59,395 bases of DNA, taken from Pantanalinema sp. (lineage in GTDB: Bacteria > Cyanobacteriota > Sericytochromatia > S15B-MN24 > UBA4093). Positions 1-59,395 of this stretch are shown in pieces (position 1 is the stretch's first letter; each line of letters opens with the position of its first letter). The notes beneath the pieces were generated by a model. That model saw only the letters and a list, made by a program, of their open reading frames with translations. It ran no database searches and had not been told where the DNA came from. A program made the position numbers and the translations under genes. The DNA is taken from contig DATNQI010000054.1 in NCBI GenBank assembly GCA_036704125.1, forward strand, positions 1 to 59,395, written 5' to 3'.

Positions 1-213
1 CTCAGCCCCGGCCTCTGCTTCCAGGGCAGCATGCTTTTCCGCAAAGGCGTCCGAGATGTACTTGAGGAACAGAAGTCCGAGGACGACGTGCTTGTACTCC
101 GCCGCGTCCATGTGGCCGCGCATCTTGTCGGCAGCGGCCCACAGCTTCTCCTCGAACCCAAGGGCTTGAGCAGGCGCAGGATCGCTGGTAGACACCTTCC
201 TTCCACGGGCCAC
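1..213 (-). CDS. hsdM: Type I restriction-modification methyltransferase subunit HsdM, N-terminal fragment (runs off window)
   Basis: The minus strand reads open from a GTG at 213 to the window edge (71 codons). The GTG is preceded by AGGAG eight bases upstream; another in-frame GTG at 219 sits too close to that site. The peptide contains EEKLWAAADKMRGHMDAAEY and then VLGLLFLKYISDAFAEK, which is the characteristic N-terminal helical (N12/HsdM_N) domain of type I adenine methylases. The S-adenosylmethionine motif and NPPF motif would lie outside the window. HsdM works with HsdS and HsdR to methylate adenine in a bipartite site. As the leftmost gene of the tRNA-linked element it is likely cargo; hsdS and hsdR would lie further left. 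The family call is firm; completeness of the system cannot be judged. Confidence 0.85.
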   Translation of the reverse strand, partial: MARGRKVSTSDPAPAQALGFEEKLWAAADKMRGHMDAAEYKHVVLGLLFLKYISDAFAEKHAALEAEAGAE

Positions 214-406
214 GGGCACTTCTCCTGACAACCAACTGCTCTCGCTGAGCAGGCAACCTCACGTGATTATCATAGCAGCCCAGGCAAGATCGAGACCAGG
301 GCACAGCCACGGCTATCCGCTCCTGGCCCGGAAGGCTCCACTACCGACCATATGGACACAACAACGTCAGCGAAAAGCCGTATGCCATCGCTTGGACACC
401 AGTCGC

Positions 407-1744
407 TCAGCAATGAGACCCACGAGGGCTCGCCAGCTGACCTCCCAACCCCGCAGACCGCTTGTTGTGGACGACAGGGAAAGAGTTGGCCACCGTGTAG
501 ATCCCCCGGCGAGGACGACTCACAAAACCGTCGGCGATCAAGTCAGCAAGCACTCTTCTGACCCACTGTGGTTGCTGAGAAATGATACTTCCAATGGTCG
601 CAATAGTGGACTGGCCGCCCAGCTTGATGAGGAGGTTGAAGACATCCCGCATGGCATGGGCACGCTTCCGGTAGCGCCCAGAAGCCCGAAAAGACTGGAC
701 TCCAAGCCTGGGATGGGCTGCCGAGGAGCCACTCGCAACAGGATTGAGAGGCTCGACATTCGGCGTGTCTAGGATCGAGATTTCATCGGGGTGTGTAACT
801 CCTCCCTCCAACACATGTCCATGGCCAACCCCATGCTGGAAACCTCCCAGGTCAACACCATGAGCTTGATCATCCGTCAGTGCTCCCAACCCCATAGTGT
901 CTGGACCGTGACCAGGACCGCCAGCCCCCGCCTGGCCGCTTGGGAAAGCCTCATGCCGCCGGTCGGCGATCGCCGGATCGTCTTCAGCGCGGAGCGTGTG
1001 GATCACCACCAACCGCAGCAAGCCCTCCCCCTGGTTGATGCGATCGATCACCCAGTCGTCGATCAACCCGCTCTCGATCCGGACCCCTGCCCCAGCAGGG
1101 TCAATGTCCTTATGGACGAGGAGATGATCGCCCCTGCTGAGCACCAGCAAAGCCGAGAAAAGGTTGTTGAAGATCTGCAACGACAGGTGGTGGACCTCCC
1201 GCCAGTACTTACTGGGTGTCCCGCGCTTGTTCTTCAGATACTGCCGGGCCAGCGCCATGATGAGCCGGTGCAAGCGGATGTACCGCATGTCCATATAGGT
1301 GCTCGCGAGCTTGCGGGTCTGAGTTGCCTTTCTGACACCAACCACGTGCAGATAGGGGGCGCGTCCATAGTTGCCCCGCATGGCGATGACCGAGAAGATT
1401 TCGGCACTGGGATGCCGATCGACCAAGTCCTTGACCTCCTCGGATCGGACCAGGAAGACCTGAACCCACCGCATCCGCAGAAGCTCCCCAAGGACGAGGC
1501 CGAACCAAGCCTTCAGCCATTCGATTAGTTCGTCGTCTGAGGCGCTCGGGTCCAGGGCTGGAGGCCGAGAACTCCCCAGGGCTGCGACGGCTTTACGGCC
1601 CTGCTCGATCGCATACTGAACGACGTCGGCGTTCGGAGGGCGGCCAAGCCCGATGCAGTTCTGGACCGCGATGGTCCGGTAGATCTCCGGGACCTCGGTC
1701 GGCGCCAAGGTGTTGGGGTTGCAGGAATTGGCGGCCACGTCCAC
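407..1744 (-). CDS. Hypothetical protein with C-terminal winged-helix domain
   Basis: I do not recognise the family. The reading frame is 445 codons from a GTG at 1744; a second GTG two codons later has a better-spaced GGAG. The first ~235 residues are mixed alpha/beta with a basic stretch (RLHRLIMALARQYLKNKRG) and no transmembrane segment. Residues ~245-320 are a Gly/His/Asp-rich linker. The last ~75 residues (MRDVFNLLIKLGGQ, then WVRRVLADLIADGFVSRP) have the spacing of a winged helix-turn-helix, suggesting DNA binding. It is divergent from hsdM's upstream side and has no close operon partner. Function is unknown; a regulatory or host-interaction role within the mobile element is a guess. 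The Gly/His linker could also mark a frameshifted junction, but the frame stays open. Confidence 0.5.
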   Translation of the reverse strand: MDVAANSCNPNTLAPTEVPEIYRTIAVQNCIGLGRPPNADVVQYAIEQGRKAVAALGSSRPPALDPSASDDELIEWLKAWFGLVLGELLRMRWVQVFLVRSEEVKDLVDRHPSAEIFSVIAMRGNYGRAPYLHVVGVRKATQTRKLASTYMDMRYIRLHRLIMALARQYLKNKRGTPSKYWREVHHLSLQIFNNLFSALLVLSRGDHLLVHKDIDPAGAGVRIESGLIDDWVIDRINQGEGLLRLVVIHTLRAEDDPAIADRRHEAFPSGQAGAGGPGHGPDTMGLGALTDDQAHGVDLGGFQHGVGHGHVLEGGVTHPDEISILDTPNVEPLNPVASGSSAAHPRLGVQSFRASGRYRKRAHAMRDVFNLLIKLGGQSTIATIGSIISQQPQWVRRVLADLIADGFVSRPRRGIYTVANSFPVVHNKRSAGLGGQLASPRGSHC

Positions 1745-2682
1745 GCTCTCCGTACAGACGCCTCTCCCACGAGGGGCGCTTTACTTCGTAGACGTTCGCT
1801 GAGGAGCAAACGGGGCGGAGAATGTTGAAGACGAGAGGGGCTGGATGGTGCCGGATGCAGGGAGGCGGACTGTTGGGCACCCCACGTGGGCCTTGTTGAC
1901 CGCTGCGTATGTCCAGGCGTTACCCAGAGAGGTAGGCAAGGGGCTGGCCACCGATGCCGACCGTACCCACGATATGAGGACGTCATCAAGCGACTAGGCA
2001 CCAGGGACCAATAGAATCAATCAACCAGGCTACTGACGCGCCTGTACTGCTCCTACGGCTCTTGTCATCGGCCTGGCTGCCCCGGGGCGTTGCTCCAGAC
2101 GGACTTGCCCTGCGTCCAGGCCATCCTCCGGCTCGAAATGACGACCAAGTGAAGCGGAGGGTGCTGTGGAACCTGCTGCCCGTTTACACCTACCTGATGA
2201 GCGTCATAGAGGCCGAACGCATGGGGCAGGTCGTAGGGTGGTGCAGGAGGCTGAACCGAGCCTCTGTCCTTAGCATGGCAGATCATGATCTGGCTCCTGG
2301 ACGGGGGGCCTCTGATGCCTCGGGAGGTGTTGCCAAATCAGAACAATAGTTCGACATACTGCTGGCGTTCAGGCTTAAACGAGGGTTGGGAGGGAGTTCG
2401 AGCGAAACCATGCGCGAGTATGCGGAAGACTTGGGGGAGATCTGCCTTCATGCAACCCGTGATTCTGACTGAGCCATCTGAAGCTCGGCCTCAGCCTCAA
2501 ATGCTCTGCCGCATTTCCGTGTTGTACAGCGCCTCGTTAGTTGGCTCACAGGATGAACTCAACCGCTACCGGTCATTCAGCAAGCAGAGCCTTCGACACC
2601 ACCTCCATGAGATTCTCAAATAGGCTTGCATGAACCTGAGCAACCGTGTACACTTGGCTGCTGACTTGAATGGCGTTTTTTC
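1745..2682. other. Gene-poor stretch of the mobile element
   Basis: About 0.9 kb without a reading frame I can support. Short frames exist on both strands, but none has a convincing ribosome site, domain or codon pattern. No repeat, tRNA or hairpin is obvious here. It may be decayed cargo of the element or regulatory/non-coding sequence. Confidence 0.4.
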
Positions 2683-2712
2683 ACGGGGCGGAGCAATCCG
2701 CCCCGTTTTTGC
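2683..2712 (+). terminator. Rho-independent terminator-like hairpin
   Basis: A perfect 10-bp stem (ACGGGGCGGA / TCCGCCCCGT) with a GCAA tetraloop is followed by a run of five T on the plus strand. It would stop plus-strand transcription entering from the left and so isolates the gene starting at 2769. No clear plus-strand gene ends just before it. Confidence 0.7.
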
Positions 2713-2768
2713 TGTCTGGAGCGTCTACGTGATGAGGCCCCTCATTCACCTGAAAAAGGAGGATCATC

Positions 2769-3497
2769 ATGATGAAGCCCAATGGTCACAAGTCCCTGGC
2801 TGTTCCCAGGCCCATGGCTGTTCCCACGCCGCCCGTTATCGGCCTGCGCCATCCCACGCAGCGTTATGAACAGAGCGTCCCTGAAAAGCTTCGCCCCTTT
2901 GCCTACTTCCAAGTGGTCATTCCGGAGCAGGTCTATGGCTGGATGGGGCGGCATCCGGACCCGCGAACGGCTTACGCTTCAGAGGCGATGCTCGCCTTCG
3001 TCGAGGCGATCGTCCTCCGCACTTTGCCCATGCGCGGCAACGTGCTGGTGGTCGTTGAAAACGTTGCCACTGCTTGGAAGTTGGACGGGCTGCTCCGGCT
3101 GCATGGGGCCGATAGTGCCGTTTCTCTCCATAGCGTCCTGCATACGGGTCTCAACCCCAATCCGAAACTTGACCGTGAGTCCTGGTTGGCCGAGGGGGAG
3201 AAAGTTGTTGTCGTTCCTCTGCGGAGTCGTGATGATGACATGCTGGAGCACCCTGGAATCGGAACCATCCTGTTCGCCATGGGCGGGCAGGCCCCTGAGA
3301 CCTTCCAACAGCGGATCACCCAGGCCAGGAACCCCGAGAAGCATGACGGCGTCATCGTGGTGCTGGACCTCCATGACGAGGGCATCAGTCGGACGCCCTG
3401 GCTTCGCCGACTGGATGATGCCTCGGCCATGATGCCCTTCAAGGCTAACGTCTGTTCCTTTGACAGCCTGCAAACGCTGCTTTCTCAGTGCAACTAG
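2769..3497 (+). CDS. Stand-alone helicase C-terminal (RecA2)-like protein, hypothetical
   Basis: A 242-residue protein with a strong ribosome site (AAGGAGGA) before tandem ATGs at 2769 and 2772. Residues ~90-225 are laid out like the second RecA domain of a superfamily 2 helicase: a motif IV-like strand (GNVLVVVEN), a motif V-like strand and loop (EKVVVVPLRSRDDDMLEHP then GIGTILF), and a motif VI-like segment (FQQRITQARNPEKHDGVIVV). No first RecA domain with Walker A or DEAD box precedes it, so it cannot be a complete helicase. It could be an adaptor or regulatory protein, or a broken helicase remnant. It is monocistronic, flanked by hairpins at 2683 and 3581, within the mobile element. The domain reading is inference by pattern only. 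Confidence 0.5.
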   Translation: MMKPNGHKSLAVPRPMAVPTPPVIGLRHPTQRYEQSVPEKLRPFAYFQVVIPEQVYGWMGRHPDPRTAYASEAMLAFVEAIVLRTLPMRGNVLVVVENVATAWKLDGLLRLHGADSAVSLHSVLHTGLNPNPKLDRESWLAEGEKVVVVPLRSRDDDMLEHPGIGTILFAMGGQAPETFQQRITQARNPEKHDGVIVVLDLHDEGISRTPWLRRLDDASAMMPFKANVCSFDSLQTLLSQCN

Positions 3498-3580
3498 GCG
3501 CCAGCCATCGCCATCAGGTGACGATGTGCGTGTCGTTTGAGTCGGCGATGATCGGTTAATCGGCCTGCAACTCACACGAC

Positions 3581-3614
3581 GGAGAGGTCCTCAGCGATTT
3601 TCGAGGACCTCTCC
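3581..3614. terminator. Perfect 12-bp inverted repeat downstream of 3497
   Basis: GGAGAGGTCCTC and GAGGACCTCTCC flank a 10-nt loop. There is no T run on either side, so it is either a non-canonical terminator for the gene ending at 3497 or a protein-binding or recombination site. The rest of 3498-3744 holds no supported gene. Confidence 0.5.
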
Positions 3615-3744
3615 GCCAATAGCATGCCAGGATGGCGATGAAGTGGTCTGGCCTGCCTCGATCACACGGATGTGCCTGCACCAGGTCGAATGTGACGCCG
3701 ACGCCCTGGAGAGCGTCCTCATTACCAGATTCGCCCGCTGCCAA

Positions 3745-4287
3745 TTATGGTCCACTCATTGGGCCGATCGTACTGAACCCGTCCCAGCCGAACGCGTGTA
3801 CGGGAATCCCAGCCACCTTAACATCGTGGGCTACCTTTGCGATCTTCTGCTCCTGGAAGGCCAGTATGGGAAAGTGGACCACCAGGTCCGGAGGTGGATC
3901 GAGCGGAGCCTCTACGATCTCGACGTCGAGCTTTCCATAGGCCCTGTCCAGCGTTTCCAAGAGCGGCACGACAGACCAGGAGGCCAGAAGCCTTAGCAGG
4001 AGGGTTCCCCCGGTCGGACAAATCTGGAGTGTGATGTTGACATCGGGGTTTTGGCGAATCGCAAAGGCCACGAGCGTCGCCAGCACACGGGTAGGCGTCT
4101 CCAGCTCAGGAAACCGTTTGTCGCCGAGTATGAGTATGGTGAAGTTGGCGCCCACTCGACCCCTTGCCACCTCCTGCCACCAGTCATTCCAGGGGGATTC
4201 TGGGTCGGGGGCACCACATGGATCCTCGTAGGCTGAGGGATCGAGGTATGCGCCGTACTCGGCTTTCTCGAACTCGGGGTAGGTCAT
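3745..4287 (-). CDS. Hypothetical protein (180 aa) of the mobile element
   Basis: I do not recognise this family. I chose ATG 4287 because GGAG lies six bases upstream; an in-frame TTG at 4395 would add 36 low-complexity Ser/Asn/Gly residues. The N-terminus is acidic and aromatic (YPEFEKAEYGAYLDP, WNDWWQEVARG), followed by alternating strand-helix segments (NFTILILGDKRF, ITLQICPTGGTLLLRLLA, LVVHFPILAFQEQKIAKVA) that suggest a Rossmann-like alpha/beta fold. There is no signal peptide or membrane segment. It lies just downstream of the gene at 4334-4681 with a 46-bp gap on the same strand, so the two are probably one operon. Confidence 0.5.
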   Translation of the reverse strand: MTYPEFEKAEYGAYLDPSAYEDPCGAPDPESPWNDWWQEVARGRVGANFTILILGDKRFPELETPTRVLATLVAFAIRQNPDVNITLQICPTGGTLLLRLLASWSVVPLLETLDRAYGKLDVEIVEAPLDPPPDLVVHFPILAFQEQKIAKVAHDVKVAGIPVHAFGWDGFSTIGPMSGP

Positions 4288-4333
4288 TGTTATCTCCGCA
4301 TCAGGCTCGCCGCCGGCAGCCTGATGATTGCCG

Positions 4334-4681
4334 TTACCGCTGGTCGATGACTGGGAGTTGCTCCCACTTGAGACCGGGCACGGGGTATCGGGCAAAGCTT
4401 TTTAGACCTTTTTGGTCCCCCGAATATCGGTAGATCCAGTTGCCCTCCGGTAGCAGGAGGACCTCGCCCAAGTCGAAGTCAGCCGTCAACCAACGGTGAC
4501 GGTCTTGGCCCTCAGTCATATAGCCCGCTAGCCCATGCGTCCATGCCGACAGACCCGACGGGGGCTCCCGATCGCCTTGGTAGATGGAGTTGCGATCGCT
4601 GGCAGCCATCCGGTTCTCCAAGGCCCAGGCATGGATGATCGAACGAGCCTGGTCTGGGGTGAGTTGCAGGTTTAAGCGCAT
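4334..4681 (-). CDS. Hypothetical protein (115 aa)
   Basis: Start ATG 4681 is preceded by GGAGG with an 8-base spacer; an in-frame ATG at 4714 lacks such a site. The protein has an N-terminal helix (LTPDQARSIIHAWALENRM) and a C-terminal half with aromatic strands (GNWIYRYSGDQKGLKSFARY). No known motif, signal peptide or membrane segment is visible. It probably forms a two-gene unit with the downstream gene at 3745-4287. Its function cannot be inferred beyond being cargo of the element. Confidence 0.5.
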   Translation of the reverse strand: MRLNLQLTPDQARSIIHAWALENRMAASDRNSIYQGDREPPSGLSAWTHGLAGYMTEGQDRHRWLTADFDLGEVLLLPEGNWIYRYSGDQKGLKSFARYPVPGLKWEQLPVIDQR

Positions 4682-4800
4682 ATTGATACCTCCAGTCAGG
4701 GAATCGGAACACAATGGGTCAACGAGAGGTAACTATTGCGTCGGTCAAAGCAAGAGGGTAAGTTGCCCGGCCCCCTTGCTACTTCTTCGATGATACCCGT

Positions 4801-5688
4801 CTACCTCGACACAGGGACGATTACGGGGGAGATGGCATTTCGGACGCTCACGCGGAGGGCATGGGTCGGGCTTTCGCCCTGAGAGGCCATGTGGCCCCGG
4901 ACCAGGTATAACCCGGCCTCGGTCTCGGTTGCAGTTGTCACCGATTGCCAGTTATCGCCCGTGACCCAGAAGTTCCCGGCCTTGAGCCCCGAGATTGGTT
5001 TCCCGTCCGAGCCCTTCACCCGGACGGCTAGGTCGACCGCAAACATCGTCGAAGGGGGGCTGTCATACTGGTCGAAAGTCCTGGTTCTGGTCGCGGGGAA
5101 GGTGTAGTAGTCGGTTTGGGTCACAGGGTCGTACTGGTTGGTACCGGAAAGCAGGAAACCCTCGGCCCCGTATTCGACTGGGGCGGTCGCAGTGTTCTCC
5201 GGGAAGAGGAGGGTGACCGAGTCGCTATAATTTCCCTCTTGGTACTCATACTTGACTACGCCGACGCTCTCGACTGACCCCATCTTTCCCTTTATCGCCT
5301 CCAGGGAGCCTTCAGGCTGGTAGGTGGCGACCGTGGCCTCGGCTCGGGGGCAGCGAACGTACCGGTCCTCGACCCCGCTCACGTGGGGCTTGTAGAAGTT
5401 AACGTTGGAAGCATTTGTGGGTAGCTCTTGGACCGGGACGCGCTTCACAGGGTAGCCTGCGATTGAGACCCCCACATACCTCCCTGCAACGCTCGCCGAC
5501 ACGACGGTGGCATTGGCGACCCCAAGAACGCTGAGGACAATGCCGTTGGAAGGGGGCGAGGGCTCGGTGGTAGAGGCCTGGGACGCGACCTTGGGGTCGA
5601 GGCTCGTGGGAGCCTGATCGCAACCCGTGAGGGGGAGGGCGACCAGTGAGGTCAGGGCGGCAATGTACAAGGCTTTCATGGTGGTCAT
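4801..5688 (-). CDS. Putative lipoprotein with Ig-like C-terminal region
   Basis: The ATG at 5688 (or 5679) begins a signal peptide: a basic start, hydrophobic core YIAALTSLVALPL and lipobox LTGC, so the mature protein is a lipoprotein. The mature region is Thr/Ser/Pro-rich at first, then beta-rich; the C-terminal part (VDLAVRVKGSDGKPISGLKA, then WLVTG-like strands and VRNAISPVIVPVSR) has the pattern of a bacterial Ig or carboxypeptidase-regulatory-like repeat. No catalytic motif is visible. It is divergently transcribed from the XRE regulator at 5869, sharing a ~180-bp intergenic region that contains an inverted repeat at 5832. Function unknown; an extracytoplasmic structural or adhesion role is possible. 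Confidence 0.6.
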   Translation of the reverse strand: MTTMKALYIAALTSLVALPLTGCDQAPTSLDPKVASQASTTEPSPPSNGIVLSVLGVANATVVSASVAGRYVGVSIAGYPVKRVPVQELPTNASNVNFYKPHVSGVEDRYVRCPRAEATVATYQPEGSLEAIKGKMGSVESVGVVKYEYQEGNYSDSVTLLFPENTATAPVEYGAEGFLLSGTNQYDPVTQTDYYTFPATRTRTFDQYDSPPSTMFAVDLAVRVKGSDGKPISGLKAGNFWVTGDNWQSVTTATETEAGLYLVRGHMASQGESPTHALRVSVRNAISPVIVPVSR

Positions 5689-5831
5689 TGTCTGCTCTCT
5701 TTCTATGGTGTCAGATCGCGTAGCATCCTGACTTCTTCGTTTCACATCGAGCGCCATTGTGGTGTTTGCTTGCTTGTACCCTGCCGAACAAAAACTATTC
5801 CACATGAGCAATTAGCTATTCCTTTACCCTT

Positions 5832-5852
5832 GGTTTGGTTGTGAGCCAAACC
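5832..5852. promoter_or_regulatory. Operator-like inverted repeat before the XRE gene
   Basis: GGTTTGG and CCAAACC form a perfect repeat with a 7-nt centre, ending 16 bases before the start at 5869. Position and symmetry fit an autoregulatory operator for the adjacent XRE-family repressor, possibly acting on the divergent lipoprotein gene too. Confidence 0.45.
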
Positions 5853-5868
5853 TGGAAGGGGAAATGCA

Positions 5869-6276
5869 GTGGCGGACCTTGGTGCGCGCCTCAAGGAGCT
5901 TCGGGAGGCCCGTGGGCTGAGCCAAAGGGCAGCTGCACAGAAGCTCGGAATCAGTCACACGGCCCTACGGAGCTATGAAGTGGGCCGTACACCGGATGGT
6001 GCTTACGTGGCGATCCCGAAGAGGGAACTGCTCATTCGCATGGCCGAGCTGTACCAATTCCCGGCTCACACCCTGCTCGCGATCGCAGGTCGCCCTGTTG
6101 ACTTGATTGGGCCGCAACCCGTTCCTTCCGGAGTCGAAGCAGAGGCTCAGGAGGTTGCCGAAGTTTACCGCCGCCTTCCTGAAGATCACCGACGGATGCT
6201 ACTGAAGGTGGTACGGGCCTATAAGGATGAAATCCCGGAGGCCGACACACCGCCACCGAACGCTACAGATAAGTAG
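5869..6276 (+). CDS. XRE-family transcriptional regulator
   Basis: A 135-residue protein starting at GTG 5869 with AAGGGG upstream. Residues 5-40 (LGARLKELREARGLSQRAAA, then KLGISHTALRSYEVGRTPDG) are a textbook Cro/CI-type helix-turn-helix, followed by the typical ELLIRMAELYQF helix. The C-terminal half is an acidic helix (YRRLPEDHRRMLLKVVRAYK) likely used for dimerisation. It is probably a repressor controlling the element's maintenance or transfer genes. It faces a divergent lipoprotein gene and is followed in the same direction by a second XRE protein. Confidence 0.85.
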   Translation: MADLGARLKELREARGLSQRAAAQKLGISHTALRSYEVGRTPDGAYVAIPKRELLIRMAELYQFPAHTLLAIAGRPVDLIGPQPVPSGVEAEAQEVAEVYRRLPEDHRRMLLKVVRAYKDEIPEADTPPPNATDK

Positions 6277-6345
6277 CTCATTTCGCCCTCAGGCGGCCAG
6301 ACCAATATCGATTCGCCCGACGGCAGCAGGACGACAAGAGGTTCC

Positions 6346-7260
6346 TTGAGTGGCATGGCACCTCCATGTTGTTTCATCCAAATGCATTGTACCCAACTGA
6401 TTGGATTTTGGGATATGCAATCAGGTGTCCTACCCTCAGCAAAGAGGGAGGGCAGGGCTATTACCTACTGGCGAAAACAGACTGAACGTGAGCGTTCGGA
6501 GCTGGCATCAAGGCTGCGCCAAGCGCGCCAAGAGGCTCAACTGGGCCAGCGTGAAGTCGCTAAGCGACTGGGCATCCCTCAGTCGATTGTCTCAGAACTA
6601 GAGAACGGCCAGAGGAAGATCGATGTGGCCGAACTGAAGTGCCTCGCAGCCATGTATTCAAAACCACCTGGCTGGTTCCTTTCAGATCTGCCCCGTGGGC
6701 TGTGCGAGCAATCGCCGATGGAGGCCGGACTGGACCTGCTGCGCTTGGCCTCTGTTGCCGACGCCACCCGCAAGTTCAACCGGACCACTCTCCTGCGACA
6801 GGAGGATGTGGAGGGGCTAGAGACAGTCGCCTTCCTGAGCAATATCTCGTCCGCTAAAGTCATGTGGCTAGGCGATGTCCACCTCCTCCACTCGACAGTT
6901 TTGATCCCGCTGGTGTTTCGATCAGGGACGATGAAGCAGGAGCTACTGGCTGCTCTCCAGCGGCAGAGCACACAGCCAAGCAAGGCCGCCTCAATGGAGG
7001 CTGATGGCATGCTCGTCGCAGAGGTTGTCGAGGTTCGCATTGAGCATTGCCAGGCCCAGGGCGACTACCTGAAGTTTGGAGGATGGATGATTCTCAGGCT
7101 TGATAGCCCTACCCAGGTTCCGCTTACCGACCGGAAATTTGAAGCACGCATGAGCAGGACTCGAGACATCGAGATCACCTGGCTAGAGGAGGCACTCCAA
7201 CCGAGCCGCTCGAACTCTCGACGGTCGGGTAAGAAGGGGCAACTGAAGCCAGAAGAATAG
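6346..7260 (+). CDS. XRE-family regulator with C-terminal sensor-like region
   Basis: Helix-turn-helix from about residue 50 to 110 (LASRLRQARQEAQLGQREVA, KRLGIPQSIVSELENGQRKI), with the C-terminal motif YSKPPGWFL often seen in XRE proteins paired with IrrE/ImmA peptidases. The remaining ~190 residues are not recognised; they contain beta strands (VMWLGDVHLLHSTVLIPLVF, FGGWMILRLD) and a basic tail. The first ~40 residues are atypical and lack a ribosome site, so the real start may be ATG 6415. No ImmA gene follows. Likely a repressor of the integrated element; the sensing function is unknown. Confidence 0.7.
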   Translation: MSGMAPPCCFIQMHCTQLIGFWDMQSGVLPSAKREGRAITYWRKQTERERSELASRLRQARQEAQLGQREVAKRLGIPQSIVSELENGQRKIDVAELKCLAAMYSKPPGWFLSDLPRGLCEQSPMEAGLDLLRLASVADATRKFNRTTLLRQEDVEGLETVAFLSNISSAKVMWLGDVHLLHSTVLIPLVFRSGTMKQELLAALQRQSTQPSKAASMEADGMLVAEVVEVRIEHCQAQGDYLKFGGWMILRLDSPTQVPLTDRKFEARMSRTRDIEITWLEEALQPSRSNSRRSGKKGQLKPEE

Positions 7261-7340
7261 CAGGGCCAAGTCATCAATCCTCGGCATGTTTGGTCATACA
7301 GCGCCCCTCACTGAATGGCTCCTAGACCGTGGGAGGTAAA

Positions 7341-7964
7341 GTGAACCAGAGCAACATCACGCAAAATTCGCTTGGGTATGCACCTAGGAATCGTGCTCGC
7401 TACGATGATGCCTGGAACAAGTGCTGGACCTATGCCAACGATCTGCTATCGCAGGGAAGAGACCCGGACAATGACCTGGCCGACAAGCTGCATGGGGGGC
7501 TCATAGCCTGGGGAATGGCAAGGGTGGGGGTAAGGCCCAAGGAAAAGCTGCGTGTGCTGCTGAGTGGTGCCTGGCCTTACCTTCGGCGTCTTCACCAAGT
7601 GGACCTCGACACTCTTAATCAGAATCACCGAGCCGATCTGGCAGCCGCCTATGACGCTCTACGCGAGGTCACGGCGGCGCCACTCGTCACCGGCACGAGC
7701 AAAGCCCTCTTGTTGGTTTGGGGTGGTGCGCCTGCTTTCGATGCGAAGGTTCGAGCAAACGCCAGGGCTTCCAGGTCTAGCGCAGGTGAGGTCATCTGGC
7801 CCTATGCGAAATCTCGCACCCGCCTGGCAGGCTCAGAGTTTGCGGATGCCATCCTCGCCCTTGCTCGTGCCTACCAGTCGACCGCTACTCCGGACTTACT
7901 AACTACTAGCCCAGACACGCACGGACGACGCTTGGATCGAGCACTCCACTATAACCCCGTCTAA
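7341..7964 (+). CDS. Hypothetical protein (207 aa)
   Basis: I chose GTG 7341, which has GGGAGG five bases upstream; a GTG at 7329 is the alternative. The protein is helical with segments WNKCWTYANDLLSQ and VDLDTLNQNHRADLAAAYDA. Residues ~125-145 (TGTSKALLLVWGGAPAFDAK) resemble the S-K-x-LHxxxP-xxFP-xxDxxVR pattern of several uncharacterised element-borne families, but I cannot name one with confidence. No membrane or signal sequence is visible. It precedes the serine recombinase by 214 bp that contain a 16-bp palindrome. Confidence 0.5.
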   Translation: MNQSNITQNSLGYAPRNRARYDDAWNKCWTYANDLLSQGRDPDNDLADKLHGGLIAWGMARVGVRPKEKLRVLLSGAWPYLRRLHQVDLDTLNQNHRADLAAAYDALREVTAAPLVTGTSKALLLVWGGAPAFDAKVRANARASRSSAGEVIWPYAKSRTRLAGSEFADAILALARAYQSTATPDLLTTSPDTHGRRLDRALHYNPV

Positions 7965-8042
7965 CCCCTCATAGAACAGGGTGAGCGAACGAGCCGGACG
8001 TAACCCCCCGGCCCGCTAACCACCGATGCAACACTAAACGTT

Positions 8043-8058
8043 GATAGGGTACCCTATC
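8043..8058. promoter_or_regulatory. 16-bp perfect palindrome upstream of the serine recombinase
   Basis: GATAGGGTACCCTATC is perfectly self-complementary and lies about 120 bp before the recombinase start at 8179. It could be an operator or a recombinase crossover or binding site. The rest of 7965-8178 is AT-richer with no gene. Confidence 0.4.
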
Positions 8059-8178
8059 GAGCCAGTGGACGACGGTCAAATATCTGATTCTTAACAGCCT
8101 TTTATGTAACACATGCTTGAACGACCGTTCTTGATGATGTTACAGTTAATTCGGAAAGCCGGATGAGAGGTCACCGAA

Positions 8179-8868
8179 TTGGCAGACGGTCGGTATGTTG
8201 CCTATTACCGGGTTAGCACCCAAGGCCAGGGCTCCTCAGGTCTTGGCCTAGAGGCCCAGCAGGAGGCTGTCGTCAGCTACCTGAACGGGGGTGGCTGGGA
8301 GCTGGTCGGTAAGTACACTGACGTCGAGAGCGGCACCCGCAAGGGGAACGACCGCCCCGAGTTGAAGAAGGCCCTCGCCCACGCCAAGCGCGAGAAGGCC
8401 ACGCTGATCATCGCCAAGCTCGATCGGCTGGCGCGCAACGTTCACTTCATCACCGGACTCATGGAGAGCGGGGTCGACTTCGTCGCTGTGGACAACCCCA
8501 CCGCCACCCGCTTCACGGTCCAGATCCTCGCCGTACTGGCCGAGGAGGAAGCGCGGCTGATCTCCGTGCGGACCAAGGCCGCCCTCCAAGCCGCTCGAAA
8601 GCGTGGCGCAAAGCTGGGCAAGCCAGAGAACTTGACTGACAGTGCCCGACGTAAGGGAGCCGAGGCGGCAGGCCAGAAGGCTTCCCGCACTGCTCGCGAC
8701 GAGTACACTGCCATCGTCCCTACGATCATGCGGTTGCGCGCTCAGGGCCTGAGCCTGCGTGCGATCGCCCAACATCTCAACCAGGCCGGTGAGGTCACCC
8801 GCCACAACAAGCCCTTCGAGGCCATGACCGTCCAGCGGATCATCAAGCGCCTCGGGCCTAACGCATAG
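8179..8868 (+). CDS. Serine recombinase (resolvase/invertase family)
   Basis: A 229-residue protein from a TTG at 8179. The N-terminal catalytic domain shows YYRVSTQGQ with the nucleophile Ser13, then LGLEAQQEAV, and the active-site helix region IIAKLDRLARN. The C-terminal ~60 residues (IMRLRAQGLSLRAIAQHLN, MTVQRIIKRLG) form the DNA-binding helix-turn-helix. The length matches small serine resolvases/invertases rather than large integrases. It would catalyse site-specific strand exchange through a Ser-DNA link, resolving cointegrates or inverting a segment of the element. It is a second recombinase in addition to the tyrosine integrase 0.4 kb downstream. A palindrome at 8043 is a candidate target or operator. 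Confidence 0.9.
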   Translation: MADGRYVAYYRVSTQGQGSSGLGLEAQQEAVVSYLNGGGWELVGKYTDVESGTRKGNDRPELKKALAHAKREKATLIIAKLDRLARNVHFITGLMESGVDFVAVDNPTATRFTVQILAVLAEEEARLISVRTKAALQAARKRGAKLGKPENLTDSARRKGAEAAGQKASRTARDEYTAIVPTIMRLRAQGLSLRAIAQHLNQAGEVTRHNKPFEAMTVQRIIKRLGPNA

Positions 8869-8983
8869 AGCACTCTGCTAACCAGTACCTGGAGCGGTTA
8901 ACCAAGATTTAACTGCATAGGCCGCCCCGTTCTCGCCCCGACGATCGTTTACGGGGTGAAGAGGATGAATGTGGGAGGTGCCT

Positions 8984-9181
8984 ATGAAAGTGATGAAATT
9001 CGTGGACCAGGAGTTCCGCACGGTCCAGCAGGTGGCAGAGCAGCTCGCCGTCTCCCAGAACCTGATCTACAAGCTGATTGCCGAAGGGAAGATCGGTCAC
9101 TCCCGGATCGGCACTTCGATTCGTATTCCGAGTGAGGCGCTGCGCGAGTATCTCGAACAGCAGTACACCGAGGCTGGCTAG
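8984..9181 (+). CDS. Excisionase-like helix-turn-helix protein
   Basis: A 65-residue protein; ATG 8984 has GGGAGGTG immediately upstream, making it preferable to the in-frame ATG at 8969. The sequence FRTVQQVAEQLAVSQNLIYK followed by LIAEGKIGHSRIG and RIPSEALREYL is the HTH_17/MerR-like excisionase-family fold. Proteins of this type bend DNA and bias the integrase toward excision, and often repress their own operon. It is followed by the integrase gene 43 bp downstream in the same direction, the usual xis-int arrangement. Confidence 0.85.
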   Translation: MKVMKFVDQEFRTVQQVAEQLAVSQNLIYKLIAEGKIGHSRIGTSIRIPSEALREYLEQQYTEAG

Positions 9182-9224
9182 GCAACGGCCTTCCCGGCCT
9201 CACTTCCACGGAAAGGAGGTTCCT

Positions 9225-10364
9225 ATGGCACGGCGAGGCCGCAACGAAGGCCACATCACGAAGCGGCAAGACGGGCGCTGGATGGGGGTCTTGCATCTCG
9301 GGTACGAGGGCGGGAAACGTCGTCGTAAGCACTTTTATGGCAAGACTCGTGCCGAGGTGAGTGCCCAGTTGGTCAAGGCTCAGCGGGACCTTCAACTCGG
9401 TATTAAGCCCGCCGATGGCACCACGACGGTCGAGCAGTTCCTCGATCGATGGCTCGCTACGACAGCCAAGCCAAAGGTAAGGCCCTCGACATTTGCTCGT
9501 TATGCCGCACTGGTCCGTTTGCACATCGCTCCGCAGCTTGGGAACGTCAAGCTGGCCAAGCTCACCGCCGAGCAAGTTCAGCGATTCATGAACGACAAGC
9601 AAGCTGCTGGCTTGTCTCCTCGGACCGTCCAGTACATCCGAGCGGTGCTCTTCCAGGCCCTGAAGCAGGCCGTCGATTGGGACGTGATCGGGCGCAACGT
9701 CGTTGAGCGTACCAAGTCCCCGAAGCTTCCCCACAAGGAAGTGACCCCCCTGAGCAAGAGCCAGGTCCTCACATTCCTGGAGAGCATCAAGGGCGATCGC
9801 CTTGAGGTCCTGTACTCCCTAGTCGTTGCGACCGGGCTCCGCCAAGGCGAGGCGCTCGGATTGACTTGGGATGACGTCGATTTCCAAGCGGGTGTTATCC
9901 GGATTCGGAACAACCTCCAGTGGATCGAAGGCCAGTTTAAGCTGGTGGACGTGAAGACCGCCCGATCCCGGCGAACGCTGGCGGTCCCGGATGTCATCAT
10001 GAAGAGCCTCAAACAGCACCGAGCCAAGCAAGCAGCCGAGAAGCTACGGTCAGGTGCTGCGTGGAAAGACACGCTGAAGCTGGTCTTCACCACACCAACC
10101 GGGGCGCCCATCCACGCCAGTAACATCACTCACCACTTCCAGCGATTGCTGGCCGACCTTGGCCTCCCTCGTCAGCGGTTCCATGATCTGCGCCACTGCT
10201 GTGCGAGCCTCCTGATAGCCGAGAATACCAACATGAAATTGGTGTCAGACCATCTCGGCCACAGCCAGATCGGGATCACCATGGATCTGTATGCGCACGT
10301 CCTTCCTGACACGAAGCGTGAGGTGGCCAAGACCATGAACTCGATCTTGACCGGGAACCACTGA
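9225..10364 (+). CDS. Tyrosine-type site-specific integrase
   Basis: A 379-residue protein from ATG 9225, which has AAAGGAGG eight bases upstream. The N-terminal arm-binding domain (GRWMGVLHLGYEGGKRRRKH) is of the AP2-like type, followed by a core-binding SAM-like domain (~60-150) and a C-terminal catalytic domain with Arg about 205 (ATGLRQGEALGLTWDD), HDLRH about 320, HLGHS about 343 and the nucleophile Tyr about 356 (MDLYAHV). All catalytic residues are present, so it is probably active. It ends about 100 bp from the 3' end of the tRNA gene at 10466-10538, marking the right boundary of the element. Confidence 0.93.
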   Translation: MARRGRNEGHITKRQDGRWMGVLHLGYEGGKRRRKHFYGKTRAEVSAQLVKAQRDLQLGIKPADGTTTVEQFLDRWLATTAKPKVRPSTFARYAALVRLHIAPQLGNVKLAKLTAEQVQRFMNDKQAAGLSPRTVQYIRAVLFQALKQAVDWDVIGRNVVERTKSPKLPHKEVTPLSKSQVLTFLESIKGDRLEVLYSLVVATGLRQGEALGLTWDDVDFQAGVIRIRNNLQWIEGQFKLVDVKTARSRRTLAVPDVIMKSLKQHRAKQAAEKLRSGAAWKDTLKLVFTTPTGAPIHASNITHHFQRLLADLGLPRQRFHDLRHCCASLLIAENTNMKLVSDHLGHSQIGITMDLYAHVLPDTKREVAKTMNSILTGNH

Positions 10365-10413
10365 GATCGACTTGGTCAGTCAGTTGGGCAGTCAGGCCCC
10401 AAAATGACGAGAC

Positions 10414-10437
10414 CCCGGCGACCCTGAGATCGCCGGG
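10414..10437 (+). terminator. Hairpin downstream of integrase
   Basis: CCCGGCGA and TCGCCGGG pair around an 8-nt loop about 50 bp after the integrase stop. There is no T run, so it is a weak terminator candidate or part of the attachment region. Confidence 0.4.
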
Positions 10438-10465
10438 AACCCACATAAAACCTAGATTTTAAGAG

Positions 10466-10538
10466 TGGAGGCACTGGGATTCGAACCCAGAACCAAGGGA
10501 TTATGAGTCCCCTGCTCTGACCGTTGAGCTATACCTCC
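10466..10538 (-). tRNA. tRNA with CAT anticodon (elongator Met or lysidine-modified Ile2)
   Basis: On the minus strand the 73-nt sequence folds as a full cloverleaf: acceptor GGAGGTA/TGCCTCC, D arm GCTC/GAGC, anticodon loop CTCATAA, T arm CTGGG-TTCGAAT-CCCAG and discriminator A. CCA is not encoded. The CAT anticodon could read Met or, after lysidine modification, Ile AUA; the D arm and anticodon-stem flanks look more like Ile2, but I cannot decide. Its 3' end faces the integrase, as expected for the attachment site of the element to the left. Confidence 0.93.
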
Positions 10539-10590
10539 GGAAACTATGATTTAGTCTAGCATACCAGACTGCGAGCGACCCTTGGAGCGG

Positions 10591-11736
10591 CTATTCCTCC
10601 GGCTTTCCCAGCGGGACCTCGAACCAGAAGGTGCTGCCCTGGCCCGGCAGGCTGCGAACCCCGATTCGCCCCCCGTGAGCCTCGACGAAGGCCTTGGCCA
10701 GGCTGAGCCCGAGCCCCGTCCCGCCGGCCCGGCGCGTCGCGCTCATGTCGAGCTGCCTGAAGGGGTGAAAGAGCTTGCGGATGTCCCCGGGCGAAATCCC
10801 GATCCCCGTGTCCTGCACCTCGGTCACCAGCTCCCCTCGCCGCTCGAAGGCACGCACGCGAATAGCGCCGCTCGCGGGCGTGAACTTGATGGCGTTGTCG
10901 ACCAGGTTGACCAGGACCTCGTGGATGCGTTGCCCGTCCAGGTGAAGCTCGCCCGCGAGATCCACCCGCGCCTCGAGGTGAAGGCCCTTGGCCTCGGCCA
11001 GCGGCCGCAGCTCGGCGAGGACCTGCTCGACCAGCGCCGCGTAGTCCACCCAGGAGGGAGAAAGCTCGAATCGCCCCGCCACGATCTCGGCCATGTCGAT
11101 CAGGTTGTTGGCGATGCCGAGCAGGCGCTGGCCGCCCTCGAGGATCCGCTTCACCTCCTCGTGCTGATCCGGAGTGAGGCTCCCTTCCACCTCCTCGTCC
11201 AGCATGCTCGCGAAGCCCAGGACGAAGTTCAGCGGCGTCTTGAGCTCGTGGCTGATGACCGACAGGAACTCGTCCTTGTAGCGATCGGCTTCCCTGAGCT
11301 CCCGGACGGCGTCCTCCAGGTCGGCCGTCTTGCGCGACAGCTCGCCCAGCAGGCGGCGGCGCGCCGAGATGTCCCGGACGATCGCCATCACCAGAAGCCC
11401 GCGATCCGTCCTGATCGGGCTGAGGCTGGCATCGATCGGAAACTCGCTGCCGTCCTTGCGGCGCCCGTTCGGCTCGAGCCCCGCGCCCATCGGCCGGGCG
11501 GCCGGATGGGAGAAGTAGCCGCGGCGGTACTCGGGGTGGATGCTGCGGAAGCGCTCGGGCACCAGCAGCTCGATGGGCTTTCCCAGCAGCTCCTCGCGAC
11601 CGTAGCCGAAGTAAAGCTCGGTCTGGCGATTCACGAAGACGATGGCCCCCGACTCTTCGATGACGACCACCGCGTCGGGCGCATGCTCCAGCATGGCCTG
11701 CAGGATGCCGGGCTCCAGGCTCGAACCGCCAGCCAT
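10591..11736 (-). CDS. PAS-domain sensor histidine kinase
   Basis: A 381-residue protein with a PAS domain (residues ~12-125; HAPDAVVVIEESGAIVFVNR, GYGREELLGKPIE, DISARRRLLGE), a short coiled coil, the HisKA dimerisation domain with phospho-acceptor His163 (ISHELKTPLN), and the ATP-binding domain with N box (LVNLVDNAIKF), G1 (DTGIGIS) and G2 (GGTGLGLSLAK). No transmembrane segment is present, so it is cytosolic; the PAS pocket may bind haem, flavin or a small molecule. It lies 3 bp after the NirK-like gene and the redox cluster on the same strand, so sensing of oxygen or nitrogen oxides is a reasonable inference. No response regulator is adjacent. Confidence 0.9.
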   Translation of the reverse strand: MAGGSSLEPGILQAMLEHAPDAVVVIEESGAIVFVNRQTELYFGYGREELLGKPIELLVPERFRSIHPEYRRGYFSHPAARPMGAGLEPNGRRKDGSEFPIDASLSPIRTDRGLLVMAIVRDISARRRLLGELSRKTADLEDAVRELREADRYKDEFLSVISHELKTPLNFVLGFASMLDEEVEGSLTPDQHEEVKRILEGGQRLLGIANNLIDMAEIVAGRFELSPSWVDYAALVEQVLAELRPLAEAKGLHLEARVDLAGELHLDGQRIHEVLVNLVDNAIKFTPASGAIRVRAFERRGELVTEVQDTGIGISPGDIRKLFHPFRQLDMSATRRAGGTGLGLSLAKAFVEAHGGRIGVRSLPGQGSTFWFEVPLGKPEE

Positions 11737-11739
11737 GGC

Positions 11740-12666
11740 CTAGCCCCCCACCACCAGCAGGCCGAAGGCACCCTGGTCGCCGTGACCGACGTCGTGGTTC
11801 ACGAACGGGAAGGTGCCCGGCTGCTCGGCCAGGATCTCGAAGACCGCCCCGCCGCCCGGCGGCACGGCGTAGGTCTGGACGCCGTGCAGCGCCCCTTGCG
11901 GCGGAGCCGCGGGGTAGAGCGTGTCGAACTGCTGGCCGATCACGTGAAAGGCGCACTCGCGGCGCGGGCCCGCGTTGACCAGGTAGATCCGGACCAGCTC
12001 CCCGACGCGCGCGCGCAGCGGGGACTCTCGGTACCGGAAAGCCCGGCCGTTGAAGGCCGTGTAATCGGCCTGGCCCATGAGCATCCGCGGGTAATCGGGG
12101 CGCCAGCTGGAGCCTGCCTTCCGGATGTAGAATTCACTGTAGACCAGCACGAATTCGCGCGCCGGCGCAAGCGGCTCGCTCGGATCGACGACCAGGGCCC
12201 CGTACATGCCGCTGCCCATGTGCAGCAGCACGGGCGGCGTCCCGCAGTGGTAGAGGAAGGCGCCCGCATAACGCGGCTTGAAGGTGAACTCCAGGCTCTG
12301 GCCCGGGGCGATGGTGCGAAAGGCGGTCTTCCAGTCGATGCGCGCCGCGTGGAAATCGACCGAATGAGGCATGGAGCCGCGGTTGATGAACGTGACGTGC
12401 ACCGTGTCGCCGACCCGCGCGCGCAGCGTCGGAGCAGGCACCGTGCCGTTGAAGGTCCAGGCGCGCATGCGCACGCCTCCCGCGATCGCGACCTCGGCGT
12501 CCCGAGCCACCACGCGAAAGTGGACCGTGCGCCCCGCGGACCGGGGCGGCAGGCGCGGATTCACGACCCCGGCGTCGGGCGTGGCCGAGGGGACGCGCTC
12601 GGCCTCGGCCGGAAGGATCGACGCCCCGATCACGGCCAGGGTCACCGCCGCGATCCTCATGGACAT
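11740..12666 (-). CDS. Two-domain cupredoxin related to copper nitrite reductase (NirK-like)
   Basis: Start chosen at ATG 12666 because it gives a signal peptide (MRIAAVTLAVIGASILPAEA), so the protein is exported; GTG 12723 is the longer alternative. In the 308-residue form the type 1 copper ligands are His101, Cys141, His149 and Met154 (MPHSVDFH, YHC, LLHMGSGM), and the type 2 ligands are His106, His140 and His291 (VNHDVGHG). Asp104 corresponds to the catalytic Asp. The position of the second catalytic residue, His255 in characterised NirK, appears to be Gln246 here (HVIGQQFD versus HLIGGHGD). It is therefore a NirK-family fold that may not reduce nitrite efficiently. It sits with DUF2249, ScdA_N and CcoN-like genes and a PAS kinase. 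Confidence 0.8.
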   Translation of the reverse strand: MSMRIAAVTLAVIGASILPAEAERVPSATPDAGVVNPRLPPRSAGRTVHFRVVARDAEVAIAGGVRMRAWTFNGTVPAPTLRARVGDTVHVTFINRGSMPHSVDFHAARIDWKTAFRTIAPGQSLEFTFKPRYAGAFLYHCGTPPVLLHMGSGMYGALVVDPSEPLAPAREFVLVYSEFYIRKAGSSWRPDYPRMLMGQADYTAFNGRAFRYRESPLRARVGELVRIYLVNAGPRRECAFHVIGQQFDTLYPAAPPQGALHGVQTYAVPPGGGAVFEILAEQPGTFPFVNHDVGHGDQGAFGLLVVGG

Positions 12667-12850
12667 CCCGACCTGCCAAGCAATCTCCGCCCGTCGCGCT
12701 TCGAGGCCATGAGGCGCCACCACCCTTCACTGTGAAGAGATGTTACGACGCAGCAAATCTATCAGGCCCGAGCGGCGAGGTCAAGCCTTCCCGCACGCCG
12801 GAAGGCCAGCGGGGAATAATCCCCGCTGGCCTTCCGCTGACTTGCTAGAG

Positions 12851-13087
12851 CTAGTTCTTACCGATCGAGATCCGCCACTCGACGGGGCCTTCCTCGAGCG
12901 CCGTCCACGTGAACTGCCCGGGGCGCTCCGCCTGGAACTGGTACAGGAGCGGAGTGGGGCTGTGGTCGTTGACGAGGATCAAGCTCTCGCCCGAGGCGAG
13001 GCCATCGAACGTCCCGAAGATGGCGGGGTGCTTCTCGCGAGGGGGGATGGGGCGGACGTCCACGACGACGGGGTTATCTTGACTCAT
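12851..13087 (-). CDS. DUF2249 domain protein
   Basis: A 78-residue cytosolic protein matching the DUF2249 pattern: VDVRPIPPREKHPAIFGTFD, ESLILVNDHSPTPLLYQF and a C-terminal WRISIGK. Such domains occur alone or fused to hemerythrin or ScdA/RIC-like proteins and are tied to nitrogen-oxide or iron-sulfur stress. The Asp/His in NDHSP is the conserved core. It lies 42 bp downstream of the ScdA_N gene on the same strand and is probably cotranscribed with it and the CcoN-like gene. The biochemical role is not established. Confidence 0.85.
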   Translation of the reverse strand: MSQDNPVVVDVRPIPPREKHPAIFGTFDGLASGESLILVNDHSPTPLLYQFQAERPGQFTWTALEEGPVEWRISIGKN

Positions 13088-13129
13088 GATCGTTCCTCTC
13101 TTGACGCTGCGCGCTCGGGCGCAAGCCCT

Positions 13130-13315
13130 TTAAAGCTTCTCGAGCTCCGCGACGACGGCCTCCAGGGAAGCGTTCGCTTCCTTGGCGTTCTGCGCGAGGG
13201 TGCGGTGCTCCCCGCAGCAGGTGTCCAGCAGGTGGGCGTTCAGGACGCCGATCGCCCTGGGGTTCTGCTTCATGATCTCGTGGAGCGTGAGCTCGGCGAG
13301 TGGCTTGGTGGTCAT
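13130..13315 (-). CDS. ScdA_N (DUF542) domain protein
   Basis: A 61-residue protein from ATG 13315 (GAGGATCG upstream). The sequence LTLHEIMKQNPRAIGVLNAH then LLDTCCGEHRTL is the signature of the N-terminal domain of RIC/ScdA proteins, which repair iron-sulfur centres damaged by nitric oxide or peroxide. Here the domain stands alone without the hemerythrin part. The double Cys of DTCCG is conserved. It is flanked by DUF2249 downstream and a CcoN-like membrane protein upstream, an arrangement seen in denitrification-linked clusters. Confidence 0.88.
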   Translation of the reverse strand: MTTKPLAELTLHEIMKQNPRAIGVLNAHLLDTCCGEHRTLAQNAKEANASLEAVVAELEKL

Positions 13316-13335
13316 CGATCCTCCTTGACCCATGG

Positions 13336-13728
13336 TCAATCCATGGTTCTCCACAGGTTGTAAATGAACATCCCCGCCGCGACGACCTGGAGCGATCCGA
13401 ACACGGCGAGCGCATAGCCTCCCGCCCGTCCCGCCGTGTAGACGAGGGGAAAGGACCCCGCCATCCCGACCAGCGCGACGTTCGAGAGGATCAAGTGAGT
13501 GCGGGCGAGGGCCTGGCTGTGCAGGACCTTCCCCTTGAAGCGGGGCACCACGTGGTAGGCCACGCCGAAGATGAACATGGATGCGAACCCCAGCAGGTTG
13601 AGGTGCGCATGGACCGGCCGCAGGTAGCCGACCCACGCGGGCTGAAGGGCCATCGTGAGGCCCAGGATGACCCCGAGACCAAAATAGATGAGCCCGGCTC
13701 GGATGAACCAGATCGTTTCGAAGCTCAT
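13336..13728 (-). CDS. Short haem-copper oxidase subunit I-like membrane protein
   Basis: A 130-residue protein with four hydrophobic helices (starting IWFIRAGLIYFGLGVILGLT). The segment VHAHLNLLGFASMFIFGVAY followed by HVVPRFKG and a later LARTHLILSN resembles helices of cbb3/NO reductase subunit I and NnrS-like proteins, with several His that could bind haem. It is far too short to be a catalytic subunit. It heads a same-strand group with the ScdA_N and DUF2249 genes and may be a haem or NO-binding membrane partner. Confidence 0.75.
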   Translation of the reverse strand: MSFETIWFIRAGLIYFGLGVILGLTMALQPAWVGYLRPVHAHLNLLGFASMFIFGVAYHVVPRFKGKVLHSQALARTHLILSNVALVGMAGSFPLVYTAGRAGGYALAVFGSLQVVAAGMFIYNLWRTMD

Positions 13729-13801
13729 GGACGCCTCACCTGCGCAATCTCCTCATGATGGGCCCGGAAATCACCGGGCGGCCGCCCTCCTGGGCGGTTC
13801 A

Positions 13802-13814
13802 TTAACCAGGTTAA
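13802..13814. promoter_or_regulatory. TTAACC-A-GGTTAA inverted repeat upstream of the CcoN-like gene
   Basis: A perfect 6-bp inverted repeat with one central base lies 74 bp upstream of the start at 13728. It is a candidate operator for the redox cluster; no matching regulator is evident. Confidence 0.35.
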
Positions 13815-13859
13815 CAAACCAGCGCCGGGCGGGATATGAGGTAGCTCAGACAGGCGCAT

Positions 13860-13898
13860 GGAAAACAGGCCGTCGCTTGATGCGGCGGCCTGTTTTCC
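13860..13898. terminator. Terminator after first caspase-like gene
   Basis: GGAAAACAGGCCG pairs with CGGCCTGTTTTCC in a long stem with a 13-nt loop, 21 bp beyond the minus-strand stop at 13919. Flanking A and T runs make it usable in both directions. Confidence 0.75.
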
Positions 13899-13918
13899 TG
13901 AGCGCGCGGCGTCGGTGT

Positions 13919-14845
13919 TTAGTCGACGATGGTGAAGATCTTGGCGGCAGCGGCGCCCTGGAGGTTGGGGGTCTGCTCGTAGCGGTTGGCCTTGATGCCG
14001 GCGACGGTGGCCTTGTGCCAGTCGGCGTAGGTCATCGCGTTGCCGCCCTTCTTGTAGGCGTCGACCAGGTAGTAGGTCAGCGCACCGTTGTAGGTGCTGT
14101 TGATGTAGGCGTCGGCCGAGGTCTGGTCGTCCTGGCAGCCCGAGATCAGGGTGTAGGCACCGCTGTTGGCGCGAGCCGCGAAGGTCTGCATCGCCTTGGC
14201 GTTGACGCTGACCGCGTCGAGGTTCTTGGCGTTGTTGGCGAGGGTCAGGCCGCGGACGCGCTTGTTGCGGTCAACGGTGCCCGAGTTGCAGGAGTCCGAG
14301 ACGAACAGCATCGAGGCGCCGGCGGGAAGCTGACCGAGGATGCTCTGGAGCTCGTCGTCGAGGATGGCGTTCTTGAAGCCGCCCGCGCCCTGGGCCAGGT
14401 CGGTGGGGCAGATGATCTCGTCCATGCCGTCCGGCTCGTCGCCGTTCACGTCGCGGACCTGGGCGCCGTGACCCGAGTAGTGGAAGTAGAGGAAGTCGCC
14501 CTTCTTGGTGGCGGCGACCGCGGCCTTGAGGCCGGCGAGGATGTTGGCGCGGGTGGCCTGCTGGTCCAGGACGACGGTCATGTCGCCGGCCTTGAAGCCC
14601 TCGGCGGGAAGCATGTTGGCCTGGACGTTCTTGATGTCGTTGACGCAGCCGCGCAGGTCGGCGCCCTGCAGCTGGTAGTCGTTGATGCCCACCAGGAAGG
14701 CGCGCTTGGTGCCGGTGACGGCGCTCATCCCCTTGAAGGAACCGTTCGTGCCGTCGACCATCGAGGCGCCGGGGAGGCCGCAACCAACGAGGGCGCTCGC
14801 GGCGGCAACCGAGGACAGCATCAAGGCGACGAGGTTCTTCTTCAC
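13919..14845 (-). CDS. Caspase-like (peptidase C14) lipoprotein, copy 1
   Basis: A 308-residue protein from GTG 14845 with GGAG at suitable spacing. Residues 1-22 are a lipoprotein signal peptide (lipobox LVGC, Cys22). The rest is a metacaspase-type p20 domain: strand KRAFLVGINDYQL, GCVNDIKNVQANML, catalytic His126 in HYSGHGAQ, acidic loop NGDEPDGMDE, and catalytic Cys186 in SDSCNSGT. It should act as a cysteine endopeptidase of Arg/Lys specificity, anchored outside the cytoplasm; some family members are calcium-dependent. The paralogue at 15483 is about 90% identical. The promoter at 14903 carries TTAAC repeats. Known bacterial metacaspases take part in stress responses and cell death; the role here is inference. 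Confidence 0.92.
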   Translation of the reverse strand: MKKNLVALMLSSVAAASALVGCGLPGASMVDGTNGSFKGMSAVTGTKRAFLVGINDYQLQGADLRGCVNDIKNVQANMLPAEGFKAGDMTVVLDQQATRANILAGLKAAVAATKKGDFLYFHYSGHGAQVRDVNGDEPDGMDEIICPTDLAQGAGGFKNAILDDELQSILGQLPAGASMLFVSDSCNSGTVDRNKRVRGLTLANNAKNLDAVSVNAKAMQTFAARANSGAYTLISGCQDDQTSADAYINSTYNGALTYYLVDAYKKGGNAMTYADWHKATVAGIKANRYEQTPNLQGAAAAKIFTIVD

Positions 14846-14902
14846 GGGTGGCTCCTTGCATCGGTGGGGCGTCTTCGGCCCAGCAACGTATCGACAAGAT
14901 TC

Positions 14903-14931
14903 AGAATAGATTAATCCGTCTTAACTGTCAA
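14903..14931 (-). promoter_or_regulatory. Sigma70-type promoter of caspase-like copy 1
   Basis: Minus-strand -35 TTGACA (14926-14931) and -10 TATTCT (14903-14908) are separated by exactly 17 bp. The arrangement is conserved in copy 2. Confidence 0.7.
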
Positions 14932-14965
14932 TAACCCCACCTTAACTATTTAACCTATTCTTAAC
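14911..14965. promoter_or_regulatory. TTAAC direct-repeat array (Pho-box-like) at copy 1
   Basis: TTAAT/TTAAC/ATAAC-type units begin at 14911, 14921, 14931, 14942, 14950 and 14961, i.e. mostly at 10-11 bp spacing, overlapping and lying upstream of the -35. This resembles the direct-repeat sites of PhoB/PhoP-type OmpR-family activators. Confidence 0.5.
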
Positions 14966-15038
14966 TATGCACTCAAAACAAGACAGCAGGCGGCTTCCAG
15001 GCAATAAAAGGCGTCCACCAGCCCCCCAAGGCAGAAAG

Positions 15039-15063
15039 AATCCCCGAAAAATTTTCGGGGATT
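15039..15063 (-). terminator. Perfect 12-bp hairpin, terminator-like on the minus strand
   Basis: AATCCCCGAAAA and TTTTCGGGGATT pair around one base; read on the minus strand it is followed by a T-rich tract. It lies 66 bp past the stop of the small gene at 15129 and supports that gene being transcribed. Confidence 0.6.
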
Positions 15064-15128
15064 CTCTCAAAAAACAGGGAAGGTTAAACCCGCAAGCATT
15101 CATGGAACCGGAATTTGCCGAGCCTTCA

Positions 15129-15362
15129 TCAGGGCGCCGCGGAAGCCATGGGCAGGGCGAGCGCCCGGCGCAGGCGCAGAGTGGCGATCTGGTGGTGCGC
15201 GATGCGCAGTGCCTCGTCGGCGGCGGCCAGGGCTTGGCGTGCCGATTGGAGCCTGGTGCTCGCCTGGTCTCGCGTGAGGCGCTGCTGACGCTGCTCATCA
15301 CGCCGCTGGTGTTCGTAGCGCGGGACAAGCTTCAACCGCGAAAGACGGCCCAGGCTCACCAC
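15129..15362 (-). CDS. Small putative coiled-coil protein between the caspase-like genes
   Basis: A 77-residue frame from GTG 15362 (the frame stays open to 15422, but that start lies in the upstream terminator). It is rich in Arg, Gln and Ala with heptad-like spacing (STRLQSARQALAAADEALRI) and no signal peptide. No family is recognised. Support comes from the position between two minus-strand genes and from the hairpin terminator at 15039. The ribosome site is poor, so it may be spurious; it was included because no other explanation for this spacer is visible. Confidence 0.35.
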   Translation of the reverse strand: MVSLGRLSRLKLVPRYEHQRRDEQRQQRLTRDQASTRLQSARQALAAADEALRIAHHQIATLRLRRALALPMASAAP

Positions 15363-15419
15363 GCGGAGATGGAGCCTTCCGTGTAGAAAAGCGAATGGGT
15401 CCTGAGTCCCCTTCCGGCG

Positions 15420-15464
15420 CAAAAAAGCAATCGGGCGAGTGCTTCTGCACTCACCCGATTGCTT
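15420..15464 (-). terminator. Strong terminator after caspase-like copy 2
   Basis: An approximately 18-bp stem (AAGCAATCGGG.. with ..CCCGATTGCTT) with a short loop is followed by six T on the minus strand. It lies 19 bp downstream of the stop at 15483. Confidence 0.85.
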
Positions 15465-15482
15465 GGAACTTAAGCGGCCCGA

Positions 15483-16409
15483 CTAGTCGACGATCGAGAA
15501 GATCGTGGCGTTGGCAGCACCCTGCAGGTTGGGGGTCTGCGAGTAGCGGTTGGCCTTGATGCCGGCGACGGTGGCCTTGTGCCAGTCGGCATAGGTCATC
15601 GCGTTGCCGCCCTTCTTGTAGGCGTCGACGAGGTAGTAGGTCAGCGCGCCGTTGTAGGTGCTGTTGATGTAGGCGTCGGCCGAGGTCTGGTCGTCCTGGC
15701 AGCCCGAGATCAGGGTGTAGGCGCCGCTGTTGGCGCGCTGGGCGAACTTCTTCATCGCGGTCGTGTTGACGTTGACGGTGTCGAGGTTGCGGAGGTTCGA
15801 GCCGAGGTCGAGGCCGCGGACGCGCTTGTTGCGATCGACGGTGCCCGAGTTGCAGGAATCCGAGACGAACAGCATCGAGGCGCCGGCGGGAAGCTGACCG
15901 AGGATGCTCTGGATCTCGTCATCCAGGATGGCGTTCTTGAAGGTGCCGTTGCCGCGGGCGAGGTCGGTGGGGCAGATGATCTCGTCCTTGCCGTCCGGCT
16001 CGTCGCCGTTGGTGTCGGGCACCTGGGCGCCGTGACCCGAGTAGTGGAAGTAGAGGAAGTCGCCCTTCTTGGTGGCGGCGACCGCGGCCTTGAGGCCGGC
16101 GAGGATGTTCTCGCGGGTGGCCTGCTGGTCGAGGACGACGGTCATGTCGCCGGCCTTGAAGCCCTCGGCGGGAAGCATGTTGGCCTGGACGTTCTTGATG
16201 TCGTTGACGCAGCCGCGCAGGTCGGCGCCCTCCAGCTGGTAGTCGTTGATGCCCACCAGGAAGGCGCGCTTGGTGCCGGTGACGGCGCTCATCCCCTTGA
16301 AGGAACCGTTCGTGCCGTCGACCATCGAGGCGCTGGGGAGGCCGCAACCAACGAGGGCGCTCGCGGCGGCAACCGAGGACAACATCAAGGCGACGAGGTT
16401 CTTCTTCAC
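15483..16409 (-). CDS. Caspase-like (peptidase C14) lipoprotein, copy 2
   Basis: A 308-residue protein from GTG 16409 with GGAG upstream, nearly identical to the gene at 13919 including signal peptide, lipobox LVGC, HYSGHGAQ and SDSCNSGT catalytic motifs. Differences cluster around residues 130-160 (PDTNGDEPDGKDE, RGNGTF) and 200-225 (DLGSNLRNLDTVNV), i.e. the loops flanking the active site, suggesting divergence of regulation or specificity rather than loss. The two genes plus promoters form a tandem duplication. Being anchored as a lipoprotein distinguishes it from cytosolic metacaspases. Confidence 0.92.
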   Translation of the reverse strand: MKKNLVALMLSSVAAASALVGCGLPSASMVDGTNGSFKGMSAVTGTKRAFLVGINDYQLEGADLRGCVNDIKNVQANMLPAEGFKAGDMTVVLDQQATRENILAGLKAAVAATKKGDFLYFHYSGHGAQVPDTNGDEPDGKDEIICPTDLARGNGTFKNAILDDEIQSILGQLPAGASMLFVSDSCNSGTVDRNKRVRGLDLGSNLRNLDTVNVNTTAMKKFAQRANSGAYTLISGCQDDQTSADAYINSTYNGALTYYLVDAYKKGGNAMTYADWHKATVAGIKANRYSQTPNLQGAANATIFSIVD

Positions 16410-16467
16410 GGGTGACTCCTTCGCTTCGGTGGGGCGTCTTTGGCCCAGCAACGTATCGACAAGATTC

Positions 16468-16530
16468 AGAATAGATTAATCCGTCTTAACTGTCAATAAC
16501 CACACCTTAACTATTTAACCTTATCTTAAT
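16468..16530 (-). promoter_or_regulatory. Duplicated promoter and TTAAC array of caspase-like copy 2
   Basis: The -10 (16468-16473) and -35 TTGACA (16491-16496) have the same 17-bp spacer as copy 1. TTAAC-type repeats begin at 16486, 16496, 16507, 16515 and 16526, preserving the spacing of 10, 11, 8 and 11 bp although flanking bases have drifted. Confidence 0.6.
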
Positions 16531-16618
16531 CTAAGCATCAAATCAAGGCGCCATCTCGATCGGAGGCAGCCTCACGCGAGCGTCCGGGCGATTCTCGCCA
16601 AAAAAATCTCGAAAAAAT

Positions 16619-17278
16619 TCAGGCCAGGCCCCGGAAAACGGTGAGCAACCCGATCCCGATCAGCACGAGCGCGCCAAGCTGCTGCAGGCGCTGCCGGATC
16701 GTCACCCCGAGGCGATAGGCGATGAGGCCGAGCAGCAGCATCGCGGGCAGGGTGCCCAGCCCGAAGCTCGCCATGGTGAGGCCGCCCGCGACGGCCGAGC
16801 CGGTGGTGGCCGCGATCGCCGCCCCGCTGTAGACCATGCCGCAGGGCAGCCAGCCGTTCAGCACCCCGACCCCGAAGGCCCGCGCGCGCGGATCGAGCGC
16901 CATCGCCCGGCGAAAGAGCGCCTTGAACCAGGCGGCCTCGGCCAGGGAGGGCAGGGACTCCGGGCTCAGGCGACGCCAGCCCAGAAGCCCCAGGCCCAAC
17001 AGGACCATCAGGATGCCGGCCGCGATGCTCAGGGCGCCCTGCACCCCCGCCAGCCGGCCGCCGAGCGCGACGGCGGAGCCGAGGGCCCCCGCGAAGAGCC
17101 CGATCACGGCATAGGAGCAGGTCCGGCCCAGGTTGTACAGGAGATGGACGCCCCAGTCGCCGCGCCCGCCCGCGGGCAGGGTCGCGGAGTAGGCGGCGAC
17201 GATGCCGCCGCACATGCCCAGGCAGTGGGCGAAGCTGAAGAGAAAGCCCAGCGAGAAGGCCGCCCAGAGGGGGATCAT
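16619..17278 (-). CDS. UreH/TauE-like membrane protein associated with cbb3 oxidase assembly
   Basis: A 219-residue protein with about six membrane helices. The motifs FAHCLGMCGGIVAAYS in helix 1 and GVLNGWLPCGMVYSG in the second half are the paired Cys/His signatures of the UreH_2 (sulfite exporter TauE/SafE-like) family that regularly accompanies cco genes. Such proteins are thought to help copper or thiol delivery during cbb3 maturation, by analogy with CcdA/DsbD. It overlaps the FixH/YtkA-like gene by 4 bp and is divergent from ccoN. Confidence 0.82.
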   Translation of the reverse strand: MIPLWAAFSLGFLFSFAHCLGMCGGIVAAYSATLPAGGRGDWGVHLLYNLGRTCSYAVIGLFAGALGSAVALGGRLAGVQGALSIAAGILMVLLGLGLLGWRRLSPESLPSLAEAAWFKALFRRAMALDPRARAFGVGVLNGWLPCGMVYSGAAIAATTGSAVAGGLTMASFGLGTLPAMLLLGLIAYRLGVTIRQRLQQLGALVLIGIGLLTVFRGLA

Positions 17279-17721
17279 CGGCCGCGGATCTCGACGTGCC
17301 GGCTCCCCACCCCGCTCTGCTCGCCACGGCGCGCGGTGGCCTCGATCAGCCAGTGGCCGCCCATGGTGAAGCTTCCCTCGCCCCGGTACAGACCCGGCCG
17401 GCCCGCCACCGGCCGGGCGGCGAAGCGGTTGAGGGGCATCGCCATCTCGGGCATGGTCAGGTCGAAGCGGACCTCGGCGCCCTCGAGCGGCAGGCCTTCC
17501 GCCGTCCGGACGGTGACCTCGAAGGGCATGGTCTTGAAGGGAACAAGGTCCTGGACCGGGGAGATCGAAAGGCGCAGCTCACCCGCAGGAGCCTGCGAGG
17601 CGCGCATCGCGCCGATCGCGTAGCGGGAGAGGATCACCCCCCCGACCAGGAGGATCACCAAAAGGACGAGCGCCCCGAGCCGGGCGCGGGGAGCGGGGAG
17701 AGAGGGCTTGATACCGGCCAT
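17275..17721 (-). CDS. FixH/YtkA-like membrane-anchored protein
   Basis: A 148-residue protein from ATG 17721 (AAGGAG five bases upstream). One N-terminal membrane helix (LGALVLLVILLVGGVILSRY) is followed by an extracytoplasmic beta domain of the YtkA-like type (MPFEVTVRTAEGLPLEG, then MPEMAMPLN and SFTMGGHWLIEATA), whose Met-rich strands fit copper binding. The stop overlaps the start of the UreH-like gene, so the two are translationally coupled. It is a second FixH-like protein in addition to CcoH at 22167; an assembly role for cytochrome oxidase copper is the likeliest reading. Confidence 0.72.
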   Translation of the reverse strand: MAGIKPSLPAPRARLGALVLLVILLVGGVILSRYAIGAMRASQAPAGELRLSISPVQDLVPFKTMPFEVTVRTAEGLPLEGAEVRFDLTMPEMAMPLNRFAARPVAGRPGLYRGEGSFTMGGHWLIEATARRGEQSGVGSRHVEIRGR

Positions 17722-17833
17722 TGCGACTCCTTGTTCAGCTGCGACCACCCTGGATCCTATGCCCAGGGGCATCTCGGGGGGTCCGGGTGAACTACTGATC
17801 TTGCGTGGTACACTCGCGGGAGGGGACTGACAC

Positions 17834-17877
17834 CCGTAGATACTACGGATATCCCCTTCTTCGCGCTTCTTTATGAT
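17834..17877 (+). promoter_or_regulatory. Candidate cco operon promoter with CCGTAG-ATA-CTACGG operator
   Basis: A perfect 6-bp inverted repeat (17834-17848) lies about 24 bp before a TATGAT -10-like hexamer (17872-17877); the -35 is weak, which suits an activator bound near -42. The leader of about 90 bp precedes ccoN. The regulator is unknown. Confidence 0.4.
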
Positions 17878-17973
17878 AAGGGCTGAACGACAGGGAAGCT
17901 CCTTGATCGTGAATCATTGGCGGAGATCGATCACGTGCGATCGCCGGCAAACATTGGAGGAGAGAAAACAACG

Positions 17974-19428
17974 ATGCAACAAGCATTGGACAGCACGACC
18001 GGCAGGTCCGAGGCACCGCCGATCTACGACGACATCACCACCCGCAACTTCGCTCTGGCCGCCCTGATCTGGGGCATCGTCGGCATGCTGGTGGGCGTCA
18101 TCATCGCCGCCCAGCTCGCCTGGCCCGTCCTGAACTTCAACCTGCCCTGGCTGTCGTTCGGCCGCCTGCGCCCGCTCCACACCAACGCGGTCATCTTCGC
18201 CTTCGGCGGCAACGTGCTGTTCGCCTCCATGTACTACACCGTGCAGCGCACCTGCCGGGTGCGCATGTTCAACGACACCCTCTCCAAGCTGAACTTCTGG
18301 CTGTGGCAGCTGGCCATCGTCCTGGCCGCGATCACCCTGCCTCTGGGAATGACCCGCGGCAAGGAGTACGCGGAGCTCGAGTGGCCCATCGCCCTGGTCG
18401 TCGGCGTGACCTGGATCCTCGCGGGGACCAACTTCTTCGGGACCCTCGCCCGCCGCAAGGAGCACCACATCTACGTGGCCAACTGGTTCACGGCGGCCCT
18501 GTTCATCGCGGTGCTGCTGCTGTACGTCTTCAACGGCCTCTCGTCGCTGCCCGTCAGCCTCACCAAGTCCTACTCGCTCTACGCCGGCGTCCAGGACGCC
18601 CTGATCCAGTGGTGGTGGGGCCACAACGCGGTGGGCTTCTTCCTGACCACCGGCTTCCTCGCCCTGATGTACTACTTCCTGCCCAAGCAGTCCGGCCGGC
18701 CGGTCTATAGCTACCGCCTGTCGATCCTGCACTTCTGGGCCCTGATCTTCATCTACGTCTGGGCCGGCCCCCACCACCTGCTCTTCACCGCCCTGCCCGA
18801 GTGGGCCCAGACGCTGGGCATGACCTTCTCGGTGATGCTGATCGCCCCCTCGTGGGCCGGCGCCCTCAACGGCATGCTGACCCTCAAGGGCGCGTGGGAC
18901 CAGCTCCGCACCGATCCCATCATCAAGTTCATGTTCACCGCGGTGACCTTCTACGCCATGTCCACCACCGAAGGCTCGCTGCTCTCGGTCCGCACCCTCA
19001 ACTCCCTGTCCCACTACACCGACTGGACGATCGGCCACGTCCACTCGGGCGCCCTCGGCTGGGTCGCGATGATCTCGTTCGGCGCCCTCTACTACATGAT
19101 CCCCAAGCTCTGGGGCAAGGCCCAGTGGTACAGCTCCAAGCTGATCAACACCCACTTCTGGATGTCCACCGTGGGCATCATCCTCTACATCGCCGCCATG
19201 TGGATGGCGGGCGTCAGCCAGGGCCTCATGTGGCGCGCTACCAACGCCGACGGCAGCCTGACCTACACCTTCGCCGAGACGGTGGCGGCCATGCACCCCT
19301 TCTACGTGATCCGCACCCTGGGCGGTCTGCTGTTCCTCGCCGGCGTGGTCGTGATGGCCTACAACACCTACAAGACCCTCGCGCCCAGCGCCCACGCCAC
19401 CTCGGCCAAGCCGAGCCTGGCTTCCTAG
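17974..19428 (+). CDS. ccoN: cbb3-type cytochrome c oxidase subunit I (CcoN)
   Basis: A 484-residue protein from ATG 17974 with GGAGGAGAG upstream. Twelve membrane helices and all metal ligands are visible: His69 in [11 protein letters not shown] (low-spin haem), [11 protein letters not shown] and [14 protein letters not shown] (CuB), and [12 protein letters not shown] (haem b3 and low-spin haem b). The helix [10 protein letters not shown] carries the conserved tyrosine neighbourhood of the C family. It is the catalytic subunit that reduces oxygen at high affinity in the membrane. It starts the operon ccoNOQPGHIS. Confidence 0.97.
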
Positions 19429-19440
19429 GAGAGACGCCCC

Positions 19441-20046
19441 ATGTCCTTTTTGAAGAATCTCTACGAGAGCCCCCTCAAGCTGGGCGTCACGATCGCGTTC
19501 GTCGTGAGTATCGGCGGCCTGGTCGAAATCCTGCCCCTGTACTTCCTCAAGAGCGCGGTGCCCCCGGTGGAGGGCGTCAAGCCCTACTCCCCCCTGGCCC
19601 TCGAGGGGCGCGACCTCTACGTGAAGGAAGGCTGCTACAACTGCCACAGCCAGCAGATCCGGCCCTTCCGCGCCGAGACCGAGCGCTACGGCCACTACTC
19701 GCTGGCCGGTGAGTCGGTCTACGACCACCCCTTCCAGTGGGGCTCCAAGCGTACCGGCCCGGATCTCGCCCGCCTGGGCGGCAAGTACCCCGACTCGTGG
19801 CACGTCCAGCACATGCGCGATCCGCGCAGCATGGTCCCCGAGTCGGTGATGCCCGCGTACCCCTGGCTCGAGAAGACCGCCCTTCGGACCGACGGCATCC
19901 AGGCCAAGATGAAGGGCCTGCGCATGCTGGGCACCCCCTACACCGACGCCGAGATCGCAGCGGCCCCCGCCGAGCTCGAGGGCAAGACCGAGCTGGACGC
20001 GCTCGTCACCTACCTGCAGGGCCTCGGCACTGCAGTCAAGAGGTAA
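19441..20046 (+). CDS. ccoO: cbb3 oxidase monohaem cytochrome c subunit (CcoO)
   Basis: A 201-residue protein, 12 bp after ccoN. One N-terminal membrane anchor ([20 protein letters not shown]) precedes a periplasmic domain with the single haem c site CYNCH (Cys65, Cys68, His69) in the conserved context [14 protein letters not shown]. The segment [19 protein letters not shown] is the usual CcoO signature, and [10 protein letters not shown] supplies the distal Met. It passes electrons from CcoP to CcoN. Length is normal for the family. Confidence 0.97.
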
Positions 20047-20053
20047 GCTAGCC

Positions 20054-20203
20054 ATGTCCTTCGAAGCGCTCGCAACCGCCAGCAAGATCGTCTCGCTGCT
20101 GATGTTTCTCCCCATCTTCGTAGGGGTGGCCTTCTGGGCGTACCGACGCCAGAACAAAGAGCGCCTGGAATCCTACGCCCATCTCCCCCTGCAAGAGGAC
20201 TAA
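20054..20203 (+). CDS. ccoQ: CcoQ/FixQ small subunit
   Basis: A 49-residue protein between ccoO and ccoP with one membrane helix (LLMFLPIFVGVAFWAY) followed by a basic then acidic tail (RRQNKERLESYAHLP). Position and profile are those of CcoQ/FixQ, which stabilises the CcoP-CcoNO interaction. The stop is immediately followed by the start of ccoP. Confidence 0.85.
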   Translation: MSFEALATASKIVSLLMFLPIFVGVAFWAYRRQNKERLESYAHLPLQED

Positions 20204-20206
20204 GTG

Positions 20207-20731
20207 ATGCACGAACCCAAGATCCTGCATACCATCGACGGCATCTCCGAGTACGACAACCCGAGCCCCCCCTGGATCATCGGGGTCTTCCTCGCGACCC
20301 TGGCCTTCGCCCTGGTCTACCAGGTGCTCTTCCCCAGCTGGTTCGGCCCCGGCCTGCTAAAGTGGAGCCAGGTGAAGATGCACGCGGAGGAAGTGCAGGC
20401 CGCCTCGGCGCTCGCCGCCAAGGTCGCCTCCACCCAGGCCGACGCCGGCATCGACGCCGTAGTCAAGGACCCCGCGGCCATCGAGGCGGGCAAGGCCGTC
20501 TTCGCGGCCAACTGTGCCGCCTGCCACGGCGCCACCGCCGAGGGCGGCATCGGCCCCAACCTCGTGAAGCCGCCCTACTGGGTGTCGGGCACCGGTACCC
20601 CCGCCGACATCGAGCACATCGTCAACACCGGCACCGCCAAGGGCATGCCCGCCTGGGGCGGCGTCCTCGGCAAGACCAAGGTCCAGCAAGTCACGGCCTT
20701 CGTGTACAGCCTGGAGCACCCGGTTAAGTAA
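20207..20731 (+). CDS. ccoP: cbb3 oxidase subunit CcoP, monohaem variant
   Basis: A 174-residue protein from ATG 20207 (GAGG eight bases upstream; GTG 20204 is the alternative). The N-terminus DGISEYDNPSPPWIIGVFLA is the FixP_N membrane anchor typical of CcoP. It is followed by a helical linker and a single cytochrome c domain with CAACH (Cys103, Cys106, His107) and a GMPAWGG distal Met. Typical CcoP is about 300 residues with two CXXCH sites; here the second domain is absent although the frame ends cleanly before ccoG. Electron entry into the enzyme would thus go through one haem. Confidence 0.92.
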   Translation: MHEPKILHTIDGISEYDNPSPPWIIGVFLATLAFALVYQVLFPSWFGPGLLKWSQVKMHAEEVQAASALAAKVASTQADAGIDAVVKDPAAIEAGKAVFAANCAACHGATAEGGIGPNLVKPPYWVSGTGTPADIEHIVNTGTAKGMPAWGGVLGKTKVQQVTAFVYSLEHPVK

Positions 20732-20751
20732 CACCCGAAAGAAGAACCGTC

Positions 20752-22155
20752 ATGGCCGAACCCGCCGACACCAAGCTCAACACCGAGATGTTCAAGGGCA
20801 AGATCTTCGTCAAGAACATCTGGGGCAAGTTCCAGGCCCAGCGCTGGAAGGTCTTCCTCTTCCTGCTCGCGGGCTGGTACATCCTGCCCTGGCTGAGGAT
20901 CGGCGATCGGCCGGCGGTCCTTCTGGACATCCCCGCCCGCAAGTTCCACATCCTGTGGATCACCTTCTGGCCCCAGGACGTCTACCTGCTCACCCTCGCC
21001 CTCATCACCTGCGCCCTGTTGCTGTTCGGCGCCACCATGCTCGTCGGCCGCGCCTGGTGCGGCTACACCTGCCCCCAGACCGTGGGCACCAGCCTCTACC
21101 TCGAGATCGAGCGCTGGATCGACGGCGATCGCCCGCAGCAGCTGCGGCTCGCCAAGGCCCCCTGGGGCCCCGACAAGATCAAGAAGCGCCTCTTCAAGCA
21201 CGGCCTCTGGGTCCTGCTCTCGTTCGCGCTGAGCCTCAATTTGCTCTTCTACTTCGTCCCGGCCGCCGAGGCCCTGCACCGCCTGGCGACCCTGAGCCTC
21301 AGCCCCACCAACCTCTTCTTCCTCTGCTTCTTCGCGGTTCTGGCCTACGCCGACTTCGGCCACGCCCGCGACTGGGTCTGCAAGTTCCCCTGCCCCTACG
21401 GCCGCTTCCAGGGGATCATGACCGATCCCGACTCGCTGGTGGTCACCTTCGACGTGAAGCGCGGCGAGCCCCGGCAGTTCTTCCGCAAGGGCGAGGAGCG
21501 CACGGCCGGCGACTGCGTCAGCTGCAACCTGTGCGTGGACGTGTGCCCCACGGGCATCGACATCCGCAACGGCCTCCAGTACGAGTGCATCTCGTGCATG
21601 CGCTGCGTGGACGCCTGCGACCACGTCATGGGCAAGGTCGGCTTCGAAGCGGGGCTCATCCGCCTCTCCAGCGAGCGCGAGGTGTCGGGCCAGCCCAAGG
21701 CCAAGTTCCGGCCGCGCCTGGCCTTCTACGGGGTGGTGCTGACCGCGGTGCTCGGCACCATGGTCGCCTCCATCGCCCTGCGCCCCACCACCGAGCTGGA
21801 CGTGGTGCGCAACCGCAGCTTCGTCTACCAGCAGCTGAGCGACGGCCGCATCAGCAACGTCTACATGGTCAAGGCCCTCAACAAGGACGACACGAATCAC
21901 CACTACCGCCTGGAGATCGAGGGCCTCGACGCCCAGGTGATCGGCGGCTCGAAGGACATCGAGGCCCGCTCGGGCGAGGTGGTGCAGCAGAGCGTGGCCC
22001 TGGCCCTCAGTCCCGATCGCGACGCGAAGAGCGTCGGCAGGTTCACCTTCGTCCTGGTGGACGCCGAGAGCGGCAAGAAGGTCGCCCGGCGCAGCAGCAC
22101 CTTCATCCTGCCCGAGCGGGAAGCCCACGAAGCCCACAAGGAAACCGAAGAGTAG
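20752..22155 (+). CDS. ccoG: CcoG, polyferredoxin-type copper reductase for cbb3 assembly
   Basis: A 467-residue membrane protein. Four to five helices carry WCGYTCPQ and CKFPCPYGRFQG motifs, followed by two 4Fe-4S clusters (CVSCNLCVDVCP and CISCMRCVDACD), a further membrane helix and a C-terminal Ig-like periplasmic domain. This is the RdxA/FixG/CcoG layout; CcoG reduces Cu(II) to Cu(I) for delivery to the CuB site. It follows ccoP by 20 bp and precedes ccoH by 11 bp. Confidence 0.96.
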   Translation: MAEPADTKLNTEMFKGKIFVKNIWGKFQAQRWKVFLFLLAGWYILPWLRIGDRPAVLLDIPARKFHILWITFWPQDVYLLTLALITCALLLFGATMLVGRAWCGYTCPQTVGTSLYLEIERWIDGDRPQQLRLAKAPWGPDKIKKRLFKHGLWVLLSFALSLNLLFYFVPAAEALHRLATLSLSPTNLFFLCFFAVLAYADFGHARDWVCKFPCPYGRFQGIMTDPDSLVVTFDVKRGEPRQFFRKGEERTAGDCVSCNLCVDVCPTGIDIRNGLQYECISCMRCVDACDHVMGKVGFEAGLIRLSSEREVSGQPKAKFRPRLAFYGVVLTAVLGTMVASIALRPTTELDVVRNRSFVYQQLSDGRISNVYMVKALNKDDTNHHYRLEIEGLDAQVIGGSKDIEARSGEVVQQSVALALSPDRDAKSVGRFTFVLVDAESGKKVARRSSTFILPEREAHEAHKETEE

Positions 22156-22166
22156 AGGAGACCCCC

Positions 22167-22649
22167 GTGAAGTTCACCTACGCCCAGAAGTTCGTCGCCG
22201 GCATGGTCGGCATCCTCGTCTTCACCTTCGCCCTCGACATCGGCTTCATCGTGGTGGGGGCCATGGGCGACGACGGGCTGGTGGTCGAGAACTACTACAA
22301 GCACGGCCTCAACTACGACGCCGATCGCGCGACGCGCGAGAACAAGCAGGGCTGGCAGGTCGCGCTCGACGCGCCCAAGATGGCCCAGCGCGCCGAAAGC
22401 GCGATCGTGACCCTCAAGGACCGCGACAGCCGCCCGCTGGCGGGCGCCACCGTCACCCTCCAGCTCTTCAGGCCGACCAAGGCGGGCTACGACCAGCGCA
22501 TCACCCTCGCCGAGGTGGGAGCCGGGCGCTTCGAGGCCCCCGTCACCGTCCCGCTCGAGGGGCTCTGGGACGCCACGGTCGAGATCCAGCAGGGCGCGGT
22601 GCGCTACGATTACCGCGAGCGCCTGCGGCTTGAAGCCCCGCGCTCATGA
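22167..22649 (+). CDS. ccoH: CcoH/FixH oxidase assembly protein
   Basis: A 160-residue protein from GTG 22167, with GAGGAG six bases upstream. One membrane helix (FVAGMVGILVFTFALDIGFI) is followed by the conserved DGLVVENYYKHGLNYD segment and a beta domain (AIVTLKDRDSRPLAGATVTL), as in FixH. It is needed for stable assembly of the cbb3 complex. It overlaps ccoI by 4 bp. Confidence 0.92.
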   Translation: MKFTYAQKFVAGMVGILVFTFALDIGFIVVGAMGDDGLVVENYYKHGLNYDADRATRENKQGWQVALDAPKMAQRAESAIVTLKDRDSRPLAGATVTLQLFRPTKAGYDQRITLAEVGAGRFEAPVTVPLEGLWDATVEIQQGAVRYDYRERLRLEAPRS

Positions 22650-25108
22650 CCACGCTCGCGCCGAGCGCCTGCTTCCATTGCGGGCTCGACGCCAGGGACC
22701 CCGTCACCGGCCGGATCGGCGACCAGACGCGATCGTTCTGCTGTAAAGCCTGCAAGCTCGCCGCCGAGCTGATCGGCGGCGAGGGGCTCGACGGCTTCTA
22801 CGCCCGGCGCGAGGGTTTCGGCCTGAAGCCGAAGGCGGCGCACGACTTCCCCTTCGACGATCCCCACTTCCAGGAGAGCATCTCAAGATCCGAGGGCTGC
22901 TCCATGCGCGAGGTCGTCCTGGAGCTCGAGGGCCTTCACTGCTCGGCCTGCGTCTGGCTGATCGAGCGCATCCTCGGCAAGACCCCGGGGGTCGAGTCGG
23001 TGAGGGTCAACTTCACCGCCCGGCGCGTCGTCATCCGCTGGGATCCCGCCACCGTCCGCCTCGGAGCCCTGGCCGACACGCTCGGCGCCCTGGGCTACCC
23101 CCCCTCTCCCTACGACCCCACCGGCTCCGACCGCCGGGCCCGCACGCGCCAGCGCGCCATGCTGATCCGGCTCTCGGTCGCTGCCCTGGCCGCCCTCGGG
23201 GCCATGTTCGTGGGCGAGGGCCTCAACTGGGGCGGGTTCGACGCGAGCGAGCACCACCTGCGCGGGATGCTGTCGTGGGTGGGGCTTGCGATCGCGACGC
23301 CGGCGGCCCTGTACGTGGGCTGGCCCTTCTTCAAGAGCGCCTGGACCGGGCTGCGCGCGGGCGCGCTCACCATGGACGCCACGATCACCCTCGCCTCGCT
23401 GATGGCCTACCTCGCGAGCGTCTGGGCGACGGTCACCGGCCGCGGCGCGGTCTACTTCGATTGCCTGCTGGCGCTGCTGTTCTTCCTGCTGGTCGGGCGC
23501 GCCCTCGAGGGGGCGGTGCGGCGCCGGGTGCTCGGGCTGGCCGAGCGGAACTGGCGGCTGGCCGCCCCCAGCGCGACCCGGCTCAAGGACGACGGCGAGG
23601 AGACGGTGGCGACCTCGGCCATCCGGACAGGCGATCGCCTGCTGGTGCGCCCGGGCGAGACGATCCCGGTCGACGGCCGCGTGGAGTCGGGCACCGGCCA
23701 CGTGGACGAGGCCATGCTCAGCGGCGAGTCGCTCCCGGTCTCGAAGGCTCCCGAGAGTCCCGTCACGGCAGGCACCCTCAACCTGGAAGGGGCGCTCGTG
23801 GTGCGCGCCGAGCGGGTGGGCGCCGAGACCACGCTCGCCCAGATCGTGCGCTGGGTGAGCGAGGCGGACGCCGCGCGCTCTCCCTCCCAGCTGCTCGCGG
23901 ACAAGGCGGCGACGGTCTTCTTGCCCCTGCTCGTCCTGGTGGCGGGCCTGACGTTCTGGCTCAACCTGCCGCTCGGGCTGGACCATGCGATCCGCAACAC
24001 CGTGTCGGTGCTGATCGTGACCTGCCCGTGCGCGCTGGGGCTCGCGACGCCGGCGGCGATCGCCGTGGCCATGGCCCGCGGGGTCCGCGAGGGGATCCTG
24101 TTCAAGGGCGGCCTGGAGCTCGAGCGCCTGCGCGGGGTGACCCACCTGATCCTGGACAAGACGGGGACGGTGACGGCGGGCCGGATGCGCGTGACGCGCG
24201 TCGAGGGCGAGGGCCTTGAACTCGCGGCCTCGCTCGAGGCCCTCTCGGAGCACCCGATGGCCCGGGCGGTGACGGCCCATGCCCAGGAGCAAGGGCTGGC
24301 TCCGCTTCCGGTCGAGGGCTTCAAGGCGATCCCCGGGTGCGGGGTGGAAGGCACGGTCGCGGGGCACCAGGTGCGGATCGGGAAGCCGGGATGGCTCGAC
24401 TCCATGGAACTTGATTTTATCCCCCCACCCCCCACCCCGAGCCGCTCTCGGGCATCCGTGCCCTTCGCGGCATCAGCGCATCCTGCGCAAGTCCACCAGG
24501 GGGCGGGGAGTCCCGGACCGGAGACGGACAGCCGTATCCTGATCGCGCGGGACGGGAGGGTCGTGGGCTCCGTCTCGATCGCGGACACCCTGCGCCCCGA
24601 CGCGGCCGAGACCCTCGGTGCGCTCAAGGCGCGCGGGATCGAGGGGATGCTGCTGTCGGGCGATCGCAGGCATGTGGTCGAGGCGATCGCCGGCAAGCTC
24701 GGCCTCGCGCGCTTCTTCTCCGACGTCCTTCCCGACGGCAAGCGCGCGGTGATACAATCCGAGCGCGGACACGGGCGCGTGGTGGCCATGGTGGGCGACG
24801 GCGTGAACGACGCCCCGGCGCTGGCGAGCGCCGACGTGGGCATCGCCATGGGGCAGGGGGCCGCGATCGCGGCGTCGGCCGCGGGGGTCGTGCTGCTGGG
24901 CGATCGCCTCGGCCAGCTGCTCGACGCCTTGCGCCTCTCGGAGGCGACGGTCGCCACGATCCGCGCCAACTTCGCCCTCTCGGCGCTCTACAACGTGGTG
25001 GCGGTGCCGGTCGCGGCGATGGGCTGGGTCTCGCCCCAGTGGGCCGCGGTGCTGATGCCCGCGAGCTCGCTCTTGGTCCTCTTCAACTCCCTACGTCTGT
25101 CGAGGTGA
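22646..25108 (+). CDS. ccoI: CcoI, copper-translocating P1B-type ATPase
   Basis: An 820-residue protein. The N-terminus has a zinc-finger-like Cys cluster (CFHCG, FCCKACK), then a heavy-metal-associated domain with CSACV. The ATPase core has the translocation motif CPCALGLATP, phosphorylation site DKTGTVT, HP locus EHPMARAV, TGES-equivalent LSGESLPV and hinge GDGVNDAP. The Cys-rich N-terminal domain and the operon identify the FixI/CcoI subgroup, which delivers copper for cbb3. Residues about 588-628 (IPPPPTPSRSRAS onward) are a Pro/Ser/Ala-rich insertion in the nucleotide-binding domain that interrupts an otherwise normal sequence in frame. Catalytic motifs are intact. Confidence 0.95.
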   Translation: MTTLAPSACFHCGLDARDPVTGRIGDQTRSFCCKACKLAAELIGGEGLDGFYARREGFGLKPKAAHDFPFDDPHFQESISRSEGCSMREVVLELEGLHCSACVWLIERILGKTPGVESVRVNFTARRVVIRWDPATVRLGALADTLGALGYPPSPYDPTGSDRRARTRQRAMLIRLSVAALAALGAMFVGEGLNWGGFDASEHHLRGMLSWVGLAIATPAALYVGWPFFKSAWTGLRAGALTMDATITLASLMAYLASVWATVTGRGAVYFDCLLALLFFLLVGRALEGAVRRRVLGLAERNWRLAAPSATRLKDDGEETVATSAIRTGDRLLVRPGETIPVDGRVESGTGHVDEAMLSGESLPVSKAPESPVTAGTLNLEGALVVRAERVGAETTLAQIVRWVSEADAARSPSQLLADKAATVFLPLLVLVAGLTFWLNLPLGLDHAIRNTVSVLIVTCPCALGLATPAAIAVAMARGVREGILFKGGLELERLRGVTHLILDKTGTVTAGRMRVTRVEGEGLELAASLEALSEHPMARAVTAHAQEQGLAPLPVEGFKAIPGCGVEGTVAGHQVRIGKPGWLDSMELDFIPPPPTPSRSRASVPFAASAHPAQVHQGAGSPGPETDSRILIARDGRVVGSVSIADTLRPDAAETLGALKARGIEGMLLSGDRRHVVEAIAGKLGLARFFSDVLPDGKRAVIQSERGHGRVVAMVGDGVNDAPALASADVGIAMGQGAAIAASAAGVVLLGDRLGQLLDALRLSEATVATIRANFALSALYNVVAVPVAAMGWVSPQWAAVLMPASSLLVLFNSLRLSR

Positions 25109-25112
25109 CGCC

Positions 25113-25253
25113 TTGGAAGCCATGTTCATCATCCTGCCCATCACCTTCCTGGCCGCCGCCTACCTCCTGTACGCGCTGATCAAGGGAATCCGGGCAGGGG
25201 AGTACGACGACGTGGAGGGCGAGAAGTACCGCATCCTCCACGACGAAGAGTGA
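25113..25253 (+). CDS. ccoS: CcoS, cbb3 maturation protein
   Basis: A 46-residue protein just after ccoI. TTG 25113 follows GAGGTG at suitable distance; ATG 25122 is the alternative. A single N-terminal membrane helix (FIILPITFLAAAYLLYAL) is followed by IRAGEYDDVEGEKYRIL, the conserved tail of CcoS/FixS in which the xGxxDD motif is recognisable. CcoS is required for haem and copper insertion into CcoN. It ends the operon. Confidence 0.88.
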   Translation: MEAMFIILPITFLAAAYLLYALIKGIRAGEYDDVEGEKYRILHDEE

Positions 25254-25357
25254 CGATCGAGCCGGACGCTTCGGCGCCTCCCCTCACGCTGGGGCAAGGA
25301 TCGCAAGGGACTCACCGATAATAAGCAGGTGCACCCCCGGTTCGTCAGGAGGAGAGG

Positions 25358-26314
25358 ATGATCGTCACCCAGCGCGTGGGAATCCCCGTCGTCGACATGG
25401 ACGACTATCGCTCGGGCTCGCCCGAGGCCCGCGAGAACTTCGTCAAGACGCTCGGCGACGGGCTCAAGGAGTTCGGCTTCATCACCGTCGGACACCACGG
25501 CATCGACCAGGAGCTGATCCGCAAGGCCTATCGCCTTTACCAGGACTTCTTCGCCCTGGACCTCGAGACCAAGCGCAAGTACGGCAAGCGCCACGGCGGC
25601 CAGCGCGGCTACACCGAGTTCGGCTCGGAGAACGCCAAGGGCAACCCCGTCCCCGACCTCAAGGAGTTCTGGCACGTGGGCCGCGAGCTCGCCGCAGGCC
25701 ATCCCTTGCGCTCCGAGTACCCCGACAACGTCTGGCCCGCAGAGATCGCCGAGTTCAAGCAGACCGTCCTCGCGCTCTACGGCCAGCTCGATAGCTGCGT
25801 CGACACCTTCCTCTTCGCCCTGGCCGACTACTTCGAGCTGCCCCGGACCACCTTCTCCGACATGGTCAAGGACGGCAACAGCATCCTGCGCACCATCCAC
25901 TACCCGCCGCTCTCGCCCGACGCCGATCCCCGCGCGGTGCGCGCCGCCGCCCACGAGGACATCAACATGATCACCATCCTCTGCGAGGCGACCTCGTCGG
26001 GGCTGGAGCTGCTCACCCGCTCGGGCGAGTGGCTGGCCATCGACGCCCTCGAGGGCCAGATCGTCGTGGACGCGGGCGACATGCTGCAGCGGGTCACCAA
26101 CCACGTGATCCCCTCGACCACCCACCGCGTCGTCAACCCCGAGGGCCCGAACACCGCCCGCTACTCGATGCCCTTCTTCGTCCACCCCTACAGCGCGTGC
26201 GACCTCACGGCCCTCGACCGGTTCGTGACCGACGAGAGCCCGCGCAAGGATCCCCCCATCACCGCCGGCGCCTTCCTCGAGCAGCGCCTGCGCGAGATCG
26301 GCCTGATCAAGTAA
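25358..26314 (+). CDS. 2-oxoglutarate/Fe(II)-dependent oxygenase, isopenicillin N synthase family
   Basis: A 318-residue cytosolic protein. The N-terminal DIOX_N domain (IPVVDMDDYRSGSPEARENF, ELIRKAYRLYQDFFAL) is followed by a double-stranded beta helix with iron ligands in AAHEDINMI (His, Asp) and PSTTHRVVNP (distal His), and the co-substrate site RYSMPFF. These are the hallmarks of plant-type 2OG oxygenases in bacteria. The substrate is unknown. GGAGG lies upstream of ATG 25358, and a strong terminator at 26347 closes the transcript, so it is monocistronic. Confidence 0.93.
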   Translation: MIVTQRVGIPVVDMDDYRSGSPEARENFVKTLGDGLKEFGFITVGHHGIDQELIRKAYRLYQDFFALDLETKRKYGKRHGGQRGYTEFGSENAKGNPVPDLKEFWHVGRELAAGHPLRSEYPDNVWPAEIAEFKQTVLALYGQLDSCVDTFLFALADYFELPRTTFSDMVKDGNSILRTIHYPPLSPDADPRAVRAAAHEDINMITILCEATSSGLELLTRSGEWLAIDALEGQIVVDAGDMLQRVTNHVIPSTTHRVVNPEGPNTARYSMPFFVHPYSACDLTALDRFVTDESPRKDPPITAGAFLEQRLREIGLIK

Positions 26315-26346
26315 GACGCCCCTTTAAGCCAAAGGTCACCCGAACG

Positions 26347-26390
26347 CAACACGATCCGGCCTACGATGAGGGCCGGATCGTGTTGTTTCT
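26347..26390 (+). terminator. Strong terminator after the oxygenase gene
   Basis: A perfect 15-bp stem (CAACACGATCCGGCC / GGCCGGATCGTGTTG) with a 9-nt loop is followed by TTTCT, 33 bp after the stop at 26314. Confidence 0.85.
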
Positions 26391-26407
26391 GCTTGAGGAG
26401 TGAGGTC

Positions 26408-26542
26408 ATGCTCGAGAAAGCCACCGCCCTGGTCGCCAGCTATAACGCCATGGTCATGGTCGCGATCGCCGCCTTCGGCATCGCGTCGGCCACCGTCTGG
26501 ACGCTGGCCATGCGCCAGCGCAAGTCCCGCGGCGAATCGTAA
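26408..26542 (+). CDS. Small membrane protein (44 aa)
   Basis: A short frame with a good ribosome site (GAGGAG before ATG 26408). It encodes one membrane helix (MVMVAIAAFGIASATVWTLA) followed by a basic tail RQRKSRGES, giving an N-out/C-in topology by the positive-inside rule. No family is recognised. It lies right after the terminator of the oxygenase gene and before the TauE gene. It could be translated from its own short transcript or from read-through. Support is the ribosome site, codon use and helix. Confidence 0.5.
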   Translation: MLEKATALVASYNAMVMVAIAAFGIASATVWTLAMRQRKSRGES

Positions 26543-26636
26543 CCCCTTTCGCCGAGATCGACCGGGGGCAGGCTGAGCCTGCCCCCGGTTTCGCATGGGG
26601 AGCAGGCATTGACGCCCACCGAGGAAGGGAAGTAGC

Positions 26637-26653
26637 ATACCCCTACCCCGTAT
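26637..26653. promoter_or_regulatory. CsoR/CstR-like operator candidate upstream of tauE-like gene
   Basis: A 17-nt site ATACCCCTACCCCGTAT with symmetric ATAC/GTAT ends and G/C tracts, 25 bp before the TauE start. It has the same length and ends as the better palindrome at 27498. Confidence 0.4.
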
Positions 26654-26678
26654 AGCTTACCTTTCGTGAGGCTCACCC

Positions 26679-27446
26679 ATGACCATCCTGCTGCTCGCCA
26701 TCGGCTTCGTCGGCGCCTTCATCTCGGGCCTGCTCGGCGTGGGGGGGGCCATCGTCCTGATCCCCATGCTGCTGTACCTTCCCCCGCTCCTGGGGCTGGG
26801 GCGGCTCGGCATCGTCGAGATCGGCGGCATGTCGATCGTCCAGGTGCTCGTCGCCTCCTTGCTCGGCCTGCTCTCCCACCGCCGGGCGGGGCACTTCTCG
26901 AGGCGCGTGGCCCTGCCCATGGGGATCGCCATGGCCGTGGCCTCGGCCCTCGGCGCCGGCCTCTCGAGCGTCTTCTCGGGCGAGGTCCTGAGGGCGCTGT
27001 TCGCGCTTCTCGCCGGCGCGGCCGCCCTGCTGATGGTCCTGCCGGCCCCGGCCTCGGCGGACGGCGAGGAGCTGCCCGAGGGCTTCAGCCCCGCGCTGGC
27101 CTCGGCGATCGCCTCGTTGGTGGGCCTGCTGTCGGGCCTGCTCGGGGCGGGCGGCGCCTTCATGCTCACCCCTCTGATGCGCTCGGTGCTGGGGCTGCCC
27201 ATGCGCCTGATCATCGGCAACTCGCTGGCCATCGTCTTCATCTCGGCCCTCTCGGCCAGCGCGACCAAGGCCCTCACCGCCCAGATCCCGTATCAGCACG
27301 CCGCCCTCCTGGTGGCGGGCGCGCTCGCGGGATCCCCGCTCGGCGCCCGGGCCTCGCTGCGCGCGCCGGTGAAGGCCCTGCGCTGGATCATGGCGATCGT
27401 GATCGGTTCGACCGCCGTCAAGATGACGCTCGACCTCCTGAGGTGA
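26679..27446 (+). CDS. TauE/SafE-family sulfur-compound transporter
   Basis: A 255-residue protein with about eight membrane helices in two repeats; the paired motifs SGLLGVGGAIVLIPMLLY and SGLLGAGGAFMLTPLM are the family signature. TauE/SafE proteins export sulfite, sulfoacetate or related anions. Its neighbours (persulfide dioxygenase, TusA, DsrE2, YeiH, YeeE/YedE) suggest that it removes sulfite or thiosulfate made from persulfide oxidation, as TauE does in the staphylococcal cst locus. An operator-like site lies just upstream. Confidence 0.9.
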   Translation: MTILLLAIGFVGAFISGLLGVGGAIVLIPMLLYLPPLLGLGRLGIVEIGGMSIVQVLVASLLGLLSHRRAGHFSRRVALPMGIAMAVASALGAGLSSVFSGEVLRALFALLAGAAALLMVLPAPASADGEELPEGFSPALASAIASLVGLLSGLLGAGGAFMLTPLMRSVLGLPMRLIIGNSLAIVFISALSASATKALTAQIPYQHAALLVAGALAGSPLGARASLRAPVKALRWIMAIVIGSTAVKMTLDLLR

Positions 27447-27479
27447 ACGACCGACAGTTGACTCCTCGGAGGCGATCTC

Positions 27480-27514
27480 TTACCATTGGTAACGAACATA
27501 CCCTAGAGGGGTAT
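27480..27514. promoter_or_regulatory. Two operator-like palindromes before the rhodanese-MBL gene
   Basis: TTACCA-T-TGGTAA (27480-27492) is followed by ATACCC-TAGAG-GGGTAT (27498-27514). The second matches the form of CsoR-family operators, including the persulfide sensor CstR (ATAC with C tracts facing G tracts and GTAT). Both precede the start at 27571. No regulator gene of this family is in the window. Confidence 0.55.
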
Positions 27515-27570
27515 GGTAATCGAAGATCTCGCGACGGATAAGCGACCGATAAACAACCATGGAGGTCCCC

Positions 27571-28707
27571 ATGTTCGAACTTTCCCCCGCTGAACTCAAG
27601 GCCCGGCTCGACCGCCAGGAGGCGATCGCCCTGCTGGACGTGCGCAACGCCGAGGAGTTCGAGGCCTGGCGCATCGAGAGCAAGCACGATTTCCCCGTGG
27701 CCCACGTGGCCTACTTCGACTTCATCGAGGATCCCGAGGCGGCGATCGCGGCCCTTCCCTTCTCGCAAGAGCAGGAGGTGGTGGTGGTCTGCGCCAAGGG
27801 CGGCTCCTCCGAGTTCGTGGCGAACTTGATGAACGAGGCGGGCTACAACGCCCTCAACATGACCGGCGGCATGCAGGCCTGGGGCGACCTCTACGAGGTC
27901 CGCGAGGTGGTGCCCTCGAGCGCTCGCCTCACCCTGCTGCAGTTCAACCGGGTCGGAAAGGGCTGCCTCTCCTACCTGATCGCATCGGGCAAGGAGGCGA
28001 TCGTGGTCGACCCGGGCCGGCACGTCGCCCAGTACGTGGAGGAGGCCAAGAGGCGCGGGCTGAGCATCGCCCACGTGGTGGACACCCACGTCCACGCCGA
28101 TCACGTCTCGGGCGCTCCTGAGCTCGTCGAGCTGACGGGGGCCCCCTACCACCTTCACGAGGGTGACGCCTCCTTCGGCAAGCTGAACGTCGCCTCCGGC
28201 GAGGGCCAGATCCGGCTGGGCGAGCTGGTGGTGGACGTGCTCCAGGAGCACACCCCGGGCCACACCCCGGGCAGCACCAGCCTGGTGGTGGACGGTCGCT
28301 TCTTCATCTCGGGCGACACCCTCTTCGTCAAGTCGGTCGGCCGTCCCGACCTGGGCGGCCACGCGGTGGAGTGGGCGCACGACCTCTACCGGACCCTGAG
28401 CGAGAAGATCCGCCGGCTCTCGGACGACACGACGGTGCTTCCCGGCCACTTCGCGAGCCTGGACGAGATCCGCGAGGACGGGGTCGTGGCGGGGGTCCTC
28501 GGCGAGATCCGCAAGAGCAACCCGGCCCTTGCCATCGAGGATGCGGGCGCCTTCGTCGCCTTCATCCAGGAGAACATGCGCCCCCAGCCCGAGCTCTACG
28601 GCGAGATCCGCCGGGTGAACCTGGGCCTGGTGAGCGCCTGCGAGGACCAGCGCACCGCCCTCGAGATCGGCAAGAACGAGTGCGCCGCCAGCAAGGCCCT
28701 CGCCTGA
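27571..28707 (+). CDS. Rhodanese-metallo-beta-lactamase fusion, likely persulfide dioxygenase
   Basis: A 378-residue protein from ATG 27571, which has GGAGG five bases upstream. Residues ~5-110 are a rhodanese domain (ALLDVRNAEEFEAWRIES, active loop VVCAKGGSS with the catalytic Cys). Residues ~120-350 are an ETHE1-type MBL domain with THVHADHVSG, HTPGHTPGSTSL, SGDTLF and LPGHF iron ligands. Such enzymes oxidise glutathione or other low-molecular persulfides to sulfite and can transfer sulfur to make thiosulfate. The domain order is rhodanese first, the reverse of most CstB-like fusions. It heads the unit that continues with tusA-like and dsrE-like genes. Confidence 0.93.
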   Translation: MFELSPAELKARLDRQEAIALLDVRNAEEFEAWRIESKHDFPVAHVAYFDFIEDPEAAIAALPFSQEQEVVVVCAKGGSSEFVANLMNEAGYNALNMTGGMQAWGDLYEVREVVPSSARLTLLQFNRVGKGCLSYLIASGKEAIVVDPGRHVAQYVEEAKRRGLSIAHVVDTHVHADHVSGAPELVELTGAPYHLHEGDASFGKLNVASGEGQIRLGELVVDVLQEHTPGHTPGSTSLVVDGRFFISGDTLFVKSVGRPDLGGHAVEWAHDLYRTLSEKIRRLSDDTTVLPGHFASLDEIREDGVVAGVLGEIRKSNPALAIEDAGAFVAFIQENMRPQPELYGEIRRVNLGLVSACEDQRTALEIGKNECAASKALA

Positions 28708-28747
28708 CCCCGCCTGCATGCCCGCTTAGATAGAGAGGATCATCCCC

Positions 28748-29005
28748 ATGCAAAACCACGACGCCACCAAGACCCTCGACGTGAAGGGCCTCAAGTGCCC
28801 CATGCCCATCGTCAAGGCCAAGAAGGAGCTGGACGCCATGGCCCCCGGCGAGACCCTCGCGGTGCTCGCGACGGACAGGGGCTCGGTGCTGGATTTCCAG
28901 GGCTGGGCCAAGACCAACAAGACGGCCCGCCTGGTCGAGCAGCAGACCGTGACGAGTGACGACGGCCGCGAGGTGTACGTCCACGTCATCGAGCGCCAGG
29001 GCTAA
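28748..29005 (+). CDS. TusA-family sulfur carrier
   Basis: An 85-residue protein with the TusA/SirA signature LDVKGLKCPMPIVKAKKEL; the Cys in CPMP carries the persulfide. The rest (PGETLAVLATDRGSVLDFQG) has the usual beta-alpha layout. It accepts and passes sulfane sulfur between rhodaneses and DsrE-like proteins in the cytosol. It lies 40 bp after the rhodanese-MBL gene and 12 bp before the DsrE2-like gene. Confidence 0.93.
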   Translation: MQNHDATKTLDVKGLKCPMPIVKAKKELDAMAPGETLAVLATDRGSVLDFQGWAKTNKTARLVEQQTVTSDDGREVYVHVIERQG

Positions 29006-29017
29006 GGAGTAAACACG

Positions 29018-29572
29018 ATGGATTCCACCGCAACGATCTCGGCCCTCGAGGCGCGCGTCGCGCGCCTCGAGGGCGACCTCGCCGGGCTCAAGGAGAACGT
29101 CCCCGAGGACCGCGTCTCGATGATCGTCTTCTCGGGCGACCTGGACAAGACCCTCGCGGCCTTCATCATCGCCACGGGTGCTGCCACCATGGGCATGGAG
29201 GTCTCCATGTTCTTCACCTTCTGGGGGCTCTCGGCCATCAAGGAGCGCCGGCTCTTCGACGCCAAGTCGCTCAGCGAGCGGATGATGGCCATGATGACCC
29301 CTTCGAGCTCCAAGGAGCTGAACCCCTCGAAGATGGCCTTCATGGGGGCCGGGGCGGCCCTCTTGCGCCAGATGATGAAGGACAAGGACGTGGCCTCGCT
29401 GGAGGACCTCATCTCCCTGGCCCGGGAGATGGGCGTCACCTTCACCGCCTGCGAGATGAGCATGGACGTGATGGGCGTCAAGCGCGAGGAGCTGCTCGCC
29501 GACGCGCAGCTGGGCGGGGTGGCGACCTTCATGGCGGACGCGCTGAAGAGCCGCGTCTCGCTCTTCATCTAG
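29018..29572 (+). CDS. DsrE2-like peroxiredoxin-family protein
   Basis: A 184-residue protein. An N-terminal coiled coil (ISALEARVARLEGDLAGL) is followed by a DsrE/DsrF/DrsH-like domain: SMIVFSGDLDKTLAAFIIAT, EVSMFFTFWGLSAI, MAFMGAGAALLRQMMK and the conserved Cys in FTACEMSMDVMG. These features match the DsrE2 subgroup, which works with TusA and rhodanese in cytosolic sulfur transfer. Membrane association is possible through the hydrophobic Met-rich segments. Confidence 0.9.
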   Translation: MDSTATISALEARVARLEGDLAGLKENVPEDRVSMIVFSGDLDKTLAAFIIATGAATMGMEVSMFFTFWGLSAIKERRLFDAKSLSERMMAMMTPSSSKELNPSKMAFMGAGAALLRQMMKDKDVASLEDLISLAREMGVTFTACEMSMDVMGVKREELLADAQLGGVATFMADALKSRVSLFI

Positions 29573-29585
29573 GAAGGATCGCCCC

Positions 29586-30593
29586 ATGACCAGCACGACC
29601 GTCCCCCCCCTCAAGGCGAACCCGGCGATCGGCGTCGCCATGGCGCTGGCGATCGCCACCCTCAGCTACTATCTCGCCACCCTCCCGGGCCTCAAGGTCA
29701 TCGGGGCGCTGACGGTGGCCCTCATCGTCGGCATCCTCTGGCGCGCCGCGGCGGGGTTGCCGAGCGCCGCGCTGAGCGGCACCAGGTTCACGGCCCGGAC
29801 CGTCCTGCGCGCCGGGATCGTCCTGATGGGGGCGCGGCTCGACTTCGCCATCGTCGCCCAGGCGGGCCCCAAGATCCTCCTGCTCGACCTGGTCATGATC
29901 GGGCTCGGCATCGCGGGCATCTTCTGGATCACCCGGCGCTTCGGGGTCGAGCGCAAGCTCGGGCTGCTCGTCGCGGTGGGCACCAGCATCTGCGGGGCGA
30001 GCGCCGTGGCCGCAGCCGCCGGCGTCACCAAGGCCGACGAGGACCAGACCACCCTCGCCGTCGCCCTCATGGGCATCCTCGGCACGATCGGGGTGCTGCT
30101 CTACGTGTTCGGAGGGCGCTTCATCGGGCTCAGCGACCACCAGCTCGCGATCCTCTCGGGCTCGACCCTGCACGAGGTCGCCCAGGTCATGGCCGCGGCC
30201 TTCTCGTTCGGCCCCGCAGCCGGCGAGATGGGCACCCTGGTCAAGCTCACCCGGGTGGTGCTGCTCGCCCCCGCCCTGGTGCTGGTCGGGTTCTTCATGG
30301 GAGGCGAGCGCCTGCGCTACACCTGGAAGGAGCCGCCCATCCCCTGGTTCGTCATCGGCTTTTTGGCGATGGGGGTCGCCGGCACCGTCGGGATCCTGAG
30401 CCCCGCCGCGCGCAGCGCCCTCTCGAACGCGAGCATCTTCCTGATGGTGATGGCCATGGCGGCGATGGGCCTCAACACCCCGCTCGCCATGATCCGCAAG
30501 GCCGGCATGAAGGTCATCTACGCGGGGCTCACGGGCTTCGCCCTGCTCGCGGCCACGAGCTACCTGCTGATCAGGGTCCTCGACATCCAGTAA
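29586..30593 (+). CDS. YeiH-family putative sulfate/sulfite exporter
   Basis: A 335-residue protein with about ten membrane helices and the family motif VGTSICGASAVAAAA, followed by the second conserved loop SGSTLHEVAQVMAA. These identify the YeiH/UPF0324 (Cons_hypoth698) family, proposed to export sulfate or related anions. It is in a tight same-strand run (14 bp after the DsrE2-like gene), consistent with removing the end product of persulfide oxidation. Confidence 0.9.
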   Translation: MTSTTVPPLKANPAIGVAMALAIATLSYYLATLPGLKVIGALTVALIVGILWRAAAGLPSAALSGTRFTARTVLRAGIVLMGARLDFAIVAQAGPKILLLDLVMIGLGIAGIFWITRRFGVERKLGLLVAVGTSICGASAVAAAAGVTKADEDQTTLAVALMGILGTIGVLLYVFGGRFIGLSDHQLAILSGSTLHEVAQVMAAAFSFGPAAGEMGTLVKLTRVVLLAPALVLVGFFMGGERLRYTWKEPPIPWFVIGFLAMGVAGTVGILSPAARSALSNASIFLMVMAMAAMGLNTPLAMIRKAGMKVIYAGLTGFALLAATSYLLIRVLDIQ

Positions 30594-30603
30594 GGAGAAC
30601 GCC

Positions 30604-31113
30604 ATGCCCTCCGCTTCCACCTCCGAGGCCGAGCCTCGCTTCGGCCGCCTCGGCGTCGGGTTCGGGCTCCTGGGCGCGGCGTCCATCGCCCTCTTCGGGC
30701 CGATCGGCGTCTCGACCACCTACCCCAGGGCCGTCGGCGCGATGCTCGAGCGCCTCTTTCCCTCCTTCGCGGCCTCCCAGCCCTACCTCGTGCAGATCGG
30801 GGGCCTGGTGCGCCCCGAGACCGCGATCGTGCTCGGGCTCGTGATCGGGGGGCTCCTCGCAAGTCGCCTCTCGGGGGAGCGAGCACCCGGCGTCGAGCTG
30901 GTCCATGCGCACGAGCGCTCCCGCGCGCTGCGCTACCTCACGGCCTTCATCGGGGGCTTCCTGCTGCTCTTCGGAGCCCGCCTCGCCGGGGGGTGCACCA
31001 GCGGGCACGTCATCTCGGGGATCATGCAGCTCTCGGTGAGCGGGCTGATCTTCGGCGCCGGGGTCTTCGCCACCGGCATCCCCACCGCCAAGCTCTTGCA
31101 GAAAGGACGCTGA
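30604..31113 (+). CDS. YeeE/YedE-family sulfur transporter, first half
   Basis: A 169-residue protein with four membrane helices and the signature ARLAGGCTSGHVISG. YeeE/YedE proteins import thiosulfate or transfer sulfur through conserved Cys residues. In this genome the family is split into two adjacent genes, this one and that at 31115, each about half of the full-length transporter. It is followed with 1 bp spacing by the second half. Confidence 0.9.
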   Translation: MPSASTSEAEPRFGRLGVGFGLLGAASIALFGPIGVSTTYPRAVGAMLERLFPSFAASQPYLVQIGGLVRPETAIVLGLVIGGLLASRLSGERAPGVELVHAHERSRALRYLTAFIGGFLLLFGARLAGGCTSGHVISGIMQLSVSGLIFGAGVFATGIPTAKLLQKGR

Positions 31114-31114
31114 G

Positions 31115-31648
31115 ATGGACCTCGCCTTCGGCCTCTTGATCGGGATCGGCATGGGCGCCTTGATCCAGCGCGTCCGCGCCTCGAGCCCGGGCATGATCGC
31201 CCGCAACCTGCGGCTCGAGAACCTTTCGATCATCAAGTTCATGGCCCTTGCGATCGCCGTGGGGGCCGTCGCCTCCTATGTGCTCGCCGGCTTCGTCCCG
31301 ATGCACTTCTCGATCAAGCCCACCTACGTGCTCGGGGTCCTGGCCGGAGGCCTGGTCTTCGGGCTGGGCTTCGGCCTGGCGGGCTATTGCCCCGGCACGT
31401 GCGTGGTGGGTGCCGCCGAGGGGCGCAAGGACGCCCTCTTCACCCTCGCCGGCGGCCTCGGGGGAGCCCTCGCCTTCACCCTCGCCTTCCCCGCCCTGGA
31501 GCGGAGCTTGATCACTCCCTTCAACTACGGGAAAATCACCCTGGCGGATCTCATCCACCTGCCGCCGCTCGGGATCGCCGTCGGCCTCGCCCTGATCCTG
31601 GCGGCCTTCGCGTTCCTGGCCCCCACCCAGCTCAGGCGCCCTTCGTGA
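31115..31648 (+). CDS. YeeE/YedE-family sulfur transporter, second half
   Basis: A 177-residue protein with about five membrane helices and the Cys motif FGLAGYCPGTCVVG, the counterpart of the GGCTSGH motif in the preceding gene. The pair would assemble as one channel with both Cys sites. The start ATG follows the previous stop by a single base, so translation is coupled. Confidence 0.9.
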   Translation: MDLAFGLLIGIGMGALIQRVRASSPGMIARNLRLENLSIIKFMALAIAVGAVASYVLAGFVPMHFSIKPTYVLGVLAGGLVFGLGFGLAGYCPGTCVVGAAEGRKDALFTLAGGLGGALAFTLAFPALERSLITPFNYGKITLADLIHLPPLGIAVGLALILAAFAFLAPTQLRRPS

Positions 31649-31684
31649 TCCGATGACATTCGACAAAGGAGCTTCGACGCCACG

Positions 31685-32287
31685 ATGACAGCCATCTTCT
31701 GGAACGAGCGCTTCAAGCAGGAAGCCTACGTCTACGGGGAGGCCCCCAACGACTTCGTCGCCACCCACGGCCACCTGTTGCCTCCAGGCAGCCGGGTCCT
31801 GAGCCTCGGCGAGGGAGAGGGGCGCAACGCCACCCACCTGGCGGCCCGAGGATCCCTCGTGACGGCCCTGGACAGCTCGGAGGAAGGCTTCGAGAAGCTC
31901 AAGCGCCTGGCTGAAAAGCGGGGGGTGACGGTCGAGACCGTGCTCGGTGACGTCACCACGAGCGACATGGGCACCGACCGGTGGGATGCCATCCTCGACA
32001 TCTACTGCCACCTGCCGGGAGCGGTGCGAGGCCGGCTTTACGAGAACATCCGGCGGGCCCTCAAGCCCGGCGGGATGTTCATGACCGAGCAGTTCGCCCC
32101 CGGCCAGCTCGCCTATCAGAGCGGGGGGCCCAAGGACCTCGACATGCTGCTGCCCCTCTCGGAGCTCACGGCCGCCTTCGACGGCTGGGAAGTCCTGGTC
32201 GCAAGCGAGGAGGTCGTCCAGCTGGACGAGGGACCGTTCCACCAGGGGGCGGCGGCCGTCACCCGGTTCATCGCGCGGAAGCCTTAG
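31685..32287 (+). CDS. Class I SAM-dependent methyltransferase
   Basis: A 200-residue protein with motif I SRVLSLGEGEGRNATHLAA, an acidic strand end TALDSSEEGFEKL and WDAILDIYCHLP. It is close in pattern to TehB/small-molecule methyltransferases that act on tellurite, thiols or thiopurines. In this sulfur cluster, methylation of sulfide or a thiol is possible but not demonstrated. It lies 36 bp after the YeeE half and 12 bp before the DUF302 gene. Confidence 0.85.
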   Translation: MTAIFWNERFKQEAYVYGEAPNDFVATHGHLLPPGSRVLSLGEGEGRNATHLAARGSLVTALDSSEEGFEKLKRLAEKRGVTVETVLGDVTTSDMGTDRWDAILDIYCHLPGAVRGRLYENIRRALKPGGMFMTEQFAPGQLAYQSGGPKDLDMLLPLSELTAAFDGWEVLVASEEVVQLDEGPFHQGAAAVTRFIARKP

Positions 32288-32299
32288 AGGAGATCACAC

Positions 32300-32704
32300 A
32301 TGCAATTCGCCATCGAGACCTACGGGCTGGGCGGCAAGGTCCAGCTCGACCACGCCACCGCCCTCGAAAGGACCAAGGAGGCCCTGAAGGCCAACGGCTT
32401 CGGCGTCCTGTCCGAGATCGACGTGCAGGCGATCTTCAAGGCCAAGCTCGGGGTCGATCGGCCGCCGTACGTGATCCTGGGGGCGTGCAACCCCGGCCTC
32501 GCCCACCAGGCCCTCGGCATCGAGCCCGACCTCGGGCTGCTCCTGCCGTGCAACGTGGTGGTCTACGAGGACGCGCAGGGGGTCTGGGTCAAGGCCATCG
32601 AGCCGGCCAAGATGCTCTCGGTGGTCGAGAACCCCGCCGTCGAGCCGATCGCCACGCAGGTGCGCGCCCTGCTGGAGCGCGTCCTCCTGGCGATCGAAGG
32701 CTAA
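32300..32704 (+). CDS. DUF302 protein
   Basis: A 134-residue protein with the DUF302 pattern: ALERTKEALKANGFGVLSEI, DVQAIFKAKLGV, YVILGACNPGLAHQAL and LLLPCNVVVYE. DUF302 proteins accompany sulfur-oxidation and redox genes; the conserved Cys of LLPCN may be functional. It ends the sulfur operon and overlaps by 4 bp, tail to tail, the zinc-finger gene on the other strand. Confidence 0.92.
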   Translation: MQFAIETYGLGGKVQLDHATALERTKEALKANGFGVLSEIDVQAIFKAKLGVDRPPYVILGACNPGLAHQALGIEPDLGLLLPCNVVVYEDAQGVWVKAIEPAKMLSVVENPAVEPIATQVRALLERVLLAIEG

Positions 32705-32883
32705 GCGGAGACCTCGATCTCGCCGGTGCCCTCGCAGCGCGAGCAATCGACCTCGCGATCGCCGTCGCAGGCGTCGCACATGGTCTCGCCGTAGCCGGCG
32801 GGGTGGTCCATCTTGCCGGTGCCGAAGCACTTGCGGCAGCTCACGACTCCCTTGCCGGTGCAGGTCGAACAGGTGGTGGCCAT
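32701..32883 (-). CDS. Stand-alone DnaJ-type zinc-finger protein (60 aa)
   Basis: From ATG 32883 with GAGGAG upstream. It consists almost entirely of four CxxC units (CSTCTGKG, CRKCFGTGK, CDACDGDRE, CSRCEGTGE), which is the cysteine-rich zinc region of DnaJ without the J or C-terminal domains. It probably binds two zinc ions and acts as a thiol-disulfide or protein-binding module. Its stop overlaps that of the DUF302 gene. Confidence 0.8.
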   Translation of the reverse strand: MATTCSTCTGKGVVSCRKCFGTGKMDHPAGYGETMCDACDGDREVDCSRCEGTGEIEVSA

Positions 32884-32915
32884 GGTATCTCCTCGTGAAA
32901 GGGGGGGCGCCCCCA

Positions 32916-33410
32916 TCATACCTCCGGCTGCGGCGAACCGGCAGGCCTGGCAACGGTCGCGAGCGTCGCCTGCACCATGCGCACCAGGTCCGAGGGCGCA
33001 AGCAGGATCTGGGTCCCCCGCACCCCCGCGCTGATGCTGATCGTGGCATGATCGAGGGCGCTTCGGTCCAGGTAGACCGGAAAGCGCTTCTTGGTGCCGA
33101 TGGGCGAGACGCCGCCCCGGATGTAGCCGGTCACGGGCTGAACGTCCTTGAGGGGCAGCATCTCGCAGCGCTTGTTGCCGCTCGCGCCGGCAGCCGCCTT
33201 GAGGTCCAGCTCGGTGCCCGCCGGCACCAGCACCAGCAGCACGCCGGTCTTGTCGCCCTTGAGGGCGAGGGTCTTGAAGACCTCCTCCTCGCGCATGCCG
33301 ATCTTGCGCGCGACCGACTCGGCCGACAGGTCCGCCTCGTCCACCTCGTAGTCGACGAGGCGGTAGGGCACCTTGGCCTGGTCCAGCAGGCGAACGGCGT
33401 TGGTCTTCAC
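32916..33410 (-). CDS. YbaK/EbsC-family aminoacyl-tRNA deacylase
   Basis: A 164-residue protein from GTG 33410 (GAGGAG upstream). The motifs KTNAVRLLDQAKVPYRLVDY, EEEVFKTLALKGD, CEMLPLKDVQPVTGYIRGGV and SPIGTKKRFPVYLD identify the YbaK (Cys-tRNA(Pro)/Cys-tRNA(Cys) deacylase) family. The catalytic-pocket lysine follows VFKTL. It edits mischarged tRNA in the cytosol. It lies downstream of the carboxypeptidase gene with a hairpin between them. Confidence 0.92.
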   Translation of the reverse strand: MKTNAVRLLDQAKVPYRLVDYEVDEADLSAESVARKIGMREEEVFKTLALKGDKTGVLLVLVPAGTELDLKAAAGASGNKRCEMLPLKDVQPVTGYIRGGVSPIGTKKRFPVYLDRSALDHATISISAGVRGTQILLAPSDLVRMVQATLATVARPAGSPQPEV

Positions 33411-33435
33411 GAGGCTCTCCTCACGTGGAAAGGCC

Positions 33436-33467
33436 GCGAGGCCGCCCGTCGAAACGGGCGACCTCGC
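33436..33467 (-). terminator. Hairpin after the M14 carboxypeptidase gene
   Basis: GCGAGGYCGCCCGT arms pair with one mismatch around CGAA, 17 bp past the stop at 33484. Only a weak T run follows on the minus strand. Confidence 0.5.
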
Positions 33468-33483
33468 AGGAAACGGGAGCGGA

Positions 33484-34947
33484 CTAGTTGCTCCAGGCGG
33501 TGCCCCAGGGGCCCCAGGCACCGTTCGCGCCCTTGGCGTGGACGTAGACGACCTGGCGCGACGCCGAGCGGACGGCAGCCACGGCCTTGCGGTCCGCGAC
33601 GCGCATGGCGGTCCCGGTGCCGGCGGCGCCGGGGCGGCCGACGAAGTACTCGGCCTGGGTGACGGCGTCCTCGGCCTCGAGGCTGATCGTGCCGGTGGTG
33701 CCGGCGGCCTCGACCTTGGGCCCGAAGATCGCGTCGGGGTTGTCGGCGATCTTGAGGGCGAAGAGCATCATGGGGCGGTTCTCGTCCCAGAACCTGGAGA
33801 CCCGCGAGAAGGGGGGATCGAAGCCGTCGTTGTAGCTGCCGACCTCGACGGTGTAGGCGAGGGTTCCAAGCTTCTCGAAGGCCCAGTCCACGTCGTCGCC
33901 GCTGTTGACGTACATCTTGCTGCCCTGGTAGGCGTCGTAGCCCGAGAGCTTGCCCATGGCCTGGCCGATGGGCGCGAGGCGCTTGTCCGGGGCCGGCTCG
34001 TCCTTCTTGTCCCAGGACCACATGACCGCGTTGCTGAAGGAGTGGAAGGTCAGGTACACGACCGGCTTGATGCGGAGCATCAGGTCGCGCATGGTCTGGG
34101 TCTCGGGCTCCGAGAAGGCCTTGGCGCCGCGGAAGGTGTCGGACTCGGGGTTGCTCGAGTCGCCCGCGGTGCCCCACGACGCGTCGTAGTTGCGGTTGAG
34201 GTCCACGCCCAGGCGGCTCTTGCCGCCGGTGACGTTGTTGGTGTTCTTGCGCTGGTTGCCGCCCTTGGCCGCGAGCGCGTGACCGTCCGGGTTGACCATG
34301 GGCACCAGCCAGATGTCGCGGTTGTCGACGGCGGCGGTCACCTCGGCGTCCTTGCCGTAGCCGTCGGCCAGGTGATGGACCATGCCGAGCACCATCTCGG
34401 GGGTCACCAGCTCGCGGGCGTGGTGGCAGCCGGCGAAGAGCACGGTGGGCTTGCCGGTGCCGGCCTTCTTGAAGTGGATCGCCCAGATGTCGCGGCTGCC
34501 CTTGCCCTGGTTCTTCTCCCAGCCGTCGCCGATGTCCTGCAGCTCGACCAGCTGGGGGTACTTGGCCGCGACGTCCTTGAGCTCGGCGAGCATGGTGTCG
34601 TAGGTGTGGTAACCCTTGTCGAAGGTGTTGTTGAGGTAGCGATCGCTGCGGCGGGTGACCTTGAAGCCGAGCTGCTTGGCCTTCTCGTACTGCGCCTGGT
34701 TGAGCGCGCCCTTGAGGCGCATGGCCTTGCGATCGACCGACCAGATGTCCGCGCCGGCGTTGACCAGGGCGTTGAGCTGGTCGCGCTGCTTGTAGGTCAT
34801 CTCGACGGCGACGATCTGGTCCTTCGAGCTGAAGGCGATGGGCGCACCCTCGCCGTCGCCGCCCAGGGGGCCTGACATGAGACCGCAGCCCGCGATCGTG
34901 GACGCGGCAAGGAGCGAGAGGGCGGTGCGGAGCGAGCGCTTGAACAA
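33484..34947 (-). CDS. M14-family zinc carboxypeptidase lipoprotein
   Basis: A 487-residue protein with signal peptide and lipobox IAGC. After a propeptide-like region (~35-115) comes the peptidase M14 domain: zinc ligands in CHHARELVTPE and the later TFHSFSNAVMW His, substrate Arg/Asn in GVDLNRNYDASWG, and the catalytic Glu in AYTVEVGSY. A C-terminal beta extension (ISLEAEDAVTQAEYFVG) follows. It should remove C-terminal residues from peptides at the cell surface. Upstream TTAA repeats at exact 11-bp spacing link it to the regulon of the caspase-like lipoproteins. Confidence 0.93.
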   Translation of the reverse strand: MFKRSLRTALSLLAASTIAGCGLMSGPLGGDGEGAPIAFSSKDQIVAVEMTYKQRDQLNALVNAGADIWSVDRKAMRLKGALNQAQYEKAKQLGFKVTRRSDRYLNNTFDKGYHTYDTMLAELKDVAAKYPQLVELQDIGDGWEKNQGKGSRDIWAIHFKKAGTGKPTVLFAGCHHARELVTPEMVLGMVHHLADGYGKDAEVTAAVDNRDIWLVPMVNPDGHALAAKGGNQRKNTNNVTGGKSRLGVDLNRNYDASWGTAGDSSNPESDTFRGAKAFSEPETQTMRDLMLRIKPVVYLTFHSFSNAVMWSWDKKDEPAPDKRLAPIGQAMGKLSGYDAYQGSKMYVNSGDDVDWAFEKLGTLAYTVEVGSYNDGFDPPFSRVSRFWDENRPMMLFALKIADNPDAIFGPKVEAAGTTGTISLEAEDAVTQAEYFVGRPGAAGTGTAMRVADRKAVAAVRSASRQVVYVHAKGANGAWGPWGTAWSN

Positions 34948-34988
34948 GGTGAATACCTCGCGAGATCGAGGGGGCGACGTTGCTTAGG

Positions 34989-35016
34989 TTAATACTAGCT
35001 TAAATATAGCTTAACT
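34989..35016. promoter_or_regulatory. TTAA direct repeats, 11-bp spaced, upstream of M14 gene
   Basis: TTAA units begin at 34989, 35000 and 35011, exactly 11 bp apart, 42-69 bp before the gene start. On the minus strand TTGTGA and TAGTAT with an 18-bp spacer form a possible promoter here. Confidence 0.5.
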
Positions 35017-35116
35017 CACAAGCGATCTTGCGTGATCTCCGAAAAAAAGATCGGCGCCTGGGCCGGGCGGGGAAATTCCGCTACCATGAGGCCCGAGTCG
35101 CAGGAAAGGAGCCGCC

Positions 35117-35251
35117 ATGACGCCCTCATCCCAACCCGATCCCACCGGCCCGGACGGCGCCGAGGAGGTGGAGCGCATGGAGAAGGAAGCGATCACGCTC
35201 GAGGACGGCCGCACGCTGATCTACTACCGCTTCGTGCCGGAGGAGCGCTGA
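35117..35251 (+). CDS. Small acidic protein upstream of galT (44 aa)
   Basis: ATG 35117 has AAAGGAG with a 5-base spacer. The product begins with a Pro/Asp-rich tail and ends in EEVERMEKEAITLEDGRTLI followed by YYRFVPEER. There is no membrane helix. The stop overlaps the galT start by one base (TGATG), so expression is coupled to galT. I do not know the family; the coupling and ribosome site argue that it is a real gene. Confidence 0.6.
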   Translation: MTPSSQPDPTGPDGAEEVERMEKEAITLEDGRTLIYYRFVPEER

Positions 35252-36234
35252 TGTCCGAGCTGCGCTGGAACCCCATCAACGAGGAGTGGGTCGTCACCGC
35301 CACCCACCGGCAGGACCGCACCTTCATGCCGCCCGCGGACTACTGCCCGATCTGCCCGACCAGGCCCGGCGGCTTCCCCACCGAGGTGCCCGCCGCCGAC
35401 TACGAGTACGTGGTCTTCGAGAACAAGTTCCCCTCCTTCCGGCCCCACCCCGACGCCCCCGCGATCGAGGGGACCGACCTGATGCCGGTGCGCAGCGCCG
35501 TGGGCGCCTGCGAGGTGGTGCTGTACACCCCCAGGCACGAGGGCACGCTCGCGGATCGCACCGTCCTCGAGATCGAGCGCCTCGTTAGGGTCTGGCAGGA
35601 CCGCTACCGGGTGCTCGGGGCGCGCAGCGAGATCGCCTACGTCTTCATCTTCGAGAACAAGGGGGAGGCCATCGGGGTGACGCTCCCCCACCCCCACGGC
35701 CAGATCTACGCCTTCGGCTACCTGCCCCCCAAGATCGAACGCGAGCTTTCAAGCCAGGCCAAGTACCACGCCAAAACGGGCCGCTGCCTGCACTGCGACG
35801 TGCTCGATGAGGAGCGCAGGGACGCGCGCCGGATCGTCGCCGAGAACGCCCACTTCGTCGCCCTCGTCCCCTTCTACGCCCGCTACCCCTACGAGGTGCA
35901 CCTCTACGCCAAGGGGCACGTCGAGGCGATCGACGAATTCGACCGGGAGGCCCGGCTGGATCTCGCGGCCATGCTCAAGACGGTGATGCTCAAGTACGAC
36001 GGCCTCTTCGGCTTCAGCCTGCCCTACATGATGGTCATGCACCAGCGGCCCACCGACGGCGAGGATCACCCGGGCTGTCACTTCCACGTCGAGTTCTACC
36101 CGCCCAACCGGACCGCCCAGAAGCTCAAGTACCTGGCCGGCTGCGAGTCGGGAGCGGGCACCTTCATCAACGACACCTTGCCCGAAGAGAAGGCCGCCGA
36201 GCTCAGGGCGATCCCGGCGGATAACATTCGCTAG
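35251..36234 (+). CDS. galT: Galactose-1-phosphate uridylyltransferase
   Basis: A 327-residue protein beginning MSELRWNPINEEWVVTATHR. The zinc Cys pair CPIC, the histidine-triad catalytic motif HPHGQ at residues 147-151 (nucleophile His149) and the C-terminal CHFHVEFYPP match GalT. It exchanges UDP between glucose and galactose 1-phosphates in the Leloir pathway. No galK or galE is nearby. It is translationally coupled to the 44-residue protein upstream. Confidence 0.95.
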   Translation: MSELRWNPINEEWVVTATHRQDRTFMPPADYCPICPTRPGGFPTEVPAADYEYVVFENKFPSFRPHPDAPAIEGTDLMPVRSAVGACEVVLYTPRHEGTLADRTVLEIERLVRVWQDRYRVLGARSEIAYVFIFENKGEAIGVTLPHPHGQIYAFGYLPPKIERELSSQAKYHAKTGRCLHCDVLDEERRDARRIVAENAHFVALVPFYARYPYEVHLYAKGHVEAIDEFDREARLDLAAMLKTVMLKYDGLFGFSLPYMMVMHQRPTDGEDHPGCHFHVEFYPPNRTAQKLKYLAGCESGAGTFINDTLPEEKAAELRAIPADNIR

Positions 36235-36359
36235 GACGCTCACAACGGCTTTCGTGGCCCTGACCGAGGCGCCGGGACCCGTAGCAAGCTATGCTCCCCT
36301 CCAACACCCGCCAGCCTCCCCCGCGCGGGGGACGGCCCGATAGAGGAGGATGCTCCCGC

Positions 36360-36683
36360 ATGCGTAAGAGTTTGCTCGCGCTTTCGCTCTGCCTGGGACT
36401 GACCGGGGTCATGATGAGCGGCTGCGCCGGGATGATGCACGGCAAGTCCGCGACGGCCTACGACCAGAAGGTGGGCACCCGCACCGTCGCCTTCGAGAAC
36501 AAGATCTTCCAGACCCGCGGCGAGGCGCTGCCCCTCAAGGACGACCAGGTCGTCTCGCTCGGCATCGTCGAGGGGCTGGAGGTCTTCCAGCTCAAGGGCG
36601 GCGGCGGCGGCCAGGGCCAGGCCGACCTGATCTACGTCAAGACCGTCGACGGGCGCTACCAGCCCCTCGTCCGGATCATGTAA
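36360..36683 (+). CDS. Small lipoprotein (107 aa)
   Basis: ATG 36360 follows GAGGAGG. Signal peptide KSLLALSLCLGLTGVMM with lipobox MSGC. The mature part has beta strands (TRTVAFENKIF, DQVVSLGIVEGLEVFQLKG) and a Gly-rich turn followed by ADLIYVKTVDGRYQPLV. No family is recognised. It is followed by a strong terminator at 36699 and so is monocistronic. Confidence 0.7.
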   Translation: MRKSLLALSLCLGLTGVMMSGCAGMMHGKSATAYDQKVGTRTVAFENKIFQTRGEALPLKDDQVVSLGIVEGLEVFQLKGGGGGQGQADLIYVKTVDGRYQPLVRIM

Positions 36684-36698
36684 GGGCCACGAGACCCC

Positions 36699-36731
36699 GG
36701 ACCCCCCTGTTCACAGGGGGGTCCTTTCGTT
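36699..36731 (+). terminator. Terminator after the small lipoprotein gene
   Basis: GGACCCCCCTG/CAGGGGGGTCC with loop TTCA and a following TTTCGTTT tract. Confidence 0.85.
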
Positions 36732-36791
36732 TCCCTGCGAAACCGCTTAAAATCGGCAGATGGCGCGATCGCGCACCGGAAAGGGAAGAAC

Positions 36792-37856
36792 GTGGAAGCC
36801 ACCGGAGTCCTGCTCATCAACCTGGGCACCCCCAACGCCCCCGTGACCGCCGAGGTCCGGGACTACCTGGCCGAGTTCCTGGGGGATTCGCGCGTCCTCG
36901 ACATGCCCGCCCCGGTGCGCAAGCTGCTCCTGAACCTCGTCATCCTGCCCTTCAGGCCCAGGAAGTCCGCCGCGGCCTACCGCGAGATCTGGACCGAAGG
37001 GGGCTCGCCTTTGCGCTGTCACAGCGACGACCTGCTCGCACGGGTGCGCGAGGCCCTGGGCCCCGAAGTGCCGGTGGAGTTCGCCATGCGCTACGGCACC
37101 CCCTCGATCGAGTCGGCGCTGCACGTCCTGCGCCGGCAGGGCGTCAACCGGCTGGTGGTGCTGCCCCTGTACCCGCAGCAGGCCTCGTCCACCGGCGGCT
37201 CGTCGCTCCAGGAGGTCTACCGGGTCGCGGGCACCTGCTACAACGTCCCTTCCCTGCACGTGGTGGCGCCGTTCTACGAGCACCCGGCCTACGTGCGGGC
37301 CTCGGCCGCGGTCGCCCGGCCCGTCGTGGCCGACTTCGAACCCGATCACGTCCTCTTCAGCTTCCACGGCCTGCCCGAGCGCCAGATCCGCAAGGGGGAC
37401 GACGCCGGCAGCCACTGCCTGGTGAGCGAGGGCTGCTGCGCGCGCATCACCGAGGCCAACCGCAACTGCTACCGGGCCCAGTGCTACGCGAGCGCCCGGG
37501 CGATCGCTGGCGCCCTTTCGCTGAGCCCCGAGCGCTACAGCGTCTCGTTCCAGTCCCGGCTGGGGCGCATCCCCTGGATCCAGCCCCACACCGAGGAGAT
37601 GCTCGTGCGCCTGGCCGAGAAGGGCGTCAAGCGCCTCGCCGTCGTGTGCCCCGCCTTCACCGCGGACTGCCTGGAGACGCTCGAGGAGATCGGCATCCGA
37701 GCGAGGGCCACCTTCGTTTCGGCGGGCGGCGAGGACCTGCGTCTGGTGCCGTCGCTCAACGCGCACCCCGAGTGGGTGGAGGCCATCAAGGAGCTGCTGA
37801 CGCCCTACCTGACGACGCGCCAAGCCGCTCCCGCTCTGCCTTCTTCAGGCTCCTGA
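36792..37856 (+). CDS. hemH: Ferrochelatase
   Basis: A 354-residue protein from GTG 36792. Motifs GVLLINLGTPNAP, FSFHGLPERQIRKGDDAG, a Cys-rich stretch (HCLVSEGCCARI, NRNCYRAQCYA), SFQSRLGRIPWIQPHTEE and VVCPAFTADCLETLEE identify ferrochelatase; the His of SFHG and the Glu of TLEE are the catalytic pair. It inserts Fe(II) into protoporphyrin at the membrane, supplying haem for the cbb3 oxidase. The clustered cysteines could bind an iron-sulfur centre or metal, as in some bacterial subfamilies. The last 71 bp overlap the convergent YjbR gene. Confidence 0.95.
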   Translation: MEATGVLLINLGTPNAPVTAEVRDYLAEFLGDSRVLDMPAPVRKLLLNLVILPFRPRKSAAAYREIWTEGGSPLRCHSDDLLARVREALGPEVPVEFAMRYGTPSIESALHVLRRQGVNRLVVLPLYPQQASSTGGSSLQEVYRVAGTCYNVPSLHVVAPFYEHPAYVRASAAVARPVVADFEPDHVLFSFHGLPERQIRKGDDAGSHCLVSEGCCARITEANRNCYRAQCYASARAIAGALSLSPERYSVSFQSRLGRIPWIQPHTEEMLVRLAEKGVKRLAVVCPAFTADCLETLEEIGIRARATFVSAGGEDLRLVPSLNAHPEWVEAIKELLTPYLTTRQAAPALPSSGS

Positions 37857-38166
37857 CGACCAGCTCGTAGGAGTGGTCGACGAGCTGTCGCACCAGCTCG
37901 TCCGAGAGGCTGCCGTCCAGCGTCAGGGTGTTCCAGTGGCGCTTGTTCAGGTGGTAGCCCGGCTGGATGGCGGGGTGGGTCTCGCGCAGGATCAAGGCGC
38001 GCTCGGGGTCGCACTTGAGGCTGACATGCAAAGGCGCGCTTCCCACCGCGACCAGCGCGAACATCTTGTCCAGGACCTTGAAGACGTGGGCGTCCGGCCC
38101 GAACGGGTAGGAGGCACTCACCCCGGCCTTGGGCGCGCAGAGGGCCTCGAAGGTGCTCGTGTCCAT
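37786..38166 (-). CDS. MmcQ/YjbR-family protein
   Basis: A 126-residue protein from ATG 38166. The segments ASYPFGPDAHVFKVLDKMFA, PLHVSLKCDPERALILRE, PGYHLNKRHWNTLTLD and LVDHSYELVVRSL are the MmcQ/YjbR (DUF419) pattern. These small proteins have a double-wing DNA-binding-like fold with no agreed function. The 3' end overlaps hemH convergently by 71 bp, and the gene upstream starts just 3 bp away. Confidence 0.9.
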   Translation of the reverse strand: MDTSTFEALCAPKAGVSASYPFGPDAHVFKVLDKMFALVAVGSAPLHVSLKCDPERALILRETHPAIQPGYHLNKRHWNTLTLDGSLSDELVRQLVDHSYELVVRSLKKAERERLGASSGRASAAP

Positions 38167-38168
38167 GG

Positions 38169-38945
38169 CTAGTACCCCTGGGCGAAGCGCACGAACCAGG
38201 CCCCGTAAGGGATCGCCTGGGGCGAGGCCAATAGCGAGTCGCCCGAGACCGTGCGCAGCAGGTAGGCGGCATTCTGCCCGCCCCGGTAGCCCAGCTCGAT
38301 CACGCTGGTGCCGAAGCTGGTGTGGAGGCCCGCCTCGTAGAGGTCCGCGGCCCGGTTGAGGCCGTAGACGTAGTGGCCGTAGGCGTTCACGTTGTGCCAG
38401 TCCATCAGCTTGTAGCGGGCACCGACCATCGGCCCGACGGTCATGCCGAGGCCGTAGGTGCCGTCCTTGGTGGCGGTGTAGCCGGCGGCCGTCCCCAACC
38501 CGATGGCCAGGGAGGTGCGATCGCCCAGGCTCCACAGGGGCTCCAGCTCGCGGCTCCGGCTCCGGACGCCCACCAGGTTGTAGCCCAGAAGGGCGCTGGC
38601 GATGGGCATGAGGGTGTTGCCCTGCGCCTGGGGGTTCTGCGGGTCCCGCGAGATGCCCAGGAGCCGGGGGCTGACCATGACCCCGCCGAGGGCGGCGGCG
38701 GCGTAGAAGCGGCGATCCCAGTACGACCACCCGGCCAGATCGAGGGCGTAGGCGTCCTCGCCCTGGACCTGGCCGATGCCGACCAGGCCGAGGGCGTGCG
38801 TCGCCTGCATCCGGTGCCGCAGCTCGGGGTGCACCTCGAGCATGTAGGGGTCCAGGTCCTCGGAGCCGGGGCGGGTGTCCGCGGCCTGCGCCCCGAGCGC
38901 CGTGAGCAGGACGAGAAGGGCCGCGAGCGGCAGCGAGGCCCTCAT
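38169..38945 (-). CDS. Predicted outer-membrane or surface beta-barrel protein
   Basis: A 258-residue protein with a Sec signal peptide (LPLAALLVLLTALGAQA). The mature part alternates Gly-rich amphipathic strands (TSLAIGLGTAAGYTATKD, YGLGMTVGPMVGARYKL, TSVIELGYRGG) and ends with aromatic FVRFAQGY, which fits a beta-barrel. No family is recognised. It overlaps the lipoprotein gene at 38942 by 4 bp, so the two are coexpressed and may interact at the outer membrane. Confidence 0.65.
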   Translation of the reverse strand: MRASLPLAALLVLLTALGAQAADTRPGSEDLDPYMLEVHPELRHRMQATHALGLVGIGQVQGEDAYALDLAGWSYWDRRFYAAAALGGVMVSPRLLGISRDPQNPQAQGNTLMPIASALLGYNLVGVRSRSRELEPLWSLGDRTSLAIGLGTAAGYTATKDGTYGLGMTVGPMVGARYKLMDWHNVNAYGHYVYGLNRAADLYEAGLHTSFGTSVIELGYRGGQNAAYLLRTVSGDSLLASPQAIPYGAWFVRFAQGY

Positions 38946-39556
38946 CGGGTCACCTCCTCGACGACCCAGGGCAGATCGTCGCTCACCGTCGCGCGCAGGC
39001 TCGCCCCCAGGCGATCCAGGGCCTCGTCCATCCGGGCGGCCTCGGCGCGCGTCCGCAGGTCGCTCGCGCGCCGCATGAGGTAGGCGGGCGTGGCGTCGGC
39101 GCTGCCGGTCGCGTCGTAGGCCGAAAGCCAGTCGGCCTTGAAGGGCGAGCGAATGATGCGGCTGGTGACCTCGAAGCGCGTCAGCGCCCTGGCCTCCCAG
39201 CGCACCTTCACGAAGACCGGCAGGACCGCGCCCTGGTAGTAGGCCTCGTTCTCGCTCGAGGCGCTCGGCGGAACGAAGGGCAGCGAGGCCATCAGGAGCA
39301 CCGAGTCCGACGAAGGGGCGCTCACGACGCGGACGTCCTGGAGGCCGAAGGGCTTCTCCTTGAGGCCGATCAGCGCCCCGGCCGCCGCCTGGCGCGCCTT
39401 GGCGTCGCTCACGTTCTTGAAGATGAGCCCCTCGTGGGGGATCCCCTCCTGCCAGCCACCCCAGGCCAGCCGCCAGGGCACCAGGACGGCGCAGCCGCTC
39501 GTCGCGGCCAGCAGGACGGCGAGCATCAGCGCTCTCGGGCCAGAAGGGTGGTTCAT
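38942..39556 (-). CDS. Putative lipoprotein (204 aa)
   Basis: ATG 39556 follows AAGGAACC. Signal peptide LMLAVLLAATS with lipobox TSGC. The mature region has mixed strands (SVLLMASLPFVPPSAS, VFVKVRWEARALTRFEV) and a C-terminal helix. A TRL-like segment near the start (GLIFKNVSDAKARQAAAGAL) is present, but I cannot assign a family firmly. It is coupled to the barrel-like protein downstream. Confidence 0.6.
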   Translation of the reverse strand: MNHPSGPRALMLAVLLAATSGCAVLVPWRLAWGGWQEGIPHEGLIFKNVSDAKARQAAAGALIGLKEKPFGLQDVRVVSAPSSDSVLLMASLPFVPPSASSENEAYYQGAVLPVFVKVRWEARALTRFEVTSRIIRSPFKADWLSAYDATGSADATPAYLMRRASDLRTRAEAARMDEALDRLGASLRATVSDDLPWVVEEVTR

Positions 39557-39610
39557 CGCGGTTCCTTGCATCGAGCGGATCGAGGAGGTCGGAAGGATTA
39601 TATCAGGCGA

Positions 39611-40915
39611 TCAGGTGAAAACGACTCGCGCGTCGTGCGCCTTCACGATGACTTGACGGCCCTCGAAGGCCACGGCCTGGTCGTAGTCCCCCGCGTTGAC
39701 GGCAACCAGGGCGCGCGCGGTCGCATCCTCCCGGACGAAGGCCACCGTCCTGGCCCGGTTCGAGGCGTGGACCCAGCGCAAGCCCCCCTCGGCGAAGACC
39801 GGATGCTCCCTGCGCAGGCCCAGGAACTCCCGGTACGCCTCGAGGACGGCGCGGTCCCACCTGCGGGGCTCCCAGACCATGGGGGCGCGCGACTCGTGGG
39901 AGTTGCGCGCGGTCATGCCGATCTCGTCGCCGTAGTAGAGGTGCGGGGTGCCGGGCAGGAGGGTCTGGAGGGCGAGAGCCGGGCGCAGGCGCTGCGCGTC
40001 GCGGGCGAAATTGCCGAAGAAGCGCTCGGTGTCGTGGTTGTCGAGCAGGTTCCAGCAGTGGCGCAGGGCCGCGCCCGGGTAGGTCTCGAGGTAGACCGAG
40101 AGCCTGCGCACCATGGCCTCGGCACCGATCTCGCCGCGGAAGAAGTCCACCACCGGCCGCCGGAACTGGAAGTTGAGCACCCCGTCGTAGAGCCCGTCGC
40201 GCAGCTGGGAGGCGACGGCCTCCCACTCCTCGGCGATGACGATCGCCTCGGGGTTGCGGGCCTTGAGGCGCGCGCGGAAGCGCCGAAGGAAGCTCTCGGG
40301 CAGGTGCTGGGCCGCATCCAGCCGCCACGCGTCCACGCCCTTCCAGCGGTCGATCACCTCGAGCAGCTTGTCCTGGGTCTCGGGGTCGTCGGTGTCGAGC
40401 TTGGGCAGCACGCCCCAGCCGAGCCACGTCTCGGCGGTGCCGTCCGGCCTCAGGCGGTAGTGCTTCCTGCGCAGGGCCGGGTCGCGGTACCAGGGGTGCT
40501 CGAAGCTGGTGTGGCCGAAGACCCCGTCGAGGGCGAGCTTCATCCCGCGCCGGTGGAGGTCGTCCACCAGGCCCTCGAAGTCGGCGTCGGTGCCCACGTG
40601 CGGATCCAGCCGCAGGTAGTCGTCGGTGTCGTAGCGGTGGGTGGAGCGGCTCGCGAAGATGGGCGTGAGCAAGAGCACCGTGACGCCCAGGTCCTGCAGG
40701 TAGGGCAGGGCGTCGCGGATCCCTTTGAGGTCGCCGTTGTAGAAGGTGTGCTGGTGGGTGCGATCGCCCGTGAGGGCGCGCTTGCTCTTGGAGGTGGCGA
40801 CGGGCCGGCCGTGGAAGGCGAAGGCGCCGGGCCGCACGTCGAGCTCCGGGTCGCCGTTCCGGAAGCGGTCCACGAAGAGGTGATAGACGACCTCGTTGCC
40901 CCAGGGGCGACTCAC
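39611..40915 (-). CDS. GH13-family alpha-glucanase (amylase/maltodextrin glucosidase-like)
   Basis: A 434-residue cytosolic protein beginning NEVVYHLFVDRFRNGDPE. The four GH13 regions are visible: LALDGVFGHTSFEH, DAWRLDAAQHLP with the nucleophile Asp, IAEEWEA with the acid/base Glu, and LLDNHDTERF with the transition-state Asp. Without a signal peptide it probably cleaves maltodextrins or glycogen fragments inside the cell. It ends 54 bp after the convergent region and has the response regulator upstream by 21 bp on the same strand. Confidence 0.93.
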   Translation of the reverse strand: MSRPWGNEVVYHLFVDRFRNGDPELDVRPGAFAFHGRPVATSKSKRALTGDRTHQHTFYNGDLKGIRDALPYLQDLGVTVLLLTPIFASRSTHRYDTDDYLRLDPHVGTDADFEGLVDDLHRRGMKLALDGVFGHTSFEHPWYRDPALRRKHYRLRPDGTAETWLGWGVLPKLDTDDPETQDKLLEVIDRWKGVDAWRLDAAQHLPESFLRRFRARLKARNPEAIVIAEEWEAVASQLRDGLYDGVLNFQFRRPVVDFFRGEIGAEAMVRRLSVYLETYPGAALRHCWNLLDNHDTERFFGNFARDAQRLRPALALQTLLPGTPHLYYGDEIGMTARNSHESRAPMVWEPRRWDRAVLEAYREFLGLRREHPVFAEGGLRWVHASNRARTVAFVREDATARALVAVNAGDYDQAVAFEGRQVIVKAHDARVVFT

Positions 40916-40936
40916 GGCGAGGAACGGCCGGTGGGG

Positions 40937-41299
40937 CTAGCCGAGGATTTCCGCGAGCAGCTCGACCAGGCGGTGGATGTCGATCGCCTTCTTCATGTAG
41001 TGGGTGTGCGGCTTGGCGACGAGGTCCGAGACGTCGCCCCCCTGGTCCGCGGTGATGAAGACGATGGGGAGGTTCTTGTACTTGGCCTGCTTGCGCAGGG
41101 CCTCGTAGATCTCGCGGCCGGTCAGCTGGGGGACGTTGACGTCCAGGAGCAGCGCGTCGAGCTTGTTGGCCTGGGCGAGATCGAGGCCCTTGCGGCCGTT
41201 CTCGGCGGTCAGGACCTGGTAGCCATGCTCCTCGAGCACCTCTTCGAAGAACTCGAGGGCGTCCGGGTGGTCTTCAACGATCAAGATAGTCTTCTTCAT
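40937..41299 (-). CDS. Single-domain response regulator (CheY-like)
   Basis: A 120-residue receiver domain: acidic pocket Glu9/Asp10 (LIVEDHPD), phospho-acceptor Asp53 (LLLDVNVPQ), Thr83 and Lys103/104 (HYMKKAID). No output domain. It could be the partner of one of the nearby kinases (42041, 54369 or 10591), relaying phosphate or binding a target protein. The following GH13 gene is 21 bp downstream and may be cotranscribed. Confidence 0.93.
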   Translation of the reverse strand: MKKTILIVEDHPDALEFFEEVLEEHGYQVLTAENGRKGLDLAQANKLDALLLDVNVPQLTGREIYEALRKQAKYKNLPIVFITADQGGDVSDLVAKPHTHYMKKAIDIHRLVELLAEILG

Positions 41300-41357
41300 G
41301 GCTTCCTCCTGCCCCTATGCTACCCGAGGAACCGAGAAACGAACAAGGGGAAGGTCG

Positions 41358-41996
41358 TCACGGCGCCTCGCTCGCCTTGACGCTGTCCAGGTTGGCGTGG
41401 ACGAAGGCCTCGAGCTGGAGCAAGCGCGCGGAGATCTCGGCGAGCTGGGCGGCGAGCGCGGCGCTCGGCGCGACCTCGACCTGCGTGCGCGCCGCGCGCA
41501 ACAGGCCCTGGGTCTCCTCGAGCAGGCGGCAGATCTGGCTGGAGGCCATCCAGGTGAGGCGGTGCTGAAGGTCGCGCTGGGCCTTGGCCTGGGCGCTCTC
41601 CATCTCGGCGGCCAGCGCCTGCTCGGCAAGCAGGGCGTTCTGGATCGCGACCGCCCCGTAGGCGAGGGCGCGGCCCCAGCGATCGCGCGGCGCGAGGCCG
41701 GGGCCGTGGAAGGAGGCCTCCCCGAGGGCGATCCCGGCCGCGACGAGCGCCTGCGTCTCTCGCGCGGGGATGCGCACCTCGCCGTGGCGGACGTTGATGG
41801 CCCGATGCTCGGGCCCCGCGTGGACCCGGACCGAGACGCCCGCGGCCCCCGACAGCCTCACCAGGTGCACCGCGAGCACCAGGGCCACCTGGGCGGCGCT
41901 GCTCTGGGCCGCGAGCTCCGCGCGCAGGCGATCCAGCCCGCCGTCGACGGGACGGGGGACGCGCGCCAGGTGGGCAGGAAGGAAGCGACGCCACAT
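41358..41996 (-). CDS. Hypothetical GAF-like/coiled-coil protein
   Basis: A 212-residue protein. The first half (LRAELAAQSSAAQVALVLAV, GVSVRVHAGPEHRAINV, AIALGEASFHG) resembles a GAF domain; the second half is a long Ala/Gln/Glu-rich coiled coil (AEQALAAEMESAQAKAQRDL) like the linker before a histidine kinase core, but no kinase follows. It is divergently transcribed from the kinase gene at 42041 with 44 bp between, and both start with MW. It may be a sensory partner of that kinase. Confidence 0.6.
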   Translation of the reverse strand: MWRRFLPAHLARVPRPVDGGLDRLRAELAAQSSAAQVALVLAVHLVRLSGAAGVSVRVHAGPEHRAINVRHGEVRIPARETQALVAAGIALGEASFHGPGLAPRDRWGRALAYGAVAIQNALLAEQALAAEMESAQAKAQRDLQHRLTWMASSQICRLLEETQGLLRAARTQVEVAPSAALAAQLAEISARLLQLEAFVHANLDSVKASEAP

Positions 41997-42040
41997 GACC
42001 TCTAGCCTACGACAGAGGCGAGCGTGGGTACAAGTCAGTC

Positions 42041-43222
42041 ATGTGGAGTTTGCCCCGCCTACGCAACCACCGTCGCCTCCAGGCCGTGCTCGCCACCCTC
42101 GAGGGGCTGCCCGGCGAGGAGGCCGTGCTGCTCCAGGCCCTGGTCGATCACCTGGGGTTCGAGCAAGCGGGCCTCTACCGGCGCGAGCCGCGCTCGCAGG
42201 CGCTCGTCTGGGTCGCGGGCACCCCCGCCGAGGCCTCCCCCGAGCACCGCTCGCTTCCCATGGACGCCATGGAGAGCGGTCTTGCGCTCGTCGACGGCTT
42301 CGTGGCGGGCCTCCCCCTCAAGGGCCGCCTCCAGACCGTCGGCCTCCTGGTGCTCGGGCGACGAAGGCAAGGCGTTCGCCTCTCGGAGGTGGAGCGGCAG
42401 ACCCTCGCCCAGGCCTGCGGCGTCTTCGCCCTGGGGCTCGAGAACCAGTGGCTCGGCCGCGCCAAGATCGACCAGCGCCTCGCCACCCTCAGGGCCCAGG
42501 AGGAGAGCGAGCTGCAGAAGCGGCTCAGCGCGGTGGTCTCCCACCAGCTCAAGACGCCGCTGCTGTTGGGACAGGGCATGCTCAAGGACGCCATCGACGC
42601 CATCGACGACCGCGCGCGGGTCGCCAAGCGCCTCGACAAGCTCATCACCTCGCTGACGCGCTTCGAGCGCAACGTCATGCAGAACTTCGACCGCAACGGC
42701 ATCGCCCTCGATCGCTACCGGCTCGACGTGCGCCCCGTGCCGCTCGCGCCGCTCATCGGGCGCTGCCTGGACGAGCTGCGCTACCCGCTCAAGAAGCGCG
42801 AGGCCGAGCTCGTGATCGAGGCGCCCGGCGACATCGAGGTGCTCGCGGACTGCGCCCGGCTCGAGATCGTCTTCGACAACCTGCTCTCCAACGCCCTCAA
42901 GGTCCTGCCGACCGGAGGCGCGCTCGCCGTCCTCGCCCGGGTCGCGGGCGAGCACGCGGAGATCCTGGTGCGCGACACCGGCCCCGGCATCTGCGAGGCG
43001 AGGCGAGGCGCGCTCTTCGAGCAGCAGCCCCCCAACCCCGCGGACCCCACCTCGACCGGGGTCGGGCTCTCCATCTGCCGCGAGTACATGGGGGCCATGC
43101 AGGGCGCGATCGCCCTCGACTCCACCGGCCCGGAGGGGACGACCTTCCGCCTGACGCTCAGGATCGCGCGAAAAAGCGCCGCCTCCACTCTGGAGGCGGC
43201 GCCCGAAGGTCGTCGAAGCTAG
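42041..43222 (+). CDS. GAF-domain sensor histidine kinase
   Basis: A 393-residue cytosolic protein. N-terminal GAF-like domain (residues ~15-135), coiled coil, HisKA with His168 (VVSHQLKTPLLL) and HATPase with N box (VFDNLLSNALKV), G1 (DTGPGIC) and G2 (STGVGLSICREY). The HQLKTP variant of the H box is common in GAF kinases. The 3' end contains a hairpin used as terminator by the convergent lipoprotein gene, and the two genes overlap by 4 bp. Confidence 0.9.
   Translation: MWSLPRLRNHRRLQAVLATLEGLPGEEAVLLQALVDHLGFEQAGLYRREPRSQALVWVAGTPAEASPEHRSLPMDAMESGLALVDGFVAGLPLKGRLQTVGLLVLGRRRQGVRLSEVERQTLAQACGVFALGLENQWLGRAKIDQRLATLRAQEESELQKRLSAVVSHQLKTPLLLGQGMLKDAIDAIDDRARVAKRLDKLITSLTRFERNVMQNFDRNGIALDRYRLDVRPVPLAPLIGRCLDELRYPLKKREAELVIEAPGDIEVLADCARLEIVFDNLLSNALKVLPTGGALAVLARVAGEHAEILVRDTGPGICEARRGALFEQQPPNPADPTSTGVGLSICREYMGAMQGAIALDSTGPEGTTFRLTLRIARKSAASTLEAAPEGRRS
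43171..43202 (-). terminator. Terminator of the 43219 lipoprotein gene, inside the kinase coding end
   Basis: A perfect 12-bp stem (GCGCCGCCTCCA/TGGAGGCGGCGC, loop CTC) followed on the minus strand by five T. It lies within the last codons of the plus-strand kinase gene. Confidence 0.8.
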
Positions 43223-44049
43223 TTTGCGGGGGTCATCGGGAACATCAGGCTGGTCTTCTTGCCCTTGACCACGCCGATCCCGCTCTGCGAGACGCCCTTG
43301 AAGCCGCCGAGGCCGACCGTCAGCGAGTAGGTGTCGGGCTCGAGGCCGGAGAACGAGAAGTTGCCCTGGCGGTCGGTCTGAGTCCGGTACAGGTAGCCGG
43401 TGGTGCCGGCCTTGGCGACGACCAGCGCGCCGACGAGGCCCTGGTTGTTGCTCGCGATGTAGACGGTGCCCGCGAGACGGCCCTTGAAGAAGAGGTCCGT
43501 GACCGACTTGAAGGTCGGGATGGTGATGATGTGCTCGACCATCAGCTGGCCGTTGGCCATGGCGATGCCGCGCAGCACGACCTTGCGGTTGAGGTAGCCC
43601 TCGATGCGGCGATCGCGCTTGCCGTCGCTGCCGGTGACCGAGATCTTGGTCGTTTCCTTCTTGAGGGTCAGCAGGTACTTGCCGTCCTCGATCGAGCGCA
43701 CGTAGCCGATCTTGGTGGTGCGCTTGACCGAGAAGACGCCGCCGGCCGAATCGAAGAGGCCCGAGGTCTGGCGCTCGGCGGCCGTCAGCGCGGTCGCCGT
43801 ACGGCCGAGCGCCGATTCGAACTCGCCGAACTCCTTGGTGTCGAGATCGCCGCTGCTGTTGAGGCTGGATGCCTTGACGGCCTCCTCGTCGGTGAAGTCC
43901 TGGGCGCTGGAGTCGACCGCGTCCGACGCGCTCTGGTGGATCGCGCTGGGCGCAACCTGGGAGGTCATCCCGCACGCGCTGAGGGCGATCGCCATCACGA
44001 GCGAGAGGGCCGGGATCAAGAGCCTGCGAGCTTGCAGCATCCGATTCAT
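43219..44049 (-). CDS. Lipoprotein with carboxypeptidase-regulatory-like domain
   Basis: A 276-residue protein with signal peptide (LIPALSLVMAIALS) and lipobox LSAC. Mature region: a Ser/Ala-rich acidic linker, a beta domain of unknown type (GVFSVKRTTKIGYVRSIEDG, RIEGYLNRKVVLRGIAM) and at the C-terminus a CarboxypepD_reg/CnaB-like fold (GRLAGTVYIASNNQGLVGAL, TDRQGNFSFSGLEPDTYSL). Likely a surface structural protein. Its upstream region has TTAA repeats like those of the caspase-like genes. GGAG precedes ATG 44049. Confidence 0.75.
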   Translation of the reverse strand: MNRMLQARRLLIPALSLVMAIALSACGMTSQVAPSAIHQSASDAVDSSAQDFTDEEAVKASSLNSSGDLDTKEFGEFESALGRTATALTAAERQTSGLFDSAGGVFSVKRTTKIGYVRSIEDGKYLLTLKKETTKISVTGSDGKRDRRIEGYLNRKVVLRGIAMANGQLMVEHIITIPTFKSVTDLFFKGRLAGTVYIASNNQGLVGALVVAKAGTTGYLYRTQTDRQGNFSFSGLEPDTYSLTVGLGGFKGVSQSGIGVVKGKKTSLMFPMTPAN

Positions 44050-44087
44050 TCTCCTTGTAGGAAGGCCGAGCGGTTCCGTCAGGAGAT

Positions 44088-44145
44088 CTTATAACCGATC
44101 CTCAGACTTTAATCAATATTTAACTTCGCTTTGGAAAAGCTTAAT
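44088..44145 (-). promoter_or_regulatory. Promoter and TTAA repeats of the 43219 lipoprotein gene
   Basis: Minus-strand TTGATT (44111-44116) and TATAAG (44088-44093) are separated by 17 bp. TTAA units start at 44109, 44120 and 44141 (spacing 11 and 21 bp), overlapping and upstream of the -35. Confidence 0.5.
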
Positions 44146-44165
44146 CTTCATCCCCCCGGAGCGAA

Positions 44166-44193
44166 CGAAGCCCCCTCGGTGGAGGGGGCTTCG
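44166..44193. terminator. Hairpin downstream of the 44219 gene
   Basis: CGAAGCCCCCTC and GAGGGGGCTTCG pair perfectly around a GGTG loop, 25 bp beyond the minus-strand stop at 44219. Confidence 0.65.
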
Positions 44194-44218
44194 TCGCGAT
44201 GGATCCGGGAAGAACCGT

Positions 44219-44719
44219 CTAGGCGCCGCGGCGCGAGGCCTCGGGCTCGAAGCCGACGTAGCTCTTGAACTTGCTGTCGCGGTGCTTCTCGAGGTAGCGC
44301 AGGCCATCCTCGGTGAGCTGGAGCGCCTCGTCCTCGGTCGGCTGGATCAGCCCCTGGTCGAGCATCCAGCGCTCGGCGCTGTGGACGCGATCGCCGAAGA
44401 CCTTGCGACCCAGGCGATCGGCCGTGCGACGCCCGACGATGCCGCTGGCCATGACCATCACGTCGAGGAAGCCCACCAGCTGCTTGCGGTTCTCGGCTTC
44501 GTTGAGGGGGGGGACGTAGCTGGGCATCGGCTCGCGGGCCGGGGTGAGGGGGGCGCGCCGACCGGGCTGGCGAGCAGGGGCCGCCGAAGGGGCGCCGCCA
44601 CCCAGCTCGCGCAGGGTTTCCTCGAGGACTTCGCGAACGCGCTCGGGGCTCTCGGTGAGGGCCGCCTGCATCGCGCGGCTCAGCACCAGGGCGAGCCGTT
44701 CCCGTTGAGATTGATTCAT
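44219..44719 (-). CDS. Hypothetical protein (166 aa) with C-terminal winged-helix-like region
   Basis: ATG 44719 has GAGG seven bases upstream. An N-terminal helical part (RERLALVLSRAMQAALTESP, RVREVLEETLREL) is followed by a Pro/Ala/Arg-rich linker and a C-terminal domain (LVGFLDVMVMASGIVGRRTA, WMLDQGLIQPTEDEALQLTE, DGLRYLEKHR) reminiscent of a winged helix. No family is recognised. It is monocistronic and ends in a hairpin. Confidence 0.55.
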   Translation of the reverse strand: MNQSQRERLALVLSRAMQAALTESPERVREVLEETLRELGGGAPSAAPARQPGRRAPLTPAREPMPSYVPPLNEAENRKQLVGFLDVMVMASGIVGRRTADRLGRKVFGDRVHSAERWMLDQGLIQPTEDEALQLTEDGLRYLEKHRDSKFKSYVGFEPEASRRGA

Positions 44720-44878
44720 GGAATGCCTCTGGATAGGGGGTACGACGTCCCCATTATGCCGATGATCGCTGCGAAGGGCAACCATGCCTCTCTGCCCCCC
44801 GCGGGCAGCCGGCTGGACGAAGGCCCGGTGGCATGGGTAGCATGGGGAGGTTGCCCGCCCCGTGACGAGGTCCAGCTG

Positions 44879-45334
44879 ATGCCCATCGCCCCGATGCCCC
44901 CCGCGCTCCCATCCGTCGAAAGCGCCCAGTCCACCCACCTGGTGCTCGGCCTGGCCAACCCCGAGTGGCTGCACCTGGGGGTCGAGGGCCGCCGCGGCCG
45001 CCTGGGCTACTCGCTCTCGGCGGGCTCCCTGGTGCTCGCCCACGACGTGACGGGCACCGCCCGCTACTTCTGGAGCGACCAGGCTGGCGGCTTCTTCGCC
45101 GAGGCGGGCGTCACGGCGCTGCGCATGGCCACGATCAGCGACCAGACCCCCCAGGACTGGTTCGCCATGGGAATGGTGGGCGTCGGCTACCAGGTGGTGG
45201 TGGGCCGCATGGTCACCAACCTCGGGATCGGCCTCAACCCTCTGCCCCTGCCCCCTTCCAACAACCAGCCGATGTTCTCGTCGAACGCAGCCTCCCTGCC
45301 CCGCATCCTGCTGCAGGCAGGCTTCGCCCTCTAG
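44879..45334 (+). CDS. Hypothetical beta-rich protein (151 aa)
   Basis: ATG 44879 has GAGG eight bases upstream. The protein is rich in amphipathic beta strands with aromatic girdle residues (WLHLGVEGRRGRLGYSLSAG, ARYFWSDQAGGFFAEAGV, GMVGVGYQVVVGRMVTNLGI), typical of a small outer-membrane barrel, but there is no signal peptide in this frame. It resembles the barrel-like protein at 38169 in style. The stop is 11 bp before the lipoprotein hydrolase gene, so both are probably cotranscribed. Confidence 0.5.
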   Translation: MPIAPMPPALPSVESAQSTHLVLGLANPEWLHLGVEGRRGRLGYSLSAGSLVLAHDVTGTARYFWSDQAGGFFAEAGVTALRMATISDQTPQDWFAMGMVGVGYQVVVGRMVTNLGIGLNPLPLPPSNNQPMFSSNAASLPRILLQAGFAL

Positions 45335-45345
45335 GAGAGTTGACC

Positions 45346-46263
45346 ATGCGCCGCCTCACCTTCGCCCTCCTCCCGGCCACCCTCGCCGCCCTCACCGGCT
45401 GCCCGGCCGCCTTCGAGATCCGCAACGGGGACCTGGACGGCGGGCTCGTCTCGGACGCGAGCATCAAGGCCGATCTCGTCAGCGCCGCGGTCCCCACCCC
45501 CACCGAGGAGCAGAAGGCCACCCCGGTGGTCATCGCGGTCCACGGCTTCACGGCGACCCCCTACGAGGTGCAGGACGCGGCCACCTACCTGCGGGGCCAG
45601 GGCCTCCTCGTCTCCAAGGTGCTGCTCGGCGGCCACGGCACGAGCCTTTCGAAGTTCGAGCAGTCCACCTGGAAGGACTGGCAGGCCCCCGTCATCGAGG
45701 AGTACAAGGCCCTCAAGGCCAAGGGCTTCCAGAAGATCACCTTCCTCACGGTCTCGACCGGCGGCACCCTCTTGCTCGAGGCGCTCAGCCGGGACGTCTT
45801 CTCGCCCCAGCCCCCGCGCGTGGTGATGATCTCGCCCATCGCGGAGTTCAAGGACAAGCGCGCCGGCTACCTGGTGCCCCTCAGCTGGCTGGGCGTCAGC
45901 GCCGCCCAGAAGGTGACGGGTACCGCCATCGGTCACTGGTACCGCAACCGGCCCGTGTCGACCATCTCCTCGCTCATCGACCTGACCGAGATCGTCAAGG
46001 ACCGGCTGCGCAAGCGGATCGCGCTCGCCTCCGACACCAGGGTGCTGATCCTCCAGCCCGAGGGCGACCAGACGGTGGATCCCGTGAGCGCCCCTCTGAT
46101 CGACGAGGGTCTCAAGGGCGGCACCCACAAGGTGGAGATGGTCAAGTCGGACCTGCACGTCCCCATCCGGCCCGACGGGGTTGACGAGCACACCTTCACC
46201 GCCGAGGAGAAGGCGACCAAGGACGCGCTGCTCCAGAAGATCCACGACTACATCCGGAACTGA
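45346..46263 (+). CDS. Alpha/beta-hydrolase lipoprotein (esterase/lipase-like)
   Basis: A 305-residue protein with signal peptide (FALLPATLAAL) and lipobox LTGC. The hydrolase fold shows the oxyanion strand VVIAVHGFTATPYEV, the nucleophile elbow LTVSTGGTLLLE (Ser in VSTGG rather than a full GxSxG), the acid in LQPEGDQTVDP and the His of SDLHVPIRPDG. This matches carboxylesterase/monoglyceride lipase relatives, here anchored outside the cytoplasm. The Thr in place of the first Gly of the elbow is unusual. It ends with a strong terminator at 46272. Confidence 0.82.
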   Translation: MRRLTFALLPATLAALTGCPAAFEIRNGDLDGGLVSDASIKADLVSAAVPTPTEEQKATPVVIAVHGFTATPYEVQDAATYLRGQGLLVSKVLLGGHGTSLSKFEQSTWKDWQAPVIEEYKALKAKGFQKITFLTVSTGGTLLLEALSRDVFSPQPPRVVMISPIAEFKDKRAGYLVPLSWLGVSAAQKVTGTAIGHWYRNRPVSTISSLIDLTEIVKDRLRKRIALASDTRVLILQPEGDQTVDPVSAPLIDEGLKGGTHKVEMVKSDLHVPIRPDGVDEHTFTAEEKATKDALLQKIHDYIRN

Positions 46264-46269
46264 CCCCCG

Positions 46270-46318
46270 TGAAAAAAGCCGCCGCGAGGACCCGAGGTCG
46301 TCGCGGCGGGCTTTTTTC
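46270..46318. terminator. Bidirectional terminator between hydrolase gene and queC
   Basis: AAAAAAGCC-GCCGCGA arms pair with TCGCGGC-GGGCTTTTTT; A and T runs on both sides allow use by the plus-strand gene ending at 46263 and the minus-strand queC ending at 46329. Confidence 0.85.
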
Positions 46319-46328
46319 AGAAGGGCGC

Positions 46329-47009
46329 TCAGGCGCGCGCCAGGGCGGGATCGGCCACTTGGGCCTCGGCGAAGCCCTTCGCGCGCAAGAGGCACGAATC
46401 GCAAGCGCCGCATGGGACCTCGGCGCCCTGGTAGCAGGACCAGGTCAGGCCGTAGTCGGTGCCGACCGCGAGGCCGTGCCGGATGATCTCGGCCTTGGAC
46501 CAGTGCAAGAGCGGCGTCTCGATCCGGATCGGATGGCCCTCGACGCCCGCCTTGGTGCCGAGGCGCATGGCTTCCTGGTAGGCCTGGATGAACGCGGGGC
46601 GGCAGTCGGGGTAACCCGAGTAGTCGAGGGCGTTGACCCCGATGAAGATGGCCTCGGCCCCCTTGGCCTCGGCGTACGAGGCCCCGAAGCTCAGAAACAG
46701 GATGTTGCGGCCCGGCACGTAGGTGACGGGGATGCTCTCCTCCATCTCGGCCACGTCGCGGCCGGTGGGCACGTCGAGATCCGCCTGGGTCAGGGCGGAG
46801 CCTCCCCAGCGGGTGAGGTCGAACTTCATGACGATGTGCTCGGCGGCTCCCACGGCCTTGGCGACGGCCCTGGCCGAGTCCAGCTCGCGCGCCAGGCGCT
46901 GACCGTAGTCGAAGGAGAGGGCGTAGATCTCGTAGCCCTGGGCCTTGGCCAGATAGGCGCAGGTGGTGCTGTCCAGCCCACCCGAGAGGAGAACGACGGC
47001 TTTCTTCAT
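46329..47009 (-). CDS. queC: 7-cyano-7-deazaguanine synthase QueC
   Basis: A 226-residue protein from ATG 47009. The PP-loop SGGLDSTTCAYLAKAQGY, the motif YVPGRNILFLSFGASYAE and the zinc site WSCYQG-PCGACDSCLLR are diagnostic. QueC converts 7-carboxy-7-deazaguanine to preQ0 using ATP and ammonia. It is the last gene of queD-queE-queC on the minus strand, 2 bp after queE. Confidence 0.97.
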   Translation of the reverse strand: MKKAVVLLSGGLDSTTCAYLAKAQGYEIYALSFDYGQRLARELDSARAVAKAVGAAEHIVMKFDLTRWGGSALTQADLDVPTGRDVAEMEESIPVTYVPGRNILFLSFGASYAEAKGAEAIFIGVNALDYSGYPDCRPAFIQAYQEAMRLGTKAGVEGHPIRIETPLLHWSKAEIIRHGLAVGTDYGLTWSCYQGAEVPCGACDSCLLRAKGFAEAQVADPALARA

Positions 47010-47011
47010 GA

Positions 47012-47710
47012 CTAGATTCCTCGCTTGTCGCCCCAGAGGAGGCGATGGAACTGGGGCAGGGCGCGCCACTGGTACGCAGCCCAGAAGGGATCGGCGAGCA
47101 GGTGGTCCTCGACCATGGAGCGCATGCCCTCCAGGTAGTCGCCCGCGCCCTGCTCGGAGTTTCCGACCGGCTGGAGGATCACCGGCACCTTGCGCTCGGA
47201 GACCTGCGGGAACTCGGAAAGCAGCTCCTTGACCACCGCCAGGTCCTCCGCGCCGTTCACCACGAACTTGAGCTGGAGCTTGCCAGGGTAGTGGGCGAGG
47301 AACTCGCCGATGACGCGCCTGTTGGGCTTGTGGCCGCTCGAGCCCAGCTTGGGGCTGATGCTCCAGAGGTCCACCCGGTCGTAGGGCTTGAAGATGGTGC
47401 CGTTGGTCTCGACGGTGACGTGGCGATCACCGACCAGGGCGAGCACCGGCGAAAGGTCCTGCATCATGGGCTCGCCGCCCGTGAAGACCACGTCGTTGGC
47501 GTGGACCTCTTCGAGGATCCGCGCGGGGGACATCTCGATCCCCTCGACCCTCTCGCCTTCCTTCCAGGAGTAGGTCGTGTCGCACCAGGCGCACGACAGG
47601 TTGCAGCCGAGGAAGCGCACGAAGGTGCTGGGCACGCCGATCCGGGTGCCCTCGCCCTGGATGCTGGTGAAGATCTCGCAGATCGGGTAGGTGGCGCTCG
47701 CCACGGTCAT
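47012..47710 (-). CDS. queE: 7-carboxy-7-deazaguanine synthase QueE
   Basis: A 232-residue radical SAM protein. The start region EIFTSIQGEGTRIGVPSTFV is followed by the cluster motif CNLSCAWCDT, GGEPMMQ and the strand VTVETNGTIFKP, as in QueE. It rearranges 6-carboxytetrahydropterin to 7-carboxy-7-deazaguanine. It lies 4 bp from queD, and the order queD, queE, queC follows the pathway order. Confidence 0.95.
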   Translation of the reverse strand: MTVASATYPICEIFTSIQGEGTRIGVPSTFVRFLGCNLSCAWCDTTYSWKEGERVEGIEMSPARILEEVHANDVVFTGGEPMMQDLSPVLALVGDRHVTVETNGTIFKPYDRVDLWSISPKLGSSGHKPNRRVIGEFLAHYPGKLQLKFVVNGAEDLAVVKELLSEFPQVSERKVPVILQPVGNSEQGAGDYLEGMRSMVEDHLLADPFWAAYQWRALPQFHRLLWGDKRGI

Positions 47711-47714
47711 GGGA

Positions 47715-48068
47715 CTAGGCCTCCTCGAAGCGGCACCAGGAGTTGGGCCCTTCGTGGACGGTCACGGCGCACACCTCGGGGATCTCGGCCTTGAAGCGCT
47801 CGAAGAAGTGGCGCGAGAGGCCCTCGGCGGTGGTCTGGATGCCGGGCAGCTCGTCGTTGAGGTAGGTGTGGTCGGGCAGGAGGGCTTCGAGGGCCTTGAG
47901 GGCGTTGAAGTCGATCAGGATGCCCAGGGCGTCGAGGTCGGCGCCCTTGACCTCGACGTCCACGAAGTAGGTGTGGCCGTGCAGGCGATCGCACTTGCCC
48001 GGGTGACCCGGGATGCGGTGCGCGGCTTCGAATTTGAGGCGTTTGGTCAGCTTGTACATGCCTCCCAT
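47715..48068 (-). CDS. queD: 6-carboxytetrahydropterin synthase QueD
   Basis: A 117-residue protein; ATG 48059 is also possible and closer to the family start, but the GGGAGG then lies only one base away. The zinc and active-site motifs FEAAHRIPGHPGKCDRLHGH and the later TVHEGPNSWCRF identify QueD. It converts 7,8-dihydroneopterin triphosphate, the FolE product, to 6-carboxytetrahydropterin. First gene of the que cluster. Confidence 0.93.
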   Translation of the reverse strand: MGGMYKLTKRLKFEAAHRIPGHPGKCDRLHGHTYFVDVEVKGADLDALGILIDFNALKALEALLPDHTYLNDELPGIQTTAEGLSRHFFERFKAEIPEVCAVTVHEGPNSWCRFEEA

Positions 48069-48125
48069 CTTATCAGATGAGAGGATGAAACCCCAGTACT
48101 GGCCTGGATCTCCGGGGGACGCTCG

Positions 48126-49850
48126 CTAGTATCCGAGCGCCTTGCCGCCCTTGCGGGGGTCCGCCCACCCCTCGAGGGTGCCGTCCGGCTTGCGCACGAT
48201 GGCCTGGGCATCCCCCAGCGGCCGCACCTTGATGGTGTGCCCCATGGCCATCAGCTCCGAGAGGACCTTGGGGTCGAAGCCGTCCGGCTCCACGTCGATC
48301 TGATCCGGCAGGCCCTGGTGGTGGAAACGGGGCGCGACCACCGCCTGGCGGGCGTTCATGCCGTAGTCGAGGACGTTGAGCATGACCTGGAGGGTGGTGG
48401 TGGGGATGGTCGAGCCGCCCGGCGAGCCGACCGCCATGAGGAAGCGGCCCTTCTCGTCCAGGACCAGGGTGGGGGACATGGAGCTGAGCATGCGCTTGCC
48501 CGGCGCCACCGCGTTGCGCTCGCCCTGCACCAGGCCGTAGAGGTTGGGGGTGCCGGGCTTGGCGGCGAAGTCGTCCATCTCGTTGTTGTAGAGGACGCCC
48601 GTGCCCTTGGCGACGATGGCGTTGCCGTAGGCGCCGTTCAGGGTGTAGGTGTTGCTCACCACGTTGCCCTGGCTGTCTGCGACGACGAAGTGGGTCGTCT
48701 CGGGATGTTCGGCGAGGCCCGGCATGCGCGAGTACTCGGGGGTCGCTCGCGCGGGGTCGATGGTGGCGCGGCGGGCCTTGAGGTAGCTGGGGGCCATGAG
48801 CTGCTTGAGGGGGTTCTTCACGAAGTCGGGATCGCCGAGGTATTCGTTGCGGTCCGCGTAGGCCCGGCGCTCCACCTCGGTGACCAGGTGCATCATGGGC
48901 GCGGTGTGGTAGCCCAGGCCCTTGAGGTCGTCGCCTTCGAGCATCTGGAGGATCTCGGCGAGCAGGATCCCGCCGGAGCTCGGAGGCGGCATGCTGATCA
49001 CACGCTTGCCCTTGTAGGTGAAGGCGATGGGCTCGCGCCACTTGGCCTTGTACGCCGAGAGGTCCGCCTCGGTCATGATGCCGCCGTTCGCCGCCATGTC
49101 CTTGGCGATCGCCTTGGCCACCGGCCCGGCGTAAAAGCCGGCGGGGCCCGCTTCGGCGATCCGGCGCAGGGTGGCGGCCAGGTCCTTCTGAACGAGGCGA
49201 TCGCCCACCGCCAGGGGGTTGCCGTCCTTGAGGAAGATGCGCGTCGCCTCGGGGTCGCGCCACAGATCCGCCTGGTACTTGGTCAGCGAGATGGCGAGGC
49301 CCTGATCGACGGCGAAGCCCTTCTCGGCCAGGGCGATCGCGGGCTGGATCAGCTGCTTCCAGGGCAGGTGCCCCAGCTTGCGGTGGGCCTCGTACAGGCC
49401 GCGCACCGTGCCCGGCGTGCCGGTGCCCAGCCGATGGGTGAGGCTGAGTTCGGTCAGGTTGCCCTGGGCGTCGAGGTACATGTCGCGGTGGGCCTTGGCC
49501 GGGGCCGTCTCGCGGTAGTCGAGGGCGTAGGTCTTGCCCTTGGCGTCGCGAGCGACCATGAAGCCGCCGCCCCCGATGTTGCCCGCCTCGGGCCAGGTCA
49601 CGGCCATGGCCATGGCCACCGCGACCGCCGCGTCGAAGGCGTTGCCGCCCTTCTTCATGACGTCGATGCCGACCTGGCTTGCGATCGCCGACACGCTGGA
49701 GACCAGGCCGTGCGCGGCCCGGACCGGCTCGCCCGTCGCCTGGTAACGCCAGGCGCTGGGGATCGGCGTCGGACTCGCGGCGAGGGTGGCGCCGGGGGCG
49801 CTTGCCAGGGCGACGAGGACCAGGGAGGCAGCGATGAGGGCGCGTGACAC
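48126..49850 (-). CDS. ggt: Gamma-glutamyltransferase
   Basis: A 574-residue protein with a Sec signal peptide (LIAASLVLVALASAPGATLA). The motifs AAHGLVSSVSAIASQVG, NIGGGGFMV, MPPPSSGGILLAEIL and the catalytic Thr of ETTHFVVAD, at which the proenzyme self-cleaves, followed by GSPGGSTIPTTTLQ, match Ggt. It hydrolyses or transfers gamma-glutamyl groups of glutathione in the periplasm. It starts at GTG 49850 with GGAGA upstream and ends before queD on the same strand. Confidence 0.95.
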   Translation of the reverse strand: MSRALIAASLVLVALASAPGATLAASPTPIPSAWRYQATGEPVRAAHGLVSSVSAIASQVGIDVMKKGGNAFDAAVAVAMAMAVTWPEAGNIGGGGFMVARDAKGKTYALDYRETAPAKAHRDMYLDAQGNLTELSLTHRLGTGTPGTVRGLYEAHRKLGHLPWKQLIQPAIALAEKGFAVDQGLAISLTKYQADLWRDPEATRIFLKDGNPLAVGDRLVQKDLAATLRRIAEAGPAGFYAGPVAKAIAKDMAANGGIMTEADLSAYKAKWREPIAFTYKGKRVISMPPPSSGGILLAEILQMLEGDDLKGLGYHTAPMMHLVTEVERRAYADRNEYLGDPDFVKNPLKQLMAPSYLKARRATIDPARATPEYSRMPGLAEHPETTHFVVADSQGNVVSNTYTLNGAYGNAIVAKGTGVLYNNEMDDFAAKPGTPNLYGLVQGERNAVAPGKRMLSSMSPTLVLDEKGRFLMAVGSPGGSTIPTTTLQVMLNVLDYGMNARQAVVAPRFHHQGLPDQIDVEPDGFDPKVLSELMAMGHTIKVRPLGDAQAIVRKPDGTLEGWADPRKGGKALGY

Positions 49851-50001
49851 GGGAGCGTCTCCTTCAAAAGCAAGCAGGGCTCCAACATCCTACCCGGACT
49901 TTTCAAGCACGGCCAGGCATGGTAAATTAATTACGATGAATCGTTACTGAATCAAAATCCTCGTCGACGCAATCCCCTCATCGCCTTCAGGAGGTCGCGC
50001 C

Positions 50002-50346
50002 ATGACGCAGCCCACCCTCAGAGCCCTCGCCTGCCTGCTGGTCGCCGTCGCCGGGGCCTCGTGCGCCACGCCGGCCCAGAGCACCAACCCCGCCCGCACG
50101 TCCCAGTCGCGCCTGAGCGCGCAGGGGACGACGAGCGGGGTTCACGACTTCAGCCCCGACAACTGGAGCCTCTCGGTCAAGCGCAAGGATCGCCTGCAGG
50201 TCTACATCGCCGAGACGCCGGACTGGTACGAGGTGGTGGAGCAGGAGCTGCCGCGCTCCCAGAAGGACTTCAACACCCTGAAGGAGGCGATCGCCTATGC
50301 CAACCGGCAGTACGCCGACTGGCCGCTCATCTCGCTCGATCAGTAG
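50002..50346 (+). CDS. Small lipoprotein (114 aa)
   Basis: ATG 50002 with AGGAGG upstream. Signal peptide LACLLVAVAGA with lipobox ASC. The mature region contains SPDNWSLSVKRKDRLQVYIA and TPDWYEVVEQELPRSQKDFN, mixed alpha/beta. No family recognised. It is divergent from ggt and convergent with folE. Confidence 0.7.
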   Translation: MTQPTLRALACLLVAVAGASCATPAQSTNPARTSQSRLSAQGTTSGVHDFSPDNWSLSVKRKDRLQVYIAETPDWYEVVEQELPRSQKDFNTLKEAIAYANRQYADWPLISLDQ

Positions 50347-50357
50347 GGAGGGGGCGC

Positions 50358-50942
50358 CTAGCGGCAGGTCAGCATCAGGAACTCGGTGCGGCGATCGCTC
50401 TTGGCGAACTCGCCCTCGAAGGCGGTGGTGATCATGGTCGAGCCTTCCTTGCGGACGCCCCGGCAGGTCATGCAGCCGTGGACGCCCTCGACCAGCACCG
50501 CGGCCCCCCGGGCGCCCAGGTGGGTCATCAGGGCCTGGGCGATGTGCTGGGTCATGCGCTCCTGGATCTGGAGGCGGCGCGCGAAGCAATCGACCAGGCG
50601 CGCCAGCTTGGAGAGGCCCACCACCCGGTCGGCGGGCAGGTAGGCGATGTGCGCGATCCCGTCGAAGGGGAGCATGTGGTGCTCGCAGGTCGAGTCGAAG
50701 GGGATGTCCTTGAGCAGGACGAACTCCTGGTAGCCCTCGACCTCCTCGAACGTCGTCGAGAGGATCTCGGCGGGATCCTGGTGGTAGCCGGCATAGATCT
50801 CGCCCCAGCTGCGCAGGACCCGGTCGGGAGTGTCCTTGAGGCCTTCGCGATCGGGATCCTCGCCGATGGCCTCGAGCAGCGTCCGAAGCGCTTGACGTGC
50901 GCGCTCCTCTCGACTCATCGGGACTTGGGTTTCGATCGCCAC
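50358..50942 (-). CDS. folE: GTP cyclohydrolase I
   Basis: A 194-residue protein from GTG 50942 with AGGAGG five bases upstream. Motifs TPDRVLRSWGEIYAGY, DIPFDSTCEHHMLPFDGIAH, GLSKLARLVDCFARRLQIQE and HGCMTCRGVRK contain the zinc ligands (Cys, His, Cys) and catalytic His. It makes dihydroneopterin triphosphate from GTP, the first step of both folate and the queuosine pathway encoded 2.3 kb away. Confidence 0.97.
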   Translation of the reverse strand: MAIETQVPMSREERARQALRTLLEAIGEDPDREGLKDTPDRVLRSWGEIYAGYHQDPAEILSTTFEEVEGYQEFVLLKDIPFDSTCEHHMLPFDGIAHIAYLPADRVVGLSKLARLVDCFARRLQIQERMTQHIAQALMTHLGARGAAVLVEGVHGCMTCRGVRKEGSTMITTAFEGEFAKSDRRTEFLMLTCR

Positions 50943-51049
50943 GTCGGCCTCCTGTTCTGACCCTGTTCTTGCGCCTTGGCGCTGGATTCCGAGCCCATGA
51001 GCGGGCGCCGGGCCCATTATACCTCGATTCACACGAGAGGAGGCGCCAG

Positions 51050-51469
51050 GTGATCACCCTTCAAACCCTCGCAAGGACCTTCGCTTCGCACCGGGACGCG
51101 CGCAGGCTCGACCTGCTCGAGGCGCGCTGCCGCGCACGCCTCACCGGCCGCCCCTACCTGCTCGGCGAGCGGGCGCTCTTGGCCCTCTGCCTGAGCGAGG
51201 CCGGATCCGAGACGGCCGCGCTGGTGGAGTGGGACGAGAGCATCTGGTGGGCCGAGCGCTTCGGCCACTGGAGCCTGCTCGCCAGTTGCCTGGGCCTGAT
51301 GGCCCCCTACTTCCCGCGCGAGGCGCTCGCCATCCTGGACGGCAGCAAAGGCGCGTTCCCGCTCGGAGCGCGCCGCTACTGGAGATCGCGCCTTCTCGGC
51401 GCGATCCGGCGCCACGCCGAGGCCCGGGCCGCCATGCCGAATGTGATCAGGGCCACCGACAAGCGGTAA
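51050..51469 (+). CDS. Hypothetical helical-repeat protein (139 aa)
   Basis: GTG 51050 has GGAGG six bases upstream. The protein is Ala/Leu/Arg-rich with repeated helix pairs (RARLTGRPYLLGERALLALC, GHWSLLASCLGLMAPYFPRE), like a TPR-type repeat. No catalytic motif, signal or membrane segment is evident. It is divergent from folE. Confidence 0.55.
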   Translation: MITLQTLARTFASHRDARRLDLLEARCRARLTGRPYLLGERALLALCLSEAGSETAALVEWDESIWWAERFGHWSLLASCLGLMAPYFPREALAILDGSKGAFPLGARRYWRSRLLGAIRRHAEARAAMPNVIRATDKR

Positions 51470-51517
51470 GATCGGTTGCTAGTTTGAGGCTCGGGAAATA
51501 GCCCCCAGGAGGAACTG

Positions 51518-51898
51518 ATGGAACCATCAAACCATGGAACTCCCCAAGGGCGTTCAGGACGGTCGATCTTCGACATGGCCGAGATCCGCAGCGGTAGCGG
51601 CTTGGGCACCGGCCGCGCGGCGGCCCGCGGCGGCTCCGCCGAGCGTGCCCCCGAGGCTCCCCAGGATCGCCCCCTGGAGCGTCCCATCGAGCGCTCCACC
51701 GAACGCCAGCCGGATCCGCGCACCAAGTCGGTCTCCCTCACCGATCGCCAGCTCGCGCTGACCATCGGGGCCATCGAGCACGTCATCGGCGAGATGCGCC
51801 GCCTGCCCGGCACCGAGGCCACGCTCAAGGAGTTCGAAAGCTGCCTGTACCCGCTTCGCCAGGCCCTCGCGATCCTGCCGCCGGCCCCGTCCAAGTAG
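51518..51898 (+). CDS. Hypothetical protein (126 aa) with disordered N-terminus
   Basis: ATG 51518 follows CCAGGAGGAACTG. The first ~70 residues are Gly/Arg/Pro/Glu-rich and probably disordered (GRAAARGGSAERAPEAPQ, RPLERPIERSTER); the last 55 form helices (RQLALTIGAIEHVIGEMRRL, FESCLYPLRQALAIL). It ends in a stop directly before the in-frame N-terminal part of the methylase, one frame over. No family recognised; its relation to the methylase start is discussed there. Confidence 0.55.
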   Translation: MEPSNHGTPQGRSGRSIFDMAEIRSGSGLGTGRAAARGGSAERAPEAPQDRPLERPIERSTERQPDPRTKSVSLTDRQLALTIGAIEHVIGEMRRLPGTEATLKEFESCLYPLRQALAILPPAPSK

Positions 51899-51990
51899 GA
51901 CCGAGCGGCAAATCGATCCAGGCCAAGCAGCAGCTCGGGCAATTCTTCACCCCTGCCTCCCTCGCGGGTTTCGCGTGGGAGGTCGTCGCG

Positions 51991-53436
51991 TTGCTGCAAT
52001 CGAACGGCGCCTCGCGCCGCCCCTCCCTGTCGCGCGGCGGGCTCGAGCCCGCCATGGGCGCGGGGGTCTTCCTGCGCGAGGGGCTTTCGCGCGGCCTCGA
52101 GGCCTCGCGCCTGGTCGGCGTGGACATCGACCCGGAGCTCGCCCCGCACTGGGAGACCCTTTCCCGGGAGCATCCCGGCCTGCGCCTGGTGAGGGCGGAT
52201 GCGCTCCTGCCCCACGAGGCCCTCTCGGGCCCCTTCGACGTGGTCATCGGCAACCCGCCCTACGGATCGGCGGGGCTCGAAGCGATCGCCTCGCCCGCCA
52301 CCCCCCTGGATCGAGCGCTGGCGCGCAGCATCCAGGAGGCGTACGACATCCACCGCAAGCCGGGCAAGCCCGTGCGCGCCGGGCGGCTCCACACCTTCCC
52401 CATCGAGTGCCTCTTCGTCGAGCGCAGCCTGCGCCTTTGCGCCGAGGGAGGCTTCGTCGCCCTGGTCCTGCCCGAGGGGATCCTGAGCAACCAGCGCCTC
52501 CAGCACGTCCGCGACTGGGTGGAGCGCCACGGCTCGGTCCGCGTGGTCGTCTCGCTGCCCCCGGGGGCGTTCCGCGCCGAGGGGACGGCGGCCCGCACCG
52601 CCCTGGTCGTGTTCGAGAAGACCACCGACCACCGGCCCGCCATGCTGTTCGAGGCCCCGCGCGCCTCCGCGCTCGGTGGCATCCTCGACGCCATCCAGGC
52701 CAGGCTCGGCGGACGCGAGGCCTCGGCGACCCTGGTCCCGTCTCTATCGGGACAGCGCTGGGACCCCGGCTTCTGGAACCCCGCCGTCTCGAGCCCCCTT
52801 TCCGCGCTCGAAGAGCGCCATGCCCTCGCTCCATTGGGGGATTTCCTCGCCTTCATGACCTACGGCCCCATCGTCACGGGAAAGCGGCGCGAGGCGCCCC
52901 CCGGCGAGGTGGTGATCCTCAACCAGGGCGAGCTCGGCTTTTCGGGCCTGGACTGGCGAAGCGCGCGGCGCTTCGCGGCGGGCTCCGCCCACGACCCGCC
53001 GCGCAGCCGCCCGCTGCCGGGGGACCTTTTGTTCGCGCGATCGGGGGCGGGCTCGCTCGGCAAGGGCCGCATGGCGGTGCTGGACGAGGCGATCCGGGCG
53101 AACGTGGGGTGCTTCGTGGACATCCTGCGCTTCGACGGGCTCGATCCCCATTTCGCGTGGCTGTATCTCGCCTCGCGCTTCGGGCAGGGGCAGATCCGGC
53201 GCCTGATCAACGGGGTGGCCACCCCGAACCTCTCCTTCAGGGCGATAAGGAGCCTGCGGGTGCCGGTGCTGCCCCTCGAGGACCAGGAAACCCTGGGGCG
53301 GCTCTACCGCGAGGGGGTCCTGCCGCTGCACCGGGCCATGGTGCTGCCGGGCGCCGGGACGCTCCAGCGCAAGGCCGCGGAGGATGCCATGCGCGAGGCG
53401 ATCGCCGAGTTCGAGGCCCGCCTCTGCCATGAATAG
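51991..53436 (+). CDS. N6-adenine DNA methyltransferase with HsdS-like C-terminal domain; upstream start unclear
   Basis: The first usual start codon in frame is TTG 51991, yet the conserved N-terminal motif (KQQLGQFFTPASLAGFAWEV, from about 51928) lies in frame upstream, so the true protein is longer. The catalytic domain has motif I (EPAMGAGVFLRE), GVDIDPE and motif IV NPPYG. The C-terminal ~180 residues (PGDLLFARSGAGSLGKGRMA, FGQGQIRRLINGVATPNLSF) match a target-recognition domain like that of HsdS. It is thus a self-contained modification enzyme, possibly part of a restriction or phage-exclusion system, but no nuclease is next to it. The frame is open upstream to 51598 without ATG, GTG or TTG. 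Confidence 0.82.
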   Translation: MLQSNGASRRPSLSRGGLEPAMGAGVFLREGLSRGLEASRLVGVDIDPELAPHWETLSREHPGLRLVRADALLPHEALSGPFDVVIGNPPYGSAGLEAIASPATPLDRALARSIQEAYDIHRKPGKPVRAGRLHTFPIECLFVERSLRLCAEGGFVALVLPEGILSNQRLQHVRDWVERHGSVRVVVSLPPGAFRAEGTAARTALVVFEKTTDHRPAMLFEAPRASALGGILDAIQARLGGREASATLVPSLSGQRWDPGFWNPAVSSPLSALEERHALAPLGDFLAFMTYGPIVTGKRREAPPGEVVILNQGELGFSGLDWRSARRFAAGSAHDPPRSRPLPGDLLFARSGAGSLGKGRMAVLDEAIRANVGCFVDILRFDGLDPHFAWLYLASRFGQGQIRRLINGVATPNLSFRAIRSLRVPVLPLEDQETLGRLYREGVLPLHRAMVLPGAGTLQRKAAEDAMREAIAEFEARLCHE

Positions 53437-53464
53437 GTCGGAGTGATCCGCCCTCTCGCGGAGA

Positions 53465-54118
53465 TTAGACCAGAAGCAGGTCGAACAGCTCGCGACGCCC
53501 CGGCGTGCCCTCCACGTCGGTGAACTCGCTGAGGATGAGGCCCGCCTTCGGGTGGTAGGTGTGGCTGCTCGAGCCGTTCTCGTTGACGGTCGAGAGGCGC
53601 AGGCAGCCATGGAAGCGCCCCGCCTCGACCTCCACCGGCCCCTCGACGAAGTAGAGCTGGAAGCTCACGGTGGTCTCGTCCAGCTCCTCGGTCCAGGCGC
53701 GCTCCTGGATGGGGAAGCGCCAGATCCAGTCGTGGGCCACCAGGTTTCGCTTGCCCTTGACCTCGGCCGCGACCCCTTCGGCGGTGCGGATCACGTCGTA
53801 GGTGTAGCGATCGCCCCGGGCCTCGCGCTGCTCGATGGTCGCGCGCGCCACGGCCCCCTCCTGGCCCGCGAGGACCTCGAAGGTCCCGAAGCCGCTCAGC
53901 TCCCCTTCGATCGTCTCCTTGAAGACCGCGAGGTGGCCCGGCATCATGAGGAAGTAAGAGGCGACCTCGCCCGGCGCCGCGGCCTCCCAGTCGAGCGCAT
54001 GCCGCGTGGCCTCGGAACCGAGGCGCACGCGGCGCTCCGGGTCGAAGCCGCAGGCTTCGAGGGCGAAGGCGAGCAGGGCTGCTCGATCGGTGGGGACTTG
54101 AAGAGACGGTTCGCGCAT
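53465..54118 (-). CDS. Hypothetical protein (217 aa)
   Basis: ATG 54118 has AAGGAG nine bases upstream. N-terminal helix (RAALLAFALEACGFDPERRV), then a series of beta strands (EVASYFLMMPGHLAVFKETI, TVSFQLYFVEGPVEVEAGRF, SSHTYHPKAGLILSEF) that could form a lipocalin- or START-like barrel. No signal peptide. No family recognised. It converges with the methylase gene and ends 29 bp from it. Confidence 0.55.
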   Translation of the reverse strand: MREPSLQVPTDRAALLAFALEACGFDPERRVRLGSEATRHALDWEAAAPGEVASYFLMMPGHLAVFKETIEGELSGFGTFEVLAGQEGAVARATIEQREARGDRYTYDVIRTAEGVAAEVKGKRNLVAHDWIWRFPIQERAWTEELDETTVSFQLYFVEGPVEVEAGRFHGCLRLSTVNENGSSSHTYHPKAGLILSEFTDVEGTPGRRELFDLLLV

Positions 54119-54368
54119 GGGCGCAACTCCTTGGAGAAGAGAATCGGGTGAAATGGGCTAGAGCGTCCATGGCATGCTAACACGGCCCCTCGCGCGCGGC
54201 GCAAAGCAAGGCGTGATCCATGTCATCAATAAAACTCCGTTACAAACCGTAAAGGTTTATATCTTGTTATAACGCTTGTGACATGGTTATACTTGGAACG
54301 CTCGGTTACCCGAAGCTCCGTCCCCGGCCCATTCGCCGCCTCGTCCTCGCCCAAACCGGAGGCCACTC

Positions 54369-55208
54369 GTGGAAGAGACCCGCAGCACCGGCGACATCGC
54401 GCCGGCCGTCAGCGCTCGCATCACCCCGGAGGACGCGCAGTACCAGGACGTGGTGCAGCGCCTGTTCACCAGGCCCGAGGCGCCGGGCCAGGACATGCGC
54501 CAGCCCGAGGATCGAGACCCGTTCAACTTCAACCTGATCGCCAACGTGAGCCACGAGCTGCGCACGCCGCTGTCGACCATCGCCGGCTTCGGGTCCATCC
54601 TCGACGACGACAGCATCGGGTCCCTGAACCCCTTGCAGCGCGACTGCGTCCGCAAGATCCTCGAGGGCAGCGAGACCATGCTGCGGGTCGTCTCGGACCT
54701 GCTCGTGTTCTCCCAGCTCGAGGCCGACGCGTACGTCCTCCACCGGACCATGGTCGCCCCGGTCGAGACGGTCCAGGCCGCCCTCATGGCCATGCAGCCC
54801 GTCCTCGACGCCAAGCACCAGCGCCTCGAGGTCAAGCTCGACCTGCCGCTCCCTTCGCTCTACGCCGACGGCGATCGCCTGGTGCAGATCCTGAGCAACC
54901 TGCTCGACAACGCCTCGCGCTTCACCCCGTCGGGCGGCCAGATCGCCCTGCGCTGCGGCAAGGAGGGCAACGACCTGGTGATCGAGGTGACGGACCACGG
55001 CATCGGGATGGCCGACGAGCACCTGGAGCGGATCTTCGACCGCTACTACCAGATCCGCGACCAGCGCGCCAAGCGCACGGGCGGCACCGGCCTGGGCCTG
55101 GCCATCGTCAAGCGCCTGGTCGAGCTCCACGGCGGGGCGATCGCGGTCGAGAGCGCCCCGGACCGGGGCAGCCGCTTCATCGTGAATCTGCCCGTGAAGC
55201 GACCGTAA
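54369..55208 (+). CDS. Histidine kinase (no sensory domain)
   Basis: A 279-residue protein from GTG 54369 (GGAGG six bases upstream). HisKA begins almost at once with His62 ([20 protein letters not shown]), then the ATP-binding domain with N box ([12 protein letters not shown]), G1 (DHGIGM) and G2 ([19 protein letters not shown]). There is no PAS, GAF or transmembrane segment, so signal input must come through a partner protein. The 250-bp region upstream is AT-rich and probably carries its promoter. It ends in a strong terminator. Confidence 0.92.
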
Positions 55209-55216
55209 CGCTTTCC

Positions 55217-55252
55217 AGCAAGAAGGGCCGCCTCTTGGCGGCCCTTCTTGCT
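55217..55252 (+). terminator. Terminator after the histidine kinase gene
   Basis: A perfect 16-bp stem (AGCAAGAAGGGCCGCC with its complement) around TCTT, 8 bp past the stop at 55208; the T-rich arm supports termination. Confidence 0.75.
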
Positions 55253-55364
55253 GCGATGAGAATGCTTGGCTTGCGCGCTGGAGCGGGGGATCTCCCGATT
55301 TAACTTGAATCCTCTGACTTAATCCATTAAATTAGAGGTTGAAAGTTCTGAAAGGAGGTGCAAA

Positions 55365-55991
55365 ATGTCTCCGCGCCGTCACAGCTCGGACGAGTTCCTC
55401 TCGCAAGAACCGGCACTCGACCGAGCAGCCCGAAAACCCGCAGGGCGCCGCAAAGGGCCGTTCGCAGGCCTGCCCGTCGTTTTGCAGCGGCGCCTCCAGC
55501 AAGCCATCGATGACTACCGCGAAGAGACGGATGCGGCAGAGCACCGCAAAGCGGAAATCGAGCAGGAGTTCTTCGGGCGCGCCTTCAGCCGGGAAGAACG
55601 CCTGGAACTGCGCTATGCCGCCATGATGAAAGAAGCCCGGGCCCGTGACCGTCTGTTGGAGAGCGCCTGGAACACCCGAAAGGTCCAGGAGTTTCTCGGT
55701 GGGGTGAGCCACCAGACCCCTCACGATCGACGCCACAGCGGGACGCTTATCGCCATCCTGGACAGAGGGGAATGGCGCTATCCCGACTGGCAGTTCGATG
55801 CCTCGGGGCCTGACCGTGTCGTTGACGGGCTTCCAGACATCATTCGCGCCCTGCCGGTCGGTACACTGGCCAAGATCCGCTGGCTCAGCGAAGCTAACGA
55901 CCTCTTCGGGGAGCGTAGCCCGATCGAGGAGCTACGCGCCGGCAACAAGGAACGCGTCTTGTACGAAGCGCAGCGACTGGAAGCCGAGTGA
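55365..55991 (+). CDS. Antitoxin of a RES-Xre type toxin-antitoxin system
   Basis: A 208-residue protein (AAGGAGG upstream of ATG 55365). The N-terminus is Arg-rich and partly helical (RLQQAIDDYREETDAAEHRK). The C-terminal ~90 residues (RGEWRYPDWQFDASGPDRVV, LPDIIRALPVG, WLSEANDLFGERSPIEEL, ERVLYEAQRLE) match the MbcA/ParS/Xre antitoxin toxin-binding domain. No obvious Cro-type helix-turn-helix lies in front. It overlaps the RES-domain gene by one base. It should neutralise the toxin by blocking its active site. Confidence 0.82.
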   Translation: MSPRRHSSDEFLSQEPALDRAARKPAGRRKGPFAGLPVVLQRRLQQAIDDYREETDAAEHRKAEIEQEFFGRAFSREERLELRYAAMMKEARARDRLLESAWNTRKVQEFLGGVSHQTPHDRRHSGTLIAILDRGEWRYPDWQFDASGPDRVVDGLPDIIRALPVGTLAKIRWLSEANDLFGERSPIEELRAGNKERVLYEAQRLEAE

Positions 55992-56638
55992 TGCCGCCCA
56001 TCCCCGCTCCACCTCCCACCCCTCTCCCAGGCAAACCGGCGTTTCATCCCCTCGAGGCCGAGCAGGTGATTTACCGGATCTTCAACGCCAAGCGATCGCC
56101 GGTGGACTTTCGACCGAAAGGCCCCAGCGATCGCTTTGATCACCACCGTGGCCCCGGTCTTGCGCTCGGATTTGAGCCCCGGGGATGCGATGCCGCGCGC
56201 GATCCGGAACGTCGCGTGCTCTACGCGGGGATCGACCTGACTTGTTGCTTGGTAGAGCGCTTTCGGGAGACCAGGGTCATCCAAGGCGGCACCAATGCGC
56301 TTGCCAAGCTTCGGGTGACGCGGTCCCTCAAGCTGCTCGACTTGCGCGGCATGGGGACGCTCCGGAACGGGGTGACAGCCGAGATTGCCAAGGAGCCGGA
56401 CCGGCTGGCGACCCAGGCATGGTCGCGCTACTTCGTGGGTTCAGGCATCTACGGCAACTTGGATGGCATCGTCTGGCCAAGCCGGGTGGTGGACCTGGAC
56501 ACCTTCGTGTTCTTCGAATCCGCCGATGGCGCATTCGAGGTTCTCAGGACGATCCGCCTGAACGACCCGCTCTTACGAGCGCCGATCGATGCGCTCGTCT
56601 CCCGAACCGCCTTCGTCCGGGAAACGAATTTCTACTGA
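55991..56638 (+). CDS. RES-domain toxin (NAD-degrading)
   Basis: A 215-residue protein; ATG 55991 overlaps the antitoxin stop (TGATG). The segments VIYRIFNAKRSPVDFRPKGP, RVLYAGIDLTCCLVERFRET and the later IYGNLDGIVWPSRV, DTFVFFE follow the RES domain, with the Arg of YRI, the Glu of LVERF and a downstream Ser as candidates for the R-E-S triad. RES toxins cleave NAD+ and halt growth. The usual GRWN segment is replaced by DRFDHHR, so it is a divergent member. Confidence 0.85.
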   Translation: MPPIPAPPPTPLPGKPAFHPLEAEQVIYRIFNAKRSPVDFRPKGPSDRFDHHRGPGLALGFEPRGCDAARDPERRVLYAGIDLTCCLVERFRETRVIQGGTNALAKLRVTRSLKLLDLRGMGTLRNGVTAEIAKEPDRLATQAWSRYFVGSGIYGNLDGIVWPSRVVDLDTFVFFESADGAFEVLRTIRLNDPLLRAPIDALVSRTAFVRETNFY

Positions 56639-56700
56639 GTGCCACGAGCCTGTGGGCAGGACGCGAAGCGCAAAGAGAGCGATCATGGCGAGCGCTTTGC

Positions 56701-57903
56701 TTACCCCAGACCCCGTTGCAAAAGCGCGCGCTCAAGATTCACGAAAGGGACGCGCTCCTGCTCGAGACGGACGCGATCGGCGATCGCGTCGTCACGCAGT
56801 GCTCGAAAAAGCTCCTTTTCCTCGGGAAACAGGCAGTCGAGCTCACCCGTGAATCGCTTATCCGCTGGCTCTTTCCCCCACAGGGATTTGTGCGCGAGCA
56901 GGGTCTCGCGATCCATCAGCATCGATTGGACGTGCGGGAAGATGCTGCGCAGCTGGGAGAGGATGGCGAAGCCGTGGGTGTCGATGTCGCCCCAGTAGTG
57001 AATCGCGACGCCCTCGAGCCACGGAACCTCGGACAGGGATCGGATGCCATACCCTAGGCCGAACACCACCAGCGCCCGGGGCACCGCAGGGAAGCACAGC
57101 CCGTTGGTCTTGTTCTCGGTGACGAATACCCGCTCCACGCCTAGCGCGAGCCGTGCAAAGTCGGAGAGGGGCACCGAGACATCCGTCATCCCCCCGAGCG
57201 CAAGGCGCTCGTCCAGGATGCGAAAGCGCACCAGGGGCTCTTCGGATCGCAGGCCGTGACGACGCTCGAAGTCCTGGCGCCGCACCCCCTTCACCGTCTC
57301 GTCCCAGGCGTCCGGCGGGAGCACCCTGGCGAGGAGCTCGTCGATCAGGACCGTGTGCCGCTCGATGAACTTGGTGTCGACCCCCTCGATGTCCAGCTGG
57401 CGCAGGTAGAGACCGGGACGGGGGTTGCGCTGGAAGTACGCGCAAACCGTAAGCAGGCGCGACCACTCCTCGGCGTGCTCGAGCGCGATCATGGGCCTGG
57501 CGTCCAGGAAGGCCTCGAGGGCGGGCAGGCGATCGCGCGTCTCTTGCGCGATGGCGCGGAACCTGGAAAAGGCCTGCTGCTTGGCGACGAGGCGCAAGAA
57601 GTCCGCCTCGGTCTCGATGAGGGCCTTCTGGGGGATGCGCTGGGCCCCGAGCTGCCGGTGCTGCACCACCTGGTCGACGATCCGATAGCCGTGCCCCGTG
57701 CTTTCCTTGCTCTGCGCGCCGAGGTCCTCGATCCAGCGGCGGACCTCGGCGAAGCGCGACAGCACCTCGGCGCCGCTCGGGGGTCTGAGGCCGATCTCGA
57801 CGGGGAAGAAGGCCTCGCCCGCAAGCCACGCCTGCAAGAAGCGCCCGCCGTCCCAGAGCTTGCGCGCCCGGGCCTTGATATCGGCGGGGGTCAGCGCGTT
57901 CAC
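56701..57903 (-). CDS. jetD: Wadjet system protein JetD (topoisomerase-VI-like nuclease)
   Basis: A 400-residue protein from GTG 57903, which overlaps the jetC stop (GTGA). The N-terminal DUF3322 region (ADIKARARKLWDGGRFLQAW) is followed by winged-helix segments and a C-terminal DUF2220 Toprim domain with the Glu of VFVTENKTNGLCF and the metal-binding GDIDTHGFAILSQL. JetD is the nuclease that cuts circular plasmids extruded by JetABC. All metal-binding residues are visible, so it is likely active. Converges on the RES toxin gene, 62 bp away. Confidence 0.93.
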   Translation of the reverse strand: MNALTPADIKARARKLWDGGRFLQAWLAGEAFFPVEIGLRPPSGAEVLSRFAEVRRWIEDLGAQSKESTGHGYRIVDQVVQHRQLGAQRIPQKALIETEADFLRLVAKQQAFSRFRAIAQETRDRLPALEAFLDARPMIALEHAEEWSRLLTVCAYFQRNPRPGLYLRQLDIEGVDTKFIERHTVLIDELLARVLPPDAWDETVKGVRRQDFERRHGLRSEEPLVRFRILDERLALGGMTDVSVPLSDFARLALGVERVFVTENKTNGLCFPAVPRALVVFGLGYGIRSLSEVPWLEGVAIHYWGDIDTHGFAILSQLRSIFPHVQSMLMDRETLLAHKSLWGKEPADKRFTGELDCLFPEEKELFRALRDDAIADRVRLEQERVPFVNLERALLQRGLG

Positions 57904-59395
57904 GGCGCGACGACCCCCGCCGTGTCGCCCTCGCGGGCCTTGCGCTCCTTGTACTGCGCGATGGTCAGGCCGAGGATCCTGGAATCGCGCCCTCCCTCGT
58001 TGTGGACGAAGTGGACGCTCTTCACGTAGTCCTCGATGACGTGGATCTTCTGGAGGGGGGTGACGATGAGCAGCTGGAGGTTCAGCTTCCTGAAGAGCCC
58101 CAGGCCGTAGCGGGCCGACTCGTCGGATCCCCGGCCGAAGGCCTCGTCGATCATCACGAAGCGGAAGGTGCGCGATCGCACCTCGCCCCACTCCAGGCCG
58201 AACTGGTAAGCCAGCGCCGAGGCCAGGATGGTGTAGGCCAGCTTCTCCTTCTGGCCGCCCGACTTGCCGGCGGAGTCGGAGTAGAACTCCTTCTCCGTCC
58301 CATCCTCGCGCCAGCGCTCGCTGGCCGAGAAGACGAACCAGTTGCGGACATCGGTGACCTTCTGGGTCCAGCGCCGGTCCAGCTCCGAGGTGCCCTCGCG
58401 GCCGTTGAAGCGATCGATGAGGGCCTTGACCTGCAAGAACTTGTGCTCGGCGTAGAGCTCGTCCTCGCCCCCTCCCAGGGTGTCGCTCAGGCAGGCGAGC
58501 AGCTCCTGGCGGAAGGAGCGGATCTCGGGGTCCTGGGTGCGATCGCCGACCAGCTCGATGTAGGTCCCGCTGGCGTACTCGATCTCCTTCAGCGAGCGAT
58601 TGATGGTGGCGATCTTGTCGGCGATCCCCTGCCGCTCGTTATCGAGCCAGCTCTGGAGCAGGGCGATGCCGTTGATGGTCCGCTCGTTGAGCAGGGTCTT
58701 GAAGTTCTGCTCGTGGCGCGGCAGGTCCTCGCGCCGCAGGGTCGCGAGCATCTCGCGGTACTCGGGCTCGGCCTCGATGCTGGCGTCCACCTCCCGCGTC
58801 TCCTGGGGGTAGCGCTGCTTGTACTGGGCCATCCTGAGCAGGAGGCCCTTCTCCGACTCCGCGATGCGCTTGGCGAGCGCGTCGAGGCGCCCCTGCAGCC
58901 ACTCGCGCATCTCGGTCTGGCTCTTGTCGCAGTTCTCCACCGAGAGCTTCTTCTCGCCCAGGGCCTCGGCCTGCATCTCGGCCAAAGGCGGGAAGAGGCG
59001 GGCTCGCTCGGCCTCGCTCAGGCTCGAGAAGAGCTCGGTAGCCTCCGCGTGCTGGGCCTGCTGGGTGTCGAGCCGGGTCTTCTGCTCGGCGTGCGCGTAC
59101 TGGGTCTTGCGCTGGAGCCCCTCGGCGGTGAGGATGCCCCGCTCGGCGGCCTCGAGCTGGGCCTGCAGGGTGCGCAGGACGTCGGATCCCGCCTCGAGAC
59201 GGCGCTTCTCCTCCTCCAGCTCGACGATGCGGGCGGCGAGGGGCTGCCAGTGGATCTCCTGGAAGTCCTCGAGCTTGAGCACGTCCCGCAGGCTCTCTCG
59301 CCGCGCCTGGACCGCGTCGAGGCGCGAGGCGTCGGCCACCAGGCGCGCCTTCACCTTCTCGCCCGCGGCGCTCAGCTGCGCCTGCTGTGCCTCCA
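57900..59395 (-). CDS. jetC: Wadjet system SMC-like ATPase JetC, C-terminal part (runs off window)
   Basis: The frame is open from the window edge to 57900 (about 498 residues seen). Coiled-coil segments (LEAAERGILTAEGLQRKTQY, EMREWLQGRLDALAKRIAES) lead into the ATPase head: signature SGGQKEKLAYTILASALAYQ (ABC C motif) and Walker B FRFVMIDEAFGRGSDES, followed by the D-loop/switch LLIVTPLQKIHVIEDY. This is the MukB-like SMC of Wadjet (DUF type SbcC-like). The Walker A half lies outside the window. Genes jetB and jetA would be further right. Confidence 0.92.
   Translation of the reverse strand, partial: EAQQAQLSAAGEKVKARLVADASRLDAVQARRESLRDVLKLEDFQEIHWQPLAARIVELEEEKRRLEAGSDVLRTLQAQLEAAERGILTAEGLQRKTQYAHAEQKTRLDTQQAQHAEATELFSSLSEAERARLFPPLAEMQAEALGEKKLSVENCDKSQTEMREWLQGRLDALAKRIAESEKGLLLRMAQYKQRYPQETREVDASIEAEPEYREMLATLRREDLPRHEQNFKTLLNERTINGIALLQSWLDNERQGIADKIATINRSLKEIEYASGTYIELVGDRTQDPEIRSFRQELLACLSDTLGGGEDELYAEHKFLQVKALIDRFNGREGTSELDRRWTQKVTDVRNWFVFSASERWREDGTEKEFYSDSAGKSGGQKEKLAYTILASALAYQFGLEWGEVRSRTFRFVMIDEAFGRGSDESARYGLGLFRKLNLQLLIVTPLQKIHVIEDYVKSVHFVHNEGGRDSRILGLTIAQYKERKAREGDTAGVVAP

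Follow-up and report, generated by a model that had tools for sequence, protein, structure and literature searches.

Prokaryotic metacaspases (MEROPS C14, PF00656; for example Geobacter GSU0716, PDB 3bij) combine the p20 and p10 parts in a single chain, as do the proteins described here, and there has been wide discussion of a role in cell death for caspase homologues of prokaryotes (PMC3501461). In a 2012 survey, 46 of the 398 single-domain prokaryotic metacaspases had one N-terminal helix that might be a signal peptide (PMC3501461); the existence of exported members is already known and is not in itself new. A literature search on lipoprotein caspases returned nothing specific. Two described regulatory sites resemble the DNA element reported below, TTAA-N7-TTAA, in which the repeats follow each other with an 11-bp period. 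The alphaproteobacterial CtrA site (PMC11264516) is identical to it in consensus and 11-bp spacing, and often overlaps the promoter. The cyanobacterial Pho box is made of CTTAACCT repeats bound by SphR (PMC1906773), with 8-bp repeats and a 3-bp linker that give the same TTAA spacing.

Genomes are labelled G000 (the source genome), G001 (same family) and G002 (same order, different family), and the window denotes the whole stretch of 59,395 nucleotides that was analysed. The main result is an association between TTAA-N7-TTAA and lipoprotein genes, which extends far past the metacaspase pair in which the element was found.

The metacaspase pair and its promoters

Copy A (positions 13919-14845) and copy B (15483-16409), both on the minus strand, each encode 308 residues from a GTG start and match Pfam Peptidase_C14 (1.3e-28 and 8.3e-29, respectively) over residues 47-298, covering the p20 and p10 parts. 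No further C14 gene occurs in the source genome, a draft of 102 contigs. The copies share 92% of residues; in the alignment, 283 of 309 codons (stop included) agree at the amino acid level and 859 of 927 nucleotides are the same, 68 bases being different. His126 in HYSGHG and Cys186 in DSCNSG are present in both copies and invariant across the alignments, and the lipobox reads LVGC-G in each. The initial annotation, which had described two near-identical 308-residue caspase-like lipoproteins with intact His/Cys dyads and lipoboxes, was accurate on these points. The best sequence match to solved metacaspases was 3.5e-28. The AlphaFold model was of moderate quality (mean pLDDT 66.5, pTM 0.73) with a better core, and its top structural matches were metacaspases, including GSU0716. 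Also invariant in the alignments are D184, near Cys186, and D132, D136, D139 and D142, which by analogy would form the acidic P1 pocket (Arg/Lys preference) and the Ca2+ loop.

Three other homologues from the order carry LAGC-G, so that a lipobox is found in all five order members. The genome holds two matches to lipoprotein signal peptidase (LspA, PF01252) as well as Omp85, and lipidation and an outer membrane are therefore expected; given the export and lipidation signals, surface anchoring of the metacaspases is plausible. The closest relatives beyond the order (Chlorobiaceae, Accumulibacter and Flavisolibacter; 35-39% identity) mostly start at p20, and cyanobacterial homologues have a twin-arginine-like leader, which makes the lipobox a trait of this order's branch. 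Among 18 genomes of the class, which to judge from the relatives is probably Sericytochromatia, lipoprotein-type metacaspases were found in G000, G001 and G002 only.

In a consensus scan, the region's sigma-70-type matches were limited to TTGACA-17-TATTCT, which occurs one time for each copy, on the minus strand, at 14903-14931 for copy A (10 of 12 positions matching, 0.4 expected in the region) and at 16468-16496 for copy B. Each promoter lies in a 60-bp block without a single difference between copies A and B, in keeping with the conservation over about 60 bp noted earlier. Terminator-like hairpins follow copy A (13860-13898, minus strand; inverted repeat I25, 17 bp, 94% complementary) and copy B (15425-15464, minus strand; inverted repeat I20, 18 bp, 94% complementary, then T6), and each gene is therefore probably transcribed separately. 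The stems were taken from the inverted-repeat listing and went unscored on the minus strand in the consensus scan, and the tails were assigned by sequence reading. Between the copies, immediately beyond the hairpin trailing copy B, begins an open reading frame at 15129-15422 that had been called a small coiled-coil gene. That label was not sustained: Pfam and NCBIfam searches gave no match, and codon-position GC is equally gene-like on both strands, which precludes assigning a strand by this measure.

The pair is adjoined by nitrite-reductase-like and Fe-S repair genes on one side and by a cbb3 oxidase cluster on the other. Metacaspase neighbours in G001 and G002 are different ones, and function was for this reason not assigned from neighbourhood. 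Positions 10591-13728 of the window encode a PAS histidine kinase, a protein resembling copper nitrite reductase (its match falls below the NCBIfam cut-off), DUF2249, ScdA_N (DUF542) and a short COX1-like protein, and are likely a nitrogen-oxide handling cluster. At 8179-10364 a serine resolvase, an HTH_17 excisionase-like gene and a tyrosine integrase stand consecutively, with a TTAA-N7-TTAA site among them at 8898; this is probably a mobile-element remnant. In G001, sigma-factor-like and anti-sigma-like genes, as judged by sequence reading, lie directly upstream of the metacaspase (L004:1252-2249).

The TTAA-N7-TTAA element and the lipoproteins near it

The TTAA repeat arrays of copy A (14911-14964) and copy B (16476-16529) each contain an exact TTAA-N7-TTAA, at 14950-14964 and 16515-16529, respectively. 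Their reported conservation was borne out, but the arrays are not a by-product of the duplication: they are one instance of a genome-wide element. G000 contains 63 TTAA-N7-TTAA sites versus 9 of the 12-bp control, TTAA-N8-TTAA. The corresponding counts in the order relatives G001-G005 are 71/8, 78/6, 94/4, 19/0 and 181/21, and those in G006-G009 are 24/7, 60/12, 19/4 and 19/10; for G018-G028, which served as phylum controls, the N7/N8 ratio does not exceed 1.4 and is mostly below 1. The excess of the element extends throughout the order and is not seen in Cyanobacteriia. Each of the order's five genes for lipoprotein metacaspases, in three genera, has an exact site within 230 bp upstream, where about 0.004 would be expected per gene. 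Bases flanking the repeats are uninformative as to a direct or an inverted reading. Upstream of EF-hand lipoproteins in two genera (L118:1600-2397 and L193:326-1159), TTAA-N7-TTAA is followed by GAAAGAT, and the motif may, on the evidence of these two genes, have a longer form.

Genes were called with a simple codon-GC script and lipoproteins with a regular expression, neither being a trained predictor. The hypothesis of a lipoprotein link was formed on G000, where about 50 of the 63 sites were inspected together with their flanking genes (loci L110-L124 and L135-L158), and was then checked in G001 and G002 on sites chosen by a three-repeat pattern with one mismatch allowed. The baseline consisted of 20 stretches of 20 kb (400 kb) selected irrespective of sites. 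Site clusters lay within 200 bp of a lipoprotein start in 23/45 cases in G000, 8/19 in G001 and 17/26 in G002. In the baseline, 26 of all 318 genes encoded lipoproteins, as did 6 of the 36 with their own AT-rich intergenic upstream region; lipoproteins are already frequent (6/18) among genes whose own upstream region contains TTAA. For the enrichment in G000, p=1e-7 if the comparison rate is 0.17 and p=0.01 if it is set very strictly at 0.33. Roughly half the sites lack a neighbouring lipoprotein, and most lipoproteins have no exact site.

Site-linked lipoproteins also differ from others in sequence and content. Glycine directly after the lipidated cysteine (Gly+2) was found in 41 of 49 site-linked lipoproteins versus 6 of 28 others (p=9e-8), a contrast that is unaffected by promoter composition because it is made among lipoproteins. 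Peptidases account for 21/49 of the site-linked set versus 3/28 of the control lipoproteins (p=0.004), and for 16/44 versus 3/28 when metacaspases are left out (p=0.027). The G000 peptidases are C14 (two), C11 (two), M14 (three) and S8 (three), and the set further includes phospholipase D, endonuclease I, two dual-specificity-type phosphatases, GH1-like, EF-hand and rhodanese proteins, others, and unknowns. In G001 the site-linked lipoproteins are C14, S8, M14 (two), phospholipase D, EF-hand and others, and in G002 they are C14 (two), C11, S8 (two), C1 (two) and unknowns. The window itself contains a proposed member, an M14 zinc carboxypeptidase lipoprotein with an IAGC-G lipobox (33484-34947, minus strand; Pfam M14 9e-59), upstream of which lie two overlapping TTAA-N7-TTAA sites (34989-35014). 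A second group of proteins encoded near sites has a low-complexity polar N-terminus without a signal peptide and is possibly exported by another route (L138:2875-4500, L139:1806-2396, L146:1-1632 and 1747-4773, L153:1767-2507, L156:1676-3400 and L157:1203-1598).

Proposed role and competing explanations

We consider it somewhat probable that the pair encodes exported, lipid-anchored metacaspases of the Arg/Lys type that belong to a co-regulated set of envelope hydrolases serving extracellular digestion and not programmed cell death. The two proteins, recently duplicated or gene-converted, would be exported, lipidated at Cys22 and retained at the envelope; there they would cleave proteins after Arg or Lys, probably requiring Ca2+. 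Because the element has the consensus and spacing of the CtrA site and resembles the Pho box, a response regulator of the OmpR/PhoB type is the likely binder of the tandem TTAA repeats at these promoters. This candidate regulator would co-regulate the hydrolase-rich lipoproteins, including S8, M14, C11, C14 and C1 peptidases, phospholipase D and endonuclease I; we infer both the co-expression of these genes and the conditions for it. The cell would deploy the lipid-anchored hydrolases on its envelope, with S8, C11 and C14 endoproteases cutting proteins (the metacaspases supplying Arg/Lys cuts), M14 carboxypeptidases trimming peptides, and the nuclease and phospholipase attacking other polymers. 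The most likely role of such a set would be digestion of external protein or cell debris for food. On a broader and more tentative reading, this order of non-photosynthetic cyanobacterial relatives may run an envelope-lipoprotein regulon defined by a CtrA-type box and a Cys-Gly class, the latter maybe a sorting signal, into which metacaspases were recruited as external digestive enzymes.

In some bacteria, secreted clan CD proteases process surface proteins of the producing cell itself, and envelope genes are often under OmpR/PhoB-type regulators. The lipoproteins could on these grounds serve envelope maintenance, processing the cell's own surface proteins during maturation or shedding, with the element acting as a general envelope-stress or growth-phase signal. 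The frequent control of envelope genes by such regulators agrees with this, as does the fact that the site-linked set also includes lipoproteins other than peptidases and proteins whose function is unknown; however, broad digestive families are abundant there (M14 carboxypeptidases, endonuclease I, phospholipase D) and fit nutrient release better, and we regard maintenance as an unlikely main function.

Extracellular digestion is also preferred over a part in programmed cell death or in abortive infection, roles put forward for other caspase homologues of prokaryotes, with the lipid anchor merely placing the enzyme at the membrane. Both copies are recognised by the PADLOC model 'caspase' (1e-20 to 2e-21), a generic match only, and the wide discussion of such a role (PMC3501461) speaks in its favour. 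Against it, the export and lipidation signals in both copies would make the enzymes face away from cytosolic targets, and the promoter element is common to digestive enzymes. Among the pair's neighbours, which are respiration, nitrite-reductase-like and Fe-S repair genes, no defence partner genes were found. Taken together, these points make a cell-death function improbable.

Less credible again is that TTAA-N7-TTAA is a mere compositional or promoter-core feature of AT-rich upstream DNA, shared by many unrelated genes and linked to lipoproteins indirectly. The sites do lie in AT-rich intergenic DNA, about half adjoin no lipoprotein, and lipoproteins already form 6/36 of the baseline genes with such upstream regions. 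Composition would nevertheless not be expected to favour an 11-bp over a 12-bp spacing (63 versus 9) throughout the order and not in the AT-richer Cyanobacteriia, nor to yield the Gly+2 contrast internal to lipoproteins (p=9e-8), and all five metacaspase genes retain the site though the remaining promoter varies between genera.

Duplication history and comparison with known systems

The proposal that a lipoprotein metacaspase was duplicated in tandem along with its promoter holds, with two intact genes and promoters in an identical block. A quick tree of 71 homologues united the five order members in one clade (100), with copies A and B as sisters (97) and a tandem pair in G002 likewise as sisters (100). 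The G002 proteins are identical at 238 of 318 aligned residues, and the pairs in G000 and G002 could reflect either two duplications or one under concerted evolution. The single lipoprotein metacaspase of G001 lies at a contig end, and a second copy there could therefore be missing. That copy B is an assembly duplication, as near-identical copies in a draft of 102 contigs might suggest, is very unlikely indeed, since 68 of 927 bases differ with both frames open, the flanks and hairpins of the copies are unlike, and the G002 pair was separately assembled from another family of the order.

Divergence between the copies (dN 0.059, dS 0.133, ratio 0.44 by NG86) is uneven. Codon differences number 6 in the first 130 codons versus 40 in the last 178 (p=7e-6), and synonymous differences follow the same trend (3 versus 17, p=0.01). 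Residues 201-224, the linker after the catalytic cysteine, hold 12 of the 26 replacements, and none of 20,000 permutations was equally clustered; a further 7 fall in residues 131-166. The concentration of differences near the active site reported for this locus is thus real at the sequence level. Partial gene conversion of the promoter and the 5' half, together with diversification of the linker, would fit this pattern.

With respect to regulation, the Pho box was considered as a control by phosphate starvation. Its motif fits, but the PstS phosphate-binding protein (PF12849) had no match in G000, which is 96% complete, while control genomes did match, and phosphate-uptake genes were not seen among the targets examined, which reduces a Pho reading to resemblance of motif. 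The CtrA site belongs to another phylum, and the TTAA-N7-TTAA targets here are lipoproteins. For a poorly known lineage near cyanobacteria, this single DNA element, apparently marking a class of envelope lipoproteins, offers a handle, and glycine directly after the lipidated cysteine is a possible sorting signal.

With respect to the enzymes, the secreted clostripain family (C11) belongs to clan CD like C14 and forms a separate family (PF03415); both G000 and G002 encode C11 lipoproteins that have the same Gly+2 lipobox and are preceded by the same element. Cyanobacterial orthocaspases share the phylum and the peptidase domain with copies A and B but differ in forming a separate clade in the tree, in their length of about 700 residues and in their twin-arginine-like leader. 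If the proposed role is correct, prokaryotic metacaspases would gain a testable function outside cell death, as envelope enzymes in a co-regulated digestive set. With prokaryotic metacaspases such as GSU0716, copies A and B share the His/Cys dyad, the acidic loop and a QTSAD-type motif, by sequence and fold matches, and unlike them they carry an export signal with a lipobox.
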